From the NCBI GenBank assembly GCA_947373745.1, contig CANBZB010000002.1, positions 1 through 53,280 of the forward strand: DNA of 53,280 nt. Direction: 5' to 3'. Source of the DNA: Burkholderiales bacterium. Lineage in GTDB: Bacteria > Pseudomonadota > Gammaproteobacteria > Burkholderiales > Burkholderiaceae_C. Under the pieces are notes generated by a model. That model was not told the DNA's origin, made no database searches, and was given only the letters and a program-made list of their open reading frames with translations. Positions 1 through 53,280 of the stretch are shown one piece after another (position 1 is the first letter of the stretch; every line of letters starts with the position of its first letter). Position numbers and translations under genes: made by a program.

Positions 1-1
1 T

Positions 2-715
2 ACCTATGGCACGGGCTGCTTTATGTTGATGCACACTGGCAATCAATTTCAAACGAGTCAAAACGGGTTAATCACCACCAGTGCAGCGCAAATCAGTGAC
101 AAGCCTGAATTTGCATTGGAGGGAAGCGTTTTTATTGGTGGCGCCGTCGTCCAATGGTTACGCGACGGTTTGCATGCGTTCAAAAATAGTTCCGATATTG
201 AATCACTTGCGCAAACTGTGACCGATGCGGATGGTGTCGTGATGGTGCCAGCGTTCACAGGCTTAGGAGCACCCTACTGGAATGCAGATGCGCGTGGAAC
301 TGTTGTGGGCATCACCCGCGGCACAACGATGGCGCACTTCGCGAGGGCCGCACTGGACAGCATTGCATTTCAAAGTACTGCGTTATTGCAAGCTATGAGC
401 AAAGATGCAGTGCACCACGGTGGTCAGCGAGTTCGTGAGTTGCGTGTCGATGGTGGCGCTTGTGCCAATAACTTACTCATGCAAATACAGGCAGATTTAC
501 TAGGTATTCCTGTCATTCGCCCTGCAGTGATTGAAACCACCGCTCTAGGTGCCGCCTACTTGGCGGGACTGCACTGCGGTATGTTCAGTGACTTGACTGC
601 GCTAGAGAAGCACTGGAAGATTGACCGTGTGTTTGAAGCGCAGATTTCTCGTGATGAGGCGCAGCATCGGATGGTGCAGTGGGAACATGCGGTGCGACAG
701 GCGGTTGCGCATTAA
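2..715 (+). CDS. glpK: Glycerol kinase, C-terminal part (5' end outside window)
   Basis: Open from window edge in frame with ORF 23..715; FGGY-kinase C-terminal motifs 'VPAFTGLGAPYWNADARGTVVGITRGT' and 'LRVDGGACANNLLMQIQADLLGIPVIRP'. Confidence 0.95.
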   Translation, partial: TYGTGCFMLMHTGNQFQTSQNGLITTSAAQISDKPEFALEGSVFIGGAVVQWLRDGLHAFKNSSDIESLAQTVTDADGVVMVPAFTGLGAPYWNADARGTVVGITRGTTMAHFARAALDSIAFQSTALLQAMSKDAVHHGGQRVRELRVDGGACANNLLMQIQADLLGIPVIRPAVIETTALGAAYLAGLHCGMFSDLTALEKHWKIDRVFEAQISRDEAQHRMVQWEHAVRQAVAH

Positions 716-956
716 TCTTTATTTTCAACCTACATACTTATTAATTACGATAGATTCAAATGCTTAAGCTCGATCGTATTTGAATCTTAATTTCAATATT
801 TTTTCTATTGCATTGATTAAGTTATTGGTGCAAATCATCTCCGAAGAGCACGCGAACTACAAACCAATCGCACGACATATGACACGGTTTTCAATTCCGA
901 TGCCACTCAAATCATTAAGTTCGACTTCCAAACGTGTCGTCGAACTTTTGCCCTAA

Positions 957-969
957 CTGGTTCGAGCCC
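957..969 (+). repeat. 13-nt copy (CTGGTTCGAGCCC) of the T-arm of the tRNA-Asn fragment at 1161-1173
   Basis: Exact 13-nt match to 1161-1173; flanks diverge. Confidence 0.5.
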
Positions 970-1036
970 CAAGCCCATCTTCAAATTTCGGCTGTTTAAA
1001 TGACACCGCCGAACGTAGAATCTACGAAAGTGCTGG

Positions 1037-1059
1037 AAAAATTGTAAATTACAATTTTT
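1037..1059. repeat. Perfect 23-bp palindrome AAAAATTGTAA-A-TTACAATTTTT
   Basis: Direct reading; 11-bp arms with 1-nt centre. Confidence 0.85.
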
Positions 1060-1142
1060 GGTCAATTACACGAACTATTACACGTTCCGTAATTATCGCT
1101 TTAAGTCATTGATTTATAAGGGGTTTTGACGAGCCTGGCTTT

Positions 1143-1187
1143 CTGTTAATCCGTAGGTCCCTGGTTCGAGCCCAGGTCGAGGAGCCA
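1143..1187 (+). pseudogene. 3' fragment of tRNA-Asn(GUU), from anticodon loop to CCA
   Basis: CTGTTAA-TCCGT-AGGTC-CCTGG-TTCGAGC-CCAGG-TCGAGGA-G-CCA reads as anticodon loop (GTT), 3' anticodon stem, variable loop, T-arm, 3' acceptor strand, discriminator and CCA. Sequence upstream of 1143 does not form the 5' half. Confidence 0.82.
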
Positions 1188-1193
1188 AACAGA

Positions 1194-1224
1194 AGCCCTT
1201 GCAAGCAATTGCAAGGGCTTTTTT
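1194..1224 (+). terminator. Rho-independent terminator following the tRNA fragment
   Basis: AGCCCTTGCAA-GCAA-TTGCAAGGGCT followed by a T-tract. Confidence 0.85.
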
Positions 1225-1227
1225 ATT

Positions 1228-1536
1228 TCAAACTGCCAATGCTTTGGGTGCGATCGATGGATTGTTCTTGAACTTGATTTCAGCTGTCCAAAGATCCAAA
1301 GCCTCCTGCATGCGAAGCCAGCTTTCAGGCGTGCCGCCTACAGCTCGTGCAATGCGAATGGCCATCTCCGCAGTGACAGCTTTTTTCTCGTGAAGTAAGT
1401 CTGATACCGTTTGTCGACTGACCATGAGACGAGTTGCAAACTCGCCTTGCGTCCATGCCAGTTCTGGCAGCACACCTTCACGCAGAACTGCTCCAGGGTG
1501 CGTTGGCTTGCGATTAGGGTTTCGTAAAGACTTCAT
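1228..1536 (-). CDS. higA: HigA-family antitoxin (XRE/HTH)
   Basis: 'NRKPTHPGAVLREGVLPELAWTQGEFATRLMVSRQTVSDLLHEKKAVTAEMAIRIARAVGGTPESWLRMQEALDLW' is typical HigA/VapI. Confidence 0.9.
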   Translation of the reverse strand: MKSLRNPNRKPTHPGAVLREGVLPELAWTQGEFATRLMVSRQTVSDLLHEKKAVTAEMAIRIARAVGGTPESWLRMQEALDLWTAEIKFKNNPSIAPKALAV

Positions 1537-1740
1537 CAGTGATAGTCCTCCAAGTTAACGTTCATGGCGTCTTCGCCAACAAATTGATATGTGATTCGCC
1601 AGTTGCCAGTGACAGGAACTGCGAACTCACCTTTTCGATCACCTTTGAGTGCGTGAAACTTGTAGCCGGGCAAGTCCATGTCCTCAGCTTCCTTTGATGC
1701 AAACTGAGAACAGCTTAAGGAAATACGTTTTGGTGTCGAC
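1536..1740 (-). pseudogene. higB: HigB-family toxin remnant, N-terminus missing
   Basis: Manual translation upstream of higA gives '...SCSQFASKEAEDMDLPGYKFHALKGDRKGEFAVPVTGNWRITYQFVGEDAMNVNLEDYH*', a HigB C-terminal half. No HigB N-terminus or suitable start in frame; absent from the ORF track. Confidence 0.72.
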
Positions 1741-1749
1741 CTTATAGCT

Positions 1750-2106
1750 ATGAACGCTGACCAATTTATCGAATCTGCAAATAATTTTGCAAAAGCAAGT
1801 GCTAAAACATCTAACGCTGAAATTCAGCAAGCCTACGAGAATAATTTAGATTGCCTTGCACGCCCAGGTCAACAAGTCGTTGTGATTGGAAAACCTTGGC
1901 CAATTGGCCGCTGGGGCAAGGTAATAGCATTTCATGAATTTAGCCCTTGCTACTTTCGCGTAGAAGTTGAAATCGATGGAGAACGCTTTCAAATTCCAGC
2001 CCATGCGTTAGCGCGTCGGTTAGGTTCTCCAGACTGTGAAAAGGCTGAACTTCAATATATCTATTTACTCATGAAGATCAACGGTTTGACGATAGCATCC
2101 TCATAA
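1750..2106 (+). CDS. Hypothetical protein
   Basis: 118-aa ORF convergent with the downstream dioxygenase; no family recognised. Confidence 0.5.
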   Translation: MNADQFIESANNFAKASAKTSNAEIQQAYENNLDCLARPGQQVVVIGKPWPIGRWGKVIAFHEFSPCYFRVEVEIDGERFQIPAHALARRLGSPDCEKAELQYIYLLMKINGLTIASS

Positions 2107-2964
2107 AGGCCCCTGCTCCAAACTTGACACTTCATTAGTCAAAGTCGTTCTGCGCATATCGCGCACCTCTTTCGGATCGTAGCGACGGGCGCGGTGCATC
2201 GTTACGCGGTTATCCCACATCACCAAGTCCCAAGGACGCCACACCTGAGCGTATACAAACTCCTTTTGTGTAGCGTGTTCATTCAAGTCGCGTAAAAACG
2301 AGCGGGCTTCTGGCATGGGCCAACCTTCAATGCCACCAGCATGGCTTGCTAGGTAAAGCGAAAGTCGTCCTGTGTTGGGATGGCGACGGACAAGGCGTTG
2401 TCGCACTGGGTCCCACTTCGCACGCTCTGCGTCCGTGAAATCATCAAAACCCAAAATTCCGCGAGAAAAGATCTGGCTGTGTGAGCAAATGAGGTCATGC
2501 ACCTCCTCTTTCATCGCATCATCCAAAGCGTCATAAGCGGCACGCATGTCGGCGAATTCCGTATTACCGCCGGCGGAGGGAATCTTTCGTGCGGAGAGAA
2601 GTGAATACTTGGCTGGCACATCCTTGAACGAACTGTCTGAGTGCCACAACATGTTACCCAGTCCAAACAAGCGTCGTCGGTCATCGCGAGGGAGTAATTC
2701 GCCGTGTTTGTCGAGGTTGGAGATATCGTTCAACTGCATGCTAAGACGCCTGTCCTTCTCGGACATGATGTCGCCTGTAGCTTCTTCGAGTTTGCCGAGT
2801 TGACGGCTAAACGCTATTTGCTGGTCATCGTCCAAATGCTGGTCATGAAATACGAGTACACCGAAGTGGTCTATGCCCGCGTGGATGGCGGTGACTTCAT
2901 CGTCACTGAGGGTACGCGTCAGGTCAATGCCTGAGACCTCTCCGACAAAAGTGGGCCTTGTCAT
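2101..2964 (-). CDS. TauD/TfdA-family Fe(II)/2-oxoglutarate-dependent dioxygenase (true start may be ATT at 2991)
   Basis: 'GNMLWHSDSSFKDVPAKYSLLSARKIPSAGGNTEFADMRAAYDAL' with HxD motif; 'VMWDNRVTMHRARRYDPKEVRDMRRTTL' distal His/Arg motif. Confidence 0.9.
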   Translation of the reverse strand: MTRPTFVGEVSGIDLTRTLSDDEVTAIHAGIDHFGVLVFHDQHLDDDQQIAFSRQLGKLEEATGDIMSEKDRRLSMQLNDISNLDKHGELLPRDDRRRLFGLGNMLWHSDSSFKDVPAKYSLLSARKIPSAGGNTEFADMRAAYDALDDAMKEEVHDLICSHSQIFSRGILGFDDFTDAERAKWDPVRQRLVRRHPNTGRLSLYLASHAGGIEGWPMPEARSFLRDLNEHATQKEFVYAQVWRPWDLVMWDNRVTMHRARRYDPKEVRDMRRTTLTNEVSSLEQGPL

Positions 2965-3096
2965 ATCAATGGGGTGTATGGCGAGTGAAATAAAGATCTC
3001 CAGTAGAAATTTATTTCAACCCTATCACATTCAAATCAAAATTCCATCAGGAATAAGCCCAGCCCAGAAGACTGAAAGAGACAATGTAATTCTTAT

Positions 3097-3504
3097 TTAT
3101 TTCTTATCGCAGAGTCGGGAGATCCCCAAAAATAGGCTTTGAACTTTGGGTCGGATTTTTAAAAATTTTTCATACCCAAATTCCATAACATCCAGTGCCC
3201 CAGGCACTTTTGCAACAGATGCTAGTCGGCTCCAACCGGGCAATTGTTCCCATACATGGACAAATGCAGCCGCGCCTGAGACTAATTCTCCATTAGGTTT
3301 AATGGCATGAAATCGCTGCATCAGGGCCTCCTTGCTCTGTCCTGCAGGAGGGACAAACTCTGACGCAGACACATCCACCCAATTAATTTTTCCATCCAGG
3401 GATATTTTTTTGTATTGATTGATCTCAGCCGTACACAGTGGACAAGAGCCGTCATAAAGCACGGTGGAAGCAGTAGTGTTGGGTGTCTGCATAAATGTGT
3501 ACAA
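3097..3504 (-). CDS. DUF393 / DCC-family thiol-disulfide oxidoreductase-like protein
   Basis: N-terminal 'VLYDGSCPLCTAEI' (YDGxCPLC). Confidence 0.85.
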   Translation of the reverse strand: MYTFMQTPNTTASTVLYDGSCPLCTAEINQYKKISLDGKINWVDVSASEFVPPAGQSKEALMQRFHAIKPNGELVSGAAAFVHVWEQLPGWSRLASVAKVPGALDVMEFGYEKFLKIRPKVQSLFLGISRLCDKK

Positions 3505-3532
3505 GTTAAAAAGAGAGGCTCAATAACGTAGA

Positions 3533-4057
3533 TCAAGCCACGCGCAACTGCATGAAGTTTGACAAATCAAAAACAGAATTGGGCGCCATAGGAAGCGCTT
3601 GCTTTTGTATCGGTTTGAAATGAAAACTCATAGATGAAGCATGAATGGCTTCGCTGTCCAAAGTGGATGCCGGCATATGTTTTAAAACATCGGCCAAGGG
3701 ATAGGTCTGCAAGAAGCTACGCTTGATGTCCTCGAGTTGTTGGTGCAAATTAAATGCAGCCAAGAACTCAGAGCTCTGGTCTGTCTGCCCTGTATCCGTT
3801 TCTTCAGTATTGAAACATGACACCACATCCCAAACGGATAAGTTAACAACAGCTTGTTGCAGTTGATAGCCGCCACCTGGTCCGCGATGCGCCCGGAGCA
3901 AATCCCCTTCTTTCAAGTCTTTCATCAGGCTTTCGGTGTAAGAAACCGAGAGACCCAACATTCTGGAGAGCCTAGAGGTAGTAATGGGTTGGTGCCTTTG
4001 TGCAGAGGCAACAAGCCCAATGACATTGAGTCCATGGATAGCGCGACTGTTAAGCAT
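3533..4057 (-). CDS. Rrf2-family transcriptional regulator
   Basis: 'PITTSRLSRMLGLSVSYTESLMKDLKEGDLLRAHRGPGGGYQL' winged helix; lacks the IscR-type three-Cys cluster. Confidence 0.85.
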   Translation of the reverse strand: MLNSRAIHGLNVIGLVASAQRHQPITTSRLSRMLGLSVSYTESLMKDLKEGDLLRAHRGPGGGYQLQQAVVNLSVWDVVSCFNTEETDTGQTDQSSEFLAAFNLHQQLEDIKRSFLQTYPLADVLKHMPASTLDSEAIHASSMSFHFKPIQKQALPMAPNSVFDLSNFMQLRVA

Positions 4058-4172
4058 TTAAACCGCCTTGAGTTGATTTTGAATGTTTAAATTTAACATA
4101 TGCGTAGATTAAATGCTATTATGTTAGATAATTATTTCAATATATCTACTCATAATTTACTCAAAATAAACC

Positions 4173-5159
4173 ATGAACAAAAATTATCTACCTGACACGC
4201 CTCTGCATAAGATCGGCGCAGTATCGAGTCTGAGCGGCGTACCTACGCCTACATTGCGGGTGTGGGAAGTCAGATACGCCACCTTCAGCCCACTCAAAAC
4301 ACAGGGCCAACATCGCCTCTACTCTGACGATGATGTTTTAAAAGCCACGTTACTCAAACGCCTGACGGAACAAGGTCATGCCATCAGCAATATCGCCAAC
4401 TTGTCCTCGCAGGCTCTCAACAATTTGCTGATGCAACAGCAAAGTTCTAATCGAATTCAGGTCCACAAGAAATTGGAGGACCGCGCAATTTCCATGACCA
4501 TCATTGGGTTGGCATTGGCCGGTCGCATTGAATCCAAAAAATTTACACTCAGTTTTAACAACCATGAGATCAAGGTCGCAGATATCTTCAACGATTTATC
4601 GGATGCTCTTGGCGCAGAGTTCGAACAACCCACACAAATACTGCTGGTCAAAACGAATTCATTGCATGCAGGCATAGAAGTAGACATTCACAAGCTCGCA
4701 CAAAATTGCCAAGCCTTGCAAGTCATCGTTTTATACAACTACGGCCAGCAAAACATCATTGAATCGATGAAGCGCTCAGGCATGATCGTGCGCAGAGAGC
4801 CCATCTCCGACTCTGATTTGGCTGATTTAATCAACTCTGTTTTATTGGTCGGGACCGAACAAAAAAACAGCGGTCTCGTGGTGGGAGCGTTGATACCCCA
4901 ACGCAAATACAGCGACGCCACACTAGCCAAAGTAGCGGGAATTTCATCTAATGTTTTGTGCGAATGCCCTCGCCACGTAGCAGAAATCATTGCGCAATTG
5001 GCAAGTTTCGAACAATATACCCATGAGTGCCTCAACAAATCTACCGAGGACGCCCATCTTCATGCCTATTTAAGTTCGGTATCAGGGTCAGCTCGGGCCC
5101 TCTTTGAAAGTGCACTAGAAATGGTGGCCAAACACGAAGGAATCGAACTTGTCCCTTAG
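4173..5159 (+). CDS. MerR-family regulator, LitR/CarH-like N-terminus with divergent C-terminus
   Basis: 'IGAVSSLSGVPTPTLRVWEVRYATFSPLKTQGQHRLYSDDDVLKATLLKRLTEQGHAISNIANLS' is LitR/CarH-type HTH; C-terminus 'CECPRHVAEIIAQLASFEQYTHEC...'. Confidence 0.85.
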   Translation: MNKNYLPDTPLHKIGAVSSLSGVPTPTLRVWEVRYATFSPLKTQGQHRLYSDDDVLKATLLKRLTEQGHAISNIANLSSQALNNLLMQQQSSNRIQVHKKLEDRAISMTIIGLALAGRIESKKFTLSFNNHEIKVADIFNDLSDALGAEFEQPTQILLVKTNSLHAGIEVDIHKLAQNCQALQVIVLYNYGQQNIIESMKRSGMIVRREPISDSDLADLINSVLLVGTEQKNSGLVVGALIPQRKYSDATLAKVAGISSNVLCECPRHVAEIIAQLASFEQYTHECLNKSTEDAHLHAYLSSVSGSARALFESALEMVAKHEGIELVP

Positions 5160-6693
5160 AAACCTCATCCTAGTTTTGGGCGATCAATTAGACGCAGCTT
5201 CATCTGCATTTGTTGGCTTTGATCCCAAACTCGACGCTGTCTGGATGGCCGAGGTAGAGGAAGAATCTACGCATGTGATTTCTTCCAAGCAAAGAATCAC
5301 CTTGTTTTTGAGCGCCATGCGCCACTTTGCCCAGTTTTTGCAAGCAGAGCGATGGTCCGTTCTCTACACCAAGCTTGATTCACAAGGCAATGCTGGTTCG
5401 CTGTCTAGCGAATTAGAAAAAACAATTCTTCTTAGAAAACCACAACAACTCATCATGGTAATGCCAGGTGAATCGCGGGTTCTCACCAGTCTGCAATCTG
5501 TCGCAGCGAAGCACCAATTAACTCTAGAGATCAGACAGGACAGCCATTTTTTGTGCACGCTTGATGGATTTCAAAAACATATAGCGGGTCGAAAACAAAT
5601 ACGTCTTGAATTTTTTTACCGTGAAATGCGCCAGATGACTGGTGTCTTGATGGATGGAAAAAATCCTGTGGGTGACAAATGGAACTTTGATACAGAAAAC
5701 CGTGGCAGCTTTGGCAAGCAAGGGCCTCAAAACCTGCCCCAACCTTCTAAATTTGCACCCGACACAATCACCCAAGATGTCATGCAACTTGTGAACCAGA
5801 AGTTTGCACATCATCCTGGCTCAATATCCTCCTTCAGTTGGCCCGTCACGCGTGAACATGCTCTTCAAGCATTGCATGAATTCGTAGCGCATCGGTTGCC
5901 CTATTTCGGCCAATACCAAGACGCCATCTGGGAGGGCGAGGTTTGGTTGTATCACTCGCACCTGTCGTGTGCGCTCAATACCAAACTACTTCATCCCAAA
6001 GAAGTAATCGACAAAGCACAAGAGGCTTACCTTCAAGGCCACGCCCCCATCGAGGCCGTGGAAGGTTTCATTCGGCAGATCTTGGGGTGGCGTGAATATG
6101 TACGCGGCATTTACTGGACGTATATGCCCGAGTACATCGATCGCAATGCCATGCATGCGACAGCCAAATTACCGGATTTTTTCTGGACAGGTCAAACTGA
6201 CATGGCATGCCTGAGAGATGCCATTGGATTAACGCTCCAACACGGATATGCCCACCATATTCAACGGTTGATGGTGACTGGTCTGTATGCGCTGTTACTC
6301 GGAGTCACCCCCAAAGAGGTTCATGCTTGGTATTTGGGCGTTTATGTGGACGCTGTAGAGTGGGTAGAAGTTCCCAACACCATCGGTATGAGCCAATACG
6401 CGGATGGCGGTTTGATGGCAAGCAAACCCTACATTGCCAGCGGTAAGTACATCGACCGTATGAGCAACCATTGCAAAGGCTGTAAATTCAACCCAGCCGA
6501 GTCAACAGGTGACAACGCATGTCCCTTCACCACCTTGTATTGGGACTATCTCAACAAACATTCAGACACTTTAGCTAAAAATCCCCGTATGGTGATGCAA
6601 CTCAAAAACCTGCACCGTCTGTCGGTTGAAAAACGAGAAGAAATCGCTCTACAGGCCCACAAACACAAAAAGGTTATCTATGAAATATCTTAA
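5149..6693 (+). CDS. Cryptochrome/photolyase of the Fe-S bacterial (6-4) photolyase type
   Basis: 'LILVLGDQLDAASSAF' N-terminus; 'RQILGWREYVRGIYW'; 'HHIQRLMVTGLYALLLGVTPKEVHAWYLGVYVDAVEWVEVPNTIGMSQYADGG'; Cys set ('MACLRD', 'HCKGCKFNPAESTGDNACPF'). TTG start, overlaps the MerR gene by 11 nt. Confidence 0.93.
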   Translation: MSLRNLILVLGDQLDAASSAFVGFDPKLDAVWMAEVEEESTHVISSKQRITLFLSAMRHFAQFLQAERWSVLYTKLDSQGNAGSLSSELEKTILLRKPQQLIMVMPGESRVLTSLQSVAAKHQLTLEIRQDSHFLCTLDGFQKHIAGRKQIRLEFFYREMRQMTGVLMDGKNPVGDKWNFDTENRGSFGKQGPQNLPQPSKFAPDTITQDVMQLVNQKFAHHPGSISSFSWPVTREHALQALHEFVAHRLPYFGQYQDAIWEGEVWLYHSHLSCALNTKLLHPKEVIDKAQEAYLQGHAPIEAVEGFIRQILGWREYVRGIYWTYMPEYIDRNAMHATAKLPDFFWTGQTDMACLRDAIGLTLQHGYAHHIQRLMVTGLYALLLGVTPKEVHAWYLGVYVDAVEWVEVPNTIGMSQYADGGLMASKPYIASGKYIDRMSNHCKGCKFNPAESTGDNACPFTTLYWDYLNKHSDTLAKNPRMVMQLKNLHRLSVEKREEIALQAHKHKKVIYEIS

Positions 6694-7342
6694 GATTTTT
6701 GGAGTAGGCTTGATATTTGGCCTTTTATGTACTGGACACGCCATGGCCATCGAAGAACCCAAATATGAAATCATCCAAGCAGATGGCAATTTCGAAATTC
6801 GCAAGTACGCGCCTATTTTGATTGCAGAAACCCTCATAGAAGGGGATATGGACGAAGCTTCCAACAAAGGGTTCAGGCTAATTGCTGACTTTATTTTTGG
6901 TAACAATCAATTGGCTGATTCAAACACCAATTCAAAAATTGCCATGACCGCACCAGTTACGGTAGAACCCATCTCACAAAAAATTGCTATGACCGCCCCT
7001 GTCACGGTCGAGCTGCAGGCTTCTGAATCAAATATGCAAGCCGCCAAAAAATGGCGCATTCACTTTGTAATGCCAAGCCAGTACACACTGGCTAGTATTC
7101 CAAAGCCTAAAAACGCTGCCATCACGTTAAAAGAAGTACCCAGCAAGATCTTTCTTGTCTACTCTTATTCATGGCTCAATACCCTCTCGAGAGTGCAGAC
7201 AAAAACAGAGGAGGCACTCGAATGGGCGAACCGCAAGGGTTTAAAAGTCATCGGCGCACCACAACTCTCCCGCTATGACCCCCCTTGGACGCTGCCGATG
7301 TTTAAGCGCAATGAGATCATGATTGAAATAGCATCGCCCTAA
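6680..7342 (+). CDS. SOUL-family heme-binding-like protein with signal peptide
   Basis: 'EEPKYEIIQADGNFEIRKYAPILIAET' and twin 'KIAMTAPVTVE'; start chosen at 6680 within ORF 6626..7342. Confidence 0.88.
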   Translation: MKYLKIFGVGLIFGLLCTGHAMAIEEPKYEIIQADGNFEIRKYAPILIAETLIEGDMDEASNKGFRLIADFIFGNNQLADSNTNSKIAMTAPVTVEPISQKIAMTAPVTVELQASESNMQAAKKWRIHFVMPSQYTLASIPKPKNAAITLKEVPSKIFLVYSYSWLNTLSRVQTKTEEALEWANRKGLKVIGAPQLSRYDPPWTLPMFKRNEIMIEIASP

Positions 7343-7362
7343 GGTGCACTTTGGATTTACAA

Positions 7363-7677
7363 ATGCATAAACATAAACTCAGCACCACCGAAATTGCCCA
7401 AGCCTTGAAAACCATTCAAGGTTGGACCTTAGAGCCTGACGAAGCCTTTATGAATAAACAGTGGCAGTTCGATAGCTTTAAAACAGCCATGGACTTTATT
7501 GCCAAAGTGGCAGAGATTGCAGAGCGTCAAAACCATCATCCCGAGTTTTTATCTGTATACAGAAAAATGCGCATCAGGCTGTCCACACACGATGCTTCTG
7601 GACTTACTCAAAAAGATTTCGACCTAGCTGCTGAAATCGACGGCTTGATAGCCAATCAATTTAGCCATTGCATCTAG
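7363..7677 (+). CDS. phhB: 4a-hydroxytetrahydrobiopterin dehydratase (pterin-4-alpha-carbinolamine dehydratase)
   Basis: 'FDSFKTAMDFIAKVAEIAERQNHHPEFLSVYRKMRIRLSTHDASGLTQKDFDLAAEID'. Confidence 0.9.
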   Translation: MHKHKLSTTEIAQALKTIQGWTLEPDEAFMNKQWQFDSFKTAMDFIAKVAEIAERQNHHPEFLSVYRKMRIRLSTHDASGLTQKDFDLAAEIDGLIANQFSHCI

Positions 7678-7717
7678 CAAACCACTTCTATTTCAACTGC
7701 CTGCACAACGATTGCAT

Positions 7718-8374
7718 TCAAAATAAATACATCTGCTGCGAGTGCAATAAGTAGTCGGCTACAAACTGCGACAGCATCAGATGGTGTTTGTTCTCATGCC
7801 ATTGCGGCTGCATGTATTTTTTTGTGTACCAATTCGCCTGGCTCTCTAAATGGCAGCCCACTAAGCCAACAGAGCCTTGAATAATCGCCATCGGGTCACC
7901 GTTAGCATACGTGGCCACCGTATCAAACTGACCGCCTAAAAACGTAGGTCCATCATAAAAATACATGCGATGCGCTTGACCGCGCCATGTCACAGGTGCA
8001 GTGGTGCCATAAGACGAACGTATATCCGCACCTGGGCGTTTGATGTATTGCACACACCGCGTCCCCTTAAGTAAATTGAAGTAATAGGCATCGGCCCAAT
8101 AAGCTCCCATACAAATACCCAAGTACTTACCACCACGCCGCATAAAGCTTTGCAGCTCGGGAAGATTGGCTCTCAAAATAGTTTTGAAAGTAGTAGCCTC
8201 TCCATCACCACCAGGAAACACTACGAGATCTACGTCGTCAAAAAACCCATCACTCACCTTATGACGCGTAAACAATTTAATATGCGCCATTTGCGACAAG
8301 GCGGCAATCACTCCGTTGACTGAATCGGTGGAGCAAGTAGGATGGTGTAAAAAAAGAGCGATGGTTTTCTGCAT
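7718..8374 (-). CDS. BPL_N / glutamine-amidotransferase-like domain protein
   Basis: 'VDLVVFPGGDGEATTFKTIL' and nucleophile-elbow 'GKYLGICMGAYWA'. Confidence 0.8.
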   Translation of the reverse strand: MQKTIALFLHHPTCSTDSVNGVIAALSQMAHIKLFTRHKVSDGFFDDVDLVVFPGGDGEATTFKTILRANLPELQSFMRRGGKYLGICMGAYWADAYYFNLLKGTRCVQYIKRPGADIRSSYGTTAPVTWRGQAHRMYFYDGPTFLGGQFDTVATYANGDPMAIIQGSVGLVGCHLESQANWYTKKYMQPQWHENKHHLMLSQFVADYLLHSQQMYLF

Positions 8375-8419
8375 ACCAAACGCAATTATGTATTCTTAGA
8401 CAATCAGTGAATCATCCGT

Positions 8420-9481
8420 ATGCGCCTACTTTCTAATTTAGTTCTAGCTTTTCTCATGACCGCCATTCAACTCAGTGCAACTGCACAAGATTTTCCCAAC
8501 CAAAAATATGAAGTGTGGACAGCCAAAGATTTTCGCTTTCATACAGGCGAAGTAGCATCCTCTTTGCATATCGGCTACACCACTATTGGCAACCCCGCAG
8601 GCGAAGTCATCGTCATTTTGCATGGCACCACTGGAACGGGTGCAGGCATGCTCGATAGTGCATTTGGTGGTGAATTATTTGGCCCAGGCCAACCAATGGA
8701 TGCCGCGAAATACTTGATTGTTTTACCCGATTCGATTGGCACCGGCAAATCGAGCAAACCATCGGATGGATTAAGGGCCCAATTCCCCCAATACAACTAC
8801 GACGATATGGTCGCCGCCCAATACCGACTGCTCACTGAAAAGCTCCATGTAAAACACGTTCGCATGATTTTGGGAAACTCCATGGGCGGCATGCAAACTT
8901 GGTTATGGGGTGTGAAACACCCTAACTTCATGGATATCTTGGTGCCTATGGCCTCTATGCCTAGTGAAATGTCCGGTCGTAACTGGATGATGCGACGTCT
9001 CATCATCGATTCCATTCGTAACGATCCAGAATGGATGAACGGCAATTACGTCAAACAGCCTCGCAGTTTGCAGTTTGCATCGCTTTTCTATGCCATTGGA
9101 ACCAATGGTGGTAACCAAGGCCTCCAACGACAAGCACCCACTCGCGTCAAAGCGGATCAACTATTAAAAGAGCGCTTTACTGCGCCCTTTACTGGTGACG
9201 CAAACGATCACCTCTATTTATGGGAAGCATCAAGGGACTACAACCCGCTTGGCGAAATTGACAAAATCAAAGCCACTGTGCTTGCAGTCAATTCAGCAGA
9301 CGATGAACGCAACCCACCTGAACTTGGCGTCATGCAAAAAGCTTTAGAAAGAATTCCAAATGCACGATTGCTGCTAATTCCCGCCTCTGCTCAAACTGCA
9401 GGTCACGGCACAACCGGGCAAGCTAAATGGTGGAAGCAAGAAGTCGGCGCATTGCTTCAGTCAGCGCCAAACATCAAGTGA
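8420..9481 (+). CDS. Alpha/beta hydrolase (homoserine acetyltransferase-like), secreted
   Basis: Signal peptide; 'VILHGTTGTGAGM', 'ILGNSMGGMQTWLWGVKHP' nucleophile elbow. Confidence 0.85.
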   Translation: MRLLSNLVLAFLMTAIQLSATAQDFPNQKYEVWTAKDFRFHTGEVASSLHIGYTTIGNPAGEVIVILHGTTGTGAGMLDSAFGGELFGPGQPMDAAKYLIVLPDSIGTGKSSKPSDGLRAQFPQYNYDDMVAAQYRLLTEKLHVKHVRMILGNSMGGMQTWLWGVKHPNFMDILVPMASMPSEMSGRNWMMRRLIIDSIRNDPEWMNGNYVKQPRSLQFASLFYAIGTNGGNQGLQRQAPTRVKADQLLKERFTAPFTGDANDHLYLWEASRDYNPLGEIDKIKATVLAVNSADDERNPPELGVMQKALERIPNARLLLIPASAQTAGHGTTGQAKWWKQEVGALLQSAPNIK

Positions 9482-9503
9482 TCCGATACGATCACTTTGT
9501 ACG

Positions 9504-9884
9504 TTACTGCGCAATAGGCACTGAAGACCAAGAAACCATTTGCCAACCCAACGCCCTCTTGGCCCAGACTTGTAAATAACGGCTCATCACAACTTTCTTG
9601 GTCCCGGCAACTTCAACTTGAATACGAAGATCGCCGTTAACCAATACCACTTCTCCTATTACTCGAAATTCACGCTCAAGTACATCTAACCCGTGGTAGA
9701 TGTAGTGGCCACTGCCAAGTTTCTCGAGATATTGCTTCTTGTTTTCTTGAACTGCGCTGGAATGGATGTAGCGCAAATCTTCACCAATCAAAGGCTCTAA
9801 AGCCTTGTAGTCACGGTTCAAAATAGCCTGCGAACGCTTGGCGTCTAAGGCTTCTATTTCTTGAATCACATCTTTATCGCTCAT
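9504..9884 (-). CDS. NTF2-like / DUF4440 family protein
   Basis: 126-aa NTF2-like pattern 'RSQAILNRDYKALEPLIGEDLRYIHSSA...VWAKRALGWQMVSWSSVPI'. Confidence 0.8.
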   Translation of the reverse strand: MSDKDVIQEIEALDAKRSQAILNRDYKALEPLIGEDLRYIHSSAVQENKKQYLEKLGSGHYIYHGLDVLEREFRVIGEVVLVNGDLRIQVEVAGTKKVVMSRYLQVWAKRALGWQMVSWSSVPIAQ

Positions 9885-9915
9885 GAATACTGTCTCCTTG
9901 ATTTATGTATGTGGA

Positions 9916-11205
9916 TTAACGTGTCATAGCACCGTAGACCAAGTCTTGTACTTGCTCACGGTAGTATTTTCTTAAATCTCCAGGGGCTGCAGTTGCAAAA
10001 ACAACCACCATTTTTTCCTTGGGATCCGCAAAAAAACCAGTGCCATATGCACCGTTCCAACTGTACTCGCCTACATTGCCGGGAACAGCTGCAAGCCCAG
10101 GCTCAAGTCTTACAGCTACGCCCAATCCAAAACCATATCCATCGCGGTGGGGCTCGACGTTGGCTACTCTATTTTCTATTGCGCGAGTCAAATGGTTGTT
10201 GGTCATCAATTTGACCATCTGCGGACTCAATATCCGCTTTCCGTTGAATTCACCTCCATTGACTAGCATTTGGGCAAATCGCAAGTAATCTGGAACAGTT
10301 CCAAGAGAACACCCACCGCCGCACTCAAAAGTAGACTCATTCTCTAACGCATCAATTTTTTGAGGTTTACCGTCGAGTGGATTCAACTTGAATGGATAGG
10401 CTTGGCGAGTTTTACTAGCAGCAGGTACATGAAAGCCGGTGTCTTTCATACCTAGTGGTGTCCATATGCTTTTGCGCAAATAGTTATCAAGGCTTTGACC
10501 CGTAGATTTTTCAATAACCGCCCCTAGCATTTCAAAGGATGTGCTGTATTCAAAAACGGTTCCAGGCTGATAGACCAATGCCAAGTTGCTAATGCGTTGG
10601 ACGAATTCTGCTGCGCCTTTCATAGAGTGCAGTTCACTTCCTGTGGGATATTGGGCCAAAGCTGCCCCACTCGTATCTGCTCTCCCACCGTATGTAAGTC
10701 CAGATGTGTGGCGCATCAAATCTTGGATGGTGATTTGACGTTTTGGCGCCTCTAACGCAACCGTGCCGTCAGGTTTCTTCACAGCCACTTTCATTTGACC
10801 AACTTCAGGGTAGTAATCCGCGACTTTGCCAAACAATGGCAACTTGCCTTGCTGCGTTAAGGTGAGTGCGCCTGTCGCCACCATAGGCTTTGTCATGGAT
10901 GCCAGCGCAAAAATGCTGTCAGTTTGCATAGGTGCCTGTGTCTCGGGATTGCGTATTCCATGCGCTTTTAGGTAGACGAGTTTTCCATCGCGAACAATGC
11001 CAACCACGCCTCCTGGAACTCTTTTTTTCTCAATTTCAGAGGCAAAAAAAGTGTCAATCCTTTTTAATCCTTCAGCAGAAAAACCAGCGTCCTTGAGTTC
11101 GGCAGTAGGAAAGGGTAAGTCCTTAGGCTTGGAGACAAATTCATTTGCAAAACTAGGGCTCGTCCAAATTGCAAACAGAGAAACTATTAGTGCGATCTTT
11201 TTCAT
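9916..11205 (-). CDS. Serine hydrolase, class C beta-lactamase-like
   Basis: 'FALASMTKPMVATGAL' (SxxK); 'LMRHTSGLTYG'. Confidence 0.88.
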   Translation of the reverse strand: MKKIALIVSLFAIWTSPSFANEFVSKPKDLPFPTAELKDAGFSAEGLKRIDTFFASEIEKKRVPGGVVGIVRDGKLVYLKAHGIRNPETQAPMQTDSIFALASMTKPMVATGALTLTQQGKLPLFGKVADYYPEVGQMKVAVKKPDGTVALEAPKRQITIQDLMRHTSGLTYGGRADTSGAALAQYPTGSELHSMKGAAEFVQRISNLALVYQPGTVFEYSTSFEMLGAVIEKSTGQSLDNYLRKSIWTPLGMKDTGFHVPAASKTRQAYPFKLNPLDGKPQKIDALENESTFECGGGCSLGTVPDYLRFAQMLVNGGEFNGKRILSPQMVKLMTNNHLTRAIENRVANVEPHRDGYGFGLGVAVRLEPGLAAVPGNVGEYSWNGAYGTGFFADPKEKMVVVFATAAPGDLRKYYREQVQDLVYGAMTR

Positions 11206-11298
11206 AAATGGCCTACGTTTGTTTTAAAAAACGGATATTTTTGCCACAACTCTGCTGAGTTGCAACATGTAAATAAACACAGGAGAAAAGTTTTGATC

Positions 11299-12288
11299 AT
11301 GAAATCAGTCTTGACATCACGTCGTGCGTTACTTAGCGCTTTGATATTGGCCAGCGCAACGTTGTCATTGCCATTGGTTGCGCAAAGTGCCTATCCCAAT
11401 CGCCCCATCAAACTCATATCGCCCTTTCCTCCAGGGGGCACCAGCGATACGCTCGCCCGCTTGGTTGCCTCTAAATTAAGCGATGGACTCGGTCAGCCTG
11501 TTACGGTGGACAACCGTATTGGGGCCAGTGGCAATATTGGTCATGAGGCCGCAGCTAAATCGCCCCCTGATGGTTATACGCTCTTGCTTTCAAACAGCAG
11601 CACCACAGTGAACAACCCCCATTTATTCAAAAAAATGCCTTTTGATCCGATCGGTGATTTCGCTGCAATTTCTATCGTGGCGTCTTCGGGCCAAGTATTG
11701 GTAGTACACCCGTCTCTCCCGTTCACGACCCTCGCCGATGTGACGGCTTATGCCAAGGCCAACCCAGGCAAACTGAATTTCGGATCAGGCGGCAAAGGAA
11801 TTCAATCCCACATCAGCGGCGAAATGTACAAAAGTGCGGTGGGTATCAACATTGTCCATGTGCCCTACAAGGGTGGTGTGCTTGCTGTCAACGATTTATT
11901 AGCAGGGCACATACAGATGGTGTTTTCTGATATGGCTCCCGCCATGCCCCACATCAAAGCAGGCAAGCTACGCGCAATTGCAGTGACCAGCGCACAGCGC
12001 GCAGTTGTTTTGCCAGATGTACCCACCATGATCGAGAGCGGTTTGGCAGGGTTTGAGTCTGGCGTCTGGTGGTCTATCGTCGCACCAAAGGGGACGCCGG
12101 TAGAAATAGTCAACCGCGTCAACACAGAGTTAGGCAAGATGGTGCAGCAGCCCGAAGTGCGTGAAGCGTATGCCAAGTTAGGTGTAAACACACAGCACAG
12201 CTCCCCAGCTAAAGTGGCGGAGAGTATTCGTGCTGAATCGCCTGTGATGGCAAAGATTTTGAAAGCAGCGGGAGTTGAAGCTGAGTAA
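11299..12288 (+). CDS. Bug-family (TctC-like) solute-binding protein
   Basis: 'YPNRPIKLISPFPPGGTSDTLARLVASKLSDGLGQPVTVDNRIGASGNIGHEAAAKSPPDGYTLL'. Confidence 0.93.
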   Translation: MKSVLTSRRALLSALILASATLSLPLVAQSAYPNRPIKLISPFPPGGTSDTLARLVASKLSDGLGQPVTVDNRIGASGNIGHEAAAKSPPDGYTLLLSNSSTTVNNPHLFKKMPFDPIGDFAAISIVASSGQVLVVHPSLPFTTLADVTAYAKANPGKLNFGSGGKGIQSHISGEMYKSAVGINIVHVPYKGGVLAVNDLLAGHIQMVFSDMAPAMPHIKAGKLRAIAVTSAQRAVVLPDVPTMIESGLAGFESGVWWSIVAPKGTPVEIVNRVNTELGKMVQQPEVREAYAKLGVNTQHSSPAKVAESIRAESPVMAKILKAAGVEAE

Positions 12289-12313
12289 TTTAAATCCATA
12301 AGACAATTAATCC

Positions 12314-13081
12314 ATGTCCGTACACACCCTCCACACACCAACGCATCCAGACCCCATCCGCCAAGCCAAGATCCATCTGGCTGCCGCACTCAGACTCGCT
12401 GTCTATGACGGATTTGATGAAGGTATAGATAACCATTTCACGGTTTGCGTACCTGGCCATGAAGACCAGTACATGGTCTTGCCATTTGGACTGCATTGGT
12501 CAGAGGCGCGCGCTAGTGACATCATGGTTTTTAATGAAGCAGGCAAAACACTAGAGGGCCAAGGTGAGGTTGAACTCTCTGCGCAAAGCATTCACGCGCC
12601 TTTGCACAGAATGACCGGCGCCAAAGTGGTGCTGCATACGCACCAACCTTGGGCGCTTGCTTTGAATATGCTGGAAGACAACCGCTTGATGCCTGCGACA
12701 CAAACAGCTGCTTTTTTTCACGGCCGCATTGCCTATGACGATACCTATACAGGCTTGGCTGCAACATTGAACGAAGGCGAGCGTCTTGCGGCATTGATGG
12801 AAAACAAATCCGTCATGTTTCTCAAAAACCATGGCGTCATTGCAGTGGGCGATACCGTCGCGCAAGCCTATCGCTTGCTCTACAAACTCGAACGCGCTTG
12901 TAAAACACAGGTATTAGCGATGGGTACAGGGAAAGCTATCCATGTATTGGAACAAGCCGTAATAGACAAGGTGCGCACCCCCAGCGTGGATGATCGCCAC
13001 CCCAGATCAGAGCGCGAGCGCCTGTATTTTGAGGCCATGATGCGCGTGATAGATCGGGTCAATCCTGGCTATGCAGACTAA
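12314..13081 (+). CDS. Class II aldolase/adducin family protein
   Basis: 'GFDEGIDNHFTVCVPG', 'VVLHTHQPWALALNML', 'MFLKNHGVIAVG'. Confidence 0.9.
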   Translation: MSVHTLHTPTHPDPIRQAKIHLAAALRLAVYDGFDEGIDNHFTVCVPGHEDQYMVLPFGLHWSEARASDIMVFNEAGKTLEGQGEVELSAQSIHAPLHRMTGAKVVLHTHQPWALALNMLEDNRLMPATQTAAFFHGRIAYDDTYTGLAATLNEGERLAALMENKSVMFLKNHGVIAVGDTVAQAYRLLYKLERACKTQVLAMGTGKAIHVLEQAVIDKVRTPSVDDRHPRSERERLYFEAMMRVIDRVNPGYAD

Positions 13082-13092
13082 CTAACAGCCAG

Positions 13093-14982
13093 TCAATCGA
13101 TCGAAATGTCATAAGGAACCGAATACGCAGACAAGATTTTCTCTGCGGCTTGTCGGTCTGCTTCAGAAGCTTTGTCCAATTGCAGGTGAGTATGCAATCC
13201 ACTGCCACCCGTATTGGTGATATCAATGCTCCAAGGGCAATTCAATGCTTGCAATGCACCTTCAAAAACCCTTTTAGCGGCATCCATTTGTAGAACATGC
13301 TTCATGGGTTTACCCACTGAGGTCAGTGGCAGTTTATCGAGTATGAAGATTTCTTTGGGAACGGCAGGTCTCTCTGGAATGCGCTCACTGGCAAAAGTCA
13401 GCAACTCCTCTGTGGAGACTTGCATTCCAGGATGCAGTTCAACATAAGCAATCGGCAACTCGCCAGCGTGGGCGTCAGGTTTACCAACTGCGGCGGCTAA
13501 GGCCACATAGGGTGACTGCAACAAGGCTTCCTCAATCAATCCTGGTTCGATGTTATGACCACCACGAATAATCAAATCTTTTTGTCGACCGCTGATGCGC
13601 AAATAACCTTGCGCATCGATGCTACCAAGGTCGCCAGAAACAAAGAACCCATTGGGTAAAAAAGCGCCCTTGTCTTGGCTAGCATCTAAATAACCACCTG
13701 CAACACCGGGTCCACCTACCAGCACCATGCCGATTTCATCAACATCGCAATCACGCAAAATCGTTGCACCCTCGCCCAACTTCACGATACGCAGTTTGAC
13801 GTATGGCACGCGAATGCCGGAGCAACGCCTTCTCACTTCTCCGTCGCGCGGGTCTAGCGTGCAGTGGCTTGTGCTCTCCGTCATGCCATAGCTCTGTAGA
13901 ACTTGTGCACCCGTCACCTCAGCCACTCGGTCTTGGACGGCGGGCGCCATCGCAGTAGAACCCGTAGCGAAATAAGGGCGCAGCGAAGAAATATTCTCTG
14001 TGGTCGGCGGGTTTTTAGCGAGTACGGATAAGGTGGTTGGAACCCCAGAAACTTGCGTGACACCAAATCGTTCGATGTAACGCCAGTAGTTAGCGATATA
14101 GGTTTTATCGCGCGCTCCAAAAATACTGGGGATCACAGCCGTGTTTCCATTGGCTGTATTGACAAGCCCACGCACTAACAAACCACCTATGTGAAATAGC
14201 GGCGTGTCTGAGAGCACCACGTCGCGCCGCGTGAAAGCGAGACCGTTGTTGGCGGCCCAATGCCTAAAGACCATGCCACCGTGCAAGATCTTGACGATCT
14301 TGGGATGCCCTGTTGTGCCACCCGAGTGAACATAACAGGCAATGCTGTCACGCTTAGCTGTCTCGCGTTCAAACGCGAGTCGCTCGCCTGGGTACTGAGA
14401 TGCCGCAACCAGTAAGTCGTCTTTGGCAGGATCGTTAAAAGCCTCATGCAAAGTAAATAACTTAGGCTGACTCGGCAGGCTTGCAACAGCTGCCTGCACG
14501 TTTTCCCATACAGAAAATCCTTGCGTTGGCGCTAAGGCAATCACCAGTTTCACTTGCGCGCGTTGCATCAAGTCTGCCAAAGCATGGGCGTCAAGCATCC
14601 AGTTGATCGGGAACACACGAACAGCTAACAAACCGCCGATCATGGCAGCAAACAAACCGGGTACCGTGGGGGAGACTACGGCCACCACATCGCCTGCACC
14701 CAGCCCACTCGCGCGCAATAGATTGGCGCATTGGATTGCGCGATGTTCTAGTTCGCCAAAGGTCCAGCTACGCACTTCGCCATCCACATGGCCGTTGTGC
14801 GTAGCATGTAAAGCAATTCGACTCGGGTCATCACGGCATCCATCCAGCAAGTTCAACGCAAAGTCCCAACGCGAGATGCGTTGCTCAAGCGGTACTTGTT
14901 CTATAGCTTCGACATCTGCCAAAGTACGCAGCGGGTCGTAATGGTCTTTGAGAGCACCAGCTCCAGGGAGATGCTGGTTCAT
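13093..14982 (-). CDS. AMP-dependent acyl-CoA synthetase
   Basis: 'CYVHSGGTTGHPKIVKI', 'QSYGMTESTSH', 'SGRQKDLIIRGGHNIEP'. Start placed at ATG 14982 (ATGA overlap with upstream CitE-like gene) rather than 15222 of the ORF track. Confidence 0.9.
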   Translation of the reverse strand: MNQHLPGAGALKDHYDPLRTLADVEAIEQVPLEQRISRWDFALNLLDGCRDDPSRIALHATHNGHVDGEVRSWTFGELEHRAIQCANLLRASGLGAGDVVAVVSPTVPGLFAAMIGGLLAVRVFPINWMLDAHALADLMQRAQVKLVIALAPTQGFSVWENVQAAVASLPSQPKLFTLHEAFNDPAKDDLLVAASQYPGERLAFERETAKRDSIACYVHSGGTTGHPKIVKILHGGMVFRHWAANNGLAFTRRDVVLSDTPLFHIGGLLVRGLVNTANGNTAVIPSIFGARDKTYIANYWRYIERFGVTQVSGVPTTLSVLAKNPPTTENISSLRPYFATGSTAMAPAVQDRVAEVTGAQVLQSYGMTESTSHCTLDPRDGEVRRRCSGIRVPYVKLRIVKLGEGATILRDCDVDEIGMVLVGGPGVAGGYLDASQDKGAFLPNGFFVSGDLGSIDAQGYLRISGRQKDLIIRGGHNIEPGLIEEALLQSPYVALAAAVGKPDAHAGELPIAYVELHPGMQVSTEELLTFASERIPERPAVPKEIFILDKLPLTSVGKPMKHVLQMDAAKRVFEGALQALNCPWSIDITNTGGSGLHTHLQLDKASEADRQAAEKILSAYSVPYDISID

Positions 14983-15875
14983 ATCGCCCCCGCCAGTGAC
15001 AAAGTGCGTTCGGCCAATCGCACGTTGGCGTAATCGACCATCATGCCGTCGTATTTCACGGCGCCCACACCGCGCGCCTCGCCTTCGCGAAAGGCGGCAA
15101 GCAAGCCGCGGGCGTATGCAACTTCGGACTCGCTGGGAGAAAAGACAGTGTGCATCACATCCACTTGGGTGGGATGGATGGCCATCTTTCCTACAAAGCC
15201 CAACTCGCGTGCGATTGCGCATTCTTCGCGCAACATATCTATGTCTTTCAGGTTCATAAACACGCCATCAACCAACCACTGCAAGCCTGCGGCGCGTGCA
15301 TCAACTACCAATTTGCTACGCGGATAAGCAAGCGCCAAACTGCGTGGTGTCCAGCGCCCACCTAAATCGACCATGAAGTCACCCTGCTCTGCACTCGCCA
15401 ATGCCATACCAATGACCCTAGGTGAGGCTTTCGCAATATCAAACCCATTACGAAGGCCTAAACAAGTTTCAATCAAGGGCAAGATACACAAAGTGCCTTG
15501 TTGGATATTGTGTTTTGCCTCAATCACCTGCAGGGCATTGGCCACAGCTTGCACATCGTCTGCGTCATCGGCTTTAGGTAAAACAACACCGGCAACATTC
15601 GTCAAGTTACTTGCCTCAGTCAAAACTTTGAGGTCAGCCATAAAGTCACCTGCTCTGGGATTGTTGATGCGCAAAAACATAGGTTTCTGTAAACCTGTTG
15701 CAAGTGAATTGGCAATGTTTTTGCGGGCTTCATCTTTGGCGTTTAAGGGGACCGAATCTTCTAAATCAAAAATCATGGCGTCTGCTTCGCCAAGTTGTGC
15801 TTTGGACAACAACTCCGGACGGCTACCAGGTGCAAACAGCAGGGTGCGGTACATCTTGATGGGTTGGTTATGCAT
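14979..15875 (-). CDS. HpcH/HpaI aldolase / citrate lyase beta-like CoA-ester lyase
   Basis: 'RTLLFAPGSRPELLSKA...ADAMIFDLEDSVP', 'GKMAIHPTQVDVMHTVFSPS'. Confidence 0.9.
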   Translation of the reverse strand: MHNQPIKMYRTLLFAPGSRPELLSKAQLGEADAMIFDLEDSVPLNAKDEARKNIANSLATGLQKPMFLRINNPRAGDFMADLKVLTEASNLTNVAGVVLPKADDADDVQAVANALQVIEAKHNIQQGTLCILPLIETCLGLRNGFDIAKASPRVIGMALASAEQGDFMVDLGGRWTPRSLALAYPRSKLVVDARAAGLQWLVDGVFMNLKDIDMLREECAIARELGFVGKMAIHPTQVDVMHTVFSPSESEVAYARGLLAAFREGEARGVGAVKYDGMMVDYANVRLAERTLSLAGAI

Positions 15876-15878
15876 AGC

Positions 15879-16673
15879 TTATTGACCTTTCCAAATAGGC
15901 GCACGTTTTTCTAGAAATGCCTTGGGCCCTTCTTTTGCGTCATCGGTTGTATATAAAAATGATGCCAAATCTTGCTCTAGTCGAAGCCCGTCCGCCAATG
16001 TCAAGTCTGCACCTCTGTGCACTGCCGCTTTGGCGCTTCGCACCGCAATGGGCGCATTGACGGCAATTTGCTCGGCGAGTTGCATGGCTTTGCTGAGCAA
16101 CTCTTTGGCAGGAACTACGTATTCGATCAATCCTATGGCGAGTGCTTCACGGGCTGAAACAGTTCGTCCCGTCAAAATCATGTCCAAGGCACGGGCAGAA
16201 CCAACACGGCGTGACAGACGCTGTGTACCACCATTGCCGGGCATCAATCCACGTTTAACTTCGCCAAATGCAAACGTTGCTTCTTCAGCGGCAAAAGTCA
16301 AGTCACATAAAAGCGCAAGTTCTACACCTCCACCAATCGCCAAGCCATTGACCGCAGCGATGATCGGTTTGTCAAAAGCCGCAATGCCCTCGTTGTTTTC
16401 CCAGCGATAACGCTTCATCTCTGCCACAGGAACATCTGCGTTTGTCTTGGCAAATTCGCGCAGATCCATGCCTGCTGAAAAAGCTTTTTGACCGCCACCT
16501 GTTAGCACCACCACACCTACCTCTGCATCACGACGCAACGCTTCTAAGACTTGGCGCAATTCACTTCGCATTTGCATATTGATGGCGTTCATCGCGTCGG
16601 GTCTGTTGAGAATCAACGTGGCGACACGCCCGTGTTTTTCGACCATGATGGTCTCGAAGGTGATAGTGTTCAT
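15879..16673 (-). CDS. Enoyl-CoA hydratase/isomerase
   Basis: 'FSAGMDLREFAK', 'IAAVNGLAIGGGVELALLCDLTFAAEEATFAFGEVKRGLMPGNGGTQRLSRRVG'. Confidence 0.93.
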   Translation of the reverse strand: MNTITFETIMVEKHGRVATLILNRPDAMNAINMQMRSELRQVLEALRRDAEVGVVVLTGGGQKAFSAGMDLREFAKTNADVPVAEMKRYRWENNEGIAAFDKPIIAAVNGLAIGGGVELALLCDLTFAAEEATFAFGEVKRGLMPGNGGTQRLSRRVGSARALDMILTGRTVSAREALAIGLIEYVVPAKELLSKAMQLAEQIAVNAPIAVRSAKAAVHRGADLTLADGLRLEQDLASFLYTTDDAKEGPKAFLEKRAPIWKGQ

Positions 16674-16755
16674 AGGGTCATATTGGTTGTCTAAATATAG
16701 AATAACCGAATCAGGTCATAACACCTGTAGCCTGTTTGTCAGTACAAGTACACCT

Positions 16756-17898
16756 ATGAATTTTGGAAATACAAGTGACCAGGAGTTAATGCTCCAATCC
16801 GTTCGTTCTTTGCTAGACGATGTCTGCAGCATGAACTACGCCACCAAGTGCGACAACGATCGCACCCCCCCCAGAGAGGCTTTCAATGCTATGGCCCAAA
16901 ACGGCTGGTTAGGATTGATTGCCCCTGAGTCCTTTGGCGGTTCTGGTGGTTCCCCCACCGACCTAGCTTTGGTGCTCGAAGAAACAGGACACCATTTCGA
17001 AGAATTGGGTCTGTGGCTTTTCCGCAGCTTTACCTACGGTTGCTACGCCATCCTGCAGCATGGAACCGAAGAACAAAAACAACGCATCGTGCCCGGCGCC
17101 GCCAACGGCAAGCTATCTTTTGCATTTGCGCTTTCAGAGCCTGACTCAGGCTCTGACGCAGCATCTCTCAGAACACGTGCTGTGATCGATGGTGACTATT
17201 TCATCGTCAACGGACGTAAGCAGTGGACGTCAGGAATGGACATTGCCGACTATGTCTTGGTTGCACTGCGTACCAACGATCTAGGCAAAAAGCAATTAGG
17301 CATCAGCACCCTGATGATCGACACCAAGTTGCCAGGCATCGAAGTGCGCAAGATTGCCACTTTGGGCCAACACGCGATTGGAACGACTGAAGTGACTTTC
17401 ACCGATGTGCGCGTACCACGTACAGCATTGCTCGGGCAACTCGACCATGGTTGGGCTGTATGCGAAGACACCTTGCGCTATGAGCGCCTATGCCTTTCCG
17501 CTGTGCGGATTGGCGCTGCCCGTCAAGCCTTCGAATACGCACTGGACTACGCCAAGACCCGCCAACAGTTTGGCAAGCCCATTGGTAGCTTTCAAGTCAC
17601 GCAGCACAAGTTTGCAGATATGAAAGTGATGCTCGACACGTCTTTCACGATGGTGCGTCGCTATGCTTGGCTGATGGAAAACGGCAAAGCAGAACGTGCG
17701 GATACCGCTGTTATCAAGTACTACATCGCTGAGTCTTATAAAACCATATCGGATATGTGTTTGCAAATCCTAGGCGGATATGGCTACAGCATGGAATATC
17801 CAATGCAACGATTTTTCCGCGATTCCCGACTTGCCACTATCGGCGGCGGAACTTCAGAAATTCAAAAGAACATCATTGCGTCCACTTTGGGACTTTGA
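16756..17898 (+). CDS. Acyl-CoA dehydrogenase
   Basis: 'FALSEPDSGSDAASLRTRAV', 'RQQFGKPIGSFQVTQHKFADM', 'QILGGYGYSMEYPMQRFFRDSRLATIGGGTSEIQKNIIA'. Start at 16756 within ORF 16579..17898. Confidence 0.93.
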   Translation: MNFGNTSDQELMLQSVRSLLDDVCSMNYATKCDNDRTPPREAFNAMAQNGWLGLIAPESFGGSGGSPTDLALVLEETGHHFEELGLWLFRSFTYGCYAILQHGTEEQKQRIVPGAANGKLSFAFALSEPDSGSDAASLRTRAVIDGDYFIVNGRKQWTSGMDIADYVLVALRTNDLGKKQLGISTLMIDTKLPGIEVRKIATLGQHAIGTTEVTFTDVRVPRTALLGQLDHGWAVCEDTLRYERLCLSAVRIGAARQAFEYALDYAKTRQQFGKPIGSFQVTQHKFADMKVMLDTSFTMVRRYAWLMENGKAERADTAVIKYYIAESYKTISDMCLQILGGYGYSMEYPMQRFFRDSRLATIGGGTSEIQKNIIASTLGL

Positions 17899-17899
17899 T

Positions 17900-18496
17900 T
17901 TAGCTAGCCCTCGCCAATGCCAATGCGTGTTGAAGTGGGTCACTCTCAACCACTTCTGTGACCAAGCCCCAGCGCTGGGCTTGTTCGGCATCAAAAGGGC
18001 GACCGGTTAAAGCCGCGTAGGCTAAACCACGCGCGGACATCACCTCGCCCACAGCTTTGATGATCTGTCCACCCGGAACAAAGCCGAAATTGATTTCCGG
18101 CAACCCGAACTTTGAGTCGCGGTGTGCAACGACTGCAGTGGAAGCGGCAATGATCGGCAAACCACCCCCTAAGCAATAGCCTTCAACTGCACTGAAGATT
18201 TTTTGTGGCATTTGCCGTAGCAACTCAATACGCCAATGTTCGGTCGCTGCCCGCGCGCGTTGCAATAGTTCTGCTGGACGGGTCGAACTATCAAAGAAGT
18301 CTTTCATATCCATGCCAGCACAAAAGTGCCCGCCTAGTCCATGAAAGACGATAGCTTTCACCGTCGGATCGACTTGGGTTTTGAGCAATATCTCTTCCAA
18401 CGCAAGCGTCATTTCCACACCAATGGCGTTGCGCTTGTCAGGTCGGTTTAAACCAATGCAGCGTATGCCGTCAGCCTTATCTTCTATTTTGAGCAT
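17900..18496 (-). CDS. Crotonase (hydroxycinnamoyl-CoA hydratase/lyase-like core) lacking C-terminal helical domain
   Basis: 'GHFCAGMDMKDFFD', 'SAVEGYCLGGGLPIIAASTAVVAHRDSKFGLPEINFGFVPGGQIIKAVGEVMSARGLAYAALTGRPF'; stops at 198 aa after '...ALALARAS'. Confidence 0.88.
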   Translation of the reverse strand: MLKIEDKADGIRCIGLNRPDKRNAIGVEMTLALEEILLKTQVDPTVKAIVFHGLGGHFCAGMDMKDFFDSSTRPAELLQRARAATEHWRIELLRQMPQKIFSAVEGYCLGGGLPIIAASTAVVAHRDSKFGLPEINFGFVPGGQIIKAVGEVMSARGLAYAALTGRPFDAEQAQRWGLVTEVVESDPLQHALALARAS

Positions 18497-18499
18497 CGA

Positions 18500-19192
18500 T
18501 TACGCTCCAGCACCAGGCTTAGATTTACCAGCAAGAAAACTCTCGATCGCTAAGGCGCGAGCAGATGGACGCCCCGCTTGGAGCGATTTGATTTCCACCT
18601 GTTGGGATGTCGTGAAGTTCAGTATCGCGTTCCAAGAGACTGCGGCTACTTGTTGCACCGTTTTTTTAGTGAATCGAAGTGCTAGCGAATCTTTGGCGGC
18701 GAGTTCACGTGCTAATTTATAGGCTTGGGCTTCTAACTCTGCAGCAGGAAAGTAAAGGGTGGCCCAATCACTACTGGCGTGCCCGATCGGCATGCGATTT
18801 TGCGTATTTTTTGCTGCGTTGGCTTCATTTGTTGCAATCACAATATCGCAAGCTTGCAAGATTGGAATCGCTTCTTCCTGAACTTGTCCGAACACCATAG
18901 CAACAATAGGTTGCGGCATTTGGCACAAATGCAAAGCCACTTGGGGAGCCATCTTCTCAACAGAATTTGCTTCAAGTCCTTCAACCAGCTGAGCACTATC
19001 ATTGCGTAGCACGATAACTTGCACAGCCTCATCGGCCTGCGCCAATCTCAACCGCTCCATTAGATTTTCAAATGGGCTTGTCTCGGTCGAACGCATCAAC
19101 TCGGAAGCATTAGGCTTTTTAGAACTCGCCCAATAAAGAGTAAGCACACCGTCGACTAGGTCAGCGGGCGCAAATGGATTAGCGTTCATCAC
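18500..19192 (-). CDS. Degenerate crotonase-fold protein retaining the C-terminal helical segment
   Basis: Crotonase-like 'PQPIVAMVFGQVQEEAIPILQACDIVIA' with GGG replaced, and C-terminus 'YKLARELAAKDSLALRFTKKTVQQV...SFLAGKSKPG'. Confidence 0.72.
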   Translation of the reverse strand: MMNANPFAPADLVDGVLTLYWASSKKPNASELMRSTETSPFENLMERLRLAQADEAVQVIVLRNDSAQLVEGLEANSVEKMAPQVALHLCQMPQPIVAMVFGQVQEEAIPILQACDIVIATNEANAAKNTQNRMPIGHASSDWATLYFPAAELEAQAYKLARELAAKDSLALRFTKKTVQQVAAVSWNAILNFTTSQQVEIKSLQAGRPSARALAIESFLAGKSKPGAGA

Positions 19193-20355
19193 GCCACTAA
19201 CGCACGCATGATGCGGTAAAGCCTTGCCTGGCCTTCAAATCCAATGCCGGGACGCTCAGGCAAATTTAACTTTCCTTCTGTCAGGCGTGCATCGTCTGCG
19301 AAACCTCCGAAGTCACCAAAAACTCCAGGGTATGACTCTGCTCCACCAAGACCAAAACCAGCTGCTATGTGCAATGACATTTGGTTGCCTCCATGGGGGA
19401 ACAGTCCACTTCTTTGCCAACCCATAGCATCTAACCTTGACAAGGTGTGCGCATATTGGGCAATGCCATAAGCCTGTGGTGGATCGACTTGGATGACATC
19501 ACGGTCGCCACGCAGTCCGCCAAATCGGACTAGGTTTTCGACATCTTGGGTTGAAAATAAATTTTCGCCAGTGGCCAAAGGACTGTCGTAGATCTGCGCG
19601 ATTTCGGCCATCAGCCCATAGTCCAGAGGGTCACAAGGTTCTTCGAACCAACGCAATTTGAATGGAGCGAGCGCCTTGGCATATGCGAAAGCATTGTCGC
19701 GATCAAATTTGCAATTGGCATCAACAGCCAGATGATCGCCAGAACCTACGACTTGCAAAACTGCTTCTAGACGGCGCAAATCTTCAGACAAAGGCAAACC
19801 ACCCACCTTCATCTTGACCATGCTGTAACCCGCGTCAAGATGGCGTCGCATTTCGTCTTGTAAGTCTTGAATGGTTTGTCCTGGGAAATACCATCCACCA
19901 CCGACGTAACAAAAAACGCGATCCACTACTTTTCCACTATTGAAACGCTCTGCCAAAACACGGTGCAAAGGTTTGCACTCAATTTTGGCCACTGCATCCC
20001 ACAGTGCAACTTCAATCGTACCGATGGCAATTGAACGTTCGCTGTGACCGCCTGCTTTCTCTCGACGCATCATGCAGGCTACGATTTTGTGGGGGTCGAG
20101 GTTTTCGCCCGTATCGTCCAGCAAGCTAGCAGGATCCGCGCGCAAGATGCGCGGAATAAAGCGATCCCGCATTTGTGCGCCACAGGCGTAGCGGCCTGTG
20201 GAATTGAAGGCGTAGCCAACAACAGGTTGGCCGTCGCGCACGCAATCGGTCATCACAGCAACCACCGAGGTGGTCATCTCTGAAAAATCAAAGCTCGAAT
20301 TGCTGATAGTTGAATTAAGAGGTACAGCGACCTCTCGTATGTCGACGATACGCAT
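19189..20355 (-). CDS. Enolase-superfamily dehydratase, D-tartrate dehydratase-like
   Basis: 'MVKMKVGG' (KxK), 'LAVDANCKF', 'RWFEEPCDPLDYGL', 'LATGENLFSTQD', 'FPHGGNQMSLHIAAGFGLGGAESYP'; resembles Bradyrhizobium D-tartrate dehydratase as remembered. Start at 20355 rather than 20424. Confidence 0.82.
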   Translation of the reverse strand: MRIVDIREVAVPLNSTISNSSFDFSEMTTSVVAVMTDCVRDGQPVVGYAFNSTGRYACGAQMRDRFIPRILRADPASLLDDTGENLDPHKIVACMMRREKAGGHSERSIAIGTIEVALWDAVAKIECKPLHRVLAERFNSGKVVDRVFCYVGGGWYFPGQTIQDLQDEMRRHLDAGYSMVKMKVGGLPLSEDLRRLEAVLQVVGSGDHLAVDANCKFDRDNAFAYAKALAPFKLRWFEEPCDPLDYGLMAEIAQIYDSPLATGENLFSTQDVENLVRFGGLRGDRDVIQVDPPQAYGIAQYAHTLSRLDAMGWQRSGLFPHGGNQMSLHIAAGFGLGGAESYPGVFGDFGGFADDARLTEGKLNLPERPGIGFEGQARLYRIMRALVA

Positions 20356-20381
20356 AGCTAAATGAATGGTCAGATATGGGA

Positions 20382-21347
20382 TTAATCGATCTTGATTTTT
20401 GCGTCGCGAATTACTTTGCCCCAACGATTCACTTCGTTATGAATATAAGTATTGAATTGTTCAGGCGTATTGCCAACAGGATCGAACCCCATAGAGAGAA
20501 GCTTTGCACGTGTGTCGGGTTGGGCCACAATTTTGACGATTTCTTGGTGCAAACGATCCACAATAGCCTTAGGTGTTCCAGTGGGCACAAGCAAACCTTG
20601 CATGGTCTCTGCCTCTTGTCCGCTGATACCGGCCTCAGCCAAAGTAGGTACATCAGGCAACTCAGGATTACGTTTGGCACTTGTCACTGCTAGCGCACGC
20701 AAGGCGCCACTTTTCACATGCGCCATGGCAGGAGGGAGCGCTGTCACGCCCACTGGGGTATGTCCTGCAAGGACTGAAGTAATAGCAGGTCCTGCACCGC
20801 CAAAAGGCGCGCTCACCATATCGATGTTGTAAGATAAGCGAAGCAGCTCACCGGAGAGGTGGGGTGTGGTGCCCACACCAGGATGCGCGAAGCTGTATTT
20901 GCCAGGGTTGGCGCGAATAAGGGCGATAAGTTCTTGAATAGTCTTTGCAGGCACAGAAGGATGCACTACGACCAAATTGGGCGACGCTCCAGCTAGTGAA
21001 ATGGGCAAGAAGTCTTTGTAGGCGTCATAAGGCACGCTGGTGTAGAGACTGGGATTGACCACAAAGCTGCTGCTGACCATCGTGAGCGTATAGCCATCGG
21101 GCGCGGCTTTAGCGCCCATGCCCATACCAATATTGCCGCCGGCACCAGCACGGTTTTCTACGATGAACGATTGACCCATGCTCTCGGTGAATTTTTGGGC
21201 CAATATGCGCGCCATAGCGTCAGTAGGTCCTCCAGAAGCAAACGGCACGATGATGCGCACGGGCTTATTAGGGTAAGTCTGGGCTTGGGAAGCAACAGAC
21301 AACAGCAGTGCAATAAAACTGATAACGATACGCAGGGTAAATTTCAT
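20382..21347 (-). CDS. Bug-family solute-binding protein
   Basis: 'YPNKPVRIIVPFASGGPTDAMARILAQKFTESMGQSFIVENRAGAGGNIGM'. Confidence 0.93.
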   Translation of the reverse strand: MKFTLRIVISFIALLLSVASQAQTYPNKPVRIIVPFASGGPTDAMARILAQKFTESMGQSFIVENRAGAGGNIGMGMGAKAAPDGYTLTMVSSSFVVNPSLYTSVPYDAYKDFLPISLAGASPNLVVVHPSVPAKTIQELIALIRANPGKYSFAHPGVGTTPHLSGELLRLSYNIDMVSAPFGGAGPAITSVLAGHTPVGVTALPPAMAHVKSGALRALAVTSAKRNPELPDVPTLAEAGISGQEAETMQGLLVPTGTPKAIVDRLHQEIVKIVAQPDTRAKLLSMGFDPVGNTPEQFNTYIHNEVNRWGKVIRDAKIKID

Positions 21348-21419
21348 TGGGGTCTCCTTTTTATTGGGGCGAATGCTAGCATCTCTTCATCATTTGTTAG
21401 TTAAAAAAGGAGACACGTT

Positions 21420-22334
21420 ATGGATAAAAGAATTGGCGTTATTGGACTTGGCATCATGGGAGCAGCTTATGCGCGCAATCTGATGCAAAAAGGTTTTTCT
21501 GTTGTCGGTTTTGATGTCGATATCGACAAAATCAAAACGTTGGAGGCGCAAGGACTGAAATCAGCCACCTCGCCTGCAGATGTAGGTCACCAATGTGATT
21601 TGGTCATCACATCTTTACCAACGCCTAAGGCCTTCCATGCAGTGATGTCTGGGTCTCACGGTCTGACTGAAGTAGGTCGCCCCATCGTGGTCGCAGACAC
21701 CTGTACTTTGGGGTTGAGTGACAAAGAACAGGCATATGAGGCGCTGACTGCCGCAGGCGTAACTCTCTTAGACTGCCCCGTCAGTGGAACAGGCGCGCAA
21801 GCGGCAAAAGGTGATTTGGTTTTTTTCGCCAGTGGCGACAAACCATCCTACGAACGTCTGCGTCCAGCACTCTTGGCGATGGGACGTGTTGCTCACCACC
21901 TTGGCGCGTTCGGCAACGGCAGTCGCATGAAGTATGTAGCCAATTTATTGGTGGCAATTCACAACGTATCAACTGCAGAAGCTATGGCGTTTGGTATGAA
22001 AGCCGGCATTGCGCCTGAGACGATTTATGACGTGTTGTGCGGAAGTGCTGCGACCTCACGCATCTTTGAAGTACGTGGCCCCATGATGGTGAAGAACACT
22101 TACGACGAAAACGTATCCGCCACTTTTGTCACCATGGGCAAAGACTTGTCGGTGATTAGTCAGTATGCGCAAAGCATTGATTGCCCAACGCCTTTGTTTT
22201 CGTTGGCGTCTAACTTCCATGCAGCCGCTGTGGCGCAGGGCATGAAAATGTCAGATACCGCGGCGGTGTGCGCTGTGATGGAACGCTTAGCAGGTGTTGA
22301 CCGCAGTCAAGTGCCAGCGCCCGAGCACAGCTGA
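21420..22334 (+). CDS. NAD(P)-dependent oxidoreductase, 3-hydroxyisobutyrate dehydrogenase family
   Basis: 'IGVIGLGIMGAAYARNLMQKGFSVVGFDVD', 'LLDCPVSGTGAQAAKGDLV', 'KYVANLLVAIHNVSTAEAMAFGMKAG'. Confidence 0.9.
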   Translation: MDKRIGVIGLGIMGAAYARNLMQKGFSVVGFDVDIDKIKTLEAQGLKSATSPADVGHQCDLVITSLPTPKAFHAVMSGSHGLTEVGRPIVVADTCTLGLSDKEQAYEALTAAGVTLLDCPVSGTGAQAAKGDLVFFASGDKPSYERLRPALLAMGRVAHHLGAFGNGSRMKYVANLLVAIHNVSTAEAMAFGMKAGIAPETIYDVLCGSAATSRIFEVRGPMMVKNTYDENVSATFVTMGKDLSVISQYAQSIDCPTPLFSLASNFHAAAVAQGMKMSDTAAVCAVMERLAGVDRSQVPAPEHS

Positions 22335-22341
22335 GGGAGGC

Positions 22342-23115
22342 TTAACTGCCTTTAAGCGCTTCGTGGAAGGTGGTGATTTGTCTTTTGACGCCAGCGATCA
22401 TGGATGACAGGTCTGACGTAATCATCACCATATCAAAGCCACGCTTGACCGATGCTGCTGCAAACTCAGCGCTCGCGCAATGCATGCAAACCTTTTTGCC
22501 GTGGCGATGGGCCACTTCTTTGATGCGGTCACACGTGGACATGTGCAGTGGGTCTGGGTTGTCAGCGCGCGGCGCCATGCCCAGGGCAAATGAAAGATCC
22601 GCTGGACCGATGTAGATGACGTCTACGCCCGGTGTTGCGCAAATCTCTTCCAAATTGTTCAAGCCTTCTTTGGTCTCGATCATGGCCATCAAAAGGATTT
22701 CATCATTGGCTTTAGAGAAATATTCTGGGCCGTGAATTTGCAATGCACGCACAGGTCCTGAGGAACGGTCTCCTACCGGTGGATAGCGACAAGCAGAAAC
22801 TGCCTTACGGGCTTCGTCAGCGTTGTTGATCAGCGGAACGATGATGGCAGAGGCACCGAAGTCTAAGGCTTTCATGATGGCAGCTGGCTCATTCCAACCC
22901 ACACGCACTACGGGAGCGGCCTCTGTTGCTGAAACTGCTTGCAGCATTTCCATCAAGCTGCTCAGTCCGGTGACACCATGCTGCATATCGACACACACCG
23001 CATCAAAGCCTTGTCTTGCCATGATTTCTGCTGTGAAGCTATTGGCTATGGAAATCCATCCCAAGGTGACGGGCTTGCCTTGCGCCCAGAGTTGTTTGAT
23101 TTTGTTCGGTTTCAT
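22342..23115 (-). CDS. HpcH/HpaI-family aldolase
   Basis: 'LGWISIANSFTAEIMARQGFDAVCVDMQHG', 'DVIYIGPADLSFALG'. Confidence 0.9.
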   Translation of the reverse strand: MKPNKIKQLWAQGKPVTLGWISIANSFTAEIMARQGFDAVCVDMQHGVTGLSSLMEMLQAVSATEAAPVVRVGWNEPAAIMKALDFGASAIIVPLINNADEARKAVSACRYPPVGDRSSGPVRALQIHGPEYFSKANDEILLMAMIETKEGLNNLEEICATPGVDVIYIGPADLSFALGMAPRADNPDPLHMSTCDRIKEVAHRHGKKVCMHCASAEFAAASVKRGFDMVMITSDLSSMIAGVKRQITTFHEALKGS

Positions 23116-23181
23116 GTTGGTTCCTCGTTATGACTTGGGTTAAAAATTATTGGATTAATTTAGCAAATAAAAATCTACTAC

Positions 23182-24171
23182 TTATTGCTTATCGATCTTG
23201 GCTTTGGTGATCACTTCGTGCCAGCGTTTGATATCTGCAGCTAAAACCTCGGCGACCTGCTCTGGTGTACTGCTTTGGGCAGTGAGGTTGAGATCACTCA
23301 AACGCTTTTTGACATCAGGCATTTCCATGATGGTTTGAATTTCACGGTTCAAACGCATGACCACGTCACGCGGCGTGCGCGCAGGCACTGCCAAGCCGTT
23401 CCATGATGCCGCTTGAAACTTGGCAAGACTGCCACCAGACTCTTGCACCGTGGGAACGCCCGGCAAACTGTCGGTGCGTTTATCACCTAACAAGGCAAGT
23501 GGTCGCACCGCATTGGATTTAATTTGCGGCATCAGTGGACCCAAGATTTCCACCATTGCGTCCAAGCTGCCGCCGCGCAAAGCGGTGATGACGGGTGGCG
23601 TGCCATTGAAAGGCACGATTTGGGCTTGCAGACCGGAGGCACTCAGAAAATATTCAGCAGACAGATTTTGCGTGGTGCCAACTTGGGGTGTACCTATATT
23701 CAGTTTGCCTGGATTAGCCTTGGCATACGCCAATAAATCTGCAAAGGTCTTGAATCTACCGCCTTCTGCAACAGCAATCACCAGATCAAACGTCGCCAAT
23801 TTAGACACAGGAATGAAGTCTTTCACAGTATCAAAAGGAAGCGTCTTAAATAGCGACGCGCTAACCGCTGTTCCACTAGAAATCAGCAATAAGGTGTGGC
23901 CATCGGGTTCCGCACGGGCTACTTGTTCGCCCGCCACAATGCCGCCGGCACTGGGTTTGTTTTCAGTTACTACCGATTGGCCTAAGGCTTCAGATAACTT
24001 TTGCGCCACTGTGCGTGCGGTGATGTCAGCAGCACCACCCGCTGCATTTGGCACCACAATTTTTAGTGTCTTGTTGGGAAAGCCTGTCGTTTGCGCAATT
24101 GACATGCCTGTCAAACATAGCGTCAGACCTAATGCCAATGCACGTGATAGTTGGTTAAGATGATTTTTCAT
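23182..24171 (-). CDS. Bug-family solute-binding protein
   Basis: 'FPNKTLKIVVPNAAGGAADITARTVAQKLSEALGQSVVTENKPSAGGIVAGEQVARAEPDGHTLL'. Confidence 0.92.
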   Translation of the reverse strand: MKNHLNQLSRALALGLTLCLTGMSIAQTTGFPNKTLKIVVPNAAGGAADITARTVAQKLSEALGQSVVTENKPSAGGIVAGEQVARAEPDGHTLLLISSGTAVSASLFKTLPFDTVKDFIPVSKLATFDLVIAVAEGGRFKTFADLLAYAKANPGKLNIGTPQVGTTQNLSAEYFLSASGLQAQIVPFNGTPPVITALRGGSLDAMVEILGPLMPQIKSNAVRPLALLGDKRTDSLPGVPTVQESGGSLAKFQAASWNGLAVPARTPRDVVMRLNREIQTIMEMPDVKKRLSDLNLTAQSSTPEQVAEVLAADIKRWHEVITKAKIDKQ

Positions 24172-24185
24172 AATAGGAGACGGGT

Positions 24186-25199
24186 ATGGCAGAAGTGTTC
24201 AAAGGTTGTAATTTACAGGCGCTATTTTGTCATCGGAAAAATATAGCTTTATTGGCCTGCTTCATTGCGTTGTCTAACCTTGGCGTTCAGGCGCAAACTG
24301 CTTGGCCCACAAGGGCAGTCACCATTGTGGTGCCATTCACACCAGGTGGTGGAACCGATGTGGGGACACGCGTTGTCGCGCAGCGCTTGTCACAGCTCTG
24401 GGGTCAACCCGTATTGGTAGAAAACCGTGCAGGTGCTGGAGGTAATGTCGGTCTTGAAGCCGTCTCTCGCGCAAAGCCTGATGGCTACACCTTGCTCACG
24501 GGTAACGTTGGTACGCAGTCAATCAACCCAACGCTCTATAAAAAACTTAACTACAACCCAGACACCTCATTCACGCCTATCAGTTTGATTGCAGAATTAC
24601 CTTTTGCGATGGTGGTGACACCCTCCTTGCCTGTCAAAACTCCGCAAGACCTTGTGGCCTTATCTAAGGCGCAACCTAATTTGCTCTCTTACGCGAGTTC
24701 TGGTGCCGGAGGCTCTCCCCATTTATCTATGGAGACCTTCAAAATTGCAACCGGCGCCAAAATTCAACATGTGCCCTACAAAGGTGGTAGCGCCGCTATC
24801 ACCGACTTGATGTCGGGCAATGTACAAGTGTTGATGGTGTCTATTTTGGAAACGTCGGCCTACGTCAAAGCTGGCAAACTGAAAGGCCTTGCAGTCACCA
24901 GCAAGTCACGCTCGCCAGCGATGCCAGATGTCCCCACCATGGTGGAGTCGGGCATCACAGGCGCTGAGTCAGGCTCTTGGATTGGCTTCCTCGCACCCCA
25001 AGGCACTCCCAAAGAAATCGTCGACAAAATTGCAGCTGGCGTAAAAGAGGTTGTTGCCATGCCTGAGGTCAGCCAGCAGTTGATCGGGCAAGGCGCCGTA
25101 CCCATGAGCTCAACACCTGCACAATTTGCAGAGCTGATCGCCAACGACAGAAAACGTTATGCACGCATCATTATTGAGAACCAACTCACTGCTGACTGA
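24186..25199 (+). CDS. Bug-family solute-binding protein
   Basis: 'WPTRAVTIVVPFTPGGGTDVGTRVVAQRLSQLWGQPVLVENRAGAGGNVGLEAVSRAKPDGYTLL'. Confidence 0.92.
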   Translation: MAEVFKGCNLQALFCHRKNIALLACFIALSNLGVQAQTAWPTRAVTIVVPFTPGGGTDVGTRVVAQRLSQLWGQPVLVENRAGAGGNVGLEAVSRAKPDGYTLLTGNVGTQSINPTLYKKLNYNPDTSFTPISLIAELPFAMVVTPSLPVKTPQDLVALSKAQPNLLSYASSGAGGSPHLSMETFKIATGAKIQHVPYKGGSAAITDLMSGNVQVLMVSILETSAYVKAGKLKGLAVTSKSRSPAMPDVPTMVESGITGAESGSWIGFLAPQGTPKEIVDKIAAGVKEVVAMPEVSQQLIGQGAVPMSSTPAQFAELIANDRKRYARIIIENQLTAD

Positions 25200-25224
25200 A
25201 CCAACGCGGTAATCACCGCGGTCT

Positions 25225-26604
25225 TCACAGTATTTTCGAGAACCGCATTCTTTGTTGGTCGCCTTGTAAATAGCGGTCAAACACCATGGCAATGGCGCGT
25301 ATGACAAACCAACCTAAGTCGGTGACCTCTATCCCTGCCTCATCAAGATGCACCAGGCCTTGCGCCTGCATATCTTCGAGTTGTGTCAGTTCAGCTTGAA
25401 AATATTCTTTGAAATTCATCAGGTGCGTTGAATTGATTGTTTCAAAGTTGACAGTGCCTTGACACATCAAGGCCATGATGACGCTTCTGCGTAGCAAATC
25501 ATCTTTCGACAAGGCCACCCCCCGCACCACGGGCAGGCGCCCTTGCTCCAACAAGTCTTGGTACTCGTCTAATGACTTGGTATTTTGTTGGTAAGTAGCG
25601 CCAATATTGCCTATCGACGAGACGCCTAGACCAATCAAATCGCTATCGGGCTGGGTGGTATAGCCCTGAAAATTTCGGTGTAGACGCCCTTGTCGTTTGG
25701 CGACAGCCAAAGCATCTTCTGGCAATGCGAAGTGGTCCATGCCGATATACACATAACCTTCAGACTGCAAGACATCAATAGCCTGTGACAACATAGCGGT
25801 TTTAGCCTCTGCCATTGGTAAATCGCTAGCGTTGATATGGCGTTGTGGTTTGAACCTAGCCGGCAAATGCGCATAGGCATACAAAGCAATCCGCTCAGGT
25901 CGAAGTTGGACGATAGTGTGCAGAGTTTGCGTCCATGATTGCGTCGTTTGTTTAGGCAGACCATAAATCAAATCGAGGTTGACGGATTTAAATCCTAGGT
26001 TGCGAGCTGCATGCATCAGGTCTTGCACTTGTTGAACGGTCTGCTCGCGATGTACAGCGATCTGCACTTGCTGATCAAAATCCTGCACGCCCAATGACAG
26101 TCGGTTGAAACCTAGTTCTCGCAACTTTGTGAGTCTTTGTGCATCGACTGTTCGGGGATCGACTTCAACAGAATATTCGCCGTCAATCTTCCATTGAAAA
26201 GCCTTACCCAGAATCTCCATAAGCGAACGCAGTTCGGCATCACGAAAAAAAGTAGGAGTGCCGCCACCAAGATGGAGTTGCGAGACCAGATTTGCCGGAC
26301 CTAAATGTGGCATCAGCAATTCCACTTCTATTTGTAAACTTTTTAAATACTGCTCTGCACGCTCATATTTACCCGTAATGATCTTGTTGCAAGCACAGTA
26401 GTAGCAAAGCGATTCACAAAATGGAATATGCACATAGACGGACAACGGATAGGCATGCGAACGCGCACTGTGCTTGCGAAGCTCTAATGCCTGCAGGTAT
26501 TCGGTCTCCGCAAATGCCTCTACAAACCGATCTGCAGTGGGGTACGAGGTGTACCGAGGTCCGGGAACATCAAAACTTTGCAGTAACTTTGAAAAAGGTG
26601 TCAT
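25225..26604 (-). CDS. hemN: Oxygen-independent coproporphyrinogen III oxidase
   Basis: 'VYVHIPFCESLCYYCACNKIITGKYERAEQYLKSLQIEVELL'; 'GPRYTSYPTADRF'; 'QLHLGGGTPTFF'. Confidence 0.95.
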   Translation of the reverse strand: MTPFSKLLQSFDVPGPRYTSYPTADRFVEAFAETEYLQALELRKHSARSHAYPLSVYVHIPFCESLCYYCACNKIITGKYERAEQYLKSLQIEVELLMPHLGPANLVSQLHLGGGTPTFFRDAELRSLMEILGKAFQWKIDGEYSVEVDPRTVDAQRLTKLRELGFNRLSLGVQDFDQQVQIAVHREQTVQQVQDLMHAARNLGFKSVNLDLIYGLPKQTTQSWTQTLHTIVQLRPERIALYAYAHLPARFKPQRHINASDLPMAEAKTAMLSQAIDVLQSEGYVYIGMDHFALPEDALAVAKRQGRLHRNFQGYTTQPDSDLIGLGVSSIGNIGATYQQNTKSLDEYQDLLEQGRLPVVRGVALSKDDLLRRSVIMALMCQGTVNFETINSTHLMNFKEYFQAELTQLEDMQAQGLVHLDEAGIEVTDLGWFVIRAIAMVFDRYLQGDQQRMRFSKIL

Positions 26605-26656
26605 ATACAGGTACTAAAAACAGTACCGAATATGACTGAAAGCGCGTTGGAAAGAT

Positions 26657-26670
26657 TTGCTCTATATCAA
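26657..26670 (-). promoter_or_regulatory. Putative FNR/ANR-type site upstream of hemN
   Basis: Minus strand TTGATATAGAGCAA versus TTGAT-N4-ATCAA: one mismatch, about 53 bp upstream of the hemN start. Confidence 0.65.
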
Positions 26671-26690
26671 GAAAACGCAAGCAAACAGCA

Positions 26691-27857
26691 TTATTCGCCT
26701 CCAAGCCCTAAGGTATTGGGCAATCTTTTTTCAACATGGTGTCGCAACAAGGAAGCCGTTCTAAAAATGCCGTGGGCAAACTTTCCATACGGGAGAGTTA
26801 GAAAAAGCGCCATCACTACACCTAAGTGGGAGGCCAACACCAAGGGCAAATAAGGGCTTTCTTTTACCGCTACGAGTAACAACCCACTCCAAGCGGTGAG
26901 CCAAAGTAAAGCAATAAATCCTAAATCCATGGGCCTTTGCGCCCTGTCACCATGGTCTGGGTGACGCCGAAGGTGTAACCAACTCAACCACGTAGTGCCT
27001 ATTCCTAAAAATAGTCCGCCCGTGACGCCAAATAATTTGGGCAGGCTACTCAAGTCATAAGGTGCTACCCAGCCAAAAGCATAGTGGTACAGCGTGGCAA
27101 CTGAAGTTGCTAAAAAACACAACATGAAACCATAAAAAGTGAGGTGATGGGCTTGACGTCGCGCATCAGTCCAGTTTTCATCTGCGTTGTGACAGCCTTC
27201 GCCATGGCCACCATCTAAATTTTTTAAACGTAAAGCGTCCCATACTGCGCCTGACGTAGCTTCTAAGTTTGGTTCTTGTCGCCCTGTTGCAGGCGTCACA
27301 TCACGCCAAAAGTGACGAACTCCAAGGCTCAGTGAGAGCACTACAAAAGCAAAGACAGGCAAAAACAAATTCACCAACAAACCATGCGGAAATATGCTGT
27401 AGAAATTATTGTCAGCAACGGGTCCGAACAAGGTACTGTTGAACTTTAAAGCGAGACACAGGAAAACAGTTAAGCCAAAGGCCAAGCACAAGGCTATCCA
27501 CAATCCATTCGCAGCATAGAGCTTGCCAAAAGCGCCTGGCCATGCATAGCGTGTGTAAGTTTCTAAACGAACGCGCGCCATGGCTCTGGGCACGTTGATG
27601 CCAAAGTCATGCGGTGGCGCGTATTGGCATGCATGTAAACATGCACCGCAGTTGTGACAGAGATTAGCAAGGTAATGGATGTCAGCATCTGCAAAAGTAA
27701 GACGTCGCGTCATAGCCGAAAACGTTGCACAAAAACTTTCGCAATAACGACAGGCATTGCAGACTTGCATTTGCCGCGCGACTTCTTGTTCGGCGCTAAG
27801 GCCTTCACCTCTCGCCAAGGCCTTGGCTTCCTCTGTGAGTGCTAATAGATTACTCAT
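26691..27857 (-). CDS. tcuB: Tricarballylate utilisation protein B-like Fe-S/membrane protein
   Basis: '[17 protein letters not shown]' and '[31 protein letters not shown]' plus C-terminal TM segments. Confidence 0.88.
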
Positions 27858-29287
27858 GCCAAGGCTCCTACCGCTAATGCAGCTTGGGCCGCATGCGCAC
27901 CGGCCTGTTGTCCAAAGAATGTGCCAATCGTCATGCCTACGCCGGCGGTGTAGCCTTTGCCCAGCACATTGCCAGCCATGATTTCACCGGCAGCAAATAA
28001 GTTGGGGCTTGGTACGCCTGAAAAATGCACTGCAGTTGTTTCGTCTGTTTTAAGACCTAAATAAGTGAAGGTGATACCTGGACGCAAAGGATAAGCATAA
28101 AAAGGCGCGACATCGATGGTGCGAGCCCAATGGGTTTTGGCAGGTTGCACGCCCTCGGTGTAACAGTTGTCCAACACTGTATGGTTAAAGTCGCCAGGCA
28201 CACACGATGCATTAAAGCCATCCATGGTTTGCATGAATTTTTCTACGTTGAGTTCTAACTTTGCAGCCAATTCAGGCAAAGTGTTGGCCACGATAGCTTC
28301 AAACACCGGCGGCATAAACCGGCCTATGGCTTTGCTGTCGATAATGGAATAGCCAATTTGCTGCGGTTGTTGTGCGACCAATCGGCCCCAAATCGCATAG
28401 CGCTTGGGCCAAAAATCTTCACCTTCATCATAAAAACGCTCTGCATTTTGGTTGACAACAACACCTAAAGAGACTGAGTCCAGTCGGGTGCAAATGCCAC
28501 CGTCATATAAGGGAGCTCTGGCATCGATCGCCACCATATGCGCTTGCGTAGGGTCACCAATGATGTCGGCGCCCTGCGCCATCAAAAACTTCAACATCTC
28601 ACCTTGGTTGTAACGCGAACCTCGAATCAAGAAGTTATCTGCTGACCATTCACCTAAAGCGTTCTGTCCCCAAGCTTCGCGCAACCATTCGCGGTTGGAC
28701 TCAAAGCCACCACAGGCCAAAACGCATGTTTTGGCATACACCCAGTCCTCTTGGGCTTGGCCTTTTGCATCGGTACGATGCACACGTGCAGCTTCAAAAC
28801 GGCCATCGACGAGTTTGAGTTCGCTCACGCGGGCGTTGTAATCCACAGCTATACCGTGACGCTCTGCGCTGAGGTAGTAGGCATTGACCAGCGCCTTGCC
28901 TCCCCCCATAAAAAAAGCGTTGGTACGCGCTGTATGCAAAGCCCCTGAAAGCGACGGCTGAAAACGCACGCCGTGCTTGTGCATCCAAGTACGAAACGTG
29001 GCGGACGAACGAATGACCAAACGTGCCAGATGCTCGTTGGTTTGTCCACCCGTGACTTTGAGCAAATCTTGCCAGTACTCTTCTTCAGGGTAAGCATCGA
29101 CCAGCACATCTTGTGGCGCGTCATGCATACAACGCACATTACGTGTGTGCGATGAATTGCCACCACGCCAGGCCTTTGGCGAGGACTCCAAAATGCGCAC
29201 CGTAGCGCCTGCTTCTGCAGCCACAAGTGCTGCGCATAACGCCGCATTGCCACCGCCTATAACAAGGACATCGGTCTGAGGTTTCAT
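27854..29287 (-). CDS. tcuA: FAD-dependent tricarballylate dehydrogenase-like
   Basis: '[50 protein letters not shown]'; 4-nt overlap with tcuB. Confidence 0.88.
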
Positions 29288-29400
29288 GTTTGAGAAATTT
29301 CTAGCTAACAGGGGAAAACCACATGTTACACAGTCAGAGGTAAACAGTTATGCTTTAAAACCTATACAAACTTTATTCAACTGATGTCTGAGGCTTCGTT

Positions 29401-30231
29401 ATGCAACATTTCAACGCCCCAAGCGTAGCCAAGTGGCTCGTCCACCAGCATGCGACCAAAACGCCTTTCAACGCGCTACCGAAAGATATGGGCTTGTCAA
29501 ATGCGAGACAAGCGGTAGCTGTGCAAAACGAATTTGCCAGAATCAAAGCGCAGCAATGCGGCAATATCATCGGTTGGAAAATTGCTCTGGCCACTCCAGC
29601 CATGCAAAAAATGGTGGGGCTGGATGCTCCAGCAGCTGGAAGATTACACAGCAAACAAGTGCTTCATGCGCCTGCAGATGTATCTATCAAGGGATATGGC
29701 CGTTTGCTGATTGAATTTGAAATTGCGGTCCAGATAGGCCAAAACCTCTTGCCTTCCGGCCATCGCCACACTGGGCAATCAATTGCTTCTGCCGTCAGTG
29801 CCATAACGTGTGCATTTGAAATAGCAGACGATAGACAGGCCGACTACAGCCATTTGGGTGGCCAAGGTTTACAACTTCTGGCAGACAACACATGGAATGA
29901 AGGCGCTGTATTGGGTGATTGGGTTCCCTTCTCTCAGTTTTGGCCCCATCGCTCGGCTAAACCGCGTGCAGATGATGCATTGGGCGAACTCAAGGGCGAG
30001 GCATACATCAATGGTGCATCGGTTGGGCATGGCTATGCGCATGACTTAATGGGCCATCCGCTCAACGCCATTGCTTGGTTAGCCAATGAGGCGAACGACC
30101 GCGGCACTTATTTAAAGGCCGGTGATATCGCCATGCTGGGCTCTTTGGTCACCTCAAAGTTTCCTAACAAGGGAGACCACTTGCGTTTTGAACTCGAAGG
30201 TTTCAAACCGATTCATTTACATGTGAAATAG
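29401..30231 (+). CDS. 2-keto-4-pentenoate hydratase family protein
   Basis: 'GNIIGWKIALATPAMQKMVGLDAPAAGRL', 'GRLLIEFEIAVQIGQNL', 'GSLVTSKFPNKGDHLRFELEG'. Confidence 0.85.
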   Translation: MQHFNAPSVAKWLVHQHATKTPFNALPKDMGLSNARQAVAVQNEFARIKAQQCGNIIGWKIALATPAMQKMVGLDAPAAGRLHSKQVLHAPADVSIKGYGRLLIEFEIAVQIGQNLLPSGHRHTGQSIASAVSAITCAFEIADDRQADYSHLGGQGLQLLADNTWNEGAVLGDWVPFSQFWPHRSAKPRADDALGELKGEAYINGASVGHGYAHDLMGHPLNAIAWLANEANDRGTYLKAGDIAMLGSLVTSKFPNKGDHLRFELEGFKPIHLHVK

Positions 30232-30373
30232 ACGTCATCTTTAATGGCACCATGGCTTTTCGTTTGACCAATGGACTATGCACTTGGATGGATCATTATT
30301 TAAAAATGCACCATGCCATCTCACCTTTTATGTAAGCAGGCACCAATTTAAAGCAAATTAGACGCTAGCTCTA

Positions 30374-30389
30374 TGGCATGCACCTTGCT
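30374..30389 (+). promoter_or_regulatory. Putative sigma54 (-24/-12) promoter of the cyanate operon
   Basis: TGGCATGCACCTTGCT versus consensus TGGCACGNNNNTTGCW; correct GG/GC spacing; about 36 nt upstream of the ATG at 30425. Confidence 0.75.
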
Positions 30390-30424
30390 GAAATGGGACA
30401 ACCCATTTTTATCGAGGATGTTCC

Positions 30425-31819
30425 ATGCGAAAAGATCTGCCTAGCTTGATTCAGAACCGTACATCTACCCACGACGCTTACGATGCTGACAAACCACTGA
30501 TGTTGCACTGTGCGTGTGGCCAAACCCACAGCCCGCAGGAGCACCACGCAAAAGCTGTTTTGAGCGTAGAGGACTCCTCGCGCAACTTCATGGAAGCCGC
30601 ATTTGTCAAAGCCCTATTTCCAGTGGATTCTGTACGTAGACATTTTTTAAGAGCAGTTGGGGCAAATACAGCCCGTGCCGCCATAGCGTCCATGATGCCT
30701 TTGGGTGCGCTTGAGGCCATGGCGCAAGACAAAGGCTCGCTCGAAAAGAAGGACTTAAAAATAGGTTTCATTGCCATCACTTGTGCCAGTCCTTTGATCA
30801 TGGCTGACCCGCTCGGGTTTTATCGCAAAGAAGGTTTAAACGTCCAACTCAATAAGACAGCTGGCTGGGCCTTGATACGCGACAAGATGATTAATAAGGA
30901 ACATGACGCCAGTCACTTTTTGTCTCCGATGCCCATTGCGATGACGATGGGCTTAGGCAGCAACCAAGTCGGTATGAATGTGGCTAGTATCCAAAACACC
31001 AATGGTCAAGCGATTACCTTGCATGTCAAACACAAGGACAAGCGCGACCCTAAACAATGGAAAGGATTTAAGTTTGCAGTGCCTTTTGAGTACAGCATGC
31101 ACAACTTCTTATTGCGCTACTACTTGGCAGAAAACGGCGTCAATCCAGACACTGATGTGCAAATACGCGTCACGCCACCGCCTGAAATGGTGGCTAATTT
31201 ACGCGCTGGCAATATCGACGGATTTTTAGGACCCGATCCGTTCAACCAGCGTGCTGTGTATGACGAGGTGGGATTTATCCACATCCTGTCTAAAGAAATT
31301 TGGGATGGACACCCCTGTTGTGCATTTGGCGTAAGCGATGAATTCATCAAACAAAACCCAAACACCTTTGCCGCGCTCTATCGGGCCATTTTGACGGCAA
31401 GCTACATGGCAAGCCAACCCAAAGACCGTGAATTAATTGCCAAAATCATCGCACCTACCCAATACCTGAATCAACCTGAAACGGTTTTGACCCAGGTGTT
31501 GACAGGCAAATTTGCAGACGGTTTAGGGGGAATCAAGAACGTGCCTGACCGCGCTAACTTTGACCCCGTTCCATGGCAAAGCATGGCCGTATGGATGTTG
31601 ACCCAAATGAAGCGCTGGGGATACATCAAAGGCGACGTGAACTACAAGCAGATTGCAGAAAAAGTATTTCTACTGACGGACGCCAAAAAACATATGGCTG
31701 AAGCTGGCTTCAAACCACCCGAGGGTGCGTACAAGAAGTTCAAAGTCATGGGCAAAGAATTTGATCCTGCTAAGCCTGATGACTACGTCAAGAGTTTTGC
31801 CATCAACAAAATGGCATAA
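30425..31819 (+). CDS. cynA: NrtA/CmpA-family ABC substrate-binding protein, probably cyanate
   Basis: 'LKIGFIAITCASPLIMADPLGFYRKEGLNVQL', 'LRAGNIDGFLGPDPFNQRAVYDEVGFIHILSKEIWDGHPCCAFGV'; followed by permease, ATPase and cyanase. Confidence 0.85.
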   Translation: MRKDLPSLIQNRTSTHDAYDADKPLMLHCACGQTHSPQEHHAKAVLSVEDSSRNFMEAAFVKALFPVDSVRRHFLRAVGANTARAAIASMMPLGALEAMAQDKGSLEKKDLKIGFIAITCASPLIMADPLGFYRKEGLNVQLNKTAGWALIRDKMINKEHDASHFLSPMPIAMTMGLGSNQVGMNVASIQNTNGQAITLHVKHKDKRDPKQWKGFKFAVPFEYSMHNFLLRYYLAENGVNPDTDVQIRVTPPPEMVANLRAGNIDGFLGPDPFNQRAVYDEVGFIHILSKEIWDGHPCCAFGVSDEFIKQNPNTFAALYRAILTASYMASQPKDRELIAKIIAPTQYLNQPETVLTQVLTGKFADGLGGIKNVPDRANFDPVPWQSMAVWMLTQMKRWGYIKGDVNYKQIAEKVFLLTDAKKHMAEAGFKPPEGAYKKFKVMGKEFDPAKPDDYVKSFAINKMA

Positions 31820-31824
31820 AAAAC

Positions 31825-32685
31825 ATGAAGTCTTTGCAACTCAAGGCGGGCGTTGTTTCACTGCTCGTATTCACAGTATTTGTCTTGGTGTGGCATATCG
31901 CCACATTGCCAACTAAGTCGACTGCAGTCAATGTGGCGGGAATGACGGCTGAGCAGATTGAATATCTAAAGATGATGGGTAAGGATGTGGGTAGCCAAAA
32001 AACCACTGGCTTTCCAACGCCTGCACAAATGCTCTCCACCTTTGCACACCAATTGTCTGATCCTTTTTACGATAACGGGCCTAACGACAAAGGTATTGCG
32101 ATTCAACTGGGGCATTCATTAGTGCGGGTAGCACTGGGCTTTTTACTGGCTTGTGTAGTGGCAGTCCCTTTTGGGTTTGTCATTGGCATGAGTCCGCTGT
32201 TATACAAAGCCTGTGATCCGTTCATACAAATACTCAAACCCATCAGCCCGTTAGCTTGGATGCCATTGGCGCTCTACACCATCAAGGATTCATCTATCTC
32301 CGGTGTATTTGTCATCTTCATTTGCTCGGTATGGCCAATGCTTTTAAATACCGCATTTGGCGTATCGACTGTCAAGCGTGAATGGCTGAATGTGGCTAAG
32401 ACGCTAGAAGTCAAACCCATACGCAAAGCGTTTCTAGTGATCTTGCCTGCAGCCGCACCCACGATAGTGACGGGAATGCGCATCAGCATGGGAATTGCGT
32501 GGCTGGTGATTGTGGCTGCCGAGATGTTGGTGGGCGGGACAGGTATTGGATATTTTGTGTGGAACGAGTGGAACAACTTATCTCTCACCAATGTGATTTT
32601 TGCAATCGTACTGATTGGCCTAGTGGGAATGTTGCTGGATTTAATGTTCGCCAAGTTTCAGAGATGGGTAACGTATGTCGAGTGA
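31825..32685 (+). CDS. cynB: ABC transporter permease, NrtB/CynB-like
   Basis: BPD permease 'VILPAAAPTIVTGMRISMGIAWLVIVAAEMLVGGTGIGYFVWNEWN'. Confidence 0.88.
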   Translation: MKSLQLKAGVVSLLVFTVFVLVWHIATLPTKSTAVNVAGMTAEQIEYLKMMGKDVGSQKTTGFPTPAQMLSTFAHQLSDPFYDNGPNDKGIAIQLGHSLVRVALGFLLACVVAVPFGFVIGMSPLLYKACDPFIQILKPISPLAWMPLALYTIKDSSISGVFVIFICSVWPMLLNTAFGVSTVKREWLNVAKTLEVKPIRKAFLVILPAAAPTIVTGMRISMGIAWLVIVAAEMLVGGTGIGYFVWNEWNNLSLTNVIFAIVLIGLVGMLLDLMFAKFQRWVTYVE

Positions 32686-33478
32686 CTTTCTAACAGTCGA
32701 AGGGTTATCTAAATCGTTCAACCCTAGCAAACCAGTTTTTGCAAATGTCGATTTTGGTATCGCCCGCGGAGAATTTGTCTGCATCATTGGACACTCCGGC
32801 TGCGGTAAGACCACTATTTTGAATGTGCTGGCGGGTTTAGATGCGGCTTCTTCAGGCGTGGTGATCATGGATGGGCGCGAAGTAGTAGGCCCAAGCTTGG
32901 AGCGTGGCGTCGTATTTCAAAGCCATGCATTGATGCCATGGTTATCGGTCCGCAGCAATATTGCATTTGCTGTGCAATCCAAGTGGCCAGACTGGTCTAA
33001 GGCAGACGTGAATGCACAAGTTGAAAAATTTGTGAGCATGGTGGGTTTGTCGCACGCCATTGAGAAAAAACCTTCTGAGTTGTCTGGGGGCATGAAGCAA
33101 CGCGTCGGCATCGCACGTGCGTTTGCCATTCAACCCAAGATGCTCTTGCTCGACGAGCCGTTTGGTGCCCTAGACGCCTTAACCCGCGGAACCATCCAAG
33201 ATGAATTGATCCAAATTGTCAAAGCGACGCAGCAAACCGTCTTCATGATCACCCACGATGTAGACGAAGCTATTTTGTTAGCAGACAAAATTATTTTGAT
33301 GCGCAACGCGACCGAAACCAACGCTGGTTTCACGCCCGGGGGCATCGCAGAAGTCGTCATGAATCCCCTACCCGCTCTGCGTAAACGCGCAGACTTGCAC
33401 CACTTAGATGGCTATTACGACTTAAGAAACCACATCGTGGATTTCTTAGTGGGCCACGGACTTTCAATTTCACACTAA
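32675..33478 (+). CDS. cynD: ABC transporter ATP-binding protein, NrtD/CynD-like
   Basis: 'GHSGCGKTTILNVLAG', 'LSGGMKQRVGIARAFAIQPKMLLLDEPFGALDALTRG'. Confidence 0.92.
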   Translation: MSSDFLTVEGLSKSFNPSKPVFANVDFGIARGEFVCIIGHSGCGKTTILNVLAGLDAASSGVVIMDGREVVGPSLERGVVFQSHALMPWLSVRSNIAFAVQSKWPDWSKADVNAQVEKFVSMVGLSHAIEKKPSELSGGMKQRVGIARAFAIQPKMLLLDEPFGALDALTRGTIQDELIQIVKATQQTVFMITHDVDEAILLADKIILMRNATETNAGFTPGGIAEVVMNPLPALRKRADLHHLDGYYDLRNHIVDFLVGHGLSISH

Positions 33479-33490
33479 ACAGGAGTTTTT

Positions 33491-33934
33491 ATGAATCGAC
33501 TTGCCGTTACCGAAAAAATCATTTCCACCAAAGTCTCCAAGGGCATCAAGTGGGAGGATGTTGCTAAGAAAGTAGGCCAATCCAAAGAATGGACTACCGC
33601 CTTATGCTTGGGCCAGATGACCGCCACGCCCGCCCAGGCAAAAATTATTGGAAAAGTTTTTGGCTTGACTGCTGAAGAACAAAAATGGTTGTGTGTGGTT
33701 CCTTACAAAGGCTCTCTGCCCACTCAAGTCCCTACCGATCCATTGATTTACCGTTGGTATGAAATCGTTAGTGTGTATGGCACCACTATCAAAGAATTGA
33801 TACACGAAGAGTTTGGCGACGGAATCATGAGCGCGATCGACTTCAGCATGGATATCGTGCGTGAACCTGATCCCAAAGGCGATCGCGTCAATGTGGTTTT
33901 ATCAGGCAAATTCTTGCCTTACAAAACTTATTAA
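33491..33934 (+). CDS. cynS: Cyanase (cyanate hydratase)
   Basis: 'DPLIYRWYEIVSVYGTTIKELIHEEFGDGIMSAIDFSMDIVREPDPKGDRVNVVLSGKFLPYK' is diagnostic. Confidence 0.97.
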   Translation: MNRLAVTEKIISTKVSKGIKWEDVAKKVGQSKEWTTALCLGQMTATPAQAKIIGKVFGLTAEEQKWLCVVPYKGSLPTQVPTDPLIYRWYEIVSVYGTTIKELIHEEFGDGIMSAIDFSMDIVREPDPKGDRVNVVLSGKFLPYKTY

Positions 33935-34518
33935 TCGAAATGCTTGGAAATTTCGGGATCGAACTTTCCATCGATCAATACAAACAACATGCGGCAAATC
34001 TTGCCTGATCGGTTGGCCCATGCATGGTTGGTACCGCGCTCTACGAGGAAGTCACCGGTTTTTAGCAAGACTTCTTCGTTGTCGAGCACGATGGTGATTT
34101 CGCCTTCCAAGACCAAGGCATAGTCGACTGACTCGGTACGGTGCATAAAAGGATGTTTTGCACCGCCCGTTTTGTTGGTCGATGCAGTGTCGGTTCCTAA
34201 AGCACCCCAAGCAATTTTGGTGTCTTGGGTATTAATTTTCTCTAACCAGTCGCCCTCTGGTCCAAACTCAATAATGCGAACAACGGTTCCATTTTTAGGC
34301 GGTTCAAGCTTTAGGGGACGTGCAGTGGGGTCTGACTCGTTGCCAACAAATGCCGGGGTTTGGTCCGTCATCCACAACTGCGTGAGGTGGTACCCCACTC
34401 TTTTGGGATTGTTGTGCACCGATGGTGCCAATTGGTCTTCCGTAAAGATCGATCGGCCATGTGCATCGTGGCCAGTGACGACTCGACGAATATATTTTCT
34501 AGGTTCTTGCTCACTCAT
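33931..34518 (-). CDS. Cupin domain-containing protein
   Basis: 'HPFMHRTESVDYALVLEGEITIVLDNEEVLLKTGDFLVERGTNHAWANRSGKICRMLFVLID'. Start at 34518 within ORF 33931..34653. Confidence 0.85.
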   Translation of the reverse strand: MSEQEPRKYIRRVVTGHDAHGRSIFTEDQLAPSVHNNPKRVGYHLTQLWMTDQTPAFVGNESDPTARPLKLEPPKNGTVVRIIEFGPEGDWLEKINTQDTKIAWGALGTDTASTNKTGGAKHPFMHRTESVDYALVLEGEITIVLDNEEVLLKTGDFLVERGTNHAWANRSGKICRMLFVLIDGKFDPEISKHFD

Positions 34519-34581
34519 ATTAATCTTGCTCCAAATATGTATTGATCCACATTTGATTTTGACACGCATTAACATCGCATC

Positions 34582-35484
34582 GTGACAACAAACTACACAC
34601 TCATCTCTGAAGCACGCTGCACGACTGGAGAAAGTCCTGTCTGGGTTGCACAAGAATCTGCTTTGTATTGGCTAGATATTCCTGCTGGCAAAATTTACCG
34701 CTGGCACGTGTCTTCAGACCAGCTGAGCCAATGGCAAATGCCAGAAATGGTGGGGTCGATGGCGCTATGCACGACTGGCGAATGGATAGTCGCCATGGAG
34801 ACGGGCATCTATCAGGTGCAACTTCAACCCAAGGGTTTGTCTTCTCACGAAAAACTTGCCCATATCAAACACCCTACACAAAACATGCGCTTCAACGACG
34901 GGCGCTGCGATAGACAAGGTAGGTTTTTATCGGGCACTATGTTTAACGATACCCAGGCGGGCAAGAACGTCGGATCTTTGTACAAATTTGGAATGGATCA
35001 CCAATTCACACACCTGATGGGTGACTTGATTGTTCCAAATGGGCTTGCGTTCAGTCCAGATGGAAGCACCATGTATTTAGCTGACACGCATGCCAGCCGA
35101 CAAACCATATGGTCGTTTGATTACGACATTGCAACTGGGACGCCGCACAACCAACGTGTATTTGTTGATATGCACCAACATAACGGACGCCCAGATGGCG
35201 CAGCTATTGACACGGATGGTTGTTATTGGGTGTGCGCCACAGATGCTGGATTGGTCTCGCGCTTCACACCACAAGGCAAGTTGGATCGGTCTATTGCAAT
35301 ACCGACCGTCAAGCCTGCAATGTGCGCTTTTGGTGGAGACGACTTCAGCACCTTGTTCGTGACATCACTGCGCCGCCCGGGCATCAGTGAACAGGACGAT
35401 CCACACGCAGGAAGAGTTTTTGCCTTACGACCGGGCGTGAAAGGCTTGCCCGAGCCTAAGTTTAAAAATACACCTACTGCGTAA
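34582..35484 (+). CDS. SMP-30/gluconolactonase family protein (GTG start)
   Basis: 'TTGESPVWVAQESALYWLDI', 'RFNDGRCDRQGRFLSGTM', 'NGLAFSPDGSTMYLADTHA'. Confidence 0.92.
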   Translation: MTTNYTLISEARCTTGESPVWVAQESALYWLDIPAGKIYRWHVSSDQLSQWQMPEMVGSMALCTTGEWIVAMETGIYQVQLQPKGLSSHEKLAHIKHPTQNMRFNDGRCDRQGRFLSGTMFNDTQAGKNVGSLYKFGMDHQFTHLMGDLIVPNGLAFSPDGSTMYLADTHASRQTIWSFDYDIATGTPHNQRVFVDMHQHNGRPDGAAIDTDGCYWVCATDAGLVSRFTPQGKLDRSIAIPTVKPAMCAFGGDDFSTLFVTSLRRPGISEQDDPHAGRVFALRPGVKGLPEPKFKNTPTA

Positions 35485-36628
35485 TAGATGCGTGGATCAA
35501 GTTACTGACTTGGTCCAAACGCACCGAATGCCAAGGGTCTGGCACACGTGCATTGGTAATGTAGGCAAAAGACAAACCGCTTTGCGGATCAGCCCAACAA
35601 TAACTGGTGCCCACACCACCATGGCCAAACGTATCTGGCTTGGCCAAAGAACCTAAGCCACGAATACCAATCGTGCTTCCTCGCAAATGCGGTCCTAAGC
35701 CGCGGTGCATAGGAATGCCCATAAATTCATCCACACGGTCTACGGTGTAGTTTTGGATGGCATAGGCCAATGTTCTTGGTGACACTAATCGCACGCCGTT
35801 AAGCGTACCGCCTTGCAACATCATTTGGTACAAAGCCGCCATGCCACGTGCGGTGCCATAGGCTCCGCCACCAGGAACACCCGCCTCTTGCCATACCCTG
35901 CTAGTACTTTCGTCACGTAAGCGCAACCCGTTTGGCGACTTAGCATCGGGCTCGTAAAGAAAGGTCATGCGCGACATTTCTGATGCTGGTAAGCCTACGA
36001 ACAAGTCGTTTGCTAATCCCAAAGGCTCAAGCACTTCTGCACGGATAACGTCTCTGAAATCTTTACCGGTCACTGCTTCCACCACCATCGCCAGCACCCA
36101 GTGGGCGCTGAGACCGTGGTAACTGATGCGAGAGCCTGGCACCCACTGCAAATTAAAGTCACATACGGCTTGACGCACTTTTGCATGGTCATTCCAAGTG
36201 GTGCTGGGTACATCACCATCTGGGAATCCGCCTTGGTGGGTGATGACTTGAAATAGCGTGATCGCTTCTTTACCGTTTTTTACAAACTCAGGCAGATAGT
36301 CGGCGACACGGTCTGTGAAACGCAATTTACCTTGTTCATGCAACTTCCAAAGCAAAGTTGCCATGATGATTTTGGTGTTGGAGTACAACAACCACAAAGA
36401 TTGGTTGTCAGCAGTCACCGCTTTTGTATCGGCCTCATGTCCATAACCCACACGGGCTTGGCCAAAACTTTGCTCCCACACCAAACTGCCTTGATAGGCC
36501 AGTGCAATTTGCGCGGCTGGATAGCGTTTGTCGTGGATATGGGTGTTGATAAGTTCACCTAAACGCGCCATCGCATCTGCTTGAATGGGCGCGTTCGATA
36601 GGGGTGTTGAAGGTAAGGGGTAAGTCAT
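35474..36628 (-). CDS. Serine hydrolase, class C beta-lactamase-like
   Basis: 'LYSNTKIIMATLLWKL' (SxxK), 'ISYHGLSAHWVL', 'FGHGGVGTSYCWADP'. Confidence 0.85.
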   Translation of the reverse strand: MTYPLPSTPLSNAPIQADAMARLGELINTHIHDKRYPAAQIALAYQGSLVWEQSFGQARVGYGHEADTKAVTADNQSLWLLYSNTKIIMATLLWKLHEQGKLRFTDRVADYLPEFVKNGKEAITLFQVITHQGGFPDGDVPSTTWNDHAKVRQAVCDFNLQWVPGSRISYHGLSAHWVLAMVVEAVTGKDFRDVIRAEVLEPLGLANDLFVGLPASEMSRMTFLYEPDAKSPNGLRLRDESTSRVWQEAGVPGGGAYGTARGMAALYQMMLQGGTLNGVRLVSPRTLAYAIQNYTVDRVDEFMGIPMHRGLGPHLRGSTIGIRGLGSLAKPDTFGHGGVGTSYCWADPQSGLSFAYITNARVPDPWHSVRLDQVSNLIHASITQ

Positions 36629-36633
36629 AGTCT

Positions 36634-37995
36634 TTAAAACTCAGAGTGGAACCTGAAAGCATACACGTTCACAGGGCCACGCGCAGAGTTGTAAGCTGGG
36701 TTGCTGATACGTTGGTAGTCAGCAGTAAGCCAAGTATTTTTGTAAATACCAAAACTGTAGAAACCTTCAAATATATTTTCTGGTTTGTAAGACAAAGAGC
36801 CATCACCGATGAAGAAGGAGATACCACCTGCTGCTAGATATTTGCGGCGGTCGTTAGAGAGTTGGTTTTGCATGAACGACAAGCCAAGGTTGTCTGCAGG
36901 CCTAGACCAAGCGCCCCCCTTAATCAACACACCGCCGGAAAAAGAATTGTCAACTTCGGTGAAGGCATAGGTCTCGGTGCGTCCATCGGTTTTCATCACC
37001 CGCATGAAAGCACCCACATTGCTAGAGATTTCTTGTTCAATGTTGAACCCTAAACCGTACTTGGTTTTGTCCCCATTGCGTACTTGCAAGATAGTTTCTT
37101 TGTCGGATGGGTTGTAGGTGTTTAGGTAAGTGAGAGCATCACTAAAACTTGCCATATTGGCCCGATCTCGCCATACAAGAACGCGCGCTTTACCGGGGCG
37201 ATTGGCTATGGTGTGCGCGCGTTCTACTTCAAACTGGTCGCCATAGTGCTTGGCAATTTGGTAGTCAACCGCTAAGCCATTGGGTTCTTTAGGGCCAGTC
37301 ATACGTCCCAGCTTAAACACCCAATCATCCAAATACCACTCCACTGCAAAACCCCATCCATAGCCACGCGCATCCGCTGCGTAGTCAAAGGATGAATAAG
37401 TCCAGTTACCCCAATTCATGAATTGTGTGCGCGGGTCTTTGGCGTACTTGTTATCGTCGAAGACATCTAAGGTGGAAAAATTACCTGCAGTCAAAACAAT
37501 TCGATTTTTATCGACAGTTCCCGCCATTTGGTTGAAGTCAGATTCAACCTGCTCTGAGCCACCACCTTTATTCCAAGTCTGGCGAAGAAATAATCTTTGT
37601 CGGTAAAGCTTGAGGTCAGTTCCAGCAGCTCGGGTAATTTCTCCGTTGGTAAATCCACCCAAGCCAACCAAATTATCAGAGAAAGGCACACCAGAAACCA
37701 CTTCAGGGTTGAAGTACAACTCGCCGTCTTGCCATACCCGCGCCCCCCAATGGGCCGTGGTGGAGAAGGTATACATCGACTCTGACTTCGATATCAGGCT
37801 GTTGTTGGGCGTGATGCCACCGTTGTTAAACGCTGGGTGTCTCTGCCAATTGAAAGTGGTTTGGTATTTTGCGGATGTATCTTCAAATTCATGGGTTTCG
37901 GCACGAGAGAGTGCAGATACACATACCAAAAATACAAATGAACTAGTAACTAAGGCGACCCTACTAAGCGAACACTGCTGTTTTTTTCTTATCAT
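36634..37995 (-). CDS. Carbohydrate-selective porin, OprB-like
   Basis: Signal peptide; 'YQTTFNWQRHPAFNNGG', beta-strand-rich, ends 'VNVYAFRFHSEF'. Confidence 0.75.
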   Translation of the reverse strand: MIRKKQQCSLSRVALVTSSFVFLVCVSALSRAETHEFEDTSAKYQTTFNWQRHPAFNNGGITPNNSLISKSESMYTFSTTAHWGARVWQDGELYFNPEVVSGVPFSDNLVGLGGFTNGEITRAAGTDLKLYRQRLFLRQTWNKGGGSEQVESDFNQMAGTVDKNRIVLTAGNFSTLDVFDDNKYAKDPRTQFMNWGNWTYSSFDYAADARGYGWGFAVEWYLDDWVFKLGRMTGPKEPNGLAVDYQIAKHYGDQFEVERAHTIANRPGKARVLVWRDRANMASFSDALTYLNTYNPSDKETILQVRNGDKTKYGLGFNIEQEISSNVGAFMRVMKTDGRTETYAFTEVDNSFSGGVLIKGGAWSRPADNLGLSFMQNQLSNDRRKYLAAGGISFFIGDGSLSYKPENIFEGFYSFGIYKNTWLTADYQRISNPAYNSARGPVNVYAFRFHSEF

Positions 37996-38116
37996 GTAGA
38001 AGTCGGGTAATGGTGTAAAGAAAGTACTAAGACACTTTATACAAAAAGTATGACAAGATGATTACTTGAAACCGATTTTCGCATGATCCCCCTCGAACAC
38101 ATTCAAAGGCCAAGCC

Positions 38117-39178
38117 ATGACCGCCACCCTTCGCGTTAGTCAAAATAGACTTGAAAAATTTATTTACGAAGCTTTTCTCAAAACTGGACTGCCTGAATCT
38201 GATGCACGAACCATGGGTGCGTTGATGGCCGAGGCCGATTTGCAAGGCTCCGACGGACACGGTGTGATTCGCATGGTGCCCTACATCACCCGATTCAAAG
38301 GTGGCGGCGTCAACCTAACGCCCAATATCCGCGTGGTCAAAGAAAAAGCTGCCATGGCTTTGATCGATGGTGATAACGGTATGGGCCATTTAGTGATGAA
38401 GCAAGCTACCGAGTTGGCCATTAAAAAAGCCAAGACGGCTGGGGTTGCATGGGTAGGTTCTGTGCACTCCAACCACGCAGGGCCAGCTTCTTTATATGCC
38501 CGTATGCCTTTGGCGCACGACATGATTGGTTTGTATTTCGCCGTTGGAAACGCAAACCACCTTCCACCTTGGGGAGGATTGAGCATGTTGCTGTCGACCA
38601 ACCCCATCGCTTGTGCGATTCCTGCGATGCACGAAGCACCGGTCATTTTGGATATGGCCACCACCGTGACTTCGTATGGCAAAGTAAAAGCCAAACGCCA
38701 ACGCGGCGAGATGATGCCAGAAGGCTGGATGATCAACAGAGACGGAACACCACTACTGGACCCCCAACATGCAGATGATGGGTTGTTATTACCAATTGGC
38801 GGCTACAAAGGCTATGGTTTGGCACTCATTATTGGCATGCTGGCCGGTACGCTTAACGGAGCAGCTTTAGGCAAAGACGTAGTCGACTTCAACCATGACG
38901 CCAGCACACCTACCAACACTGGTCAAGCCATCATGGTGATTGACCCAGATGCATTTGGTGAGGTGAAGGAATTTAAAGAACGCATGGATTCAGTTATTCA
39001 AGAAATGCGCAACAGTGAGCGCATAAAAGGCGTGGACCGTATTTGGCTACCCGGCGAGCAATCGCATCAAAAAAGGATTGACTATGCGCGCGATGGCATA
39101 CCTATTCCTGATGCATTGGCTAAACAGCTACATGGATTAGCCACCGAGTTAGGCATTGCCCCCCTTGTAGCGAATTGA
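38117..39178 (+). CDS. Ldh-family (malate/L-lactate/ureidoglycolate) dehydrogenase
   Basis: 'DLQGSDGHGVIRMVPYI', 'GGLSMLLSTNPIACAIP', 'LPIGGYKGYGLALIIGMLAGTLNGAAL'. Confidence 0.92.
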   Translation: MTATLRVSQNRLEKFIYEAFLKTGLPESDARTMGALMAEADLQGSDGHGVIRMVPYITRFKGGGVNLTPNIRVVKEKAAMALIDGDNGMGHLVMKQATELAIKKAKTAGVAWVGSVHSNHAGPASLYARMPLAHDMIGLYFAVGNANHLPPWGGLSMLLSTNPIACAIPAMHEAPVILDMATTVTSYGKVKAKRQRGEMMPEGWMINRDGTPLLDPQHADDGLLLPIGGYKGYGLALIIGMLAGTLNGAALGKDVVDFNHDASTPTNTGQAIMVIDPDAFGEVKEFKERMDSVIQEMRNSERIKGVDRIWLPGEQSHQKRIDYARDGIPIPDALAKQLHGLATELGIAPLVAN

Positions 39179-39180
39179 AT

Positions 39181-40158
39181 ATGAAACACACCCAACTTCT
39201 CATTAGTCTTGTAGTTGCACTAGGCATCACGTTCACCTCTGTGGCGCAAGCGCAATCGGCCTACCCCAATAAACCTATTCGCATGATCCTGCCTTTGGCA
39301 GTTGGAAGTGCTGTGGATGTAGCAGCAAGGTTGCTTGCGCAAAAAATGTCTGTCAATATGGGCCAATCCATCGTGATTGAAAACATCACGGGAGCGGCGG
39401 GAATCATCGGCGCGGATAAATTAGCTAAAGCCGCCCCCGATGGCTACACCATTGGGGGCTTCAACGACAGCGTGGTCACCATGGTGCCAAATCTCAACCC
39501 CAACACGCCCTACAACCCGCTCAAAGACTTTAGCTTTGTTTCCTTGGTAGCGACTGTTGAGTTTTGTTTGGCAGTGCCACCTGATTCGCCATACAAAACC
39601 ACAGCCGATTTAATTGCCGCTGCAAAAAAAGCCCCAGACAGCATTGCATTTGCATCTGGTGGTAACGGCAGTCCCCAACATATTGGTTTTGCAATGTTCA
39701 ATTCGCAAACCAATACGGTGATGAAACATATTCCCTACAAAGGGGCCAGCCAAGCTGCACAAGATGTTGCCTCTGGACAGGTGCCTGTGACCATGCAAGG
39801 TATTGCCACCGTGGCGGGTTTGGTCAAAGGCGGAAAGCTTCGCATCATGGGCGTTTCTATGAAACAAAGGCATCCGCAATTTCCCGATGTCCCGACTATT
39901 TCTGAATCGGGGGCGCCTGGATTTGAATTTAGCACTTGGTTTTTGGTAACCGCTCCTCCCGGAACGCCCAAGGAAATTGTGACGCGTTTAAACCGTGAAA
40001 TCGTCAAAGCCTTGGCAGATCCCGAGTTGCGCGAACGCTATGAAACACTGGGATTGGCGCCTTTAGGCACTTCATCAGAAGAATTGGCAACTCGCACCCA
40101 GCAACAATTTGCGAAGTACGCCAAAGTCATCAAAGACAACCAAATCAAGCCGGATTGA
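39181..40158 (+). CDS. Bug-family solute-binding protein
   Basis: 'YPNKPIRMILPLAVGSAVDVAARLLAQKMSVNMGQSIVIENITGAAGIIGADKLAKAAPDGYTI'. Confidence 0.92.
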   Translation: MKHTQLLISLVVALGITFTSVAQAQSAYPNKPIRMILPLAVGSAVDVAARLLAQKMSVNMGQSIVIENITGAAGIIGADKLAKAAPDGYTIGGFNDSVVTMVPNLNPNTPYNPLKDFSFVSLVATVEFCLAVPPDSPYKTTADLIAAAKKAPDSIAFASGGNGSPQHIGFAMFNSQTNTVMKHIPYKGASQAAQDVASGQVPVTMQGIATVAGLVKGGKLRIMGVSMKQRHPQFPDVPTISESGAPGFEFSTWFLVTAPPGTPKEIVTRLNREIVKALADPELRERYETLGLAPLGTSSEELATRTQQQFAKYAKVIKDNQIKPD

Positions 40159-40344
40159 TACCCATCTCGCTTTGCACGATGCATACCCTACTTTCAATAG
40201 GGTTGGGCATGGCATTTCTAACAACACCTGTTGTAATTCCCTGCTGAGACCCCATTTGGGTTACTTAGATTGGCTAGTGGTTAAGGTTAATTCCAATACC
40301 TAAAGCTAGTTAATTAAATCAAGACCGCACAAGGACTTATCAAC

Positions 40345-41211
40345 ATGATGCTCTCACGTCTGACCAGCAAACTATTCATTGCCTGGATAATGGTTTTCAC
40401 CGCCTGCATGGCTTTAGCCTTGCCATCCCCAAAAGATATTGAGACAGAAATGCAAGCGGGCAATCTTGCCAAAGCGGAAAGCATGCTCAGGGAAGTCATT
40501 GCAGAAAAACCGCAAAGTGCCAAAGCGCATTACGAATTGGGGCAAGTTTTAGCGCGACAAGAACACTACGCTCAGGCGCACCAAGAATTGCTCAAAGCAA
40601 AAGAAATCGATCCGACGCTTAAATTTGCTAGTAGCCCTGAAAAATTCAACACGGTGTTTGACAAAGTTAGTCAATTGCAGCGCGGAACACCCACGGCACA
40701 AAACCATACAGCAACAGCGCAAACTCCATCGAATCCATCAACCCCAAGCACAGGTATCAATTTGAACTATCTGTGGATTGGCATTGCAGGTCTGGTGGCA
40801 TTGGCATTGATCATTCGCATCGCACGACCAGCTCCACCAGCAAGCACAAACTACGCACCAGCCTATCCACCCACCACCCCCGATGGAACCGCAGTGGCAC
40901 AAAGAGGCTTTGGTCAACAGTACGCTCCCGGAGCTCCACCTGCCTATGGACCAGCACCTACAGGTGGTGTTGGCTCTGGAATAGGCGGTGCTGTCATTGG
41001 TGGACTTGCTGGCGTCGCCGCTGGATATGCCCTATCTAAAGCGATGGAAGGTGACCATACCGGTGGAAACAACGCCAATGCTCCGGCACAAAGCGGAGGT
41101 TATGTGCCTTTTGACAGCCCAGCGACACCTGATCTTGGTAGCTTTGACTCAGGTAGCGGTGGCGACTCGTGGGACGACGGTGGTTCTTCAGGTGGCGACG
41201 ACAGCTGGTAA
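40345..41211 (+). CDS. TPR-containing membrane protein with Gly-rich segment and acidic Gly/Ser/Trp tail
   Basis: Signal peptide; TPR 'AKAHYELGQVLARQEHYAQAHQELLKAKEIDP'; TM 'YLWIGIAGLVALALIIRI'; glycine-zipper 'GSGIGGAVIGGLAGVAAGYAL'; C-terminus 'GGDSWDDGGSSGGDDSW'. Confidence 0.75.
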   Translation: MMLSRLTSKLFIAWIMVFTACMALALPSPKDIETEMQAGNLAKAESMLREVIAEKPQSAKAHYELGQVLARQEHYAQAHQELLKAKEIDPTLKFASSPEKFNTVFDKVSQLQRGTPTAQNHTATAQTPSNPSTPSTGINLNYLWIGIAGLVALALIIRIARPAPPASTNYAPAYPPTTPDGTAVAQRGFGQQYAPGAPPAYGPAPTGGVGSGIGGAVIGGLAGVAAGYALSKAMEGDHTGGNNANAPAQSGGYVPFDSPATPDLGSFDSGSGGDSWDDGGSSGGDDSW

Positions 41212-41230
41212 TCCACTGCCGCTTGACCCT

Positions 41231-42433
41231 TTAAGAATTTTTACGAATAAATTCGGCCACACGCGCAATACCTGCGGTGATAGCCTCGTCGGAAGCTGCA
41301 TAGCTAAAGCGGATGTGTTGTCCCTCATTAGGTACACGTGGTCCAAAGTGGATGTCCGCCAACACTGCGACGCCCGCTTCATTGAGCAGGCGCTTGCGAA
41401 ACTCTTCTGAATTTGCGCAACCCGTCATCTTGCAAGCCTCCGTCACATTGGGCCATGCATAAAACGCACCGCCAGGTGATTTGCAAGAAATACCGGGTAC
41501 TTTATTGAGCAAGCCCACGATCAAGTCACGACGTTTATGGAATATGTCGTGCATGCGCTGGGCATCGGTCTGAGGACCATTCAATGCTTCTACGCCCGCC
41601 CATTGGGTGATGTGCGACGCACATGATTCGGTATTGGTGATCCAGTTCGTAAAAAACGGAGCTAGTTTTTTATTAGCAGCAAAGCCTAAGCGCCAACCGG
41701 TCATCGCCCAAGTTTTAGAGCAACCATCAGAGATGATGGTGCGCTCTTGCATGCCGGGTAAAGATGCAATGGATTCAAATGCACCGTCGTACACCAATTG
41801 CCCATATATTTCATCTGCGAATATCCAAATTTGTGGATGCTTGCGCAAGATCTCTGCAATGGCCTCTAAATCTTTGCGCGGGATGATGCCACCCGTTGGG
41901 TTATGAGGTGAGTTCAAGATCAACAGCTTGGTGCGTGGTGTGATTTTGTCGGCCAGTTCTTGCGGATCAAATCCAAAATTGCGGTCTTCGCGCAAGAAGA
42001 TCGGTACCCCCACTGCCCCATTGGCTTTGATTTGGGACTCGTAAATAGGAAAGCCCGGAACGGGGTAAATCACTTCATCGCCTGCACCATAGTCCGTGAC
42101 AGACAAAATGGAGTATCCAATAAAGGGTTTGGCGCCCGCAGCGACCACGACATCATTGGCGTCCACGTGGATGCCTGTACGCGTGCGATTCAAATAGTCT
42201 GCCGCTGCTTGTCGTAATTCTGGAATGCCAGCAGACGCCGTGTATCCATGCTTTCCTTCACGGATTGCTTTGACACCTGCATCTTGGATATTCGCTGGCG
42301 TGGGGAAGTCTGGCTGACCAATACAAAAAGAAATGATGTCGCGACCTTCGCGGATCAGTTGATTGACCTCAGCCAATACGACGAAAGCGTTCTCTGTACC
42401 TAAGCCTTGTGCACGTTGACTGATGGCAACCAT
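41231..42433 (-). CDS. PLP-dependent aminotransferase (class I/II)
   Basis: 'LNSPHNPTGGIIPRKDLEAIAEI', 'FADEIYGQLVYDG', 'IISDGCSKTWAMTGWRLGF'. Confidence 0.93.
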   Translation of the reverse strand: MVAISQRAQGLGTENAFVVLAEVNQLIREGRDIISFCIGQPDFPTPANIQDAGVKAIREGKHGYTASAGIPELRQAAADYLNRTRTGIHVDANDVVVAAGAKPFIGYSILSVTDYGAGDEVIYPVPGFPIYESQIKANGAVGVPIFLREDRNFGFDPQELADKITPRTKLLILNSPHNPTGGIIPRKDLEAIAEILRKHPQIWIFADEIYGQLVYDGAFESIASLPGMQERTIISDGCSKTWAMTGWRLGFAANKKLAPFFTNWITNTESCASHITQWAGVEALNGPQTDAQRMHDIFHKRRDLIVGLLNKVPGISCKSPGGAFYAWPNVTEACKMTGCANSEEFRKRLLNEAGVAVLADIHFGPRVPNEGQHIRFSYAASDEAITAGIARVAEFIRKNS

Positions 42434-42477
42434 GTTGTGTCTCCTATTTTTATAAATTATGAAATGTTGATAGATAG

Positions 42478-43104
42478 TTAGTCAGCGTCAAGCCAATCGC
42501 ATATGGGTTTCCATTGCTCAAGGTCACGCTGGACTTTCGAGGGCGTTATGTCGAACATGGACAAACCATGGGCTGCCATGTGGACGTAATACTGGGTATC
42601 GCGCAAATAGGTTAAAACTGGAACGTGCAAGGTATCCATGAATTTTTTAAGATTTGCTGCAGCAACTGTACGGGCATCGACACGGTTACCGATTACGGCC
42701 ACTTGTGAAGTGTGCGCGCGTTTGAGTTGTAGCAACTTAACGATAAAGGCGTTGGTAGCTTGCATGTCAAACATGCTCGGCATGATAGGGACGATGATTT
42801 TGTCAGCCCTACCAATGACCTCTTGCATGCGCCAACCACTTAGGCCTCCAGGCGTATCGATAACTACATGGGTGGTGTCTTTGTAAGGTTTGGCGGTATA
42901 AATTAAATCCGCTTCGTATTCCCACGTGGAGATTTTTGGTAGCACCTCAGGGCGTTGCGACACCCAAAACTTAGAGGACCGTTGCACGTCGGCGTCGCCG
43001 AGCATCACTTGATGCCCAGAATTCGCTAAATATCCTGCAATATTGGTAGATAAAGTAGATTTACCTGAGCCCCCTTTGGGGTTAGCAATCACAACAACTT
43101 TCAT
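42478..43104 (-). CDS. ParA/MinD-like P-loop ATPase
   Basis: 'MKVVVIANPKGGSGKSTLSTNIAGYLANSGHQVMLGDADVQRSS' deviant Walker A; 'HVVIDTPGG'. Start at 43104 within ORF 42478..43383. Confidence 0.9.
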   Translation of the reverse strand: MKVVVIANPKGGSGKSTLSTNIAGYLANSGHQVMLGDADVQRSSKFWVSQRPEVLPKISTWEYEADLIYTAKPYKDTTHVVIDTPGGLSGWRMQEVIGRADKIIVPIMPSMFDMQATNAFIVKLLQLKRAHTSQVAVIGNRVDARTVAAANLKKFMDTLHVPVLTYLRDTQYYVHMAAHGLSMFDITPSKVQRDLEQWKPICDWLDAD

Positions 43105-43997
43105 ACCTCGGATGATACCTTGGTACGCATTTCCTGCCATAGTAAAAACATGCCGCTGGCAACAACAATCACAGCGCCCACAGCAACGGCATGGTCTGGT
43201 ATTTGTCCAAACACCAACCACCCACCAACCGTCATATACAAAATTTGTTGGTACAAAAATGGTCCTAAAAATGCTGCAGAAGCATACCGGTGCGCAGTGG
43301 CAACGCATACATGCCCCAGCCCGCCGCACAATCCAGTGAGCAAAATAACGCCCCAAGTCAATAGGTCTGCTGGCATTTGCCACTGCATGAACGCGACGGG
43401 AGCCAAGACAACGGTCGAGACGATGGCGGACATCAATTGGGTAGCCACTGGATTTTCACTTGCAGCCAAGCGCCGAGTCAGCATATTGAATCCGGCGTAC
43501 AACAATGCGTTGAGCACACTCAAAATAATGGCGGGATGAAACGCATGGCTGCCAGGCCGAATAATCACCAAGACTCCAGCAAAGCCCACCCAGATGGCGA
43601 TCCAACTCGCTGTATTTAATTTTTCTTTCAACCACCAAGAAGATAAAACTGCAATAAGAATGGGAACGGAGAACTGAATGGCCCCCGTTTCAGCCAGTTG
43701 TAAATACTGCAAGGCTATGAAATTGAGCGCAGTCATGACCACCAACATCAGTCCACGCACTAACTGCAACTTGATATGGGCCAACCGCAAGATATTCCAA
43801 CCCATCTTGGGCGCAAATATCAGGGACGTAATCACAACATGGGTGAAAAATCGCATCCATACCACTTGCAACACTGGCAAGGACAATACCAACCACTTGG
43901 CGCTGGTATCCAAGCTGGCAAACATCAAGGTAGTGAGTGTGACGAGTGCAATACCGATTTTTCGGTTTTTAGAACTGTCGCTAAGGAGTTGCGTCAT
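43101..43997 (-). CDS. DMT superfamily (EamA) transporter
   Basis: Ten-TM pattern with EamA repeats: 'SLDTSAKWLVLSLPVLQVVWMRFF', 'IAIWVGFAGVLVIIRPGS'. Confidence 0.9.
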   Translation of the reverse strand: MTQLLSDSSKNRKIGIALVTLTTLMFASLDTSAKWLVLSLPVLQVVWMRFFTHVVITSLIFAPKMGWNILRLAHIKLQLVRGLMLVVMTALNFIALQYLQLAETGAIQFSVPILIAVLSSWWLKEKLNTASWIAIWVGFAGVLVIIRPGSHAFHPAIILSVLNALLYAGFNMLTRRLAASENPVATQLMSAIVSTVVLAPVAFMQWQMPADLLTWGVILLTGLCGGLGHVCVATAHRYASAAFLGPFLYQQILYMTVGGWLVFGQIPDHAVAVGAVIVVASGMFLLWQEMRTKVSSEV

Positions 43998-44028
43998 GAA
44001 TCAAAAAGTAAGCGACTAAACCTAACTA

Positions 44029-44079
44029 TACCCCCATGTTACGAACCATATAGTTGCATTTGTGACGCACATGGGGGTA
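44029..44079. repeat. Perfect 11-bp inverted repeat (TACCCCCATGT ... ACATGGGGGTA), 29-nt spacer
   Basis: Arms 44029-44039 and 44069-44079 in the divergent intergenic region. Confidence 0.8.
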
Positions 44080-44150
44080 AAACATAGTATTGATATGACC
44101 ATTAGCGTGTCATACTGCGAGTTGAAATATCAGTAGCAGGAAATCTATAC

Positions 44151-45224
44151 ATGGCTAGCGTCACGATTGCATCGGTTAAAAAGAATTTTGGTGAAGTCCC
44201 CATTCTTCACGGCGTAGACATTGATATCCAAGACGGATCCTTCACAGTTTTGGTGGGGCCCTCCGGCTGCGGAAAATCCACACTTTTGCGCATGATCGCT
44301 GGCTTAGAACAAATTAGCGCAGGTGAAATTCGAATTGGCGATAAACGCGTCAACGATTTACCTCCCAAAGAGCGCGATATCGCCATGGTTTTCCAAAACT
44401 ATGCCTTGTATCCGCACATGACGGTACGCGAGAACATGGCGTTCTCTTTAGAACTTGCCAAAGAAAGCAAAAGCGATATTGACGCAAAAGTGAACCGTGC
44501 TGCCGAAATTTTGGCGCTGGGTCCGCTACTTGAACGTTATCCAAGGCAACTGTCTGGCGGACAACGCCAACGCGTTGCCATGGGACGTGCGATTGTGCGT
44601 AATCCTCAGGTCTTCTTGTTTGACGAACCTCTTTCCAATCTCGACGCGAAATTGCGTGTGGCGATGCGCAGCGAGATCAAAGAACTGCACCAACGGCTAA
44701 AAACCACTTCTATTTATGTCACCCACGACCAAATCGAAGCGATGACCATGGGCGACAAAATTGTGGTGATGCGTGATGGGCGGATTGAGCAAACGGGATC
44801 TCCGCTAGATTTGTATGACATGCCCGCCAACCAATTTGTTGCTGGATTCATTGGCTCTCCCGCCATGAACTTCTTGCCTTGTACGGTGCGACGCAGTGGC
44901 GGTACTTCACGCATCGAGTTGTCAGATGGAACGCTTCTGGATGCACCACTGGGCTCAGGTGGAGTTGACGGCCAGACCGCAGTCTTTGGTACGCGTCCTG
45001 AACACTTAACACTCGCAAACTCCGGCGGCATTTCTGCGCGAGTCGTAGTCATGGAACCTACCGGTATGGACACCTTTGTGGCGTGCCGTCATGGCGAAAC
45101 AGAGTTGTCGGCAGTATTCAGGGAACGCCATGATTTTGCTGTCGACAGCACGATTCATTTAATACCCGACCTCACGCGTGCCCATTTATTTGATGCGCAA
45201 ACCGGTGTTCGACTCGCCGCCTAA
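44151..45224 (+). CDS. Carbohydrate ABC transporter ATP-binding protein, UgpC/MalK-type
   Basis: 'GPSGCGKSTLLRMIAGLEQISAGEIRIGDKRVNDLPPKERDIAMVFQNYALYPHMTV', 'LSGGQRQRVAMGRAIVRNPQVFLFDEPLSNLDAKLR'. Confidence 0.95.
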   Translation: MASVTIASVKKNFGEVPILHGVDIDIQDGSFTVLVGPSGCGKSTLLRMIAGLEQISAGEIRIGDKRVNDLPPKERDIAMVFQNYALYPHMTVRENMAFSLELAKESKSDIDAKVNRAAEILALGPLLERYPRQLSGGQRQRVAMGRAIVRNPQVFLFDEPLSNLDAKLRVAMRSEIKELHQRLKTTSIYVTHDQIEAMTMGDKIVVMRDGRIEQTGSPLDLYDMPANQFVAGFIGSPAMNFLPCTVRRSGGTSRIELSDGTLLDAPLGSGGVDGQTAVFGTRPEHLTLANSGGISARVVVMEPTGMDTFVACRHGETELSAVFRERHDFAVDSTIHLIPDLTRAHLFDAQTGVRLAA

Positions 45225-45304
45225 AGCGCGCCCACTAGATTAGATTCGTACATATTCATTTTCCCGTTGTCAGTCCGTTTTAATTCATCCAAAGGAGACT
45301 ATTT

Positions 45305-46636
45305 ATGACTAAATTCAATCGACGGAATTTTCTAGGGAGCACTGCTACGGTTGCAGCGGCCTCTTCCACACTAGGCGCAGGTGCTTTAAGTTTTGCACCC
45401 GCGGCACAAGCCCAGACTATGAGCTTCAAGCCTGAGAAAGGCGCTAAATTGCGCGTTTTGCGCTGGAGCCGTTTTGTGCAAGGCGACATCGATGCCTACA
45501 TGGCGAACGTGAAGAAATTCACAGATGCCACGGGTGTTGAAGTGCGTGTAGACAACGAAGGCTGGGAAGACGTACGACCCAAAGCTGCGGTAGCCGCCAA
45601 CACGGGTGCGGGTCCTGACATTATTTTGTCTACCAACGACGATGCCAACCTCTACCCTGAAAAACTCCTTGATGTCACAGACCTATGCGAGTATTTAGGT
45701 AAAAAATACGGTGGCTTTTATCCAGCTGCACAAACTTACCTCAAGCCCGATGGTAAAAAATGGATCGGCGTTCCTTTAGGCGCTGCAGGCGCGATGATGG
45801 TCTATCGCCAAAGCATGCTCAAAGCCGCTGGTTTTGATAGCTTCCCTAAAGACACAGATGGCTTCTTGCGCATGTGTAAGGCCCTCAAAGAAAAAGGCAC
45901 ACCTGTCGGCTTTGCACTTGGCAATGCTACTGGTGATGGCTTGTGGTGTAACTGGCTACTATGGGCATTTGGTGGCAAGTTAGTCGACAAAGACAACAAG
46001 GTGGTGATTGACAGTCCTGAGACGATCAAAGCTTTGGAATACGCCAAAGAGTTGTATGCAACCTTCATCCCCGGCACTTTGTCTTGGCTCGACCCCAATA
46101 ACAACAAGGCGTTCTTGGATGGACAAATCAGCGTGACCAACAACGGTATCTCGATTTACTACGCCACCAAAAATTCACCTGACCCGAAAGTACGTGAACT
46201 CAATCCTGACGTCTACCACGCCAACTATCCAATCGGCCCTGTCGGTGTAGCAACAGAATCGCATCTATTCTTCAATCAAATGATCATGAAGTACACCAAG
46301 TACCCACAAGCTGCCAAAGAGTTCTTGCGCTTCATGATGGAGAAAGAGCAGTTCGATCCATGGTTGACTGGTGCTGGCGGCTATATCGCTCAGCCTTTGG
46401 CCGCGTATGAGAAAACTTCGATCTGGACGTCTGATCCCAAGCACACGCCTTACCGCGATTGCGTCAAGAACATGCGACCAGCGGGTTATGCCGGCAAACT
46501 GGGCTATGCCTCCGCTGGTGCGGGCGCTGACTTTATCGTCGTCAACATGGTGGCTGAAGCTGCCAGCGGTTCGAAGACACCCAAAGAAGCCGCAGAACGC
46601 GCCCAAAAGCGTGCTGAGCGTTACTACAAAGTCTAA
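45305..46636 (+). CDS. Extracellular solute-binding protein with Tat-like signal
   Basis: 'FNRRNFLGSTATVAAASST' twin-Arg; 'VRVDNEGWEDVRPKAAVAANTGAGPDIILSTNDDANLYPEKLLDVTDLCEYL'. Confidence 0.92.
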   Translation: MTKFNRRNFLGSTATVAAASSTLGAGALSFAPAAQAQTMSFKPEKGAKLRVLRWSRFVQGDIDAYMANVKKFTDATGVEVRVDNEGWEDVRPKAAVAANTGAGPDIILSTNDDANLYPEKLLDVTDLCEYLGKKYGGFYPAAQTYLKPDGKKWIGVPLGAAGAMMVYRQSMLKAAGFDSFPKDTDGFLRMCKALKEKGTPVGFALGNATGDGLWCNWLLWAFGGKLVDKDNKVVIDSPETIKALEYAKELYATFIPGTLSWLDPNNNKAFLDGQISVTNNGISIYYATKNSPDPKVRELNPDVYHANYPIGPVGVATESHLFFNQMIMKYTKYPQAAKEFLRFMMEKEQFDPWLTGAGGYIAQPLAAYEKTSIWTSDPKHTPYRDCVKNMRPAGYAGKLGYASAGAGADFIVVNMVAEAASGSKTPKEAAERAQKRAERYYKV

Positions 46637-46662
46637 AGACGATTTCTATAACCACTGCCCCT

Positions 46663-47577
46663 ATGACGACATCCATGCTCGAGAAACTTCAGAACAGCCG
46701 CAATGTGCTGGGCTTGATCTTTATGCTGCCAGCTGCAGTGCTGTTGCTGCTGTTTCTGACGTATCCCTTGGGCTTGGGTGTCTGGCTCGGTTTTACCGAT
46801 GCCAAAGTGGGGCGGCCTGGTGAATGGATTGGTCTTGAAAACTATATTTTTCTAGCGGGTGACAGCGTCACCCAGCTAGCGCTTTTCAACACCTTGTTCT
46901 ACACCACGATTGCCAGTGCTGTGAAGTTTTTTCTAGGCCTGTGGTTGGCTTTATTGCTCAATAAGAATATTCGCTTCAAATCATTTTTCAGGGCCATCAT
47001 TTTGTTGCCCTATATCGTTCCAACAGCTTTGTCTGCCATCGCCTTTTGGTGGATTTTTGACTCTCAGTTCTCCATCATTAGCTGGGGCTTAGTCAAGATG
47101 GGATTCATTGACAAATATATCGACTTCCTGGGTGATCCTTGGAATGCGCGTTTTTCTACTATCGCTGCAAACATATGGAGGGGCGTGCCCTTCGTAGCCA
47201 TTACTTTGCTTGCCGGCTTGCAAACCATCTCGCCCTCCTATTACGAAGCTTCAGCGATTGATGGGGCAACACCTTGGCAACAGTTCTACCACGTGACTTT
47301 GCCATTGCTCACACCCATCATTGCGGTGGTGATGACTTTCTCGGTGTTGTTCACCTTCACAGATTTCCAACTTATCTATGTCATCACACGCGGTGGGCCC
47401 TTGAACGCCACGCATTTGATGGCAACTTTATCCTTCCAACGTGCGATCTCAGGGGGTGCACTTGGTGAAGGCGCCGCGATCTCGATAGCGATGGTGCCGT
47501 TCTTACTCGCAGCCATTATGTTTAGCTACTTTGGCCTCCAAAGACGTGCATGGCAACAAGGAGGTGATGACAAATGA
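46663..47577 (+). CDS. Carbohydrate ABC permease (MalF/UgpA type)
   Basis: BPD EAA loop 'YYEASAIDGATPWQQFYHVTLPLLTPII'. Confidence 0.94.
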   Translation: MTTSMLEKLQNSRNVLGLIFMLPAAVLLLLFLTYPLGLGVWLGFTDAKVGRPGEWIGLENYIFLAGDSVTQLALFNTLFYTTIASAVKFFLGLWLALLLNKNIRFKSFFRAIILLPYIVPTALSAIAFWWIFDSQFSIISWGLVKMGFIDKYIDFLGDPWNARFSTIAANIWRGVPFVAITLLAGLQTISPSYYEASAIDGATPWQQFYHVTLPLLTPIIAVVMTFSVLFTFTDFQLIYVITRGGPLNATHLMATLSFQRAISGGALGEGAAISIAMVPFLLAAIMFSYFGLQRRAWQQGGDDK

Positions 47578-48446
47578 GCCAAGACCAAAGTGATACCGTT
47601 GGCATGTCCTATTTGGACAGCCGTTCACGCCAATTCTTCACGACTTACTTGCCGCTCTTGGCATTTTTATTCGTATTGCTGTTTCCTTTTTACTGGATGG
47701 GTGTCACCACATTCAAGCCCGACAACGAATTGCTGTCGCGCGACGGAAATCCATTTTGGATAGTTGCCCCAACGTTGGCGCACATCGAGAAATTGCTTTT
47801 CAAAACCGAGTATCCCCAGTGGATGTGGAACACCGTTGTAGTGTCTGTTACAGCAACATTCTTTTCATTGTTGGCTTCTGTATTTGCGGCCTATGCGATT
47901 GAACGTTTGCGGTTTTCTGGTGCTAAAAATGTAGGTCTTGGTATTTTCTTGGCGTACTTGGTTCCGCCATCTATATTGTTTATTCCATTGGCTTCTGTCG
48001 TGTTTCAAATGGGCTTGTTTGATACCCGCTTGGCCCTCATCCTCACCTACCCTACTTTCTTAATTCCGTTTTGCACATGGTTGCTAATGGGTTACTTCCG
48101 CTCTATCCCCATGGAATTGGAAGAATGCGCATTGATTGATGGTGCCAACCGTTGGCAGATCTTGGTCAAGATCATCTTGCCATTGGCTGTGCCAGGTTTG
48201 ATCTCTGCTGGCATCTTTGCCTTCACACTGTCTTGGAACGAGTTCATTTACGCACTCACCTTTGTTTCATCGAGTGAAGTCAAAACTTTGCCCGTCGGTG
48301 TCGTCACCGAATTAGTGGAAGGTGATGTGTACCACTGGGGCGCGCTGATGGCAGGCGCCCTCTTTGGTTCACTCCCCGTTGCGTTGATCTACTCTTTCTT
48401 TGTCGAGTACTACGTCTCAGGCATGACCGGTTCGGTCAAAGAATAA
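47574..48446 (+). CDS. Carbohydrate ABC permease (MalG/UgpE type)
   Basis: EAA loop 'LEECALIDGANRWQILVKIILPLAVPGLISAGIFAFTLSWNEFIYAL'. Confidence 0.94.
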   Translation: MSQDQSDTVGMSYLDSRSRQFFTTYLPLLAFLFVLLFPFYWMGVTTFKPDNELLSRDGNPFWIVAPTLAHIEKLLFKTEYPQWMWNTVVVSVTATFFSLLASVFAAYAIERLRFSGAKNVGLGIFLAYLVPPSILFIPLASVVFQMGLFDTRLALILTYPTFLIPFCTWLLMGYFRSIPMELEECALIDGANRWQILVKIILPLAVPGLISAGIFAFTLSWNEFIYALTFVSSSEVKTLPVGVVTELVEGDVYHWGALMAGALFGSLPVALIYSFFVEYYVSGMTGSVKE

Positions 48447-49328
48447 TCAGGATTTTTTCAACCACCGCACCAAGTGCTCTGCAGCGTCTGCATCGCCTAA
48501 GCCTAACTTAGCAGACGCTTCAAAATTTGCCATCGCAAGCTCTGTCAGAGGGAGTTTTCTTTCTAGCGTTTGCGCGTGCGTGCGCATGGCAGTTAAGTCT
48601 TTGATCACGGTGTTGAGTGTGACGTTGACCGTATCTGACTTGCCGTCAATCAAGGATTGCGCAATAAAAGACCCACGGTTTTTCAACAAGTTAGGACCGC
48701 CTGAGGTCTCTGAAAAAATATCAATGACCCGTTTTGGATCTAGACCCAAAGGTTGAATCAAGGACAAAGCTTCGGCAAAGGTGTGCCAATACACAAGCAA
48801 AGGCAAGTTGATAGCCAACTTCATCATGGATCCAGCACCATGGTTGCCCACATGCTCGATCCGCTTGCACATGTGTTCTAGCAAGGGCCTGGCAATCTCT
48901 AAGTCTTCTGCACTGCCTCCGACGAATCCAATGAGCTTGCCCTCTTTCGCTGGGCCAATACTTCCGCCTACAGGGCACTCCAAATATTTCACGCCAACTT
49001 TTGCGGCCTTCTCTGCCATGCCCGCTTGCTTGTCAGGAGAGACGGTGCTCATCTCAATGATTAGTTTGTCTGGAGCTGGTGCAGACAAAAGTCCGTTTGC
49101 AGAGAAGTAAACATCGTCGAGTGCTTGCTCATTGGTCAACAAACAAATCACGATATCTGCTTGTTGTAGCAAGTCTTTGGGCGTGGCGCACCAAGTGGCA
49201 CCCAAGTCCATAGCAGCCTTTGCTTTAGCTTCGGTTCTGTTCCATACCAACAAGTCGTGTCCGACAGACTTCAAACGCGCTGCAATTGCAGTGCCCATTT
49301 TTCCGGTTCCAGCGATACCAATCTTCAT
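48447..49328 (-). CDS. NAD(P)-dependent oxidoreductase, beta-hydroxyacid dehydrogenase family
   Basis: 'IGIAGTGKMGTAIAARLKSVGHDLLVWNRT', 'YLECPVGGSIGPAKEGKLIGFVGG'. Confidence 0.9.
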   Translation of the reverse strand: MKIGIAGTGKMGTAIAARLKSVGHDLLVWNRTEAKAKAAMDLGATWCATPKDLLQQADIVICLLTNEQALDDVYFSANGLLSAPAPDKLIIEMSTVSPDKQAGMAEKAAKVGVKYLECPVGGSIGPAKEGKLIGFVGGSAEDLEIARPLLEHMCKRIEHVGNHGAGSMMKLAINLPLLVYWHTFAEALSLIQPLGLDPKRVIDIFSETSGGPNLLKNRGSFIAQSLIDGKSDTVNVTLNTVIKDLTAMRTHAQTLERKLPLTELAMANFEASAKLGLGDADAAEHLVRWLKKS

Positions 49329-49335
49329 AGCTTTT

Positions 49336-50331
49336 TCACTCCAGTTTCATGTCACGAATCACGGCACGGAATTGGTCCATTTGCCGTTTCAAAATTGCGT
49401 CTTGCTCTGCAGGCGTCGATCCAACACCCTCTGCGCCTAAATCAGCAAGGCGCTTGACTACATCGGGGTTGCGCACCGCAGCGATGATCTCGCGGTTCAA
49501 GCGGTCGATGATGTCTTTGGGTGTTTTAGCAGGTGCAAACACACCATTCCAGCCTTCTAGCTCCAACCCAGGAAATCCCAACTCTTTGACGGTGGGCACG
49601 TCCGGTAAACCAGCGATACGCTTGGTAGCGGTGGTTGCTAACGCACGCAAAGTACCTGCTTTTATTTCAGCCAAGGATGAAGAGAGTTGATCACCGCCCA
49701 CTTGAATACGACCAGAGAGCAACTCTTGCTTGAGCGGAGCAGCACCTTTGAAGGGTACATGTTCCATTTCAATTTTGGCGTCACGCTTATACGATTCACC
49801 TAAGACGTGCATTGCCGATCCAGGACCGGTAGAGCCGTAGTTGTATTGCAAGCTTTTATTAGTTCTCAATAAATTCGCTAGCTCGCGAAGATCTTTGGCG
49901 GGGACGCTAGGGTTAGCAGTCCAAACAAATGGCACGGACACAGCGATAGACACGCCCGCGAAATCTGTATCCACATTGAAGGGCGAACGGTTGTTCAAGG
50001 TCTGCGCAACAGAAGACAGTGGGAATGTAAGGTTGTGCATCAAGATGGTGTAGCCATCGGGCGCAGCTTTCGCAACTATGTCAGCACCGATCGCGCCACC
50101 TGCACCACCGCGGTTGTCGACCAATACCGGTTGGCCCATGGATTCGCTCATGCGCTGGGCCACGATTCGGGCCACGATATCGGTTGTCCCACCTGCGGGG
50201 AAAGGCACGATCATTTTGATGGGCTTGGATGGGTATGCCTGTGCAAGGGCCAAACCTGGCATGGCCGCCACGCACAGCGCTCCAAACAAAACCGTGAATA
50301 CGCGACGCATGGTCTGCCGTTTGCAATGCAT
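49336..50331 (-). CDS. Bug-family solute-binding protein
   Basis: 'YPSKPIKMIVPFPAGGTTDIVARIVAQRMSESMGQPVLVDNRGGAGGAIGADIVAKAAPDGYTIL'; AAGGAGAT upstream of the 50331 ATG. Confidence 0.93.
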   Translation of the reverse strand: MHCKRQTMRRVFTVLFGALCVAAMPGLALAQAYPSKPIKMIVPFPAGGTTDIVARIVAQRMSESMGQPVLVDNRGGAGGAIGADIVAKAAPDGYTILMHNLTFPLSSVAQTLNNRSPFNVDTDFAGVSIAVSVPFVWTANPSVPAKDLRELANLLRTNKSLQYNYGSTGPGSAMHVLGESYKRDAKIEMEHVPFKGAAPLKQELLSGRIQVGGDQLSSSLAEIKAGTLRALATTATKRIAGLPDVPTVKELGFPGLELEGWNGVFAPAKTPKDIIDRLNREIIAAVRNPDVVKRLADLGAEGVGSTPAEQDAILKRQMDQFRAVIRDMKLE

Positions 50332-50521
50332 ATCTATCTCCTTGTTGAAAATAACGGAATTCTGCTTATTCCCTTCGTTTCACTATCGCATAAGGGCGTG
50401 TATGACTTTGGTCCCTTAAGCGACAAAGACCAGGAGGGGTTTGCCATAGAGGGGTAATCCCCACTGACAAAAATACACGCCAATGCCAAGATAAACAGTA
50501 CTTTGTTTAGGAGACATTTAT

Positions 50522-51496
50522 ATGACACGTCGCGTATTTTCTAAATCTTTACTGGCCCTCTCACTAGGCTTAACTCTCGTAGGTTCTGCTCTTGCGCAGA
50601 GCTACCCTTCTCGCCCTATCACCATGGTGGTTCCATGGGGTGCCGGTGGTGGAACAGACGCTACCGCGCGTATCGTCGCAGCCTTAATGGAAAAGGAAAT
50701 GGGACAACCTGTCAACGTCGTCAACCGCACTGGCGGCAATGGCGTAGTGGGCCACTCTGCCATCGCGATGGCACCTGCTGACGGCTACACGATTGGCATG
50801 ATCACCGTAGAGATTTCAATGATGCATTGGGCTGGCTTGACAGAACTCAATCCCAAAGATTACACACCGCTGTCTTTGATGAACATCGACCCTGCCGCTG
50901 TCACGGTACGTACAGATTCACCTTATAAAAATGTCAACGACTTGATCAACGCGGTCAAAGCCAACCCTGGTAAGTTCAAAGCGTCGGGCACTGGTCAAGG
51001 CGGCATTTGGCATTTGGCTCTTGCTGGCATGTTGAAAGACCAAAAATTAGATGTCAGCGCTGTACCTTGGGTGCCCTCTAACGGCGCCGCCCCTGCCATG
51101 AATGACTTGGCTGCTGGAGGTATTGAGTTTGTGACTTGCTCACTACCCGAATCACGCGCACTGATTGACGCCGGCAAAGCCCGTCCACTCGCGGTGATGG
51201 CCACGCAGCCTTCAGGTTTGTATCCCAATGTGCCCACTTTGAAGTCAGCTACTGGAAGTAACTGGACGATCGGTGCATGGCGCGGTATCGCAGGACCTAA
51301 AGGATTACCAGCCGATGTACAAGCCAAGCTCGGCGCAGTGCTTAAGAAAATTTATGACAGCCAAGATTACCAAGGCTTTATGCAGCAGCGTGGCTTTGGC
51401 GTGGTTTATGCCGATGCCAAAGGCTTTGAGCAATTCATGGCCAAAGGTGATGCCGATATGGGCGTTGTCATGAAGTCTCTCGGATTAGCCAAATAA
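50522..51496 (+). CDS. tctC: Tripartite tricarboxylate transporter substrate-binding protein (TctC/Bug)
   Basis: 'YPSRPITMVVPWGAGGGTDATARIVAALMEKEMGQPVNVVNRTGGNGVVGHSAIAMAPADGYTIG'; followed by tctB and tctA. Confidence 0.92.
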   Translation: MTRRVFSKSLLALSLGLTLVGSALAQSYPSRPITMVVPWGAGGGTDATARIVAALMEKEMGQPVNVVNRTGGNGVVGHSAIAMAPADGYTIGMITVEISMMHWAGLTELNPKDYTPLSLMNIDPAAVTVRTDSPYKNVNDLINAVKANPGKFKASGTGQGGIWHLALAGMLKDQKLDVSAVPWVPSNGAAPAMNDLAAGGIEFVTCSLPESRALIDAGKARPLAVMATQPSGLYPNVPTLKSATGSNWTIGAWRGIAGPKGLPADVQAKLGAVLKKIYDSQDYQGFMQQRGFGVVYADAKGFEQFMAKGDADMGVVMKSLGLAK

Positions 51497-51502
51497 GCAT
51501 TT

Positions 51503-51976
51503 ATGAAAATCAATGACACCCTCAGTGGCTTAGCGCTGTTAGCGCTATCGCTACTCATCCTCTATACCGTCAGTAGTTATCCCGTGATTCCTGGCCAAAA
51601 CATTGGCCCAGGCGCTTTTCCTGGATTATTGGCGGGCTTACTAGCTTTGTGTTCTGTGCTTCTCATCCTCAAAGGACTCAAAGCCAAGAAGCATGAGGAT
51701 TGGGTGGTCATTGGCGGCTGGGTGAAATCTTGGTTTCATCTGCGCAACTTTTTGGTCACTGTGGGTTGTTTGTTTTTCTATATCTACTTGTCCGACTTTT
51801 TAGGTTTCATTATTTGTGGAACCATCCTTTTGGCAGTGATGTTTGCCGCACTAGAAGTGCGTGCGAAAGTCATTCTTCCGATTGCCATCATCGTGACTTT
51901 GGTCATTCACTTTATTTTTTATAAGGGACTTCGCGTCCCTCTGCCATGGGGTCTTTTGATGCCCATTCAGTGGTAA
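51503..51976 (+). CDS. tctB: Tripartite tricarboxylate transporter small TM subunit
   Basis: 157 aa, four predicted TMs, 'YPVIPGQNIGPGAFPGLLAGLLALCSVLLILKGL'; between tctC and tctA. Confidence 0.9.
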   Translation: MKINDTLSGLALLALSLLILYTVSSYPVIPGQNIGPGAFPGLLAGLLALCSVLLILKGLKAKKHEDWVVIGGWVKSWFHLRNFLVTVGCLFFYIYLSDFLGFIICGTILLAVMFAALEVRAKVILPIAIIVTLVIHFIFYKGLRVPLPWGLLMPIQW

Positions 51977-51988
51977 GGAAAGAAAACA

Positions 51989-53280
51989 ATGACCACTGCT
52001 GTTTTGTTGCAAGCCTTTTGGCTGGTGTTTGATCCGTATGTCTTACTGGTCATCTTGTGCTCAGCCCTCTTCGGGCTTTTTGTAGGTGCTATTCCAGGTC
52101 TGAGTGCCACGATGGCTACGGCCTTGTTGGTGCCCATCACCTTCTTCATGCCGCCTGTGCCTGCGATCGCTGCCATCGTCACTGCGACGGCTATGGCGAT
52201 TTTCTCCGGCGATATTCCGGGTGCTTTGCTCCGTATTCCCGGAACACCTGCTTCTGCTGCGTATACAGACGAGGCTTATCAAATGACTCTCAAAGGCCAA
52301 GCGGAAATCGCTCTTGGCGCAGGCTTGGTGTTCTCTGCAATTGGTGGCTTGTTTGGCACCATCGTGATGGTGCTTTTCTCTCCTGCTCTGGCTGAAATTG
52401 CTTTGAAGTTTTCGTCTTTTGAATACTTCTGGCTGGTTGTCTTAGGCTTGGCTGGTGCGGTATTCATTGGTAACACCAGTGTCTTAAAAGCTTGCGTGTC
52501 TTTGCTGCTTGGTTTGCTGATTGCATGTATTGGTCTAGAGAACCCAGCCGGCCATCTGCGCTTTACTTTTGGCTTGAAAGAGTTGATGAGTGGAATCGAG
52601 CTCATCCCCATGATGGTGGGTATGTTTGCGGTATCTGAGTTGTTGCGCTATATCACCAATATGGATCCGCCACCGATGATTGCGACCGAGAAAATCGGCA
52701 ACATCTTTGCGGGCATGTGGGGCTTGCTGAAAAAATACCCAGGTGCACTTTTGCGCGGCAGTGTCTTGGGCACCATCATCGGTATACAACCAGGCTCTGG
52801 GGCGGACATGGCCTCTTGGCTGAGTTACGCCATGAGTAAAAAATTCTCCAAAGAGCCAGAAAAATTTGGCACAGGCCACGTAGAAGGCATCGTGGAATCG
52901 GGCGCTGCCAACAACTCTTCTTTGGCGGGTGCGTGGATTCCGGCGATTGTGTTTGGTATTCCTGGTGACTCGATCACTGCGATTGCCATTGGCGTCTTGT
53001 ATTTGAAGAACATGAACCCAGGACCGATGATTTTCATCAACAACCCTGAGAATATTTATGCGATCTTTTTGGTCTTTATCTTGGCCAACATCATCATGGT
53101 GCCGCTCGGTTGGTTGACGGTCAAAGTGGCTACCAAAATTTTGCGCGTAAAACGCAATATCTTGATGCCGATTATTTTGATGTTCTGTATCGTTGGCTCT
53201 TTCTCCATCAACAACTCTGTATGGGGTGTCACGCTGATCTTGTTCTTCGGTGTGGTGTCCTTTATCTTTGAGGAGAACGG
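51989..53280 (+). CDS. tctA: Tripartite tricarboxylate transporter large TM subunit (3' end outside window)
   Basis: Manual translation from ATG 51989: 'MTTAVLLQAFWLVFDPYVLLVILCSALFGLFVGAIPGLSATMATALLVPITFFMPPVPAIAAIVTATAMAIFSGDIPGAL...'. Not in the ORF track because it has no stop in the window. Confidence 0.94.
   Translation, partial: MTTAVLLQAFWLVFDPYVLLVILCSALFGLFVGAIPGLSATMATALLVPITFFMPPVPAIAAIVTATAMAIFSGDIPGALLRIPGTPASAAYTDEAYQMTLKGQAEIALGAGLVFSAIGGLFGTIVMVLFSPALAEIALKFSSFEYFWLVVLGLAGAVFIGNTSVLKACVSLLLGLLIACIGLENPAGHLRFTFGLKELMSGIELIPMMVGMFAVSELLRYITNMDPPPMIATEKIGNIFAGMWGLLKKYPGALLRGSVLGTIIGIQPGSGADMASWLSYAMSKKFSKEPEKFGTGHVEGIVESGAANNSSLAGAWIPAIVFGIPGDSITAIAIGVLYLKNMNPGPMIFINNPENIYAIFLVFILANIIMVPLGWLTVKVATKILRVKRNILMPIILMFCIVGSFSINNSVWGVTLILFFGVVSFIFEEN

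Follow-up and report, generated by a model that had tools for sequence, protein, structure and literature searches.

Two adjacent genes in the genome of an uncultured Burkholderiales bacterium encode crotonase-like proteins that lack different parts of the fold, which raises the question of whether they make one enzyme in two pieces. Crotonases are classic homo-oligomers, and their C-terminal domains (CTDs) are often exchanged between identical subunits. The oligomer is assembled through the three-helix CTD, which also closes over the CoA site, often that of a neighbouring subunit. Sequence comparisons make it likely that the two genes encode one heteromeric crotonase, in which a pseudoenzyme gives its CTD in trans to a catalytic core. 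The analysis covered a window of 53,280 nucleotides, the whole stretch of DNA considered here, and related genomes.

Both open reading frames lie on the minus strand (Table 1). The 3-nt spacing reported by the first-pass annotation was borne out by the junction sequence, TAA TCG ATG. The pseudo-subunit probably starts at ATG 19189 (229 aa), because this codon shares bases with the stop codon of the enolase-family gene upstream (TGATG).

Table 1. Features of the crotonase pair and its neighbours, in window coordinates.
Feature	Coordinates	Strand	Remarks
Acyl-CoA synthetase	13093..15222	-	Start near 14982 suggested by relatives
CitE-like (HpcH/HpaI) acyl-CoA lyase	14979..15875	-	
Second, complete enoyl-CoA hydratase (ECH), 264 aa	15879..16673	-	Own CTD
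Acyl-CoA dehydrogenase, convergent	16579..17898	+	Start near 16756 suggested by relatives
Catalytic subunit, 198 aa	17900..18496	-	CTD-less HCHL-like crotonase; GHFCAGMD, YCLGGGLP, FGLPEINFGFVPGG; Glu134 = HCHL Glu143
Junction TAA-TCG-ATG	18494..18502	-	Same frame in window
Pseudo-crotonase subunit, 230 aa as listed	18500..19192	-	Likely 229 aa from ATG 19189
Helical CTD of pseudo-subunit, residues 148-230	18503..18751	-	Conserved
Crotonase core of pseudo-subunit	18752..19192	-	Degenerate, partly deleted
Mandelate racemase/enolase-superfamily gene, upstream	19189..20424	-	Stop overlaps pseudo-subunit ATG

The two proteins were compared with models of the hydroxycinnamoyl/feruloyl-CoA hydratase-lyase (HCHL) family. 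The 198-aa protein matches positions 16–198 of 276 in PRK09120 and then ends, in agreement with its initial description as a crotonase core that stops where the helical CTD should start. The best stretch of the 230-aa protein is positions 190–269 of the same model; it had been described as having a degenerate core and an intact C-terminal segment, and this also stands. Scores against NF006588 are 141 bits for the 198-aa protein and 44 bits for the 230-aa protein. An in-silico chimera of the catalytic core and the pseudo-subunit CTD gives one contiguous HCHL match from 16 to 269 at 173 bits, and all three scores lie below the HCHL equivalog cut-off of 276 bits. Because the model spans complement each other and the chimera matches contiguously, the lesions of the two proteins are complementary on a single family model. 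The proteins overlap by ~20 residues, and the helix preceding the CTD is present in both.

The catalytic subunit scores 114 bits against Pfam ECH_1 (gathering score 27), which places it in the crotonase superfamily, and its most similar family is NF006588, p-hydroxycinnamoyl-CoA hydratase/lyase. It carries a KR pair near the N-terminus, an oxyanion motif (GGG, or GGA in many relatives) and Glu134, which aligns with HCHL Glu143; all three are conserved in orthologues. Catalytic subunits thus have both the catalytic glutamate and the oxyanion glycines of HCHL. The tyrosine of the HCHL KEYF motif is replaced by Phe (KDFF) in all catalytic copies. This tyrosine, Tyr75, is the phenol-binding residue, and with Phe at its position a p-hydroxycinnamoyl substrate is not implied. 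The CTD that crotonases carry on the same chain is missing from all 14 complete catalytic subunits. An apparently full-length version in the sister genus was discarded; its length had been read from stop to stop, and the gene there encodes 199 aa.

An AlphaFold model of the catalytic subunit, built from 7 sequences, has a pLDDT of 81.5 and a pTM of 0.83. The PDB entries that it matches best are HCHL-type enzymes, with a query-normalised TM of 0.84 over ~197 columns of 239-residue targets. The pLDDT falls below 50 only at residues 135-142, directly after the catalytic Glu. The corresponding loop of DmdD shifts conformation between states in which the site is covered or uncovered by the C-terminal loop of a neighbour (PMC3660561). 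A fused-chain AlphaFold model (pLDDT 45.7) was based on an alignment of just 5 related rows; it was uninformative and was set aside.

The pseudo-subunit core has lost the KR phosphate-binding pair and the oxyanion GG, and its catalytic loop is deleted. Two details of the first-pass annotation were corrected. The catalytic GG(G/A) aligns with EEA, not QEE, and ~31 residues, rather than about 50, are absent after CDIVIA in the window genome, where unrelated sequence partly fills the gap; ~48 are absent in four close relatives. The window protein scores 25.0 bits against Pfam ECH_1, for which the gathering score is 27. Near-full-length pseudo-subunits occur in five genomes (G729, G760, G751, G738 and G026), and those scanned (G729, G751 and G026) match HCHL end to end, e.g., at 129.5 bits. 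Different core segments have been lost in the window lineage, its near relatives, the sister genus and G017; the core is eroding by different deletions in each lineage while the CTD is held. The invariant tail residues of the pseudo-subunit are F219, L220, G222 and K225-P226-G227. DmdD uses its CTD to form the hexamer, and a tail Phe and basic residues contact the CoA of the neighbour (PMC3660561); judged by sequence, the invariant tail appears to occupy the corresponding place. The pseudo-subunits of G751 and G738 (L044:10374-11213 and L045:9861-10700) retain GVG where the oxyanion motif lies, and they have a Glu close to the catalytic position but not on it. They possibly represent an earlier stage with residual activity.

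The first-pass annotation had raised the prospect that the pair would not be conserved, and a search of other genomes returned it in 15, namely 12 of the 85 genomes of the genus and all 3 of a sister genus. These copies come mainly from fragmented draft assemblies. The carriers are a small group of uncultured Burkholderiales bacteria. Every genome with the catalytic gene (15/15) also has the pseudo gene, placed directly upstream in each case. The two genes are separated by 3 nt in the genus and by 4 nt in the sister genus; in G017 they overlap. At the thresholds used, the catalytic gene was not found elsewhere in samples of 301 family, 400 order, 274 class and 399 phylum genomes. In plasmid records, all matches were ordinary HCHLs or other crotonases; the best ones listed share ≤40% identity with the 198-aa protein, and none of those examined belonged to a second split pair. 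The top-ranked plasmid-borne relative of the catalytic subunit among the matches listed (38%) is a full-length HCHL-like gene on a Roseomonas plasmid (L053:1486-2304), located between a CoA ligase and a TctC receptor. This gene may show the unsplit form.

Selection was estimated by pairwise Nei-Gojobori dN/dS on short segments, with saturated comparisons set aside. Values are 0.07–0.16 for the catalytic subunit, 0.02–0.19 for the pseudo-subunit CTD and 0.2–0.97 for the pseudo-subunit core. Across the 13 genomes with both genes, mean pairwise identity is 0.68 for the catalytic subunit, 0.60 for the pseudo-subunit CTD and 0.34 for its core, and CTD identity exceeds core identity in 78/78 pairs. 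In control comparisons, this holds for 0/6 pairs of four full-length HCHLs, where the core is better conserved, and for 25/45 pairs of the cluster's own ECH, which shows no bias. The CTD is 83–85 residues long in all 14 copies analysed, the core 105–177. Twenty-two of the 27 residues invariant in these copies are in the CTD. This reversed conservation gradient is predicted by CTD donation in trans.

The proposed arrangement is as follows. The 198-aa subunit is predicted, from the model and alignments, to fold as a catalytic beta-beta-alpha spiral with an oxyanion hole and catalytic Glu, and its KR pair would bind the CoA phosphates. It lacks the three-helix CTD with which crotonases assemble the oligomer and close the CoA site. 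The pseudo-subunit is a related crotonase of the HCHL type whose active site has been lost; it would stay in the oligomer and provide this CTD in trans. The simplest mechanism would be a mixed oligomer in which the pseudo-subunit lends its lid to the catalytic subunit. Within what is presumably a gene cluster for acid catabolism, the complex would be expected to hydrate, and perhaps cleave by retro-aldol reaction, a substituted enoyl-CoA. The two proteins probably function solely as one mixed complex. The fuller proposal, which we favour with some reservation, is an obligate hetero-oligomer with a domain-level division of labour and composite active sites, whose pseudoenzyme is shrinking independently in several lineages to a CTD donor.

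The arrangement probably arose when a homo-oligomeric HCHL-like enzyme was duplicated in tandem and the copies then lost complementary parts, the CTD in one and catalytic function in the other. In the core tree, pseudo-subunits form one clade and catalytic subunits another; in the CTD tree, pseudo-subunit CTDs group with HCHLs, apart from ECHs (99/99). Because the fast-evolving core gives long branches, the sister relation of the two subunits is not settled by the tree, and for this reason we infer duplication and complementary loss rather than read them from it.

Other explanations were weighed against these data. The 198-aa protein may be a minimal CTD-less enzyme that acts alone, with the pseudo-subunit a separate regulator or the partner of another protein, such as the complete ECH of the cluster. 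The predicted core does fold confidently by itself, and the cluster does contain a second crotonase. However, what is conserved in the pseudo-subunit is exactly the segment that its neighbour lacks, crotonase CTDs touch CoA and build the oligomer (PMC3660561, PMC3637252), and the ECH already has a CTD of its own; we consider this explanation unlikely. A chaperone or assembly factor that the catalytic core needs in order to fold and that is absent from the mature enzyme would leave an identical genetic signature, being linked, encoded first and relaxed in its core. It is very unlikely, since CTD residues of crotonases form part of the CoA site, and the pseudo-subunit has an invariant F...KPG tail that resembles this CoA-contacting tail, which would be superfluous for a chaperone.

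Simple decay of a duplicated gene, or an artefact of assembly or frameshift, is hardly plausible. The core is degenerate, and its dN/dS approaches 1 (0.97) in one close pair, L020-L040, but the arrangement is common to 15 genomes, all 14 copies analysed are open reading frames, and the CTD is under purifying selection. The genome count and dN/dS led to rejection of decay or error for the CTD. The concern in the first-pass annotation that the 230-aa gene might be decaying was not upheld, as purifying selection on its CTD is as strong as on the catalytic partner and only the core is relaxed. Stop read-through to a single polypeptide has a near-negligible probability. The genes share a frame in the window and near relatives, with a single sense codon after the stop (TAA in the window), but the stop codon varies (TAA, TAG and TGA), the sister genus has a 4-nt gap, and the overlap in G017 is out of frame. 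Because frame and stop codon vary, read-through fusion was rejected as a conserved feature. The original suggestion of a CTD supplied in trans thus appears supported: the pair is conserved, the 230-aa gene is not decaying as a whole, and the conservation gradient is reversed.

The conserved cluster comprises the pseudo-subunit, catalytic subunit, convergent acyl-CoA dehydrogenase, complete ECH, CitE-like lyase and acyl-CoA synthetase; an enolase-superfamily gene and a TctC receptor are often present as well, and some contigs end within the cluster. The genes present point to a pathway in which a carboxylic acid is activated, dehydrogenated, hydrated and cleaved by a lyase. The position of the enolase-superfamily gene varies: in the window lineage it immediately precedes the pair, in G729, G760, G751, G738 and G026 it comes after the acyl-CoA synthetase, and in the sister genus none was seen near the two crotonase genes. 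The window also encodes four TctC-type (Bug) solute receptors within 14 kb (11260-12288, 20382-21347, 23182-24171 and 24186-25199), many for one small genome region. Tricarballylate-utilisation-like genes lie at 25225-29287. Among them, a TcuB match above the curated cut-off (26691-27857; matched by NCBIfam, with no Pfam match) adjoins an FAD-dependent oxidoreductase, next to a HemN coproporphyrinogen oxidase match.

If the heteromeric reading is correct, CTD exchange has become obligatory between two genes in a natural system. A route from homomer to heteromer by complementary degeneration would be directly testable, as related species still carry both near-full-length and heavily eroded pseudoenzymes. 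The pair would also provide a natural two-part crotonase for study of the role of the CTD in catalysis. Short or degenerate enoyl-CoA hydratases may be subunits, not fragments, and should be annotated with caution.

In the open literature, with most subscription journals outside the scope of the search, no comparable split, heteromeric or pseudoenzyme crotonase was found, and PaaFG and BoxC were the only related cases. PaaF-PaaG is likewise a hetero-oligomer of two crotonases but consists of stacked, separate homotrimers, each complete and active (PMC4498308). BoxC has two crotonase domains, one alone with an active centre; its domains are fused, however, and its description does not include a CTD-less core and a CTD donor (PMC4498308). 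HCHL (NF006588; PDB 2J5I, 2VSU and 6P5U) is the best family for both subunits and gives the best fold matches, sharing the core with the Glu143 equivalent and the C-terminal F...K.xPG tail. It is one 276-aa chain, whereas core and CTD are here on two genes; its KEYF is KDFF here, and the residue following GGG also differs. Peroxisomal MFE1 covers its crotonase site with a helix (domain B/H10) that forms a separable domain and packs on others, but within a single chain (PMC10988713). The C-terminal helices of crotonases fold back on their own core or cover the active site of a neighbour, and those of MenB (DHNA-CoA synthase) cross to the opposite trimer (PMC3637252). MenB and DmdD are precedents for a CTD that completes a neighbour's active site (PMC3637252, PMC3660561). 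MenB differs in being a homo-oligomer in which donor and acceptor are the same protein (PMC3637252). In DmdD, CTD helices and the C-terminal loop make the hexamer and bind the neighbour's CoA, as proposed here for the pseudo-subunit, but DmdD is a homohexamer with every part in one chain (PMC3660561).
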